Assembly (NCBI RefSeq): GCF_020281205.1
Contig: NZ_JACXZC010000030.1
Coordinates: 1-35,181 of the forward strand
Length of the DNA: 35,181 nucleotides
Direction of reading: 5' to 3'
Source: Empedobacter stercoris
GTDB lineage: Bacteria; Bacteroidota; Bacteroidia; Flavobacteriales; Weeksellaceae
Shown here piece after piece: positions 1 through 35,181 of this stretch. Every line of letters begins with the position of its first letter. The first letter of the stretch is position 1. Under the pieces are notes generated by a model that saw only the letters and a program-made list of their open reading frames with translations, searched no databases and was not told the origin of the DNA. The translations under genes and the position numbers were made by a program.

Positions 1-14
1 TTTAGCACTTGGCT

Positions 15-42
15 AATCATTGGGGGCTAGCCCCCAATGATT
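15..42 (-). terminator. Perfect 28-bp palindrome, probable terminator
   Basis: Bases 15-42 form a perfect palindrome centred on CTAG, with GGGGG/CCCCC arms extended by A/T pairs. It abuts the stop codon of the lipoprotein gene at 42 (minus strand). A GC-rich hairpin right after a stop codon fits a transcription terminator. There is no long T run, and as a perfect palindrome with no loop it could also be a binding or recombination site. Confidence 0.6.
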
Positions 43-401
43 TAATTTGAGTTGCACTTATTTGTTGAACTTAGATTGTTTAAAAAATTAAATAATTCAT
101 TTTTATCTGATTTATATTTAAAAAAGCATTGATAAAAACCTCCTAAAAAGTCTATTTTTAACCCTTCTTGATTTTTAATTTCAAACTCTACTCTTTGGGG
201 ATATATATTTTCAAATCTAATTGTGTTAATTGATGTAGTATTTTGAAATAGTATATCAACACCTTTTTTCCATACAACTTCTGTTGTAGTTGAAGCTTTA
301 TTTTTTACTTTCTGAACAGTTTTATCTTTAACTTCCTCTATTTTAGAACACGAAAAAACAATTAAAAAGAGCAATAAGAATATATTTTTCATAAACTTCA
401 T
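42..401 (-). CDS. Small lipoprotein of unknown function
   Basis: A protein of about 116-119 residues. The N-terminus is a lipoprotein signal: MKNIFLLLFLIVFSCSK has a hydrophobic core and a lipobox ending in Cys, so it is probably lipid-anchored in the outer membrane. The open frame extends upstream to 509, but that would overlap the 3' end of the tolC-like gene by 100 bases. I place the start at 401 (MKFMKN), with 392 as an alternative; 401 lies 8 bases after the tolC stop codon. The mature part is Lys/Glu-rich at first, then polar, with two Cys near the end. I recognise no family. It probably shares a transcript with the tolC-like gene and ends at the palindrome at 15-42. Confidence 0.6.
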   Translation of the reverse strand: MKFMKNIFLLLFLIVFSCSKIEEVKDKTVQKVKNKASTTTEVVWKKGVDILFQNTTSINTIRFENIYPQRVEFEIKNQEGLKIDFLGGFYQCFFKYKSDKNELFNFLNNLSSTNKCNSN

Positions 402-408
402 AAAAATT

Positions 409-1731
409 CTATTTTCCTTCCAACGTAATTGGAATTCCTGCATAGAAATCCAGTACTTTTTGTTTGAAAACGTAATTGTATTTTGCTTGTAACATTTGTG
501 ATTCTGCAACCATCAAATCATTACGTGATCGGTTAAAATCATATTGATTAATCACTCCTGCATTATACGATTTTTGTGCAAAATCGTACGAAATCTTAGC
601 ATATTTCACCGCTTCTTTCGATGAATCATACGAGGCATAAGAACTATTGACTTCGAAATAGGCAGATTGCACATTTTTCAAAATATCTTGTTTGGATTGC
701 AGAAGATTAATTTTCATCAAATCTTCGTTAATTAATGCTTTCTGAATATTAATTTTGTACGAATATTGGTTCCAAATCGGAATCGAAACTCCTACGCCAA
801 ATACTGCTGTTACATTATGCCCCAATTGATCTAACAACGCATCTTGACGCAATCGCTTGTTGAAATATTGCAAATAATTTGTACCAAAATTGAAAGTTCC
901 TGTTATTTTTGGGAACAATGATGTTCGTGCAATTTCTGTTTCTTTCGTAGCAACATCAATCTGTAATTCGGCATACTTAACAGCAGGTTGATTTTGATAA
1001 GCCGTTTCTACGACATCTTCTAAATGATACAATTGTGAATTGATATTATCTGGAATTTTAACATCCGTTACACTAAAATCACGGTAATCGTTAAGCTGTA
1101 ACAACATTGCTAAATTGAATAAAGCACGTTCTATTTCGATTTGTGCATTGACTACTTCGCGCGTATTTGTCGCAACTTCAGATTCGGATTGTGCTACAAC
1201 TGATTGTGCAACGCTCCCTGCTTTTAATTTCTTTTTATTCTGATCTAATAATTGTTTGGAAATATTTAAGTTTCCGACCGCAACCTGTTTCAATTCTTTG
1301 TTTAATAAAACAGCCAAATAATAATTTGCTATTTGAAGCGAAATATCATTTACCGTTATTGCCGTTTGAACTTTTGACGCTTCTAATTCCAAAGCCGCTT
1401 TATCTTTGTTCAATTGAACAACTCCTCCGCTGTAAATATTGATGCTTGATTGTACTCCCAACGAATGTGCAAATTGATAATATCCTTTTTCAATAACAGG
1501 ATTATAGGTTCCAATTGTAAAATTATTATCCACATATCCCGAAACCGTAGGCAACCACGCATTATAGGTTTGTTCTAAATTTTTGTTGAATAATTCTTGG
1601 TTGATGGTATTTTGCTGAACAGTCAAATTATTTTTTGAAGCATATTCAATACACTTTTCTATGGTCCATTCTTCTTGAGCAAATGAATGAATTGAAGCTA
1701 AAAATGTTAAAGCAAAAAATAATTTTTTCAT
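409..1731 (-). CDS. TolC-family outer membrane efflux protein
   Basis: A 440-residue protein beginning with a Sec signal peptide (MKKLFFALTFLASIHSFAQ). The mature protein shows the repeated pattern of the OEP/TolC family: two similar halves of long amphipathic helices rich in Ala, Gln and Asn (for example TAITVNDISLQIANYYLAVL in the first half and the region near residues 340-400 in the second), with beta-strand insertions such as SSINIYSGGVV. This family forms trimeric outer-membrane channels for RND or ABC efflux pumps and type I secretion. No inner-membrane pump or adaptor gene is next to it, so its partner must be elsewhere and its substrate cannot be inferred. It lies 99 bases downstream of gldC with its own promoter-like element. 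Confidence 0.9.
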   Translation of the reverse strand: MKKLFFALTFLASIHSFAQEEWTIEKCIEYASKNNLTVQQNTINQELFNKNLEQTYNAWLPTVSGYVDNNFTIGTYNPVIEKGYYQFAHSLGVQSSINIYSGGVVQLNKDKAALELEASKVQTAITVNDISLQIANYYLAVLLNKELKQVAVGNLNISKQLLDQNKKKLKAGSVAQSVVAQSESEVATNTREVVNAQIEIERALFNLAMLLQLNDYRDFSVTDVKIPDNINSQLYHLEDVVETAYQNQPAVKYAELQIDVATKETEIARTSLFPKITGTFNFGTNYLQYFNKRLRQDALLDQLGHNVTAVFGVGVSIPIWNQYSYKINIQKALINEDLMKINLLQSKQDILKNVQSAYFEVNSSYASYDSSKEAVKYAKISYDFAQKSYNAGVINQYDFNRSRNDLMVAESQMLQAKYNYVFKQKVLDFYAGIPITLEGK

Positions 1732-1752
1732 AAACTATTCTGATCAGAGATT

Positions 1753-1760
1753 TAAAGATA
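1753..1760 (-). promoter_or_regulatory. Probable promoter -7 element of the tolC-like gene
   Basis: On the minus strand the sequence is TATCTTTA, one base from the Bacteroidota -7 consensus TAnnTTTG, 21 bases before the ATG at 1731. A TTG lies 22 bases upstream, within the loop of the neighbouring hairpin. Confidence 0.45.
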
Positions 1761-1765
1761 TAAAA

Positions 1766-1806
1766 TAAGTCGAATTTCTAATCAAAATGTTACGAAATCC
1801 GACTTA
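1766..1806 (-). terminator. Hairpin between gldC and tolC-like gene
   Basis: TAAGTCGAATTTC (1766-1778) pairs with GAAATCCGACTTA (1794-1806), 13 pairs with one wobble, around a 15-base loop. It lies between the gldC stop and the tolC promoter. A T run follows on the plus strand and a weaker TTTTA on the minus strand. It probably ends the gldBC transcript. Confidence 0.55.
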
Positions 1807-1830
1807 AAGTTTTTTTAGGATTAAATTATT

Positions 1831-2157
1831 TTAACCTTTAATTTTAGAAGCAATTGCAAATTCTTCTGCAAAAGCAGCAATTCTTTCTGCCACCTCTTTT
1901 TCCTCTGTTGCTCTTTCGTACGAACTTGACATCGAAATTAGAATTTGATGAAAGAAACGTTTCATATCATCTTGCGTCATATCTTTTGTCCACAAATCGA
2001 TACGTAAAGCTTCTTTCGATTTATCATCCCAAACAGAAAGTAACATTGCTTTTGTTTCTTCGTGACTAATACCACCATCTGGCGCATTCCAAGTCATTTT
2101 TTCTGGCACGTGATTTTCGTCCAATTCAATCTCTACAGTAATATTTGTTGTTCTCAT
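1831..2157 (-). CDS. gldC: Gliding motility protein GldC
   Basis: A 108-residue cytoplasmic-type protein with no signal peptide. The sequence (MRTTNITVEIELDENHVPEK, then WNAPDGGISHEETKAMLLS and DLWTKDMTQDDMKRFFHQ) matches GldC as I know it from Flavobacterium. GldC stimulates gliding and is not strictly essential in F. johnsoniae; its biochemical role is unknown. The gene is 18 bases downstream of gldB in the same direction, the arrangement described in F. johnsoniae, and nadE is divergent on the other side of gldB. Presence of gldC does not prove gliding, since many non-gliding Flavobacteriia keep it alongside type IX secretion genes. Confidence 0.92.
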   Translation of the reverse strand: MRTTNITVEIELDENHVPEKMTWNAPDGGISHEETKAMLLSVWDDKSKEALRIDLWTKDMTQDDMKRFFHQILISMSSSYERATEEKEVAERIAAFAEEFAIASKIKG

Positions 2158-2175
2158 AACTTCTACTTATTTAGT

Positions 2176-3225
2176 TTATTTCACAAAATGGTAAACTTTA
2201 CCATCAATTGTTTTTGTTGTATAATTTGCTGAATTATTTCCTTCTAATGCTGGTTTGTATTTCGAATCCTTGAAGATTTTCTGCCCATCCATATCATCTA
2301 ATAAAGCTTTCAGTTCAACTTTAGGGTTCTCTTTCATGTATTGACGAATAATTTGCAAACCAATCCAAGCCGCAATTCTACCAGGAGAATCTTGTTCTAT
2401 TTCGTTGTTAAATTTTGAAAAAGGACTTAATGCCAAAAATCGTTTATCTAACGAAGCATCTGAACTAAATACATAATTTTGTTCGACAAAAAAGTTCCAA
2501 ATTTGTCCTTCATTGTCAATACACCATTGTATTTGTTCTGGCGTATAACCAACTTTATATTCGTCTGCCGTATCTACTAATAAAGCATCTTGCAAAATTA
2601 ATTTCTTCCCTTCGTAAATCATTTTATCAATAAATAATTGATTTCTTGGGCTAAATGTTACCACATCATTTGCTATCGCATCAACTGCCTGAGATGGTAA
2701 ACGATTAAGATCTAAATTAATTCGCAAATAACGTTCAACACCAATACTATCATACAGCTTATTTTTTGAGCCTAAATAGGCATCCATTGCGATAAACATT
2801 AAGCCAGATTGCTGACTAAACATCACAGGATAATCGATATTTTGCAAACCTGATGAATAGGTATAAATAGTTGGAATTTTATATTCAGGAAAATAAAATT
2901 GGTAACGTTGAAACATTGGAGTCAACATTTGATTTAATTCTTTAAAATCTCCAAAAACTTTTCTTGATTGTCCATAAATACTCAATTCTTCTTTATTACG
3001 ACGTTGGTTTTCCCAAATACTATCCGTTGTTTTAGCATCAAAAAAGAAAGGATAATCTTTTCGTAAAGTCGTTAATGGGATAGAGTCGTTAAAAAAATCT
3101 TGGCTGATATCATGAATGTTTAATTGAACATTTTGTTCTTTAACATCTACTTCCCACGATTTCTCTTTTTTGCACGATGTAAATAAAATTAAACTCGCAA
3201 AAGCTAAGCCATATACAAATTTCAT
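2176..3225 (-). CDS. gldB: Gliding motility lipoprotein GldB
   Basis: A 349-residue lipoprotein: MKFVYGLAFASLILFTSCKK is a signal peptide with a lipobox Cys at residue 18. The body matches the GldB family (segments SIYGQSRKVFGDFKELNQML and IAAWIGLQIIRQYMKENP). GldB is required for gliding in F. johnsoniae and is conserved across Bacteroidota with type IX secretion; its molecular activity is unknown. It is the first gene of the gldB-gldC pair and has a promoter-like element 19 bases upstream, back to back with that of nadE. Confidence 0.92.
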   Translation of the reverse strand: MKFVYGLAFASLILFTSCKKEKSWEVDVKEQNVQLNIHDISQDFFNDSIPLTTLRKDYPFFFDAKTTDSIWENQRRNKEELSIYGQSRKVFGDFKELNQMLTPMFQRYQFYFPEYKIPTIYTYSSGLQNIDYPVMFSQQSGLMFIAMDAYLGSKNKLYDSIGVERYLRINLDLNRLPSQAVDAIANDVVTFSPRNQLFIDKMIYEGKKLILQDALLVDTADEYKVGYTPEQIQWCIDNEGQIWNFFVEQNYVFSSDASLDKRFLALSPFSKFNNEIEQDSPGRIAAWIGLQIIRQYMKENPKVELKALLDDMDGQKIFKDSKYKPALEGNNSANYTTKTIDGKVYHFVK

Positions 3226-3244
3226 TGCTTGGTTATTTAGCTAA

Positions 3245-3252
3245 CAAAAATA
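3245..3252 (-). promoter_or_regulatory. Probable gldBC promoter -7 element
   Basis: The minus strand reads TATTTTTG, matching TAnnTTTG, 19 bases before the gldB ATG. A TTG is found 22 bases further upstream in the shared gldB/nadE gap. Confidence 0.55.
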
Positions 3253-3300
3253 GTAAAATAATCGGTAGTATTTTCAACCCTAATTTTTTTCATAATCTGC

Positions 3301-3308
3301 TATCTTTG
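3301..3308 (+). promoter_or_regulatory. Probable nadE promoter -7 element
   Basis: TATCTTTG is a perfect match to the Bacteroidota -7 consensus TAnnTTTG, 17 bases before the nadE ATG, which implies a very short leader. No clear TTG lies at the expected -33 position. Confidence 0.6.
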
Positions 3309-3325
3309 AAATAAATTATTACACT

Positions 3326-4120
3326 ATGCAAACTGAAAAAGTTGTAGAATATATTGTTTCTTGGTTGAAAGATTATTTGGAGACAGCACACCAAAAAGGC
3401 TTTGTGATTGGAATTTCGGGCGGAATAGATTCGGCTGTAACCTCAACACTTTGTGCGATGACAGGTTATCCTTTACTTAATTTGGAAATGCCTATTCACC
3501 AAGAAAAAAATCAAGCAGATAGAGCTAAACGTCATATCGAATGGCTGAACGAACAATTTTCTTCACCAATTGATTCAATAGAAGTTGATTTAACAACCAC
3601 TTTTGATGCAATGGTCTCGGCTTTACCAAAAACGGAAACAACAGATAAAGTGAATTTAGCTTTAGCTAATACGCGTGCTCGTTTGCGTATGACAACACTT
3701 TATTATTTTGCTGGTTTACACAATTATTTGGTTGCAGGAACTGGAAATAAAGTCGAAGATTTTGGCGTTGGTTTTTATACAAAATATGGTGATGGTGGTG
3801 TAGATCTTAGTCCAATTGCTGATTTGATGAAATCGGAAGTGTATGAAATTGCACGCTTTTTAGGAATCAATACGGATATTCAAAAAGCTAAACCAACCGA
3901 TGGTTTGTTTGGTGATGATCGTTCGGATGAAGATCAATTGGGAGCAAATTATGATGAATTGGAATGGGCGATGAAAGCGAAAGAAGCTGGACAAACTGCA
4001 GATGATTTTGAAGGTCGAGAAAAAGAAGTTTTCGAAATTTATTCGAGATTAAATCGAATCAATCAACATAAAATGGTTCCAATTCCGATTTGTGATATTC
4101 CTGAGGAGTTGATGAAGTAA
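3326..4120 (+). CDS. nadE: NH3-dependent NAD+ synthetase
   Basis: A 264-residue enzyme that amidates deamido-NAD+ to NAD+ using ATP, the last step of NAD synthesis, in the cytosol. The PP-loop ATP pyrophosphatase motif SGGIDS is at residues 31-36. The signature GTGNKVEDFGVGFYTKYGDG, followed by DLSPIADLMKSEVYEIARFLGI, is typical of NadE. There is no N-terminal glutaminase domain, so it is the short form that uses free ammonia or an amidotransferase partner. It is divergent from gldB, as in F. johnsoniae. The stop codon is followed 3 bases later by a heptanucleotide repeat and then a terminator. Confidence 0.95.
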   Translation: MQTEKVVEYIVSWLKDYLETAHQKGFVIGISGGIDSAVTSTLCAMTGYPLLNLEMPIHQEKNQADRAKRHIEWLNEQFSSPIDSIEVDLTTTFDAMVSALPKTETTDKVNLALANTRARLRMTTLYYFAGLHNYLVAGTGNKVEDFGVGFYTKYGDGGVDLSPIADLMKSEVYEIARFLGINTDIQKAKPTDGLFGDDRSDEDQLGANYDELEWAMKAKEAGQTADDFEGREKEVFEIYSRLNRINQHKMVPIPICDIPEELMK

Positions 4121-4123
4121 GTT

Positions 4124-4202
4124 GCGGTAAGCGGTAAGCGGTAAGCGGTAAGCGGTAAGCGGTAAGCGGTAAGCGGTAAGCGGTAAGCGGTAAGCGGTAA
4201 GC
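4124..4202 (+). repeat. (GCGGTAA)11 heptanucleotide tandem repeat
   Basis: Eleven perfect copies of GCGGTAA from 4124 to 4200, followed by a partial GC. It starts 3 bases after the nadE stop codon and ends 20 bases before the nadE terminator, so it would be transcribed as the 3' untranslated region. It is far more GC-rich than its surroundings. A perfect array of this length should be prone to slippage and copy-number variation. Because seven is not a multiple of three, it would shift frame if ever translated. Confidence 0.97.
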
Positions 4203-4222
4203 AAAATTATTTTTTATAGTTT

Positions 4223-4250
4223 AAAAGCAAGCGAGAGTTTGCTTTTTTTA
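4223..4250 (+). terminator. Rho-independent terminator of nadE
   Basis: A 10-bp stem, AAAAGCAAGC (4223-4232) with GTTTGCTTTT (4237-4246) and one G-T wobble, closed by a GAGA tetraloop and running into a T tract. Confidence 0.8.
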
Positions 4251-4260
4251 TTTTGATGTG

Positions 4261-4281
4261 ATGTTGAAACAAGTTCAACAT
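4261..4281. repeat. Dispersed intergenic palindrome of Bacteroidota type
   Basis: ATGTTGAA (4261-4268) and TTCAACAT (4274-4281) form a perfect 8-bp inverted repeat around ACAAG. From memory, near-identical words (translated in one frame as MLKQVQHD) recur as short intergenic repeats across many Bacteroidota genomes and are often mis-called as peptide starts. Only one copy is seen in this window. Confidence 0.5.
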
Positions 4282-4341
4282 GACTTCTACTTATTTATCT
4301 TTCTGAATCTGTTGCAAAATTATATTATACTATTAAATAAT

Positions 4342-4746
4342 TTACTCTCCACAACTAGCTGTATCCAACCATTTATTTTTCCATTCAAGAGGAAATTGTT
4401 TATTATCTCTGGTTTCCTTTCTTATTCTTTGAAAACACTCTTTATATACTTTCCATTAGACTTTACTATATAAACATAATTATCATTAGATAATTTATAA
4501 ATACTATCTCCAATAGAAGAAATATTCATAACTCCTCTAGAAAATGAAATATCCAAAATTGTATTTTGATTTTTAATCTTTAAAAATATTGGAGGCGTAT
4601 CTCTGGGAGAATATTTCCATTATTATTCCTGAAAAATCTTTTTGTATTTCTTTAATTACGGCTTTTCTATTAGTAAAATCATCAAATAAATCACAACCTT
4701 TCCAAAAAATGGTTACAAACAAAACAAATAATAGAATTTTTTTCAT
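4342..4746 (-). pseudogene. Frame-disrupted small lipoprotein gene
   Basis: Read on the minus strand from ATG at 4746, the first frame gives a lipoprotein-like start (MKKILLFVLFVTIFWKGCDL) and continues to residue about 48 before a stop near 4580. From about 4606 another frame continues as protein-like sequence (DTPPIFLKIKNQ, ISFSRGVMNISSIGDSIYKL) to about 4455. The first frame then resumes with YKECFQRIRKETRDNKQF and ends in WLDTASCGE at 4342. Total length is 405 bases, exactly 135 codons, so the two shifts cancel. Likely sites are a GAGA or CCC run near 4605 and a TATATA run near 4455. It is either a decayed gene or carries two sequencing errors. The family is not recognised. Confidence 0.55.
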
Positions 4747-4761
4747 CTATCTAAAACAAAC

Positions 4762-4791
4762 AAAAAACTCAGTATTGCTACTGAGTTTTTT
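4762..4791. terminator. Bidirectional rho-independent terminator
   Basis: ACTCAGTA (4767-4774) and TACTGAGT (4779-4786) flank a TTGC loop, with A and T runs on either side so it can work in both directions. On the minus strand it serves the vanZ-like gene, whose TAG stop codon (4778-4780) lies inside the hairpin. Confidence 0.85.
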
Positions 4792-5158
4792 TATGTTGTA
4801 AATAATAGGTTATTGCAATGTAAGCAAGTGCGATTCCGGATAAGTTTGCCATCAAATCGACAAAATCAAAACTACGATGTAATGATGTTAAAACGCCTTG
4901 TAAAATTTCGATAAGGAAACTAATCAAAAACGGAATTATCATCAAGCGTAGGTTTGTTAATTTGTAGCTGACAAATAATAATATCGTCATCAATCCAAAC
5001 ATTCCACAATGTACAACTTTATCTAAATTATCAATCTCCAAGAAGATTTCTAATTCTTTGATTGTACTTAATTTTGAGAAATTCTCTTGTGGAAGCAAGG
5101 TCAAATAAAACACCAAGCCTACATAAGCAAAGAATATTATTTGTTTTGTCTTATGCAC
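4778..5158 (-). CDS. VanZ-like family membrane protein
   Basis: A 126-residue integral membrane protein with four hydrophobic segments (roughly residues 8-24, 48-66, 72-90 and 104-120). The motif [17 protein letters not shown] followed by [20 protein letters not shown] is typical of the VanZ-like domain. The function of chromosomal VanZ-like proteins is generally unknown; only the enterococcal VanZ is tied to teicoplanin resistance, so no resistance is implied. The start is GTG at 5158, overlapping the end of gcvH by 8 bases, which suggests translational coupling. The next in-frame ATG would delete the first membrane segment. Confidence 0.85.
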
Positions 5159-5531
5159 CGATTAATTCACCGTAAGCAGCTGCATCTAATAAAGCATCTA
5201 ATTGAGAAGCATCTTCAATTTTCACTTTGATGATCCATCCTTTTCCGTAAGGATCAGTATTAATTAATTCTGGTTCTCCTTCTAATTCTGTATTGAATTC
5301 TACTACTTCTCCACTAATTGGCATAAATAAATCAGAAACTGTTTTTACTGCTTCTACTGTCCCAAAAACTTCTTCTTGACCTAAAGTTTCTCCTTCAGTT
5401 TCTACATCAACATAAACGATATCTCCTAACTCTCCTTGTGCGAAAGCTGTAATACCGATAGTTGCTACGTCTCCTTCTACAGAAATCCACTCGTGATCTT
5501 TACTGTACTTTAAATTGTTTGGAATGCTCAT
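5151..5531 (-). CDS. gcvH: Glycine cleavage system H protein
   Basis: A 126-residue lipoyl carrier protein. It shuttles the aminomethyl group between the P, T and L proteins of the glycine cleavage complex in the cytosol. The start [15 protein letters not shown] is typical. The lipoylated lysine is K63 in [12 protein letters not shown], and the C-terminal segment [13 protein letters not shown] is conserved. The open frame begins further upstream at 5588, but the family start is the ATG at 5531, 19 bases after the sprA stop codon. It probably sits on the ruvA-sprA transcript. No other gcv gene is in the window. Confidence 0.95.
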
Positions 5532-5550
5532 ACTGTTTGTTTTATTGTTT

Positions 5551-8500
5551 TTAATTTCCGAATGTAAAGGTAGCACTAAATCCGGCACGAATTTGAGAAA
5601 TTGGAAAAGCTGTTGAGATTTTATATTTACTCATCATCTGATCCCAATAGAATCTCAAGTTCAAATTCTTGCTCACATTATAATCTGCCGTCAACTTGAA
5701 CGACATAATTCGTTGTCCACCTGTTATTTGAGAATCACCATAAATACTTGTTGGTGTATCTGGATTCTGTAAATCGTCAAAGTTATAAATTACTTTTCTG
5801 ATTGTTGTTTGATTATCTCTTAACGAAAAATCTCCTCGAATATTCAAATCTCCTTTTACCGTTTTTTGACTTCCTTGGTAACGAATCTTCATCTTGAAAT
5901 CTTTGAAAATATAACCAAATCCTATAATATATTCCGATCCATAATCTTCTGTATACGTATAATTTGTTGTACTTAAAGACAATAAACGATCTCTGTTATA
6001 TTGCGCTCTCAACTGCATACTGTTACGGAACGTTAAATCTACTCCTAACAATGGCGAGAACGATTCGATCATCGTTACAGCTCCATATAAATTCTGCGTA
6101 TAGAAATTTCCGTTCTCATCTCTTCCTGTCACTTGTCCGCCAGACATAATACCTGTATCTAACATAAAGTTTGGATTCGACTGAACTCCTGTTGCTGTAT
6201 ACGTTGAATTATACGCACTCGAAATTTCGACATTATCAAAATATTTATTGACAATTGGAATAGATTTTAAACCTGTATACGCCACTCTCCAGTTCGGAAC
6301 TGGAATAGATCGATTGTATCCTAATTTTGAAGAACCTGCATCTTTTCCTTGTACTGCAGCTAAAAAGGCTGGTAAAAGAACATCAGAACTTCTTGCGTTA
6401 AAGCCTTCATAATATCCCATTCCATCTTTGTTTCCACTTCCTCTTTTTTGTGCTAAGCGCTCAGAAATAGTTTTGGTATTCGTTAAGAATTGATCAAAAA
6501 TAGCATCACCATCTTTAAAAGCTGTTTTGATGTTAACTGTCGAAATATTAAGATTTGTTAATTCGTCTATGTAAGGATTTGCCACATCAAGATTAAATCC
6601 TGAATGATAAATACGGCGATCTTTCATGCGTTTTGCATTCAAATCTATTCGTAAATCTGGAATAGGTTCAATTAATGCTGTAGCGTTAAAATCAGTTCCT
6701 TTTGTAATTTGATAAGCATCTGTCATCAAATCATCTCCTACAATTAAACCTCTTTCAACTAACTGACGTTTGATATCGAATTGTGTTCCGTATACAAAAC
6801 CTAAACTTGGTCCGTTTTTACCATCAACACCAAAGAAACCTGGCTCGTATAATAATCCTGGAATTACAGCTCCGTTGCGTTGATTATAAGTAAAATTAGC
6901 ACGTTTTAATGATGATAAAACCATCCAACCATAATCTTTGGCTGTAAATTTATGTTTGAATTTGTACGATGATTTTTTATTTGTTCGACGTTTTTTAGAG
7001 AATAATGTTGTGTAAACTGTATTCAATGAATCAATCTCTTGACGACGACCTTTCAAAATAGAATCGTAACGTTTGTAACCTTTAAATTCTGGATAGAATT
7101 TCGCGAAATCTAAATCTCCAATCAAATTGATTGAGTTTGAATTCTGTGCCGTTCCTTTTCCTAAATTAACTGGTCGAGTTGAAGTTGATCCATCTGGATT
7201 AATCACTTCTGTTTCGAAATTACGATAAGCTGTCGAAGTTGCCATCCAGTTATAATTTGACGTAAAACCTGTTTCGACATTCATCCAATTTAAATACGGG
7301 AAGAATTTCAATGGTAATTTATAATTCACCTGAAATTGCTGATCATATTGCACAGGACGACCAATGGTAAACATGTTTTGCCAAATCATATCTTGATCTG
7401 CACGTTGGAAAGTCGTTCCATCATTCAACGTCATGGTTGAAGATGTTAAATCTAAACGCAATGATTTTGTTAAATCAAACCCTAAATTATATTGCCAATT
7501 GAACAAGAAATTGTTACTATACGTTGGACGAATCAAACTTGAAGATCCTCCTCCTAAATATTGACTAATATCACGGTATTGTCTTTCGCTGTATGTACGC
7601 GCAATTTCGGTACGGAAAGAGAATCGTGTTGGCAATGGATTGATATTAAACTCTCGAATAAATTGTAAATATTTGCTCGATTCTTCTTTTGGTTGAACCA
7701 TTCTCCATTTTTTAAATGGTTCGTATGATTTTCCTCTAAATCCGTATGTATAATTCAACGAAGCTCTCAGTTGCTGATTAACGTTGTATTGTGTATAGAT
7801 ATCACGATAATAATTATCCGAATACATCATCGACAAAGAGAAGTTCGATGGATCATAAAAACGAACAGGATTATTGTTATTCGTTGATCTAACTTTGCGA
7901 ACATTGTTAAATGCAAAACTTTTGTATTGCGTATAAGTTCGAACAACTTTTTCTAATTCAGCTTTATTAGGCGCTTCATCAAAAATAATATCGTTGTCTA
8001 ACGGATTGTATTTTGGATCGACAAAACTTTCTTGAATCGTAAAATCGAACGGAATTTCCATTCCCCATTTCTTCGGTAAGAATTTGTCTAATTTTACTTG
8101 TGCATTCAAGGCATATTGCAATGATTCGTCTTGATTACGATTCGCAGGACCTTGATCTATCGCTCCAAATCCTACAGAACTTGTACTTCCCGAAACTTGA
8201 ACATTGGCAAAATCTCCTAAATTAAATTGCACATTGGCTGCTGCTGCATATCCACCTTTGTTATCAATTTCGCTTAAACGAAGTTCGTTCACCCAAAGTA
8301 ATACTTCTTTTTCTGAAGAACCAGAAGTGTTACGTACCCCAATCATAATCGATGATACATTACCAAGCGTTGGACGTCCTTTTACGTAAACTGTTTTGTT
8401 TGGATTTTCTTGATCGAACGCAAAATTAAAACGTTGCAATGTACTGAAGCCATCTAAATCCCTTTGTTTTTTTGCATCTGTAAACAAGTCTGTATTCAGA

Positions 8501-11500
8501 TCAATAAAGTTTTCATCTGGCCAAACTGCACTTTCTGTTGTTGCGCTTTGAGGGGTGTACTTCAACGGCATTTCGTATTCGTAGTAGTTATCAGTATAAT
8601 CACTACCTACACGAATAAATAATTTTGTTCCATCATCAACAGCATTCGACGTTCTGTCTAATAAGTTTTGTGCCGATACAAACATTTGCAATTTTTTGTA
8701 TCGTCTCAAATCTAAATTCGTATTCTTAAAAATCGCTTTTGATGTACTACCTGGTTTAAACTTCGCTTTCAATGTCATCGAAGCTTCGTTCTGAGATTGA
8801 TATCCAGTCGCTCCTTGCGTTTGCTCGCGATAAACTCCTGGAGGCATCATATATCGTGGACGATCAGTTCCGTTACGTTCAATACTTACTTCACCAACTT
8901 CTAAATCGTCGATATTTTTATCATCTTCGTAACCTTCTTGATTACTAATAATATAAGGGTAAATATTTTTTGTGTAACGACGCCATTCCGAACGAACTAA
9001 ATCAAAAGTACCGAAACGAAGTGTTGTTTCTTCCTCAAACCCACGCATTACCATACGCATAAAACGAGCAGCAGTTAAAACGCTTTCCGCTTGTGCAATA
9101 GAGGCATCATTGTTCAACTCTTCTACTCCGTCTCCATCAATATCTAAATCGAAGTTATCAACAGGAATACGAACTTGGTACCATTTTACTTTCTGCGAAG
9201 ATTTATCTGGAAATTCACCATCAACTTCTTTTCTTCCAACAATAAATTTATTGTTTGGATCTTCTAAACTTTGACGATCAATTTTTAAGGTATACTGATT
9301 ATAATTCTCCGTTTGATCTAAGTTAAAGTCGCCATTAATATCTTCTGTATCTGGCACTAATGAAGAAGCATGTAAAGGATTATCCGTTGAATTGTTTCCT
9401 TGAGGATTTCTAAAATAGCGGTAACGATCTTGGACTGTATTTCCGATAGAAGCTCCTCTAAAACGATCATCTAAGAAGAATAAATAGTTATCATTTGCAG
9501 GATCTAATTCCCCTGTAACTAAATTATTACTTGTAATTCCGTATCGTTGAGCTTCTTCTTCATCGGTCAATCCATTGTATCCTAAATCTTGTTGTTTACG
9601 TGCTTGTCCTTCTGTATCGAACGCATATAAAATAGGATTCAATTGAGGTGTTAATCCCCATTTTGAAGAAACTGTAGCAGCTCCATTGCCTGAATGTGGC
9701 AATCCATTTTCGTACATCATTTCGCCGTCTTTCAAGACATCTTCCGAAACATTTCCTAAATGCACTAACAATTCTCCTTCTCCCCCTTTTCCATCTGCAT
9801 ATGGGTCCATCATCCAAAATTCGATGTATTCAACATTCGAATCCTTAAAGTTAGAAACCGAAATAGGTCGCATCATTGCTCCCCAATTTTTGGTATCTGT
9901 TGCATTTGGATTGATGTTATATGGACCACGTTCTTGCGGATAAAATGTCATATCCAATGTACTGATATACGAGTTGGTTCCTGCCATGACATCACGTTGA
10001 TCAAAAAGTTCTTTCAACTTAACTCGACGTGCCATGTGCGATGACATTTCTTTATCTGACAAAGGTGAACTACCTCCAAGTCCATAAAAACGAGGATCTA
10101 TCGAATACCATGACATCATACGACGACCATTATTAAAGGATAAATCGTCATTTTTCATTCCATTCGGGAAGAATGGGTGATAACCAGAGGCTGAATATCC
10201 CGCAGGTTTTCCTGGTGTAGATCCAAATTTCCATGAACCAACATCCAATAAACTGATACGAGATTGTGCATCTTCAAAATCATCAATGTAAGAATATCCT
10301 CCTGTAACATTGTTGACACCTGGCATTAAGTAAGCAGCTTCTGCCTGAACATTAATGTTCGACATTTCATCTGTTTTGATTCCAGGAATTTTATTGGTTA
10401 AACGAGTTAACCACTCAGCTTCTGAGTTATATTGTGTATTAAGTCCAAAAATAGTATTATTAACAGGTTCTGAACCAAATTGTGTTTTTTGTGTAACAGG
10501 ACGTTCTTGGTAATTGATTAATGTACCTCCCAACATAAATTTATCGCTAAAATTATGTTCGACATTAATTCCCATGAAACGTTTTTTCTGTAAATTAAAT
10601 GTAGATTGATTTTCTAATGCCACATTAATTGGTGCACCAGAATTTTTCAATTGTTCGTTGATGATTTTTACACGTCCTAATTGATAATCGACTGTATAAT
10701 CAACACCTTCTGTTAAGGTTGCTCCACCAGAAGTTACTTTTACAGAACCTTGCGGCACATTGAAAGCTCCTAAAGGAATACCATCAGAAACTGTTCCTTT
10801 GTAACGACCTTCTAAGGTATAACGATTGGCTAACTTTTCGCCAGAAAGTGTATTTGGTAATTGACGATAAATCTCATTGAAAACGTATTCTTGATTTTGC
10901 CCTTGTAACTTATTATCCAAATATTTACCAAAAGGTTCAACAGAAGTAAAAATAATATTTCCTCTTTCTGTGTCAATGGTAAGCCCAGACTCAAAATCGA
11001 ATAAACCATCTCCTTTACTTCCATCAGGATTTTGTTGTAATTGTCCGTTCGAATTTAAACGGTCCATATTCAACACTTGTAACAATGATTGTTCTGAAAC
11101 GGCAGAATTTGGTAGATAATTTAATGTTCCTGAAGATTGTTCTCCATTATCTTTGAAATTTACATTTAACATAAAATCTTCACTCGAAACACCATAAGCA
11201 TTTAACGAGTAAATATTTTTCATCATCAAATCCCACATTGGCGAAGCCACGTTTACAGCTGAATTTGGCTTAATTAATTTCGCAATAATTGGTTTATCTG
11301 TTTGATCAGACATTTGTCCAACGGTATACAATTTCCCAGGATCAGAACTTGTTGTATACTGAAAAGATACCGCTAATAAATCTTCACCATCAATCAAAGG
11401 TGTATTCAACGAAATGTATCCCAATTTTGGATAGAATGTAAATTCTGATGCATCAAGTTTTCGAACGTTTTCGTTGACGATAAAGTTCTCTCCATCTTGA

Positions 11501-12741
11501 AATTGTTCTCCATTGTAAGAAAATCCATTCAAATAACTTCTTGCGTCACTAATCTTTGAAAAACCTTGCGAATTGATCGAATTAAATAAAGTATTGCTAT
11601 CGTTATTTGGAGTTGAATTACTTTCGGCAATATCTCGTAAAGCAATAACCGAACGTCTTGTTTGCTGATTACCTCCAGATTTATCAACTTTCCAAACTTC
11701 TATTCGCTGGATATTGATATTACTGTTAACTGCAGGATAATTCGCTAAAGCTCTATCATAACTATTTCTGAAATATTGACCTAAGAAGAAGTGTCTGTTG
11801 TATTCGTATTTTTCGGCAGCAACTTTAAAATCTGTCATTACACCACCACCTTGTACCACGATATTTTTCGATTCCGAACGTTGTTCTGAGAACACAGCCG
11901 ATACATTTGTACGACCAAATTTCAGATCTGTTCGAACTCCAAAAAGTGATTGAGCACCTGTAATTAACGAAGTACTAAGTGGCATCGAAATATTACCAAC
12001 CTCTATATTTTGTAAAATATCATCTTCACCAGCAAATGGATCCAACTTAGTTCCTAAGGCTTTGCGCCATTGAAGTTTCATTTGATTTTCGAAACCGAAT
12101 CCAGCTTGCGTATCATAATTAACTTTCAATTGTAAGTTTTCACCTACTTTTCCCAAAATACTCAACTGCATACGTTGGTTAAGATCCATCGTAAGGGTTT
12201 GTCTATTTTGCGGCAAAAGCATCGGGTTATCAATCTTTTGTAAGAAAACCCCTAAGTCTAAATTAGCGTAACCTTGTGGTGTTAAGGAAATTTCTGAACC
12301 TCCAAAAATAGTTTCGAAAGCTTTAGACTTGATTCTAAAACTTGGTAAAATATTACTGTCCTTTTTCCCTTCTTTATCTCCAAAACGTTGCTCACGATAA
12401 TATTGATCATTTGTTTGAGATTTAGTACGGAAGTAATTTTTCATGTCTTGATTCTGAACCAATGTCAAATACTCTTGACGTGTCAAATAAATTGGTTCGG
12501 AAACTAAACTTGTTCCAATTTGAGGATATAAGATATACTGACGCTTTATCGCATCGTACTGTACATCGTATGTTATTTGATTATCTAAAAACAATCCACC
12601 TTTTTGATCGCGCATAGGAAACTTGAGTGTATCACTTTCCTGCGCCATCACATCGCCCATAGCTCCCATTGCAAAAAGGAAACACAATGCTGCTATAGTA
12701 GAGCCTTTACGAATAGTTTTTGGTTCGTTATGAATCTTCAT
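5551..12741 (-). CDS. sprA: SprA, outer-membrane translocon of type IX secretion
   Basis: A 2396-residue protein, the largest in the window. It starts with a signal peptide whose core is [20 protein letters not shown]. The sequence matches SprA/Sov throughout: early segments with [20 protein letters not shown] and [20 protein letters not shown], many alternating beta strands, and a C-terminal strand ending in FSATFTFGN, as expected for an outer-membrane barrel. Published structural work on the F. johnsoniae protein shows a very large 36-strand barrel that exports folded cargo with C-terminal sorting domains. Its ATG overlaps the ruvA stop codon by one base (TAATG), and gcvH follows 19 bases downstream. 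No frameshift was seen across 7.2 kb. Confidence 0.96.
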
Positions 12742-13322
12742 TAAATTTTCTTCAAGGTTTCTTTTACTAAGAATTCTACATCTGCATCTGGTTGATCTTG
12801 TAGGATTTTGTCTATGACTTTCTCTGCAGATTTTTTAGGAATTCCTAAAACTTCTAAAGCAGATAACGCTTCATTCTTAGATTTATTTTTGACCGAAGTA
12901 GAATTAACATCTAATATTAAACTTTGATCCAGTTTATCTTTCAAATCAATGATAATTCGCTGAGCTGTTTTGGCTCCGATTCCTTTTACGCTTTGCAGCA
13001 ATTTGGCATCTTCTGTTGCGATTGCTGTTACGATTTCTTTGGACGATAAAGTCGAAATAATCATCATTCCAGAAGCTGGACCAACACCATTAACACTAAT
13101 TAATTTCTGAAAAATTTCTCGTTCTTCTTTCGTTGCAAACCCATAAAGTATATGCGCATCTTCGCGAACAATCAAATGTGTGAAAATTGTAACCGCTTCT
13201 TCGTGTTCTAAAGTAGAATAGGTATTCAGTGAAATATTAACCCAATATCCTACACCATTGCAATCTATTACTGCATTTGTTGGATAAATCTCGATTAATT
13301 TACCTCTTAATTGTGTTATCAT
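12741..13322 (-). CDS. ruvA: Holliday junction branch migration protein RuvA
   Basis: A 193-residue DNA-binding protein that tetramerises on Holliday junctions and recruits the RuvB helicase. The N-terminal OB fold starts MITQLRGKLIEIYPTNAVID. Two helix-hairpin-helix motifs follow at residues 78-82 (NGVGP) and 113-120 (KGIGAKTA). The C-terminal domain III, which contacts RuvB, begins around KSKNEALSALEVLGI. The length is normal. It is the first gene of the ruvA-sprA-gcvH-vanZ run and its stop codon overlaps the sprA start. ruvB and ruvC are not in the window. Confidence 0.96.
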   Translation of the reverse strand: MITQLRGKLIEIYPTNAVIDCNGVGYWVNISLNTYSTLEHEEAVTIFTHLIVREDAHILYGFATKEEREIFQKLISVNGVGPASGMMIISTLSSKEIVTAIATEDAKLLQSVKGIGAKTAQRIIIDLKDKLDQSLILDVNSTSVKNKSKNEALSALEVLGIPKKSAEKVIDKILQDQPDADVEFLVKETLKKI

Positions 13323-13370
13323 TTTGACGTTTATTTAGTTACACTATATAGAGTGATAACGTCAAAAATA
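13322..13370 (-). promoter_or_regulatory. ruvA promoter region with inverted repeat
   Basis: The minus strand has TATTTTTG at 13370-13363, matching TAnnTTTG. It overlaps one arm of a 10-bp perfect inverted repeat: TTTTGACGTT (13322-13331) and AACGTCAAAA (13358-13367). A second small repeat, CACT (13342-13345) and AGTG (13352-13355), is nested inside. One arm covers the promoter and the other touches the ruvA start codon, so a repressor site is possible. Confidence 0.45.
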
Positions 13371-13396
13371 CAATTTATTTTGGAAGGGTGAAAGGG

Positions 13397-13763
13397 TTAC
13401 TTTTTCTGATTTTTATATTCGACGTATTTATCAATACTATAATAAGTCAGTGTCGAAAATATTAAAGAATATATAAATGAGTATACTACATAAGCTAAAT
13501 TTTTCCACCAAGGTAGCACCCATATATTACTAAATGTACCGAGTAAAAGAATAAAGCTAATAATTATACACATTAAAATGATTACCTTCTTAAAAAAGGG
13601 TAAATAAATATCTTTTTTAAAATAGTAATCTTTTATTAATTGAAAAGGAAACAGAATAAATAAGAGAAATATAAAATAATCTTTTCCATAAACATAATAG
13701 AAGAATTCTGAAAAGAATTAATATCAAAATCGTAATAAATGTATTTTTAATAAAATATTGCAT
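13397..13763 (-). pseudogene. Frame-disrupted small membrane protein gene
   Basis: From ATG at 13763 on the minus strand the first frame reads MQYFIKNTFITILILILF. After about 18-20 residues a single-base shift near 13705 moves into a second frame with a convincing membrane protein: GKDYFIFLLFILFPFQLIKD, then CIIISFILLLGTFSN, WVLPWWKNLAYVVYSFIYSL and a polar tail ending in EYKNQKK before TAA at 13397. The total of 367 bases is one more than a multiple of three, consistent with a one-base insertion. About 122 residues with three or four membrane segments would result. The family is not recognised. It may be a decayed gene, a sequencing error, or only the 58-codon 3' part starting at MCIII. Confidence 0.55.
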
Positions 13764-13860
13764 CAAACAAAAATTGCAATCGAAATAAATTTAATAATGG
13801 CATTATTAAACAAATTACCATATTACATATAATCTTTTCTACCATAAAATTAATACTCAT
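13747..13860 (-). CDS. Possible 37-residue hydrophobic peptide
   Basis: An open frame from ATG at 13860 encodes 37 residues with a hydrophobic centre (IICNMVICLIMPLLNLFRLQ). It overlaps the start of the disrupted membrane-protein gene by 17 bases, as coupled genes do. There is no other support; it may be chance in A/T-rich DNA or the remnant of a longer gene. Confidence 0.2.
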   Translation of the reverse strand: MSINFMVEKIICNMVICLIMPLLNLFRLQFLFDAIFY

Positions 13861-13890
13861 TTAAAGAATTAAGCCTAAGGTATAAAAAAA

Positions 13891-14607
13891 TTACATACAA
13901 TGATCGTCCATACTATTTAGCTGAAGTGCTTCTTTGGCTGGCGAGATAAACGGAATATCTAATTCTAATCCGCGAAGAATAAATAATACACCAAGTATTA
14001 AGGTGATGATTGGTAAGATTTTTAAGATAGTTTGTCGTTGTTTGACTGATAAAAAATTACCAAATAAAACGGTAGCAAACATTAGTGGTAATGTTCCTAA
14101 TCCGAAGAAGAACATGAACATGGCACTTTTGTAAACCGTTCCTAAACCAATGGCTGCAGTTAAAGAGGCGTAAACCATTCCGCAAGGTAATAAGCCATTT
14201 AATAAACCAACTATATAAAGTGAGGAAGAATCTTTCTTGATTAAAAATTTACCAAGAGAGATTTTTACTTTTACCATCAAGGCGTTTACTGGACGAAGCT
14301 GAGACGCTCCGTTTTCGTAGAATTTCGGAATCATGACCATAATAATCATTAGCACTCCAATCAATATACTTAGGTAGTTTTGTAAACCCACAAATGTAAA
14401 TGATTCGCCAATTAGTCCTAAAATTGCGCCTAAAATCGTGTAAGTGGTTACACGTCCCAATTGATAAGTGAGATTGCGAAGTGTAAATTTTAGTTTGTCT
14501 TGGGATTCTAATCCCAAAGATAAAGCAATAGGTCCGCACATCCCTACGCAATGCAGGGACGATGTAAGACCTATAGATAATGCTATGATAACTATTGTGA
14601 GATCCAT
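13891..14607 (-). CDS. SafE/UreH-like membrane protein of the cbb3 cluster
   Basis: A 238-residue membrane protein with about six transmembrane segments. The N-terminal motif HCVGMCGP at residues 19-26 is the conserved His/Cys pattern of the UreH-like (often called TauE/SafE) family that accompanies cbb3 oxidase genes, and GLLNGLLPCGMVYASLTAAI is the second family motif. Databases often label it a sulfite exporter, but next to ccoG and ccoH a role in metal handling or cytochrome assembly is more likely. It starts inside the end of ccoH (16-base overlap), so the two are probably translated together. The sequence ends in DDHCM, a possible metal-binding tail. Confidence 0.85.
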   Translation of the reverse strand: MDLTIVIIALSIGLTSSLHCVGMCGPIALSLGLESQDKLKFTLRNLTYQLGRVTTYTILGAILGLIGESFTFVGLQNYLSILIGVLMIIMVMIPKFYENGASQLRPVNALMVKVKISLGKFLIKKDSSSLYIVGLLNGLLPCGMVYASLTAAIGLGTVYKSAMFMFFFGLGTLPLMFATVLFGNFLSVKQRQTILKILPIITLILGVLFILRGLELDIPFISPAKEALQLNSMDDHCM

Positions 14608-15035
14608 CGAATGGATTTTTTAATCAAGTATGTTTGATTATTTTCCTTCCAGCTTAATGTTAATTCATATTCTCCGTCTATTAACTTAACAGAAGGTATT
14701 AAGAAATTTTTTCGGTCAGATAATCTAATGTTAGTTTTGATATCTTTAGTTTCGTCTGCGTTTCGCATCAAAAAAATATCTCCTTTAAAATCTGCCGCAG
14801 TAGTTGCTGGAAATTGAAACAAAAGTCCATTTGCTTGTACAATTACTTCTGGCTTTTCGGCTAAAGCATTTGCACGTTTCTCTGCGTTGATTTCGTCTTG
14901 AAAATGAAGTTCTTTCTCATAGTAGTTTTCTGTTACCATTCCTCCTGTGTCTCCTGCCATAAACAGTAGCGATAGAATGAAGATCATAAAACATCCTAAT
15001 GCTATTGCTACGCCATGTCCCCAATTTAATTTCAT
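14592..15035 (-). CDS. ccoH: CcoH/FixH family cbb3 oxidase assembly protein
   Basis: A 147-residue protein with one N-terminal membrane anchor (residues about 7-27, GHGVAIALGCFMIFILSLLF) followed by GDTGGMVTENYYEKELHFQD, the conserved FixH/CcoH segment, and a periplasmic beta-rich domain. CcoH is needed for stable assembly of cbb3 oxidase in proteobacteria and is thought to contact CcoN. It lies 4 bases downstream of ccoG and overlaps the SafE-like gene. Confidence 0.9.
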   Translation of the reverse strand: MKLNWGHGVAIALGCFMIFILSLLFMAGDTGGMVTENYYEKELHFQDEINAEKRANALAEKPEVIVQANGLLFQFPATTAADFKGDIFLMRNADETKDIKTNIRLSDRKNFLIPSVKLIDGEYELTLSWKENNQTYLIKKSIRWISQ

Positions 15036-15039
15036 ATTT

Positions 15040-16521
15040 TTAATATTTAAAAGGAGCTGAAAAGCTCGTTTCGTATTTATCGATTACTTTTCCTTTTTGG
15101 TTTACTAGACCAATTATAACTTTTTCTTTGTACGATTTTACTTCATTTGTTGGAATTTTCAAGAAGAATTTACCTTGAATGATTTGACCTTTTTCCATGT
15201 TCAATTTATTAACACCTTCGTACATTTCTACTTTTGAATCTTTGTGTGATAATAATTCTATTGATACAATTTGGTCGGCATTTGTTTTGTTGTATAATGT
15301 ATATTCAAATTGATTGACGTAATATTGACCTTCTACTTTATAATCTGTTCCTGGTACTTTTAGGTATTTAGACTCTACATCTGAACGAGAGAAAAGGAAA
15401 GCTGTCATAGCACCAATCAATAATAACAAGGCAAATGTGTAAGCTGCTAAACGTTTTGAGAATTTGAATTTCTCTCCACGTTTGATATCATCTTCAGAAG
15501 CATAACGAATCAATCCTGTTGGTAAACCAACTTTTACCATTACTTCGTCACATGCATCGATACAAGCTGTACAGTTGACACATTCTAATTGGATTCCGTT
15601 ACGGATATCAATACCAGTTGGGCAAACAACTACACATTGTCCACAGTCGATACAATCTCCTTTTCCAGCAGCTTTACGATCTTCATTCTTTTTGAATTTT
15701 GCACGTCCAGCTGTAGATTCACCACGTTTGAAATCATATGTTACATTAATTGTATGCGAATCAATAAGTACACCTTGAAAACGTCCGTAAGGGCAAACCA
15801 ACGTACAAGCTTGTTCTCGGAACCATGCAAATACAAAGTAAAACATTCCAGAAAAGATAACTAATCCAATCAATGTCCCGATATGTTCTGCTGGACCGTC
15901 AAGAATAACTGCGTATAAAGCATCTGCTCCAATAATGTAAGCTAAGAATACATTTGCTATGATAAATGAAATGATAGCGAAGATGGTCCATTTTAATAGT
16001 TTTTTACGAATTTTTTCTTCGTCCCATTCTTGTTTATCTAATCTCATTTGTTTTGCTCTGTCACCTTCTATGGCATATTCTATTTTTCGGAAAACCATTT
16101 CCAAGAATATTGTTTGGGGACATACCCAACCACAAAACAACCGTCCATAAGCCATGGTAAATAATACGATAAAAATAATGGTCGTAATCATTCCGATAGC
16201 TAACAAGAAAAAGTCTGAGGTAAAGAAAGGGAAACCGAATAAAATGAATTGACTTTGTAAGACATCAAATTTGAACAAAGGATTTCCGTTTGGTAATTTA
16301 AAAAAGGGTGTTAAGATTAATATTGCTAACAATACATAACTAACGTATGTCCTATAATTAGTAAACTTACCTTTTGGTTTTTTAGGATATACCCATTTTC
16401 GTTCTCCTGTTCTTTCCATTGTTCCAATGGAAGTACGAACGTCTTCGTTCATTTGGTTATTATCCTCCAAATAATCGTTTAAATTAAATTCATCTTTTGG
16501 GTCAGAATTTTGAACACTCAT
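15040..16521 (-). CDS. ccoG: Cytochrome c oxidase accessory protein CcoG (FixG)
   Basis: A 493-residue membrane iron-sulfur protein. After a cytoplasmic N-terminus there are membrane segments with CxxxC pairs (C130/C134 in FCGWVCPQ and C239/C243 in CTLVCPYG). A bis-[4Fe-4S] ferredoxin domain follows with C290, C293, C296, C300 and C314, C317, C320, C324. The C-terminus is an Ig-like FixG domain. Work on proteobacterial CcoG indicates it reduces Cu(II) to Cu(I) for CuB insertion into the oxidase. It has its own promoter-like element after the hairpin that follows ccoP, so ccoG-ccoH-safE may be a separate unit. Confidence 0.94.
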   Translation of the reverse strand: MSVQNSDPKDEFNLNDYLEDNNQMNEDVRTSIGTMERTGERKWVYPKKPKGKFTNYRTYVSYVLLAILILTPFFKLPNGNPLFKFDVLQSQFILFGFPFFTSDFFLLAIGMITTIIFIVLFTMAYGRLFCGWVCPQTIFLEMVFRKIEYAIEGDRAKQMRLDKQEWDEEKIRKKLLKWTIFAIISFIIANVFLAYIIGADALYAVILDGPAEHIGTLIGLVIFSGMFYFVFAWFREQACTLVCPYGRFQGVLIDSHTINVTYDFKRGESTAGRAKFKKNEDRKAAGKGDCIDCGQCVVVCPTGIDIRNGIQLECVNCTACIDACDEVMVKVGLPTGLIRYASEDDIKRGEKFKFSKRLAAYTFALLLLIGAMTAFLFSRSDVESKYLKVPGTDYKVEGQYYVNQFEYTLYNKTNADQIVSIELLSHKDSKVEMYEGVNKLNMEKGQIIQGKFFLKIPTNEVKSYKEKVIIGLVNQKGKVIDKYETSFSAPFKY

Positions 16522-16543
16522 TGTCGTGAATTTTAAATGTATA

Positions 16544-16551
16544 CAAATTTA
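16544..16551 (-). promoter_or_regulatory. Probable ccoG promoter -7 element
   Basis: The minus strand reads TAAATTTG, matching TAnnTTTG, 22 bases before the ccoG ATG and just after the hairpin at 16565-16592. No clear -33 TTG is visible. Confidence 0.5.
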
Positions 16552-16564
16552 CGACTAAAAATGA

Positions 16565-16592
16565 AAAGAGAGCCTATAAATAAGCTCTCTTT
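16565..16592 (-). terminator. Hairpin between ccoP and ccoG
   Basis: AAAGAGAGC (16565-16573) and GCTCTCTTT (16584-16592) form a perfect 9-bp stem around a 10-base loop, 35 bases beyond the ccoP stop codon. On the minus strand it is followed by TTCATTTTT. It is probably a terminator, perhaps leaky, or an mRNA 3'-end stabiliser separating ccoSNOQP from ccoGH. Confidence 0.65.
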
Positions 16593-16626
16593 CAATATGA
16601 TATTTGTTGTAATTATTTGTTGTTAA

Positions 16627-17574
16627 TTACTTTTGCTTCCAAGATTCTACTAAATCTCCTTGTGGAGCAGCTGCACCTTCAGCAACTGTCTTAGTAGCTT
16701 CTTTTTGGTTGATGTAGTACACATAAGAAGCAATTTTCTCGATTGCTAAACCAGATAACTCTTTACGTTGTCCGAATGCACGCATCTGAGGATTTTGTGG
16801 AGATCCATCATAAATAATGTGATAGATATTTTTGAATAAACTATCTTCAACATGATTCACCCAGTAATCATCTGTTAAGTTTGGTCCAATACCTCCAATA
16901 CCATCTTGCATGTGACATTGAGTACAGTTTTGATCGAATAATTTTTTTCCTTGTTCTACAATCGCTGGATCATTCGATTTATCAATAGCACCTGTGATGT
17001 CAATATCATTTTGAACTGCCCAAATACTATCCACTTTATCTTTATAAACCATTTCTTCTTCGTATTCTTTGTCCATGTGAGCGAAGTCTGTAAAACTATA
17101 TGCCATTACATAAACAACCATAAATACAATACCGAAATAGAATAATGATAACCACCATTGTGGTAAAGCATTGTCTAACTCTTTGATTCCGTCAAAACCA
17201 TGATCTAAGATGATAGACTCTTCTTCTTTATCAGATTGTTTTTTAGCAGCTGAACTAAATAAGCGTTTGAAATAACCTATTTTTCCTTCTTCTAAATACT
17301 GTGCTTGTTCTACTTCTGATAATCTTTTGAATCTTTCTGCTTCGATTACTTTGTTCAAAGCATTAATAATTAAAAGCATTACCGTTGCAATTGCTAATAC
17401 TGCCCAGAAAATTCCTTGTGCGAACACATGTTTTAAATGTTCAAGTAAATTGTTTACCATTCCTTGAAAACCTGGTTCTGGCACCACATCTACTGGCGTA
17501 ACCATTGTAAACGCTAAGATTATAGCTAATAGCGTTAATGGGATAAATATATAGGCCGGGGTACGTTGTCTCAT
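16627..17574 (-). CDS. ccoP: cbb3-type oxidase subunit III, CcoP (monoheme)
   Basis: A 315-residue membrane-anchored cytochrome c. Hydrophobic segments are near residues 8-25, 56-73 and 141-160; the last leads into the conserved ALPQWWLSLFYFGIVFMVVY. The C-terminal periplasmic domain has one heme c site, CTQCH at 217-221, followed by GIGGIGPNL. Classical proteobacterial CcoP has two CxxCH motifs; here only one exists, so this is a monoheme form. The subunit passes electrons toward CcoO and CcoN. It overlaps ccoQ by 4 bases. Confidence 0.93.
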   Translation of the reverse strand: MRQRTPAYIFIPLTLLAIILAFTMVTPVDVVPEPGFQGMVNNLLEHLKHVFAQGIFWAVLAIATVMLLIINALNKVIEAERFKRLSEVEQAQYLEEGKIGYFKRLFSSAAKKQSDKEEESIILDHGFDGIKELDNALPQWWLSLFYFGIVFMVVYVMAYSFTDFAHMDKEYEEEMVYKDKVDSIWAVQNDIDITGAIDKSNDPAIVEQGKKLFDQNCTQCHMQDGIGGIGPNLTDDYWVNHVEDSLFKNIYHIIYDGSPQNPQMRAFGQRKELSGLAIEKIASYVYYINQKEATKTVAEGAAAPQGDLVESWKQK

Positions 17575-17771
17575 TTTGTATTATTTTTTTCGTTCTCTTC
17601 TGGTTCTAAATCTAAAGCTGCAGACTCGTTATCTTTATAAAAATCTTTTGGTTTTTTCATAACCTTAACAAATACTGTTATAAAGATTGCCATAAATCCT
17701 ATTAGGATTAATGTCTGCAACAAAGATGCATACTCATACTGAGAAAGGAATTCTTTATAATATTTTAACAT
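17571..17771 (-). CDS. ccoQ: cbb3-type oxidase subunit CcoQ
   Basis: A 66-residue protein with a single membrane helix (about residues 17-36, LLQTLILIGFMAIFITVFVK) and an acidic, hydrophilic tail. Size, topology and position between ccoNO and ccoP identify it as CcoQ, a small subunit that stabilises the oxidase complex. The sequence itself is poorly conserved, so context carries much of the call. It overlaps ccoNO by one base and ccoP by four. Confidence 0.88.
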   Translation of the reverse strand: MLKYYKEFLSQYEYASLLQTLILIGFMAIFITVFVKVMKKPKDFYKDNESAALDLEPEENEKNNTK

Positions 17772-20038
17772 TAGTTACTCGCTGTCTCTACTTGTTCAGC
17801 ACTGATATCTGTTCCTAAACGTTGTAAATACGCAATTAATGCAGTAATCTCACGGTCTCTTAACGGAACAAACTCTTTTCCTTCAGCTTTAGCTTCAGCT
17901 TCTTTTTTAGCATATAAGTCTTTCAAATCATTAGCATCTTTAAAGATACTTGTTTCGATCGCTAATGCTTGTTTGTTCATAGAAACTTGCATACTATCAA
18001 AATCTTCTTGTTCATAAGGAACTCCTAATGCAACCATAGATTTCATTTTATCACGCGTTAACTCACGGTCTAATTTATTTTCGATTAACCATGGGTAACG
18101 AGGCATGATAGATCCGTCTGATGTAGAACGTGGATTCCACATGTGTTTGTAATGCCAAGCATCTGGATTTTTACCTCCTTCACGGTGCAAGTCTGGACCT
18201 GTTCTTTTTGATCCCCATAAGAATGGATAATCGTAAACAAATTCTCCTGCTTTAGAGTATTCTCCATAACGTTTTACCTCGTCTCTAAACGGACGAATCA
18301 TCTGAGTGTGACAAGCGTTACAACCTTCTCTAATATATAAATCACGCCCTTCTAACTCTAAAGGTGTATATGGTTTTACACTTGAAATTGTAGGTACGTT
18401 AGATTTTACTACAATTGTAGGTACAATCTCTACTAAACCACCAACAGCTAAAGTTAATACAGCTCCGATTGTTAAAACGATAGGAGTTCTTTCTATCCAA
18501 GAGTGTACTCCTTCTCCTTGTGTACGTGAAGCTGTTTTTGGTGCTAATGCAGGAGCTTCTGCTTCTTCATTCGCAATAAAGCTTCCTGATTTTACAGTTT
18601 TCCAAACATTAATAACCATTAAAATTGATCCAATCAAATATAATGTTCCTCCAAATGCACGTAATGGATATAACCATTGTTTAAGAATTGTAACTGTTTG
18701 TAAGAAGTTACCATATTCTAATGTTCCGTCAGCTGCGAATTGTTTCCACATTAAACCTTGTGTCCAACCTGCAACATACATAGGAATTACCCAGAATAAG
18801 ATACCGAAAGTACCAATCCAGAAGTGTGCATTTGCCATCTTGACAGATGCTAATTTAGTTCCAAATAACTTTGGTACTAAGTAATAGATCATACCAAAAG
18901 CGATAAATCCATTCCATCCTAAAGTACCTACGTGTACGTGAGCAGGAACCCAGTCTGTAAAGTGACCAATTTTATTTAAAGTTTTTGTTGCTAATAACGG
19001 TCCTTCGAAGGTAGCCATACCATAACAAGTTAAAGCAACTACGAAGAATTTCAAGATTGGATTTTCTCTTACTTTATCCCATGCACCACGTAATGTTAAT
19101 AAACCATTTAACATACCTCCCCAAGATGGAGCGATTAACATGATAGAGAATCCTGTTCCTAAAGCTTGTGCCCAACCTGGTAATGCTGTATAAAGCAAGT
19201 GGTGAGGTCCAGCCCAGATATAAATGAAAATCAATGACCAGAAGTGAACAATAGATAACTTGTATGAGAATACAGGTCTATTTGCTGCTTTTGGTACAAA
19301 GTAATACATTAATCCTAAAATAGGAGTTGTTAAGAAGAATGCTACAGCATTGTGTCCGTACCACCATTGCACTAACGCGTCTTGAACTCCAGAATATAAT
19401 GAGTAAGACTTTGGAGCTGTTAAGCTAAAAGTCACTGGAATTTCTAAGTTATTAAATACGTGTAGCATTGTAATAGCTGCCCAAGTTCCGATGTAGAACC
19501 AAATAGCTACGTACAAGTGACGTACACGACGTTTAGCAATTGTTAAGAACATTTGTGCTCCGAACAACACCCAAACTAGCGCGATTAAAATATCAATTGG
19601 CCATTCGTGCTCAGCATACTCTTTAGAAGTGTTGTATCCTAAGATAAATGTAACAAATGATAATACAATAAATAATTGCCATCCCCAGAAAACGATCCAG
19701 CTTAAAACGTCGCTGTACATTCTGGTTTTCAACAATCTTTGCATTGAATAATAAGCTCCGGTAAAGAACGAGTTACCAACAAAGGCGAATACCGCGAATG
19801 TTGTGTGTATCATTCTTAATCTACCAAAACCAAGTGTTCCTTGCGAGTTGATTAAACCTTGAATATTCCCTCCAATTGTACCATCATCCGATCCGAAGAT
19901 GTATTCTGGTAACGTAGGAAAAAACAACAAAGTTGCAACCAATACTCCAAAGAAAAATGCCATAACTGCCCAAAACAATGTGGCATAAAGGAAATACTTT
20001 ACGATCTTATTGTCGTAACTAAAAGTCTGCATTTGCAT
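17771..20038 (-). CDS. ccoNO: Fused cbb3-type oxidase subunits I and II, CcoNO
   Basis: A 755-residue fusion of the catalytic subunit CcoN (about residues 1-480) and the cytochrome subunit CcoO (about 515-755). CcoN ligands are visible: H78 in RMIHTTFAVF, H229 in WWYGHNAVAF, H279 and H280 in GPHHLLYTALPG, and H366/H368 in VPAHVHVGTLGWNG, giving the heme b, heme b3 and CuB sites. The CcoO part has one membrane helix (519-541) and one heme c site, CNACH at 573-577. The enzyme reduces O2 to water with high affinity and pumps protons. Such fusions are usual in Bacteroidota. It shares a one-base overlap with ccoS upstream. Confidence 0.96.
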   Translation of the reverse strand: MQMQTFSYDNKIVKYFLYATLFWAVMAFFFGVLVATLLFFPTLPEYIFGSDDGTIGGNIQGLINSQGTLGFGRLRMIHTTFAVFAFVGNSFFTGAYYSMQRLLKTRMYSDVLSWIVFWGWQLFIVLSFVTFILGYNTSKEYAEHEWPIDILIALVWVLFGAQMFLTIAKRRVRHLYVAIWFYIGTWAAITMLHVFNNLEIPVTFSLTAPKSYSLYSGVQDALVQWWYGHNAVAFFLTTPILGLMYYFVPKAANRPVFSYKLSIVHFWSLIFIYIWAGPHHLLYTALPGWAQALGTGFSIMLIAPSWGGMLNGLLTLRGAWDKVRENPILKFFVVALTCYGMATFEGPLLATKTLNKIGHFTDWVPAHVHVGTLGWNGFIAFGMIYYLVPKLFGTKLASVKMANAHFWIGTFGILFWVIPMYVAGWTQGLMWKQFAADGTLEYGNFLQTVTILKQWLYPLRAFGGTLYLIGSILMVINVWKTVKSGSFIANEEAEAPALAPKTASRTQGEGVHSWIERTPIVLTIGAVLTLAVGGLVEIVPTIVVKSNVPTISSVKPYTPLELEGRDLYIREGCNACHTQMIRPFRDEVKRYGEYSKAGEFVYDYPFLWGSKRTGPDLHREGGKNPDAWHYKHMWNPRSTSDGSIMPRYPWLIENKLDRELTRDKMKSMVALGVPYEQEDFDSMQVSMNKQALAIETSIFKDANDLKDLYAKKEAEAKAEGKEFVPLRDREITALIAYLQRLGTDISAEQVETASN

Positions 20039-20202
20039 TATGAGTCGATTTTATCTTGTGTTTTTTTATCATCTTTTAACATTCTCACTGCTGGAGATTC
20101 ATCTTCGTCAAACTGTCCCTTTTTATATCCCATAAAGAATAATAGAAGGAAAATTGCCCCCAAAGAGACACTAACCAATATCATTAATAATAATATCCCC
20201 AT
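20038..20202 (-). CDS. ccoS: cbb3 oxidase assembly protein CcoS
   Basis: A 54-residue protein read from ATG at 20202. It begins MGILLLMILVSVSLGAIFLL, a single membrane helix, followed by FFMGYKKGQFDEDESPAVRM, the hallmark of CcoS (FixS). CcoS is needed for cofactor insertion into cbb3 oxidase in proteobacteria. The stop codon overlaps the ccoNO start (TAATG), so translation is probably coupled. A promoter lies directly upstream. Confidence 0.9.
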   Translation of the reverse strand: MGILLLMILVSVSLGAIFLLLFFMGYKKGQFDEDESPAVRMLKDDKKTQDKIDS

Positions 20203-20209
20203 AGCTCCA

Positions 20210-20253
20210 CAAAATTACAAAGCCCTAAGTTCTTATCACAATGATTTTGGTCA
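20210..20253 (-). promoter_or_regulatory. ccoSNOQP promoter with Crp/Fnr-like site
   Basis: On the minus strand, TTG (20241-20239), a 21-base spacer and TAATTTTG (20217-20210) form a Bacteroidota promoter 7 bases from the ccoS ATG. Just upstream is TGACCAAAATCA (20253-20242), a TGA-N6-TCA half-palindrome of Crp/Fnr type. Its centre is 37.5 bases before the end of the -7 element, close to a class II activator position. The promoter is fairly clear; the regulator site is an inference. Confidence 0.45.
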
Positions 20254-20281
20254 GAGCAGTATGTATATACGTAATTTAAAA

Positions 20282-22678
20282 TCAGTCTAAATTCCATTTC
20301 GTTATTTTATCTGCAATTCGTGTGCTTGCCGTAGCAAAAATTAACACTGAAATAGAACTTATTGGCATTAAAATCGCTGCTACGACTGGTTGTAAATATC
20401 CAGAAACGGCAAAACTAAGCCCAACTATATTGTATAAGAAACTAATAAAAAATGCAATTTTTACAAATTTCATTGTTGTCTTTGCTAATTTCAAAAAGTT
20501 TGGAATAGCCGAAAAACTTCTCGCATCCAAAATTCCGTCACATGAAGGTGAAAAACTGTTAATATCTTCAGAGATTGAAATCCCAACTGTACTTTGTTTC
20601 AAAGCTCCAGCATCATTTAATCCATCTCCAAGCATCATCACTTTTTTTCCATCTTCTTCCAATTGTTTGATGTATTCTAATTTATCCGTTGGTGATTGAT
20701 TAAAAATCAATTTTGCATTTGATGGAAAAATCGTTTCTAAATATTCTTTTTCAGAATCATTATCCCCTGACAAAACATGCAATTGATATGCATCCAACTC
20801 TTTCAATATACCATCCAATCCTTTTCGGTATCGATTGGTATAAACAAATTTACCAAAAACTTCTCCATCAATTGATATAAAAACTTGAGATTGATTTAAT
20901 CTATTTTCATTAAAAATTGCATTGGTAAAACTTCTCGACCCAACTTTTAATTGATGCCCATCTACTTCTGCTTGTTGACCTTTCCCAACTATTTCTTCGT
21001 AATTAGAAATCGGCAAATGATCGTCAACATTTAGTTTTTTATACAACGTACGACTAAGCGGGTGATTTGAATTTCTGATTAATGCTTTTACCAATTGTTT
21101 CTGATAATCGGATAATTCTTTTCCTTCGTATTGTACTTGCGCTTCGTCACTTTCTGTAATTGTTCCTGTCTTGTCAAAAACTACATCCGTAATTTTTTCC
21201 ATTCTTTCTACAGTCGATGTGTTTTTTACATAAAACTTTTTGTTACCGAAAATACGCATCATATGTCCCAAAATAAACGGCGAGGACAATCCTAACGCAC
21301 AAGGACAAGCAATAATAAGAATAGATGTGACTACTTCTAAAATTTTAGAAGAATCGTGATAATACCAGTAAACAGCTGAAATTGCTGTAATAATCAGAAT
21401 AATTAACGTAAAATAATGACTAATCTTATTGGTTAATGCATTTAATTCTGATTCTTCTTTTTGAAAAGCATCATTGTTCCAAAGTTGGGTTAAATAACTT
21501 TGATTAACATCCGAAATAATTTCTAATTCGATGGCATGACCAGACTGCTTACCTCCTGCAAATATCTTATCTCCAGCTTTTTTAGGAATCAAACGCGCTT
21601 CTCCTGTCACAAACGAGTTATCGATCATCGCTTCTCCTTTCATTAAAATAGCATCAGCTGGGATGATTTCTTCATTTCTGATTAATATTCGATCACCTTT
21701 TTTTAAATCAGCCAACAAAATAGGTTGTTCATATCCATCTTCTAACTTCGCAACTGCAATAGGGTAAAATGACTTATAATCTCTATCAAATGCTAACGCT
21801 TGCATCGTTTGTTGCTGAAACCATTTTCCTGTTAACATCAAAAACAATAACATTGCTAATGTATCGAAATAACCGGGCGAAATATCGAAAATGATATCAT
21901 AAGTAGATTTGAACATAATCACGATTATCCCCAAAGCTATAGGTACATCGATATTGATGTATTTATTTTTCAAACCTTGCCAAGCAGAAACAAAGTAATC
22001 AGTAGAAGAATAAAAGAAAACAGGCAAAGACAACGCGAACATAGTCCAGCGGAAATATCCTTTATTTTCTTCTAACCATTGTTCTTTTACTTCTCCAAAA
22101 ACCTCTACATATTCAGGGAACGATAGAAGCATTATATTTCCAAAACAGAAACCTGCAATTACCAATTTACTCACCAAAGAGCGATCGACTTTGCTTTTAT
22201 TCTTTTTATCTAATGTTTTTAGATTAATAGATGGTTTGTACCCAAGATTTGTAATTAATCGTGCTAAATCTCCTAATTTCAAATTCGCATCTCGATAAGT
22301 AATCTGAACAGTTTTTTGAGTAAAATTAACATTAGAAGAAATGATATTTGGGTTGATTGTATCCAAACTCTCTAACAACCAAACACAGGAAGTACAGTGC
22401 ATTACAGGCACATAAAAGGAGACAACTGTAACGCCATCATCAGAAAAATCTACAACTTTATCAAAGATTTCTTTTGTGTTTAAGAAATCAAATTGATGAT
22501 TACTTTTTCCATCAGGACGCAAACCTGCATTACGATTAAGATCGTAATAATCTTTCAAGTTATTTACGTTTAAAATCTCGTAAACCGTTTTACAACCCTG
22601 ACAACAAAAATCCTTTTCATCGAACTGAATAACCTCTTCTTCAATCCGTTGACCACAGTGAAAACAATTCTCTTCCAT
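20282..22678 (-). CDS. ccoI: Copper-translocating P-type ATPase CcoI
   Basis: A 798-residue P1B-type ATPase. The N-terminus has a Cys-rich metal-binding region (CFHCGQR near 5-11, CCQGC at 25-29), then an HMA domain with CTSC at 95-98. Catalytic motifs are TGEA (358-361), the membrane CPC metal site (458-460), the phosphorylated DKTGT (502-506), the NHPLSR motif and GDGLNDAGALK. CcoI exports copper toward the periplasm for the CuB site of cbb3 oxidase. The gene heads the cco cluster, is divergent from the Crp/Fnr regulator, and is separated from ccoS by 79 bases containing a second promoter. Confidence 0.94.
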   Translation of the reverse strand: MEENCFHCGQRIEEEVIQFDEKDFCCQGCKTVYEILNVNNLKDYYDLNRNAGLRPDGKSNHQFDFLNTKEIFDKVVDFSDDGVTVVSFYVPVMHCTSCVWLLESLDTINPNIISSNVNFTQKTVQITYRDANLKLGDLARLITNLGYKPSINLKTLDKKNKSKVDRSLVSKLVIAGFCFGNIMLLSFPEYVEVFGEVKEQWLEENKGYFRWTMFALSLPVFFYSSTDYFVSAWQGLKNKYINIDVPIALGIIVIMFKSTYDIIFDISPGYFDTLAMLLFLMLTGKWFQQQTMQALAFDRDYKSFYPIAVAKLEDGYEQPILLADLKKGDRILIRNEEIIPADAILMKGEAMIDNSFVTGEARLIPKKAGDKIFAGGKQSGHAIELEIISDVNQSYLTQLWNNDAFQKEESELNALTNKISHYFTLIILIITAISAVYWYYHDSSKILEVVTSILIIACPCALGLSSPFILGHMMRIFGNKKFYVKNTSTVERMEKITDVVFDKTGTITESDEAQVQYEGKELSDYQKQLVKALIRNSNHPLSRTLYKKLNVDDHLPISNYEEIVGKGQQAEVDGHQLKVGSRSFTNAIFNENRLNQSQVFISIDGEVFGKFVYTNRYRKGLDGILKELDAYQLHVLSGDNDSEKEYLETIFPSNAKLIFNQSPTDKLEYIKQLEEDGKKVMMLGDGLNDAGALKQSTVGISISEDINSFSPSCDGILDARSFSAIPNFLKLAKTTMKFVKIAFFISFLYNIVGLSFAVSGYLQPVVAAILMPISSISVLIFATASTRIADKITKWNLD

Positions 22679-22687
22679 ACTATTTTA

Positions 22688-22727
22688 CAAAATTACTTTC
22701 CTTTTATCAGAATTAACGTTAACTTTG
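22688..22727. promoter_or_regulatory. Divergent ccoI / crp promoter region
   Basis: Two -7 elements face away from each other in the 75-base gap: TAATTTTG on the minus strand (22695-22688), 9 bases before the ccoI ATG, and TAACTTTG on the plus strand (22720-22727), 26 bases before the crp ATG. A perfect 10-bp palindrome TTAACGTTAA (22713-22722) overlaps the plus-strand element and is a candidate operator. Both leaders would be very short. Confidence 0.5.
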
Positions 22728-22753
22728 TATGAATTAAGTCATAACAATAAGAT

Positions 22754-23461
22754 ATGTCAGAGTTTAATGAGAATGTAGTATCGATTAAAGCGATGTTTGA
22801 TAACCCAGAGTCTTTTGGGGTTTTTAGTAAAGAAGAATTGTTGGAGTTCGAGCAAGAGAAAAAAATCTTGAATCTAAAAAAAGGTGACGAAATCATCCAG
22901 GAAGGAAATACGCCAAAAGGTATTTACTGTGTGATGAAAGGGACAGCAAAACTTTTTAAGATTGGTTTCAACGGAAAAGAACAAATTTTACGCTTTATCA
23001 ACGAAGGTGACATCATAGGATATCGTTCAATTTTAAGTCAAGAAGTTTTTGGTGCATCTGCAACTGCGATGACTGCGATTGAAATTTATTACATTCCAGA
23101 AAAATTCTTCTTAAAATTACTGGAAATTAATCCAAAATTAGCCTTCAATATTCTACAACGAATTGCAAAAGACTTAGGAGAATATGCACGTACAATTACA
23201 TATTTAGCTCAAAAAACGGTTCGCGAACGATTGGCAGAAGTTTTAATTTTATTAGAAGGCAAATTAGGTACTGATAAAGATGGTTTCATCAATATTTCTT
23301 TAACACGTGAAGAAATGGCAAATTTAATTGGAACAGCAACAGAATCTGCAATTCGATTAATTTCTGAATTTAAAACAGATGAATTGATAGAAGTTGAAGG
23401 TCGAAAAATCAAACTTTTGGATCATCAAAAATTGACGAAATTAGGTCATGTAATATTATAA
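22754..23461 (+). CDS. Crp/Fnr family transcription regulator
   Basis: A 235-residue regulator with an N-terminal cyclic-nucleotide-binding-type beta barrel (about residues 35-125, including KGIYCVMKGTAKLFKIGFNG), a dimerisation helix (130-160), and a C-terminal winged helix-turn-helix near 183-211 (LTREEMANLIGTATESAIRL). The only Cys is C59, so the Fe-S cluster of true FNR cannot form and the signal is unknown. It is divergent from ccoI and precedes a DsrE-like gene with a palindromic upstream site, suggesting control of the cbb3 cluster and its neighbour. Its own terminator follows at 23467. Confidence 0.92.
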   Translation: MSEFNENVVSIKAMFDNPESFGVFSKEELLEFEQEKKILNLKKGDEIIQEGNTPKGIYCVMKGTAKLFKIGFNGKEQILRFINEGDIIGYRSILSQEVFGASATAMTAIEIYYIPEKFFLKLLEINPKLAFNILQRIAKDLGEYARTITYLAQKTVRERLAEVLILLEGKLGTDKDGFINISLTREEMANLIGTATESAIRLISEFKTDELIEVEGRKIKLLDHQKLTKLGHVIL

Positions 23462-23466
23462 TAAAG

Positions 23467-23499
23467 AAATCCTCTCAAAAAAATGAGAGGATTTTTTTT
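23467..23499 (+). terminator. Rho-independent terminator of the crp gene
   Basis: AAATCCTCTCA (23467-23477) pairs with TGAGAGGATTT (23484-23494) around an A6 loop, followed by a T tract. Confidence 0.92.
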
Positions 23500-23596
23500 G
23501 CTTTAAACCTATTAGCTATTTTAATTTCATGTTATAACATGCTAAAATTCTAAAGTAAACACAAAAAAACTGATACATTTTTTTGAATTGATTGCC

Positions 23597-23641
23597 TGTA
23601 ACTTTTGTTACAACGAAAAAAGAAACGAAACCCTACCTTTG
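23597..23641 (+). promoter_or_regulatory. dsrE-like gene promoter with perfect palindrome
   Basis: TGTAAC (23597-23602) and GTTACA (23607-23612) form a perfect 6-bp inverted repeat around TTTT. TACCTTTG (23634-23641) matches TAnnTTTG. The palindrome centre is 36.5 bases before the end of the -7 element, i.e. near -41.5 from the likely start site, the class II position used by Crp/Fnr activators, and there is no good -33 TTG, as expected of an activator-dependent promoter. The regulator gene lies immediately upstream. Confidence 0.6.
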
Positions 23642-23663
23642 AATTAATTGTAAATAGAAAAAA

Positions 23664-24101
23664 ATGAAGAAGATAGTTTTTATGCTTGCTTTTGCAACTA
23701 CTTTCACAGCACAAGCCAACACAACACAACTTGAAAACAACCAAATTGAACAATCGTACCAACTTAAAAAGAAAGGTAAATATGCAATTATGGTACAAAA
23801 CAAAATGATGTTGATGTCATCGATTATGACTGGTCAGGAAATGTTAAAGAACAATCCGAAATCAACATTTGAAATTGTGATGATTGCTGCTGCTGTTAAG
23901 GATATAGCAGAAGATAATGAGCTAAAAGAAATGATGAAAAAAGCGAATGCAGCTGGAATTAAGTTTACTTCGTGCGAATTTGCAATGAATAAATTAGGGG
24001 TAAATAAATCTCAATATTTAGAGTTTGTGCAAACAACACCAAATGCATTTATTTATCTTTTCGAATTACAAGAAAAAGGATTTAAACAAATTATACTTTA
24101 A
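23664..24101 (+). CDS. Secreted DsrE-like family protein
   Basis: A 145-residue protein with a Sec signal peptide (MKKIVFMLAFATTFTAQA, then NTTQ). The mature part resembles the DsrE/DsrF-like fold: KKGKYAIMVQNK, then MTGQEMLKNNPKSTFEIVMI, KEMMKKANAAGIKFTSCEFA with a single Cys at 104, and FIYLFELQEKGFKQI. Cytoplasmic DsrE proteins relay sulfur on a Cys; what exported members do is not established. It is flanked by terminators on both sides and has its own promoter with a Crp/Fnr-like palindrome, so it is monocistronic. The family call rests on pattern resemblance and is fairly firm; the function is not known. Confidence 0.72.
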   Translation: MKKIVFMLAFATTFTAQANTTQLENNQIEQSYQLKKKGKYAIMVQNKMMLMSSIMTGQEMLKNNPKSTFEIVMIAAAVKDIAEDNELKEMMKKANAAGIKFTSCEFAMNKLGVNKSQYLEFVQTTPNAFIYLFELQEKGFKQIIL

Positions 24102-24103
24102 CC

Positions 24104-24137
24104 AAAAAAGATGGATTTTATAAATCCATCTTTTTTT
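24104..24137. terminator. Bidirectional terminator between dsrE-like gene and hflX
   Basis: AAAAAAGATGGATTT (24104-24118) pairs with AAATCCATCTTTTTT (24122-24136) around TAT. The A and T flanks allow use from both converging genes. Confidence 0.92.
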
Positions 24138-24140
24138 ATA

Positions 24141-25367
24141 TTATTCTTCCAAATCACTCTCTTCTTCCTCATCATAATACTGAAAAAGGAAATTATTGTA
24201 AGGAAAACGTTTCATGTGAAGTTCTTTTACTTCTTCATAAACCGTTTTTCGTAATTCTTCTAAATTATCTTTTTCTGTAGCAGAAATAAACAATGTCGGA
24301 TAATCCGTTTTTGCCATCCAAGTTCGTTTCCAATCTTCTAACGAATAGTTTTCAAATTTCTTTTCAGACAAATCATCTTCATCTTGTTTCGTATAAGAAA
24401 AATTATCAATTTTATTAAAAACCATAATCGTTGGCTTCTCTTTCGAATCAATTTCAGCTAAAATTTGATTCACTGAATTAACATGATCTTCAAAACTTGC
24501 ATGTGAAATATCGACGACATGAACCAATAAATCTGCTTCACGAACCTCATCCAATGTCGACTTAAAGGATTCTACCAATTGTGTTGGCAATTTTCGAATA
24601 AACCCAACCGTATCCGTTAACAAGAAAGGTAAATTACCAATCACTACTTTACGAACTGTTGTATCTAATGTTGCAAATAACTTGTTTTCTGCAAAAACTT
24701 CTGACTTCGACAAAACATTCATCAACGTCGATTTTCCAACATTGGTATAACCAACCAACGCTACGCGCACCAATGCACCACGATTTTTACGTTGAGTCGC
24801 CATTTGCTTGTCAATTCCTTTCAATTTTTCTTTCAGTAATGTAATACGATCACGAATAATACGTCTATCAGTTTCGATTTCCGTTTCTCCAGGACCACGC
24901 ATTCCAATTCCACCTCGCTGACGCTCCAAGTGCGTCCACATTCGTGTTAAACGAGGTAATAAATATTGGTATTGAGCCAATTCTACTTGCGTTCTTGCAT
25001 AAGAAGTTTGCGCTCTTTGTGCAAAAATATCAAGAATCAATTGTGTTCTATCAATAATTTTTTTATTGACAACTTTCTCAATATTTTTTAGCTGAGAAGG
25101 AGTTAATTCATCATCAAAAATTACTGTATCAATGTCATATTGCTCTACAAATGTAGCAATTTCATCTAATTTCCCGCTTCCTACAAAAAATTTAGAATCA
25201 GGACGATCCATTTTTTGAGTGAAACGTTCACCAACTGTAGCTCCTGCTGTATACGCCAAGAACTCCAATTCATCCATATATTCAGTCAGTTTTTCTTCGG
25301 ATTGTTCGCGTGTAATCAATCCAACTAAAACGACCTTTTCGTATTGTGCTTCTTTCTTTTCTAACAT
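24141..25367 (-). CDS. hflX: Ribosome-associated GTPase HflX
   Basis: A 408-residue GTPase. The N-terminal HflX domain includes FVGSGKLDEI (61-70) and the linker motif GGIGMRGPGE (152-161). The GTPase domain has G1 GYTNVGKS (206-213), G3 DTVGF (252-256) and G4 NKID (318-321). The C-terminal tail is acidic (EEEESDLEE). HflX binds the 50S subunit and splits stalled or stressed 70S ribosomes in other bacteria. It is transcribed alone from a good promoter at 25377-25405 and ends at a bidirectional terminator. Confidence 0.95.
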   Translation of the reverse strand: MLEKKEAQYEKVVLVGLITREQSEEKLTEYMDELEFLAYTAGATVGERFTQKMDRPDSKFFVGSGKLDEIATFVEQYDIDTVIFDDELTPSQLKNIEKVVNKKIIDRTQLILDIFAQRAQTSYARTQVELAQYQYLLPRLTRMWTHLERQRGGIGMRGPGETEIETDRRIIRDRITLLKEKLKGIDKQMATQRKNRGALVRVALVGYTNVGKSTLMNVLSKSEVFAENKLFATLDTTVRKVVIGNLPFLLTDTVGFIRKLPTQLVESFKSTLDEVREADLLVHVVDISHASFEDHVNSVNQILAEIDSKEKPTIMVFNKIDNFSYTKQDEDDLSEKKFENYSLEDWKRTWMAKTDYPTLFISATEKDNLEELRKTVYEEVKELHMKRFPYNNFLFQYYDEEEESDLEE

Positions 25368-25376
25368 AAATCTCTA

Positions 25377-25405
25377 CAAAAATAAAGTAAAGTTTTTGAT
25401 GTCAA
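25377..25405 (-). promoter_or_regulatory. hflX promoter
   Basis: On the minus strand: TTG (25405-25403), an 18-base spacer, then TATTTTTG (25384-25377), 9 bases before the ATG. This is a full match to the Bacteroidota promoter form. Confidence 0.7.
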
Positions 25406-25503
25406 ACCACTTCATCAAAATTCTTAACGATTATTTACAAAATCCCCTTAATTATACTCAAATAAAATTATCATATTTGCCAGCTAATTAAACAATATTT
25501 TAT

Positions 25504-26391
25504 ACGAAGAAAAATTTACTAGTTGGGGCTTTAACCCTATTATCATTAAATGTTAATGCTCAAAACCAAAATATTTCTTTTGAAGAATCTGAAGGTTTTT
25601 CAATCGGAAATCTAAACAACCAAAAAAACTGGTTCAATTGGGGATATGTTTCTGATGAAAATTCTAAAGTCAATAATACAATTTCGAGCAAAGGAACGAA
25701 TTCTGTATATGTTATAAATGATGAAGTAGAAGAAGGAAATTGGGGTGGAATCGCTTATCCAATTGCAAAGTATCGTAAATACACTATTTCTGCTGATGTT
25801 TATTTGGAGAAAACTGAAAATTCAAATTATGAAATGTTAGGCTTTTATAACGAAAACAATGAGTTCGATTTGGTTGGTGGTTTGATATTTTACTTTGATG
25901 GAGAAATTGCATACGAACACATGAAAAATAGTGTAACAGTTGGTACATGGACACCTAAAAAATGGTACAATGTGAAAGCTGAAGTCGATTTAAATGCAAA
26001 AAAAGTTATTTACTATTTAGATCATGTAAAAATTCAAGAAACAATTATAGATGATCTGAATAAAGATATTACCGAAGTAGATTTTAGTTTTGATAATTAT
26101 GGTTCAAGTTTTTTTGTAGATAATGTAACTATTATTGATTTAGAAAATTTAGGATTAACAGAGAATAACAAGAATCCTATTTCTATTTATCCAAATCCAT
26201 CTTCAACATACATTAATATTAATACTACAGAAAAAATAAAAACCGTTACCGTTACAGATTTAACAGGTAAAATAATTTTAAATCAACAAGATTCCAATAA
26301 AATCGATATTCATCATTTGTCAAATGGGGTATATCTTATCAACATTAATACAGACAACTCCCAATCAATTCAAAAATTTATAAAAAAGTAA
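25504..26391 (+). CDS. Type IX secretion cargo with C-terminal sorting domain; ACG at start
   Basis: In this frame a 295-codon sequence runs from ACG at 25504. Read with Met in place of ACG it begins with a standard signal peptide (KKNLLVGALTLLSLNVNAQ). The mature part, ISFEESEGFSIGNLNNQ onward, looks like a beta-sandwich carbohydrate-binding or concanavalin-like domain. A type IX sorting domain follows at about 225-295 (ISIYPNPSS, TVTDLTGKII, LSNGVYLININT, IQKFIKK). There is no ATG, GTG or TTG between the upstream in-frame stop at 25489 and a TTG at 25804, which would remove the signal peptide. So the gene either starts at ACG, has lost its start by a T-to-C change, or carries an error. SprA in this window would export it. 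Confidence 0.75.
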   Translation, partial: TKKNLLVGALTLLSLNVNAQNQNISFEESEGFSIGNLNNQKNWFNWGYVSDENSKVNNTISSKGTNSVYVINDEVEEGNWGGIAYPIAKYRKYTISADVYLEKTENSNYEMLGFYNENNEFDLVGGLIFYFDGEIAYEHMKNSVTVGTWTPKKWYNVKAEVDLNAKKVIYYLDHVKIQETIIDDLNKDITEVDFSFDNYGSSFFVDNVTIIDLENLGLTENNKNPISIYPNPSSTYININTTEKIKTVTVTDLTGKIILNQQDSNKIDIHHLSNGVYLININTDNSQSIQKFIKK

Positions 26392-26488
26392 ATATTTAGA
26401 AAATAAAACCTAATTACTATAAATTTTAAAATATAACATTAGAAATGAGATTCTTCTTAATTATTTTTTCTAAACATTAAAAATTTCA

Positions 26489-26518
26489 TTGCTAATTAAA
26501 ATATCCTTTATAAATTTG
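26489..26518 (+). promoter_or_regulatory. his operon promoter
   Basis: TTG (26489-26491), a 19-base spacer and TAAATTTG (26511-26518) match the Bacteroidota promoter form. The predicted transcript starts about 12-15 bases before the leader-peptide ATG. Confidence 0.72.
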
Positions 26519-26536
26519 TCTCAACAAAAAGAAATT

Positions 26537-26593
26537 ATGTACACAGTTCAGTTCCATCATCATCACCATCATACTTGCACTCAAGCGAGCTGA
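26537..26593 (+). CDS. hisL: Histidine operon leader peptide (six His codons)
   Basis: An 18-codon open frame, MYTVQFHHHHHHTCTQAS then TGA, with six consecutive His codons (CAT CAT CAT CAC CAT CAT, 26555-26572). It sits between the his promoter and a terminator hairpin, 110 bases before hisG. A ribosome short of charged His-tRNA would stall here. Mixed CAT/CAC codons and the full attenuator context argue against a cloning tag. Confidence 0.93.
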   Translation: MYTVQFHHHHHHTCTQAS

Positions 26594-26667
26594 TTGTGAT
26601 ATGGACTTGTGCCAAATAATATATCTAAATCCCGTTTGAGTACATCAAACGGGTTTTCTTTTTTTTA
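26579..26667 (+). promoter_or_regulatory. his attenuator (terminator and antiterminator)
   Basis: Terminator: CCCGTTTGA (26631-26639) pairs with TCAAACGGG (26645-26653), followed by a T-rich tract to 26666. Antiterminator: ACTCAAGCG (26579-26587), just after the His codons, can pair with CGTTTGAGT (26633-26641) in nine pairs including one G-U, and this removes the 5' arm of the terminator. A competing hairpin uses GCAC..AAG (26577-26585) with CTTGTGC (26606-26612). Stalling at the His codons leaves 26579-26587 free and lets the antiterminator form; normal translation to the TGA covers it and lets the terminator form. Confidence 0.88.
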
Positions 26668-26702
26668 GCTTTTTTGATGTACTCCTATAAATATAAAATA
26701 AA

Positions 26703-27560
26703 ATGAATACATTAAAAATAGCCATTCAAAAAAGCGGACGATTAAGTGAAAAGTCGCTCGAATTATTAAAAGATTGCGGAATAAAAATTTCTACAAGTAA
26801 TCGAAAATTAAGAACCGAATCTCCAAATTTCCCTATCGAAGTTTTATTCTTACGCGACGACGATATTCCACAATATGTAGAACAAGGCGTTGCTGATATA
26901 GGAATTTTAGGTGAAAATGAAGTTTGGGAAAAAGATAAAAATGTTACACAAATTCGTCAATTAGGTTTTGCGAATTGTAAAATGTGTTTGGCTATTCCAA
27001 AAGACGAAGAATATACTGATTTATCGTTTTTTAAAAACAAAAAAATCGCTACCTCTTATCCTAAAATTCTTTCAAACTTCTTTCAAAAAAAAGGAATTAA
27101 CGTAAAGATTGAAGAAATTGGGGGTAGTGTAGAAATCGCTCCAAGCATAGGTTTAGCAAATGCCATATTTGATATTGTTTCAACAGGTTCAACTTTACTA
27201 ACAAATGGATTAAAACAAGTAGAAACCGTAGTTGAATCTCAAGCTGTTTTAGTTGCTAATCAAAATTTAGATGAACAAAAGAAAGCTATTTTAAATCGAT
27301 TATTATTTAGAATTGAAGCCGTAAAACAATCTTTCGAAAACAAATACATCTTACTAAATGCCCCAAACGAAAAATTAGAAGAAATCATTGCTCTTTTACC
27401 AGGAATGAAGTCACCAACAGTTTTACCATTAGCACAAGAAGGTTGGTCGTCAATCCACACTGTAATTAAAGAAGATACATTTTGGGACATCATCGAACAA
27501 TTAAAAGCTTTCGGTGCTGAAGGTATTTTAGTATTGGAAATTGAGAAAATGATTTTATAG
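26703..27560 (+). CDS. hisG: ATP phosphoribosyltransferase, long form
   Basis: A 285-residue enzyme that joins ATP and PRPP to give phosphoribosyl-ATP, the committed and feedback-inhibited step of histidine synthesis. It starts MNTLKIAIQKSGRLSEKSLE, has the periplasmic-binding-like fold with GVADIGILGENEVWE and the PRPP-binding loop IVSTGSTLLTNGL. The C-terminal ACT-like regulatory domain (about 210-285, ILLNAPNEKLEEIIALLPGM) makes it the long form, so HisZ is not needed. It is the first structural gene after the attenuator. Confidence 0.96.
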   Translation: MNTLKIAIQKSGRLSEKSLELLKDCGIKISTSNRKLRTESPNFPIEVLFLRDDDIPQYVEQGVADIGILGENEVWEKDKNVTQIRQLGFANCKMCLAIPKDEEYTDLSFFKNKKIATSYPKILSNFFQKKGINVKIEEIGGSVEIAPSIGLANAIFDIVSTGSTLLTNGLKQVETVVESQAVLVANQNLDEQKKAILNRLLFRIEAVKQSFENKYILLNAPNEKLEEIIALLPGMKSPTVLPLAQEGWSSIHTVIKEDTFWDIIEQLKAFGAEGILVLEIEKMIL

Positions 27561-27679
27561 TGTTGATGTGCTTAAGTTGTTAAGTTCATAAGTAGTTATT
27601 TATATAAAGAATAAAAAAACACTTACAAACCTTAAAGACTTATAAACTTAAACACTTTATAACATAAAAACTAAAAAAG
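27561..27679 (+). repeat. Degenerate inverted-repeat array, hisG-hisD gap
   Basis: The left part has words such as CTTAAGTTGTTAAGTTC and the right part has CTTAAAGACTTATAAACTT and CTTAAACACTTTATAACAT, roughly the reverse complement. The array runs to about 10 bases before the hisD ATG. No gene is seen. Confidence 0.8.
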
Positions 27680-28963
27680 ATGCAAACATACAACAAACCA
27701 GAATACTCAGATTGGTCAACTTTAACATCTCGACCAACAAAAGAAGCACAAGATTTACAAAAAATCGTTTTGGACGTTTTTGATAAAATTCAAATTGAAA
27801 AAGATCAAGCTTTAATCAACTTTACAGAAGAATTTGACAAAGTAAGAATATCGTACTTAGAAGTCTCTACTGAAGAAATTGAAGAAGCGAAAAATTTAAT
27901 TTCTGAAGAGTTAAAACAAGCCATCCAATTAGCAGCTACCAATATTGAAAAATTTCACAAAGCGCAACGCGAAGAAATCAAAATGATCGAAACCACAAAA
28001 GGTGTAAATTGTTGGAGAGAATCTCGTGGAATCGAAAATGTCGGAATTTATATTCCAGGCGGAACAGCACCTTTGTTTTCAACAACACTAATGTTAGGAA
28101 TTCCTGCGAAATTAGCTAATTGTCAAAACATTATTTTGTGTACACCTCCCAATAAAGAAGGAAAAATTCACCCTTCGATTTTATATACAGCCAACTTAAT
28201 CGGAATTGATAAAATCTATAAAGTTGGCGGAATTCAAGCCATTGGCGCATTAACTTTTGGAACAGAAACGATTCAGAAAGTGGATAAAATTTTCGGTCCA
28301 GGAAACCAATATGTAACGGCAGCCAAACAAGTTGCGCAAAATTTTGGTGTAGCAATCGATATGCCTGCGGGTCCAAGTGAAGTTTTAGTTATTGCAGATG
28401 AAACTTCGGTTCCGAAATATGTCGCAGCAGATTTACTTTCTCAGGCTGAACACGGCATCGACTCACAAGTGATTTTATTGACAACTAATCAGCAAACTTT
28501 AAAAGAAACAATTGTTGAATTACAATCTCAAATAGAACTTTTACCAAGAAGAGAATTAGCAGCAAAAGCTTTAGAAAATTCGAGAGGAATTGTTCTTAAT
28601 TCAATTGAAGAATGTATAGCTTTCTCTAATATTTATGCACCAGAGCACTTAATTTTTGCTTGCGAAACAGCCGAAAATTATCTTGATAAAATCATTAACG
28701 CAGGATCTGTTTTCTTAGGAAATTACTCATGCGAATCGGCAGGAGATTACGCTTCTGGAACCAATCACACGTTGCCAACGAATGGCTATGCGAAGAATTA
28801 TTCAGGAGTTTCTTTAGACAGTTTCATCAAGAAAATTACGTTCCAAAAATTATCAGCAGAAGGAATTCAAAATATTGGTCCTGCTATCGAATTTATGGCG
28901 GAAGCTGAAGAATTATTTGCACACAAAAATGCGGTGACGCTAAGATTATTAGACTTGAAATAA
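27680..28963 (+). CDS. hisD: Histidinol dehydrogenase
   Basis: A 427-residue NAD+- and zinc-dependent enzyme that oxidises histidinol to histidine in two steps, the last reactions of the pathway. Visible family motifs: ENVGIYIPGGTAPLFSTTLM, VDKIFGPGNQYVTAAKQ, DMPAGPSEVLVIADE, the catalytic region LSQAEHGIDSQ, IYAPEHLIFACE and GDYASGTNHTLPTNGYA, which carries the conserved His/Asp zinc-site residues. The length is normal. It lies between two degenerate repeat arrays and shares the operon with hisG and hisC. Confidence 0.97.
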   Translation: MQTYNKPEYSDWSTLTSRPTKEAQDLQKIVLDVFDKIQIEKDQALINFTEEFDKVRISYLEVSTEEIEEAKNLISEELKQAIQLAATNIEKFHKAQREEIKMIETTKGVNCWRESRGIENVGIYIPGGTAPLFSTTLMLGIPAKLANCQNIILCTPPNKEGKIHPSILYTANLIGIDKIYKVGGIQAIGALTFGTETIQKVDKIFGPGNQYVTAAKQVAQNFGVAIDMPAGPSEVLVIADETSVPKYVAADLLSQAEHGIDSQVILLTTNQQTLKETIVELQSQIELLPRRELAAKALENSRGIVLNSIEECIAFSNIYAPEHLIFACETAENYLDKIINAGSVFLGNYSCESAGDYASGTNHTLPTNGYAKNYSGVSLDSFIKKITFQKLSAEGIQNIGPAIEFMAEAEELFAHKNAVTLRLLDLK

Positions 28964-29088
28964 GTTGATAAGTGAGTAAGTTTTTAAGTGGTTTAGAATT
29001 GTGGTATAAATAACTTAAAAACCTATCAACATAAGCATTTAACAACTTAAAAACCTGTCAACATAAACACTTAATAACTTAAAATAAA
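28964..29088 (+). repeat. Degenerate inverted-repeat array, hisD-hisC gap
   Basis: The left arm (28964 to about 29005) has GATAAGTGAGTAAGTTTTTA. The right arm (about 29026-29088) has AACTTAAAAACCTATCAACA repeated with variation (AACTTAAAAACCTGTCAACA) and then AAACACTTAATAACTT. The two right-arm copies are about 38 bases apart. It ends at the hisC ATG. Confidence 0.85.
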
Positions 29089-30135
29089 ATGTTCAACATA
29101 AACAAAATCATTCGTCCCAACGTAAAAGCAATGAAAGCGTATTCATCTGCTCGCGACGAATTTCAAGATATTAATGACGATTTCGTTTTCTTAGATGCCA
29201 ACGAAAATCCTTTCAACAATGATGGTTTAAATCGTTATCCAGATCCTTTACAACGCAATGTAAAATCGATTTTAAGCGAAATTAAAAACTTTCCTACGGA
29301 TCAGATTTTATTAGGAAACGGAAGCGACGAAGTTTTGGATTTAATTTTCCGTGCGTTCTGCGAACCGAATCAAGATAACGTTATTGCGATTTCTCCATCT
29401 TACGGAATGTACGGTGTTTTAGCGAATTTAAATGCTGTTGAATACCGTAAATCATTATTAAATGAAGAAGATTTTAAGCCCAACATCGAAGATATTTTCG
29501 CGAAAGTGGATGAAAATACAAAAATGATTTTCTTGTGTTCGCCTAACAATCCAACAGGAAAAATCATTAAAAGAGAAGCGATTTTAGAAATTGTAAATCG
29601 TTTCAACGGATTGGTAATTATCGATGAAGCCTATATTGATTTTGCGACTGAGCCATCTTGGATCGAAGAGATCAACAATTATCCAAATGTCATCGTAACA
29701 CAAACGTTATCAAAAGCCGTTGGTTTAGCCGGAATTCGTTTAGGAATTTTATATGCCTCACAAGAAATTGTAGAGGTCTTAAATAAAATTAAACCGCCTT
29801 ATAACATCAATCAATTGACACAATTAAAAGCGATTGAAATTTTAAGCGATTACGAAAAAGTGGTAGCAGCAACAAACACGATTGTTCAACAAAAAGAAGT
29901 TTTAGAAAATGCGTTAACGGAGATTTCTTTTGTCGAAAAAATCTATCCAAGTGATTCGAACTTTATTTTAATTAAAGTGGATAATGCAAATAAGCGCTAC
30001 GACCAATTAGTTGAAAAAGGAATTGTCATCCGTAACCGTAACAATGACGATTTATGTAAGAATTGTTTGAGAATTACTGTTGGAACGGAAGAGGAAAATG
30101 GAATTTTGTTAGAGGTACTTAAGGGTTTTGATTAG
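29089..30135 (+). CDS. hisC: Histidinol-phosphate aminotransferase
   Basis: A 348-residue class I/II PLP-dependent aminotransferase that converts imidazole-acetol phosphate and glutamate to histidinol phosphate. Motifs: DANENPFN and RYPDPLQ near the N-terminus, LLGNGSDEVLDLIFRAFCEP, the FLCSPNNPTGKI loop, IDEAYIDFA, and the PLP lysine in TLSKAVGLAGIRLG. The C-terminus has RITVGTEEEN. The start MFNINKIIRPNVKAMKAYSS is typical of the flavobacterial enzyme. Confidence 0.96.
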   Translation: MFNINKIIRPNVKAMKAYSSARDEFQDINDDFVFLDANENPFNNDGLNRYPDPLQRNVKSILSEIKNFPTDQILLGNGSDEVLDLIFRAFCEPNQDNVIAISPSYGMYGVLANLNAVEYRKSLLNEEDFKPNIEDIFAKVDENTKMIFLCSPNNPTGKIIKREAILEIVNRFNGLVIIDEAYIDFATEPSWIEEINNYPNVIVTQTLSKAVGLAGIRLGILYASQEIVEVLNKIKPPYNINQLTQLKAIEILSDYEKVVAATNTIVQQKEVLENALTEISFVEKIYPSDSNFILIKVDNANKRYDQLVEKGIVIRNRNNDDLCKNCLRITVGTEEENGILLEVLKGFD

Positions 30136-30407
30136 TATGTGATTAAGTTAGTAAGTTTTTATGTGGTAAAGTGTGCAAGTTATGAAGTGTTTATGTGGTA
30201 GAGTGTCTAAGTTGGTTTTATCTCTGATTATTAAATATTTAAACTTACTAACTTAAAAACTTACTAACCGTACAACTTAAAAACATACAAACTGAACAAC
30301 GTACTAACTTAAAAACCTATTAACTTGACAGTGTCCAACATAAAAACTAAGAAACTTAAAAACATTTTTCTTAACTTAATATCTATCAAACCTTAAAACC
30401 AAATAAT
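30136..30407 (+). repeat. Longest degenerate repeat array, hisC to four-helix-bundle gene
   Basis: This 272-base gap has a left half of G/T-type words (GATTAAGTTAGTAAGTTTTT, GTGTCTAAGTTGG) to about 30215 and a right half of words such as AAACTTACTAACTTAAAAAC, TACTAACTTAAAAACC and AAACTTAAAAACAT to about 30400. It is roughly twice the length of most other his gaps. No open frame is seen in it. Confidence 0.85.
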
Positions 30408-30764
30408 ATGGGCCTAGTTTATGATTTAAATTTATGGAAAGAAGCGCATCAACTTGTTTTGGAAGTGTATAAAACTGTCGATAAATTTCCTAAATCAGAA
30501 ATATTTGCATTATCAAGTCAAATGAAACGCTGTGCAGTTTCTGTTCCGGCAAACATTGTTGAAGGATATAAAAAACAAACGAAAGCTCATCAAATCCATT
30601 ATTATAACATTTCGGATACATCTTTAGAAGAACTGAAGTATTACTTTTTACTTTCTAGAGATTTGAAATATATAACTGAAAAAGAATACAAAATATTGAT
30701 TAGTAAAAGTGAAGAAGTTGGAAAAATGATTACAGGTTATATTAAACATATCAAAAGTAAATAA
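30408..30764 (+). CDS. S23/Avd-like four-helix-bundle protein
   Basis: A 118-residue protein matching the four-helix-bundle family first known from 23S rRNA intervening sequences (S23/IVP) and related to Avd of diversity-generating retroelements. Family features: LWKEAHQLVLEVYKTVDKFP, SEIFALSSQMKRCAVSVPAN, IVEGYKKQTKAHQIHYYNIS, LEELKYYFLLSRDLKYI and SEEVGKMITGYIKHIK. These proteins form pentameric barrels and may bind nucleic acid; their cellular role is unknown. It is unrelated to histidine synthesis, yet lies between hisC and hisB in the same direction and is flanked by the A/T-rich arrays. Its frame is intact. No reverse transcriptase is present. Confidence 0.85.
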   Translation: MGLVYDLNLWKEAHQLVLEVYKTVDKFPKSEIFALSSQMKRCAVSVPANIVEGYKKQTKAHQIHYYNISDTSLEELKYYFLLSRDLKYITEKEYKILISKSEEVGKMITGYIKHIKSK

Positions 30765-30803
30765 CTTAAAAACTTCATCACCTAATCACTTACAAACTAA
30801 AAA
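30765..30803 (+). repeat. Short array before hisB
   Basis: Only right-arm type words remain here (AACTTAAAAACTTCATCACC then AATCACTTACAAACT), ending at the hisB ATG. The matching left arm lies before the four-helix-bundle gene. Confidence 0.7.
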
Positions 30804-31937
30804 ATGAAAAAAGTACTTTTTATAGATAGAGATGGAACAATGATTTTAGAGCCGGCTGACTATCAAGTCGACAGCGTTTCGAAATTAGAATTCTATCCAG
30901 AAACATTTACTTATTTAGGGAAAATTGCGAAAGAATTGGATTACGAATTAGCGATGGTAACGAACCAAGATGGTTTAGGAACGCCAGCAAATCCAGAAGA
31001 ATTATTTTGGCCGATTCAGAATTTCGTAGTAAAAGCATTCGAAAATGAAGGAGTGAAATTTGAAGATATTTTCATCGATAAAACGTTTGCACACGAAAAT
31101 GCACCGACACGTAAACCTGGAACCGCTTTATTGACTAAATACATCAATAATCCGGCATACGATTTAGCAAATTCGTTTGTAATCGGAGACCGAATTACAG
31201 ATGTGAAATTAGCACAGAATTTAGGAGCAAAAGGAATTTTTATTGCAAATGACGAAGCATTAGGAGCAGACGAAATCCAAGATAACGAAGGTTTAAACGA
31301 AGCGATTGCATTAAAAACAACATCGTGGAAAGCGATTTACGAGTTCTTAAAATTACAAAATCGTACGGCTTCTATTGTTCGTAACACAAACGAAACAAAG
31401 ATTAAAATCGATTTAAACTTAGACGGAACAGGAAAATCAGATATTTCGACTGGTTTACACTTTTTCGATCATATGTTAGATCAAATTGCACGTCACGGAC
31501 AAATGGATTTAGTGATTAAAGTGGATGGGGATTTAGAAGTTGACGAACACCATACGATTGAAGATACTGCCATTGCTTTAGGTGAAGTTTTTGCACAAGC
31601 TTTAGGAAATAAATTAGGAATCGAGCGCTATGGCTTCACTTTACCAATGGATGATTGTTTAGCGCAAGCGGCAATTGATTTTGGAGGAAGAAACTGGTTG
31701 GTTTGGGAAGCGGAATTTAAACGCGAAATGATTGGTCAAATGCCAACAGAAATGTTCTATCACTTCTTTAAATCGTTTACAGACGGTGCAAAAGCGAACT
31801 TAAATATCAAAGCGGAAGGAACAAACGAACACCACAAAATCGAAGCGATTTTTAAAGCGTTTGCGAAAGCGATTAAAGTGGCGGTAAAACGTGATCCAGA
31901 AAAAATGATTTTACCATCAACAAAAGGACTTTTGTAA
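30804..31937 (+). CDS. hisB: Bifunctional histidinol-phosphatase / IGP dehydratase
   Basis: A 377-residue fusion. The N-terminal HAD phosphatase (about 1-165) has the catalytic DRDGT with D8 and D10, VTNQDGLGT, and [17 protein letters not shown]; it dephosphorylates histidinol phosphate. The C-terminal imidazoleglycerol-phosphate dehydratase (about 185-377) has metal-binding motifs [28 protein letters not shown] and [16 protein letters not shown]. The fused form is like that of enterobacteria and many Bacteroidota. It is preceded by a short array and followed by a longer one. Confidence 0.96.
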
Positions 31938-32063
31938 TAGTTTTTAAGTTGTAAAGTTATGAAGTGATAAAGTTATTTGTTGGTTTAAGACTTAAAATCT
32001 AACCACTATTTAACTTACAAACATTATCACTTATCAACATAAAAACTTAACCACTCAAATAAT
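31938..32063 (+). repeat. Degenerate inverted-repeat array, hisB-hisH gap
   Basis: The left part has TTTTTAAGTTGTAAAGTTAT and GAAGTGATAAAGTTA; the right part has TATTTAACTTACAAACATTA and TATCAACATAAAAACTTAA, roughly complementary. It ends about 12 bases before the hisH ATG. Confidence 0.83.
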
Positions 32064-32642
32064 ATGATAGCAATAGTAAAATATAACGCAGGAAATGTAA
32101 AATCGGTTTACAATGCGGTAACTCGTTTGGGTTACAAAGCGGTAATTACAGATGATTTTGAAACCTTGCAAAATGTAGACAAAGTCATTTTTCCAGGTGT
32201 GGGAGAAGCGAGTTCGGCTATGACTTATCTAAAAGAAAAAGGATTGGACGAAGTCATCAAAAACTTAAAACAACCCACTTTAGGAATTTGTTTAGGTCAG
32301 CAATTGATGTGTGCTTTTTCGGAAGAAGGAAATACAGAGTGTTTAGGAATTTTTCCCATTCAAGTCAAGTTATTTCCATCAACTGAAATCGTTCCACACA
32401 TGGGGTGGAATATCATTTATGACTTAAAAACGTCTTTGTTTAACGGAATCGAAGAAAACTCGGACATCTATTATGTTCACAGTTTTTATTGTGAGAATTC
32501 AGAATTTACGATTGCGAAAACCAACTATATTCTAGAATATTCAGCTTCTTTAAATAAAGATAATTTTTACGCGACTCAATTTCATCCAGAAAAATCAGCT
32601 GGAATTGGAGAACAAATTTTAAAGAACTTTTTGTCTTTATAG
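32064..32642 (+). CDS. hisH: Imidazole glycerol phosphate synthase, glutaminase subunit HisH
   Basis: A 192-residue class I glutamine amidotransferase that supplies ammonia to HisF. The nucleophile is C76 in GICLGQQLM; the His/Glu of the triad are in ATQFHPEKS near the C-terminus, and VIFPGVGEASSAM forms the oxyanion region. It starts MIAIVKYNAGNVKSVYNAV. It works as a heterodimer with HisF, whose gene lies two genes downstream. Confidence 0.96.
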   Translation: MIAIVKYNAGNVKSVYNAVTRLGYKAVITDDFETLQNVDKVIFPGVGEASSAMTYLKEKGLDEVIKNLKQPTLGICLGQQLMCAFSEEGNTECLGIFPIQVKLFPSTEIVPHMGWNIIYDLKTSLFNGIEENSDIYYVHSFYCENSEFTIAKTNYILEYSASLNKDNFYATQFHPEKSAGIGEQILKNFLSL

Positions 32643-32839
32643 TTTGTCAGTTATGAAGTGATAAGGTTATTAAGTTGTAAAATTTTATGTTCAAAAGTTA
32701 ATCCCCATTAATTGAAGAACACAATAACTAAAAAACTTACAAACACAATAACTGAAACACTTAAAAACATAATAACTTAAACACTTAAAAACACAATAAC
32801 TTAAACACTTAAAAACATAATAACTTAAAAACTAAAAAC
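32643..32839 (+). repeat. Array with 24-bp tandem repeat, hisH-hisA gap
   Basis: The left part (32643 to about 32700) has GAAGTGATAAGGTTATTAAG and similar G/T-type words. From 32726 to 32839 there is a 24-bp tandem repeat, four full copies (starting at 32726, 32750, 32774, 32798) and an 18-base partial copy. The core is AACTTAAACACTTAAAAAC followed by AYAAT. The last two full copies differ at one base; the first is the most diverged. The array ends exactly at the hisA ATG. Confidence 0.92.
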
Positions 32840-33559
32840 ATGAGAATCATCCCAGCTATAGATATTATCGACGGAAAATGCGTTCGTTTATCACAAGGCG
32901 ATTACAATACAAAAAAAACATACAATAACAATCCATTAGAAGTTGCAAAAGAATTCGAAGATTATGGCATCGAATATTTACATTTAGTAGATTTAGATGG
33001 TGCAAAATCAATGCAAATCATTAATTATAAAACCTTAGAATTAATTGCTTCTAAAACCAATTTAAAAGTTGACTTTGGAGGTGGAATTAAGGCGGATGAT
33101 GATATTAGAATTGCTTTTGAATGTGGTGCAGACCAAATTACAGGTGGAAGTATTGCTGTTCAAAATCCAACTTTATTCGAAAAATGGATTGTTCAATACG
33201 GGAACGAAAAAATTATTTTAGGTGCCGATGCAAAAGATCGAAAAGTTGCCACGCATGGTTGGTTAGAAACTTCTGAAATAGATGTCATTGATTTCATTCA
33301 AGAATACAAAGCGAAAGGAATTGATTATGTTATTTGTACAGATATTGCTAAAGACGGGATGTTAGAAGGAGCTTCGAATGACTTGTACACCGAAATTCTA
33401 GCAAAAGCAGACGTTAAATTAATTGCTTCTGGAGGAATTTCTTGCATAGATGATTTAATTAAAGTAAAAGAATTAGGTTGCGAAGGTGCAATTCTTGGTA
33501 AAGCAATTTATGAAGGAAGAATCCAATTAAAAGATTTGTCTACGTTGATTAGTAAGTAA
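32840..33559 (+). CDS. hisA: Phosphoribosyl-formimino-AICAR-phosphate isomerase HisA
   Basis: A 239-residue (beta/alpha)8 barrel that isomerises ProFAR to PRFAR. The start [20 protein letters not shown] has the catalytic Asp in PAIDI. The second catalytic Asp is in [12 protein letters not shown]; phosphate-binding motifs are FGGGIK and ASGGIS. It starts directly after the last unit of the 24-bp tandem repeat, so its ribosome binding region is made of repeat sequence. Confidence 0.96.
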
Positions 33560-33672
33560 GTTAGTAAGTGGTAAAGTGTTTAAGTTAGTAAGTTTTTAAA
33601 TATTCCAATGAGCAACTTAAACACTTAATCACTTCAACACCTAAGAATATAAACACTTAAAAACATTAAAAC
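33560..33672 (+). repeat. Degenerate inverted-repeat array, hisA-hisF gap
   Basis: The left part has TTAGTAAGTGGTAAAGTG and TTTAAGTTAGTAAGTTTTTA; the right part has CAACTTAAACACTTAATCAC and AAACACTTAAAAACATT. It runs into the TTG start of hisF. Confidence 0.85.
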
Positions 33673-34425
33673 TTGTTAAAAAAAAGAATCATCCCCTGTC
33701 TCGACATTAAAGATGGAAGAACAGTAAAAGGAGTTAATTTCGAAGGATTACGCGACGCGGGAGATCCAGTGGAATTGGCCAAGAAATATGTAGAAGAAGG
33801 CGCTGACGAATTGGTGTTTTTGGATATTACAGCAACGCTTGAGAAACGCAAAACCTTAGCAGAAATGGTCGAAAAGATTGCAGCAGCGATTAATATTCCA
33901 TTTACAGTTGGTGGCGGAATCAATTCAGTAGAAGATGCTTCGGCTGTGATTCAAGCAGGTGCGGACAAAGTTTCGGTGAATTCTTCTGCAGTGAAAAATC
34001 CTCAATTGGTAGCTGATTTAGCGGCTCGTTTTGGATCCCAATGTGTGGTTGTTGCAGTGGATACACGCGATGTGAACGGTACGCAAAAAGTGTTTGTAAG
34101 CGGTGGAAAAATTGAAACCGAATGGAAAACGTTAGATTGGGTAAAGAAGGTGGAAGAACTAGGAGCTGGTGAAATTCTATTAACCTCAATGGATGGTGAT
34201 GGAACAAAAGCTGGTTTCAAAATTGATATTACAAAAGCGGTTGCTGATGAGGTAAATCTACCAGTGATTGCTTCTGGTGGAGCAGGAAAAATGGAACATT
34301 TTACTGAAATGTTTACCGAAACAAAAGCAAGTGGTGGATTAGCGGCAAGTATTTTTCACTTTGGTGAAATTCCGATTCCGACACTAAAAAGTTATTTAAA
34401 AGAACAAAACATTCCGATACGATGA
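33673..34425 (+). CDS. hisF: Imidazole glycerol phosphate synthase, cyclase subunit HisF
   Basis: A 250-residue (beta/alpha)8 barrel that uses ammonia from HisH to turn PRFAR into IGP and AICAR. The start is TTG at 33673, giving [20 protein letters not shown], which is the exact family N-terminus; no ATG is available nearby. Catalytic Asp residues are D10 (CLDIKDG) and the one in [12 protein letters not shown]. Phosphate motifs TVGGGIN and [10 protein letters not shown] are present. The last codons overlap hisIE by 4 bases (ATGA), the only overlapping pair in this operon. Confidence 0.96.
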
Positions 34426-35033
34426 AAATCGATTTCACAAAAAGTAACGACGGGTTAGTTCCTGTTGTTATTCAAAATTACCTAAACAATCAAGTGTTGA
34501 TGTTGGGTTATATGAACGAAGAAGCATTTGCAAAAACAGAAGAATTAGGAAAAGTAACATTCTATTCGCGTTCAAAAAATAGATTATGGACAAAAGGGGA
34601 AGAATCTGGCAACTTTTTAGAAGTAAAATCAATCGCGATTGATTGCGATAAAGATACGATTTTAATCAAAGCTAAACCTTTTGGACCTACTTGTCATATA
34701 GGTTCTACAACGTGTTTCAACGAAGTTTCGAATCGTGGATTTGTTTATGAATTAGAACAAACGATTAACGATCGAATCGATTTAGCAGAAGATAAAGATT
34801 CGTACACCTATAAGTTATACAATAAAGGAATCAATAAAGTGGCGCAGAAAGTCGGAGAAGAAGCCGTAGAAATTGTTATCGAAGCCAAAGACAATAACGA
34901 CGACTTATTCTTAGGTGAAGCAGCCGATTTAATGTATCACTATTTAATCCTGCTAAAAGCTAAAGGATTCAAATTAGAAGACGTAGAAAACGTTTTAAAA
35001 TCAAGAGAAAACGGTCCAAGAAGACCGGAATAA
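34422..35033 (+). CDS. hisI: Bifunctional phosphoribosyl-AMP cyclohydrolase / phosphoribosyl-ATP pyrophosphatase
   Basis: A 203-residue fusion, often named HisIE. The N-terminal cyclohydrolase (about 1-105) has [31 protein letters not shown], and the metal-binding region [19 protein letters not shown]. The C-terminal pyrophosphatase (about 115-203) has [20 protein letters not shown] and [15 protein letters not shown]. Together they perform steps two and three of the pathway. It is the last gene of the operon, followed by a strong terminator. Confidence 0.96.
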
Positions 35034-35038
35034 ATTAG

Positions 35039-35070
35039 AAAAAACCTCATCTATCAGGATGAGGTTTTTT
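35039..35070 (+). terminator. his operon terminator
   Basis: AAAAAACCTCATC (35039-35051) pairs with GATGAGGTTTTTT (35058-35070) around TATCAG, 5 bases after the hisIE stop codon. Confidence 0.93.
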
Positions 35071-35081
35071 TATGAAAATAT

Positions 35082-35181
35082 TGTCCCGTCCTGAAATAGC
35101 GACACAAAAAAAATAATCGTTATTATGGAAGAAAGAAACAATTATGTCAAACGCACTCAGCGCGATTACAGTATGTCTTTT
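35082..35181 (+). mobile_element. Left end of an insertion sequence (runs off the window)
   Basis: The sequence from about 35082, TGTCCCGTCCTGAAATAGCG, looks like the terminal inverted repeat of an IS3-type element common in Flavobacteriia, and a transposase frame opens 43 bases inside it. It begins 12 bases after the his terminator. The other end and target duplication lie outside, so the boundary is approximate. Confidence 0.65.
35125..35181 (+). CDS. Transposase OrfA, N-terminal fragment
   Basis: Nineteen codons are visible before the window ends: MEERNNYVKRTQRDYSMSF. The KRTQRDYSMSF segment is what I recall at the N-terminus of IS3-family OrfA helix-turn-helix proteins in Bacteroidota. 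The remainder is outside the window, so intactness cannot be judged. Confidence 0.65.
   Translation, partial: MEERNNYVKRTQRDYSMSF

Follow-up and report, generated by a model that had tools for sequence, protein, structure and literature searches.

Inverted word arrays between his genes of Empedobacter stercoris and beside PF05635 genes suggest an undescribed kind of exchangeable DNA insert

Seven gaps in a his operon of Empedobacter stercoris are filled with arrays of one degenerate octamer vocabulary, and similar word arrays often flank genes of the PF05635 four-helix-bundle (4HB) family in two bacterial phyla. Together these observations suggest an exchangeable DNA insert of a kind not previously described. 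In our reading, the his gaps belong to one insert class, with gene-bearing and solo members, that resembles the intervening sequences (IVSs) of 23S rRNA. On balance we lean, if only slightly, towards the explanation that this single class of intergenic insert exists in a full form, with a 4HB open reading frame (ORF), and in a solo form, and is spread or replaced through the 4HB protein.

The his operon and its filled gaps

The window, that is, the whole stretch of 35,181 nucleotides analysed, carries the his operon on its forward strand. Seven pairs of neighbouring genes are separated by gaps that run from a stop codon to the following start codon, exactly as the first-pass annotation had delimited them, and total 991 bp; hisF and hisIE overlap by 4 nt. 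The features are listed here in plain order.

26703-35033, forward strand: host his operon, with hisG, hisD, hisC, the 4HB gene, hisB, hisH, hisA, hisF and hisIE (Pfam matches)
27561-27679, forward strand: hisG/hisD gap, solo inverted octamer array (TAAGT words, spacer, ACTTA words; period-8 z 6.3, inverted z 1.7)
28964-29088, forward strand: hisD/hisC gap, solo inverted octamer array (period-8 z 3.8, inverted z 2.4; empty, -1, in congeners L060 and L069)
30136-30407, forward strand: hisC/4HB gap, left words, spacer and a long right-word array, the 5' side of the cassette (period-8 z 8.4, inverted z 3.2)
30408-30764, forward strand: PF05635 four-helix-bundle gene (23S_rRNA_IVP, E 1.8e-36; weaker match to bAvd, PF22296, E 5e-16; sequence relatives 2gsc and 2rld)
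30765-30803, forward strand: 4HB/hisB gap, right words only, forming the cassette's 3' arm (-20.3 kcal/mol when paired with the 5' gap)
31938-32063, forward strand: hisB/hisH gap, solo inverted octamer array (fold z -4.3, period-8 z 3.2; empty, -1, in L060 and L063)
32643-32839, forward strand: hisH/hisA gap, solo array whose long right arm keeps register 8 (TRF period 8, 7.4 copies, 70% matches at 32755-32813)
33560-33672, forward strand: hisA/hisF gap, solo inverted octamer array (period-8 z 8.2, inverted z 4.2, fold z -4.3)
4124-4202, forward strand: perfect heptamer array, GCGGTAA x11.3, after the stop codon of the gene at 3326-4120 (TRF 100% match)

One octamer vocabulary (AACTTANN / NNTAAGTT) is common to all seven gaps, in which a shared vocabulary had been noticed from the letters alone: AGTTTTTA or its complement is present in every gap and AACTTAAA in six. 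The gap at 30765-30803 holds right-hand words alone, as had also been noticed. Lag 8 gives the top periodicity score in seven of seven gaps, with z of at least 3.5 in five and of 3.2 and 1.5 in the other two, the last being the 39-bp gap. Successive copies of ACTTA are spaced by a multiple of 8 nt in 18 of 22 cases, and those of TAAGT in 7 of 7. The first-pass annotation had overlooked both this period and the PF05635 identity of the gene at 30408-30764.

The words are not equally dense throughout the genome. AACTTAAAAAC has 18 copies in 2.94 Mb, nine of them within the his operon, and its reversed control word has 17; the his word is thus clustered rather than abundant. Elsewhere in this genome, 4HB loci use different words, and TAACTGA occurs once in the seven gaps, which hold no direct repeats of it. 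The proposed inverted complementarity of left and right halves is real against dinucleotide shuffles but uneven, with z of 1.7, 2.4, 3.2, -0.1, 2.6, 1.1 and 4.2 for the gaps in order. Gaps elsewhere in the window had been said to look unlike these, which is not fully right given the perfect heptamer array at 4124-4202, which is probably a recent array of this general type built on another word. Pfam scanning of nine proteins of the his region found no reverse transcriptase.

Arms around PF05635 genes

The arrays are not specific to the his operon; the same anatomy surrounds PF05635 genes in many operons. Matches to the family occur in 157 of 198 sampled genomes of the phylum Bacteroidota, and our main set comprises 102 loci of Flavobacteriales, with gene starts and neighbours taken from simple ORF rules and no annotation program; 94 of these loci lie between co-directional genes. 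On average the two flanks of a locus share 4.54 inverted 7-mers, compared with 0.65 when the other flank is drawn from another locus (z = 27; 2000 permutations), and inverted 5-mers give z = 20.0. Control genes of the congener G004 yield z of -0.3 for 7-mers and of 0.6 and -1.0 for 5-mers. Direct 7-mer sharing between flanks is raised as well, although less (1.59 versus 0.56).

Predicted duplexes (RNAduplex) between flanks follow the same pattern, at -21.7 kcal/mol for own and -12.1 kcal/mol for other flanks, with the own 3' flank among the best 5% at 51 of the 102 loci and outside it at the remaining half. Complementary flanks therefore hold for the set of loci; for the window's own cassette taken alone, 14 of the 102 foreign 3' flanks pair with the 5' gap as well as its own does, so that this single duplex is not significant. 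At three shared sites, own flanks pair at -16.4, -18.7 and -23.4 and crosses with another vocabulary at -9.5, -11.3 and -13.0; at the third of them, two cross pairs with common words pair poorly (-3.0). For 27 Bacteroidota loci, the corresponding values are -23.7 and -16.3. On cyanobacterial plasmids, 13 of 16 cases have an array on one or both sides; loci L310, L316 and L318 have no period signal, and in L316, L318 and L319 a gene's own other side pairs no better than foreign sides. A scan for ACTTA clusters around 30 PF05635 matches found one (L012), because the words differ from locus to locus.

At the 4HB loci, period 7 is enriched 5.7-fold, period 8 2.8-fold and period 14 5.2-fold, and periods 4, 5, 9, 10 and 11 stand at 0.57-0.70-fold. 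Scored in 60-nt flanks, a period-7/8 signal is present on either side of 73 of the 102 4HB genes, compared with 6 genes for periods 5/6 and 2 for periods 9/10, counted in the same way. The insert anatomy at PF05635 loci is established statistically.

These counts also bear on a reading that we consider unlikely, namely that slippage arrays of 7 or 8 nt arise everywhere and persist in tolerant gaps, so that their link with PF05635 would be ecological rather than functional. Signal on both flanks is found at 29 of the 102 4HB genes and at none of the 374 (G004) and 295 (G038) control genes. On either flank, G004 control genes show it in 29 of 374 cases at period 7/8 compared with 28 and 26 at other periods, which is noise level; for G038 the count is 46 of 295. 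Among gaps, 116 of the 188 that adjoin 4HB genes carry the signal, as do 3 of 119 background gaps in G004 (co-directional, 25-400 nt) and 20 of 143 in G038, the last without a 4HB gene and in favour of freely arising repeats. The same can be said of heptamer arrays without a 4HB gene, many of them perfect like that at 4124-4202: TRF reports 32 period-7 rows in 400 kb of G004, 25 of them, at 22 distinct places, in one 20-kb stretch (L093) that holds none of the genome's seven PF05635 matches. Heptamer SSRs are moreover described as over-represented in many bacteria (PMC4692102). Passive growth nevertheless leaves unaccounted for that arms on either side of an ORF of ~360 nt match each other and track that ORF rather than the host gene. 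The G004 period-7 rows lie largely outside the gaps counted as background.

Inheritance, exchange and decay at operon junctions

In 81 within-genus pairs of loci at the same site, whose host genes are 87-100% identical, vocabulary similarity correlates with 4HB identity at rho 0.72 and with host identity at rho 0.18, values whose P values are not independent because the pairs share hosts. One pair has FadA 100% identical, 4HB 45% identical and a vocabulary similarity of 0.10; in a contrasting pair, FadA is 96% and 4HB 98% identical, and vocabulary similarity is 0.77. The words track the 4HB protein rather than the host gene, and hence gene and arms are exchanged as a unit. These comparisons show that the gene and both arms form a cassette, inherited and exchanged together, at operon junctions that stay the same within the genus, among them those before fadA, argD and rfbA (names from protein starts). 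The 4HB ORF carries the signature of purifying selection in all 13 pairs chosen for this purpose (dN/dS 0.05-0.13). A search for cassettes transposed to another site along with their words revealed none: the five related 4HB pairs at different sites (70-81% identical) differ in words, with a vocabulary Jaccard index of 0.077 for the 70-85% identity class that holds five pairs, compared with 0.045 for 120 pairs of 55-70% identity.

That every operon shares its words with the 4HB gene inside it was tested and rejected as a general rule, given 13.8 shared 6-mers for own and 12.8 for other genes; of 28 non-adjacent array gaps in other operons, only 7 rank in the top 5% for 4HB vocabulary. The his operon is an extreme case of vocabulary common to a 4HB gene and further gaps.

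Across 11 congeners whose HisB is 87-97% identical, a given his junction may be filled, may be empty (-1, -4, 1 or 2 nt) or may carry other words, which supports the first suggestion of a proliferating family of intergenic repeats. Among 80 named his loci, some of them incomplete, arrays are frequent in Flavobacterium and present in some Pedobacter and others. A 4HB gene was found in only 4 of the 80 (tblastn, five queries), and several Flavobacterium and some Pedobacter his operons, as well as that of G010, have arrays and no 4HB gene; a 4HB gene in the operon is thus not required for arrays.

Such turnover weighs on the second suggestion, that transcript hairpins protect, process or couple the his cistrons and that their pairing is selected, which we regard as improbable. 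In its favour, the six long gaps fold with z of -1.6, -2.4, -1.7, -4.3, -1.9 and -4.3; the arrays also extend from stop to start codon, and arms covary between vocabularies, all as such a device would require. The antisense strand, however, folds better in five of the six gaps, words change between species, and the junctions stand empty in congeners. Selection at the RNA level was tested through arm mismatches, and no excess of G-U over A-C appeared (68 versus 98 and 31 versus 44; cross-locus null 1198 versus 1504; P = 0.39 and 0.64). A device balancing the his cistrons is thus left without support.

The preferred explanation, an insert class served by the 4HB protein, starts from the anatomy shown statistically. 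A 5' arm, a degenerate array of a 7- or 8-nt word and mostly G-rich, lies right behind the upstream stop codon and a 3' arm of complementary words ahead of the next start codon, the two enclosing a short spacer in solo members and a PF05635 ORF in full members; each site has its own vocabulary, common to both arms. Slippage of 7/8-nt units, together with fold-back copying from one arm to the other, may lengthen the arms and keep them similar at the level of DNA. The 4HB protein, whose relatives S23 and Avd are basic multimers, would act on the folded-back arms and so cause the insert to spread or be replaced; its role and the mobility of the insert are what we infer here. Stop-start junctions would tolerate an insert because no gene is disrupted there and folded arms may draw stop and start together. 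Solo arrays would either derive from full members and lack the gene or have been copied from one place to another inside the operon. The parallel for this model is the 23S rRNA IVS, in which an S23 ORF lies inside a terminal stem.

Taken literally, that parallel would have RNase III cut the 4HB segment out of the polycistronic transcript with the protein incidental, which the same protein family between complementary ends in Coxiella could recall (excerpts of PMC4990558), but we hold this very improbable, since the insert is not in rRNA, solo arrays lack an ORF, and the 4HB ORF is conserved where the Coxiella ORF is described there as reductively evolving.

Relation to known elements

REP/RAYT and MITE-like elements are likewise short, inverted, intergenic and tied to a protein family, with one sequence family per transposase. 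Here, by contrast, copies have no terminal or palindromic sequence in common, and related 4HB proteins at different sites go with unrelated words. The Avd proteins of diversity-generating retroelements (DGRs) are distant homologues by the bAvd match; the single Avd locus checked, from Alteromonas (L323), has no arrays. The plasmid records examined, DGR ones aside, label 4HB genes only 'four helix bundle', 'S23' or 'hypothetical'. We know of no established role for PF05635 genes, and, to our knowledge, reports of intergenic heptamer arrays from several phyla offer no explanation for them.

Cyanobacterial heptanucleotide repeats, named STRR, have been known since 1990. The his arrays differ from them in having period 8 rather than 7 (the 4124-4202 array has period 7) and a word clustered in one operon instead of a genome-wide consensus. 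The cyanobacterial, TAACTGA and GGGAATC repeats share with our arrays 7-nt units and a mostly intergenic position; as far as the available excerpts describe them, they have one word or type per genome, whereas the words here are site-specific, of period 7 or 8, in inverted pairs and linked to PF05635. TAACTGA repeats are described as lying mostly close before start codons, although F. litoralis has a single reverse set that follows a stop codon (excerpts of PMC4679880, MacGregor 2015), and Xanthomonas GGGAATC repeats as forming 70 inverted pairs in Xcc (excerpts of PMC4692102, Rehm 2015).

The 23S rRNA IVS of Coxiella burnetii, also an S23/PF05635-type ORF (S23p) between complementary terminal sequences, is described as having a 28-bp terminal stem, as being excised by RNase III, and as sporadic and thought to be horizontally acquired (excerpts of PMC4990558, Warrier 2016). 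The his insert differs in lying between operon genes (hisC and hisB) and not in a 23S rRNA helix, in its ends of reiterated degenerate 7/8-nt words, in its common gene-less solo copies and in the purifying selection on its ORF. Heptamer repeats and 23S IVSs are already known; in the literature searched, no link between them and no connection of PF05635 genes with heptamer arrays was found.

A wider generalization, which we advance tentatively, is that PF05635 marks intergenic cassettes, selfish or exchangeable, that are widespread in Bacteroidota and Cyanobacteria at least; the ends of these cassettes would be self-generated, site-specific inverted 7/8-nt arrays rather than fixed terminal repeats. 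Orphan cyanobacterial heptamers could then be solo remains, as could TAACTGA repeats and perhaps also the GGGAATC pairs of Xanthomonas, and the protein might read the shape or period of the arms, not their sequence. The link supplies a protein, a defined substrate and fixed sites (the his junctions and those before fadA, argD and rfbA) where one can trace how inserts arrive, are exchanged and decay; it also counsels caution, as operon gaps in Bacteroidota and Cyanobacteria often hold inserts rather than regulatory sequence. The Xanthomonas protein XCC0516 (2gsc) is a sequence relative of the window's 4HB protein. In the accessible part of PMC10910872, the label IVP stands in one figure legend, and in that of PMC5524665, an F. 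columnare four helix bundle gene lies between guanylate kinase and adenylyltransferase genes, in a listed phage region.

Octamer arrays in the gaps of the his operon

The seven gaps of the his operon marked in the first-pass annotation coincide exactly with the stop-to-start intervals of hisG, hisD, hisC, an unnamed gene, hisB, hisH, hisA and hisF. They total 991 bp at 21-26% GC and, as had been proposed, share one vocabulary of degenerate words. These words keep an 8-nt register that was absent from the earlier account. Of the 22 distances between successive ACTTA words 18 are multiples of 8, as are all seven for TAAGT, and lag 8 gives the top autocorrelation score in all seven gaps (other lags from 5 to 11 all z <= 2.1). 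The supposed left-right complementarity exists, though its strength differs between gaps (inverted z −0.1 to 4.2), and the six long gaps do fold as foreseen, but again unevenly (z −1.6 to −4.3). A genome-wide count of AACTTAAAAAC gave 18 copies versus 17 for the reversed word, hence no overall enrichment; nine of the 18 lie inside the his operon.

The unnamed gene belongs to family PF05635, whose products are four-helix-bundle (4HB) proteins:

30408-30764, PF05635 protein gene (23S_rRNA_IVP, E 1.8e-36; bAvd-like, E 5e-16)

Solved structures related to this protein by sequence are 2gsc and 2rld, and its action is proposed by analogy with relatives. Seven PF05635 matches occur in the genome, and an internal stop interrupts one of them. 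We call such an ORF between two word arrays (arms) a cassette, and arms without an ORF a solo array. Because the hisC/4HB gap (30136-30407) contains left words followed by an extended array of right words ahead of the 4HB start, the cassette looks inserted into, or grown out of, an older solo array's right arm.

His operons were compared in 12 congeners and eight outgroups. HisB is 87-97% identical in 11 congeners; the twelfth, G005, has a HisB of 60% identity and a tight operon without gaps. The octamer vocabulary of the window recurs at the same junctions in G001, G004 and most of G012, an ACTTAGA-centred heptamer vocabulary occupies G006, G008, G009 and part of G003, and an AATCGTA-centred one G007, G010 and one G003 gap; arrays are weaker in G002 and G011. 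The his-operon 4HB protein is 92-95% identical in the three congeners with these octamer words and 45-51% in five others where tblastn located the gene. A check of relatives for empty gaps found some congener junctions gapless and others filled or reworded. Thus hisB/hisH overlap by 1 in stretches L060 and L063, hisD/hisC by 1 in L060 and L069, and hisH/hisA by 4 in L063, while hisG/hisD are spaced by only 1-2 nt in L067-L069. The hisF/hisIE spacing is −4 in 7/7 operons of the set with both genes found, window included, and three outgroups (G018, G044, G050) have all his gaps <= 12 nt. With a single detector, a period-7/8 signal appears in 34 of 56 his gaps (window plus 11 congeners) and in 10 of 26 outgroup gaps; the same detector gave no signal at periods 5-6 and 9-10 in those 56. 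That the same junctions are filled, empty or reworded among congeners argues that the his arrays are inserts that appear, vanish and change words, not old regulatory sequence.

Inverted arrays around PF05635 genes

Flanks were surveyed at 110 Flavobacteriales PF05635 loci, which became 102 on removal of two without an ORF in the finder and six duplicates; all other rows were kept, and a loose 4HB motif (61/108) served solely for choosing between overlapping ORFs. Co-directional genes lie on both sides in 94/102. G-rich words follow the upstream stop codon and complementary C-rich words precede the next start codon (G>C in 74/94 5' flanks, C>G in 80/94 3' flanks), in wording private to each locus. 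Inverted 7-mers common to both flanks number 4.54 for own flanks versus 0.65 for those of other loci (z=27; 102 loci, 2000 permutations), and inverted 5-mers give z=20.0. Genes of the congener G004, used as controls, show no such excess, with z=-0.3 for 7-mers (102 of 374 genes) and z=0.6 (102 random) or z=-1.0 (102 size-matched) for 5-mers. Direct sharing is raised less (1.59 vs 0.56). By RNAduplex, own flanks pair at −21.7 versus −12.1 kcal/mol for others, with the own 3' flank in the top 5% at 51 of 102 loci and outside it at the other 51. Taken by itself, the cassette of the window does not reach significance, as 14/102 foreign flanks pair equally well.

Relative to dinucleotide shuffles, periods 7, 8 and 14 are enriched 5.7-, 2.8- and 5.2-fold in these flanks, and periods 4, 5, 9, 10 and 11 reach 0.57-0.70. 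A period-7/8 signal marks 116/188 gaps next to 4HB genes; the background is 3/119 co-directional gaps in G004 and 20/143 in the more distant G038 (400 kb each). Within 60-nt flanks, 73/102 4HB genes carry it on at least one side and 29/102 on both, versus 29/374 (other periods 28 and 26) and 46/295 on either side, and 0 on both, for G004 and G038 genes. The G004 background itself holds arrays (32 period-7 TRF rows, 25 of them in the 20-kb stretch L093). The ORF is under purifying selection, with dN/dS 0.05-0.13 in 13/13 chosen 4HB pairs, some with saturated dS.

Arrays do not require 4HB genes: arrays with no 4HB gene detected occur in several his operons of Flavobacterium and in some of Pedobacter, and such a gene was detected in 4/80 his operons. 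We infer that solo arrays derive from cassettes. The local 4HB vocabulary was rejected as an operon-wide rule, since only 7/28 array-bearing non-adjacent gaps of other operons resemble the local 4HB flanks. Perfect arrays also occur:

4124-4202, perfect GCGGTAA heptamer array, 11.3 copies, directly 3' of the stop of gene 3326-4120 (TRF)

L093:6818-19809 (G004:C1:2050001-2070000) has 25 TRF rows of heptamer arrays at 22 distinct places, many perfect (TTCTAAC, GCTTAAC, ATGAATG, TCTAAAA); several of the arrays recur between small ORFs with their order kept, and none of G004's seven PF05635 matches lies in L093. Perfect arrays at both places look like a young stage, and L093 like a hot spot of them.

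Exchange of gene and arms at fixed junctions

Two junctions are occupied repeatedly within the genus. A PF05635 gene precedes a thiolase-like gene, presumably fadA, in 12/13 genomes, and no fewer than seven carry one ahead of an argD-like gene; both names go by the start of the host proteins. Word similarity was compared in 81 within-genus pairs sharing a site (12 loci at fadA, 6 at argD). It tracks 4HB protein identity (rho 0.72) rather than identity of the host protein (rho 0.18); the identities of 4HB and host proteins show no relation (rho −0.12), and the two arms vary jointly (rho 0.56); p-values are only indicative because these pairs are not independent. Between G009 and G010 the N-terminal part of FadA is identical, yet 4HB identity is 45% and vocabulary overlap 0.10; for G006 and G001 the figures are 96% (FadA), 98% and 0.77. 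At the same site, own arms pair better than arms of another vocabulary (−16.4 vs −9.5; −18.7 vs −11.3; −23.4 vs −13.0). Words that follow the 4HB gene and not the host, arms that co-vary and own arms that pair better together show that gene and both arms move as one and are swapped at fixed places. No words were seen retained at a new site, the overlap being 0.077 in different-site pairs of 70-85% 4HB identity (n=5).

Selection on the transcript might also keep the arms complementary, and RNA pairing, if selected, would favour G-U among arm mismatches. No such excess is found: there are 68 G-U versus 98 A-C in cassettes (93/102 alignable) and 31 versus 44 in solo his arrays (56 of the 62 selected from 245 gaps), with 1198 versus 1504 in a cross-locus null (p 0.39 and 0.64, respectively). 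This favours DNA-level copying over transcript-level selection; arms would grow and stay alike by slippage and fold-back copying of DNA.

Other taxa and related inserts

Across 27 more Bacteroidota loci (two still Flavobacteriales; L304 without a start codon found), own pairing is −23.7 versus −16.3 kcal/mol, 13/27 fall in the top 5%, and 6-mers number 5.59 versus 1.49. Of 24 plasmid records with a tblastn match, 18 were taken: 16 cyanobacterial, one Alteromonas DGR Avd and one Azospirillum, the last left out of the array analysis. An array signal lies on at least one side of 13/16 cyanobacterial loci, with own pairing of −33.1 versus −19.8 (15 loci; one near-duplicate removed). L310, L316 and L318 have no period signal, L316, L318 and L319 pair no better with their own other side than with foreign flanks, and the single DGR Avd locus has no array signal. 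Along 45 kb of one cyanobacterial plasmid, 3/28 gaps were flagged. Three PF05635 genes sit within CRISPR-Cas operons (cas10/cmr3, cas6/cas4) of cyanobacterial plasmids: L311 (Picosynechococcus) and L315, flanked on both sides by octamer/heptamer arrays, and L318, lacking a period signal.

Heptamer repeats have been described before. TAACTGA heptamers are known from five Bacteroidetes as well as from cyanobacteria and Beggiatoaceae, and most copies in the Orange Guaymas genome precede start codons (MacGregor 2015, PMC4679880), and GGGAATC heptamers form 70 inverted pairs in Xcc (Rehm 2015, PMC4692102). The Coxiella intervening sequence (IVS) has an S23 ORF within a 28-bp stem (Warrier 2016, PMC4990558); taken as a set, the PF05635 cassettes resemble it in having an S23-family ORF between complementary sequences. 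In the literature searched, nothing ties PF05635 genes to inverted arrays of heptamers or octamers with words specific to the site, or reports their exchange as a unit; we therefore rate this tie and joint exchange as new within IVS-like inserts, to which the cassettes are akin, with a fair chance that they form a class of their own.

Other small ORFs also occupy his junctions. One lies in the hisC/hisB gap of L131, flanked by a CCTGAACTTGTTTCAGGA palindrome as another small-ORF-plus-repeat insert, and one in the hisH/hisA gap of L159; both are presumably GIY-YIG-like. Four Flavobacteriaceae stretches (L136, L140, L147, L148) carry a presumably GNAT-like ORF of ~140 aa between hisG and hisD. 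Three Pedobacter records (L163, L164, L165) have an endonuclease-like ORF, which we assume to be DUF559-like, in the same hisA/hisF junction, preceded in two of them by CCCCTA...AGGGG repeats.
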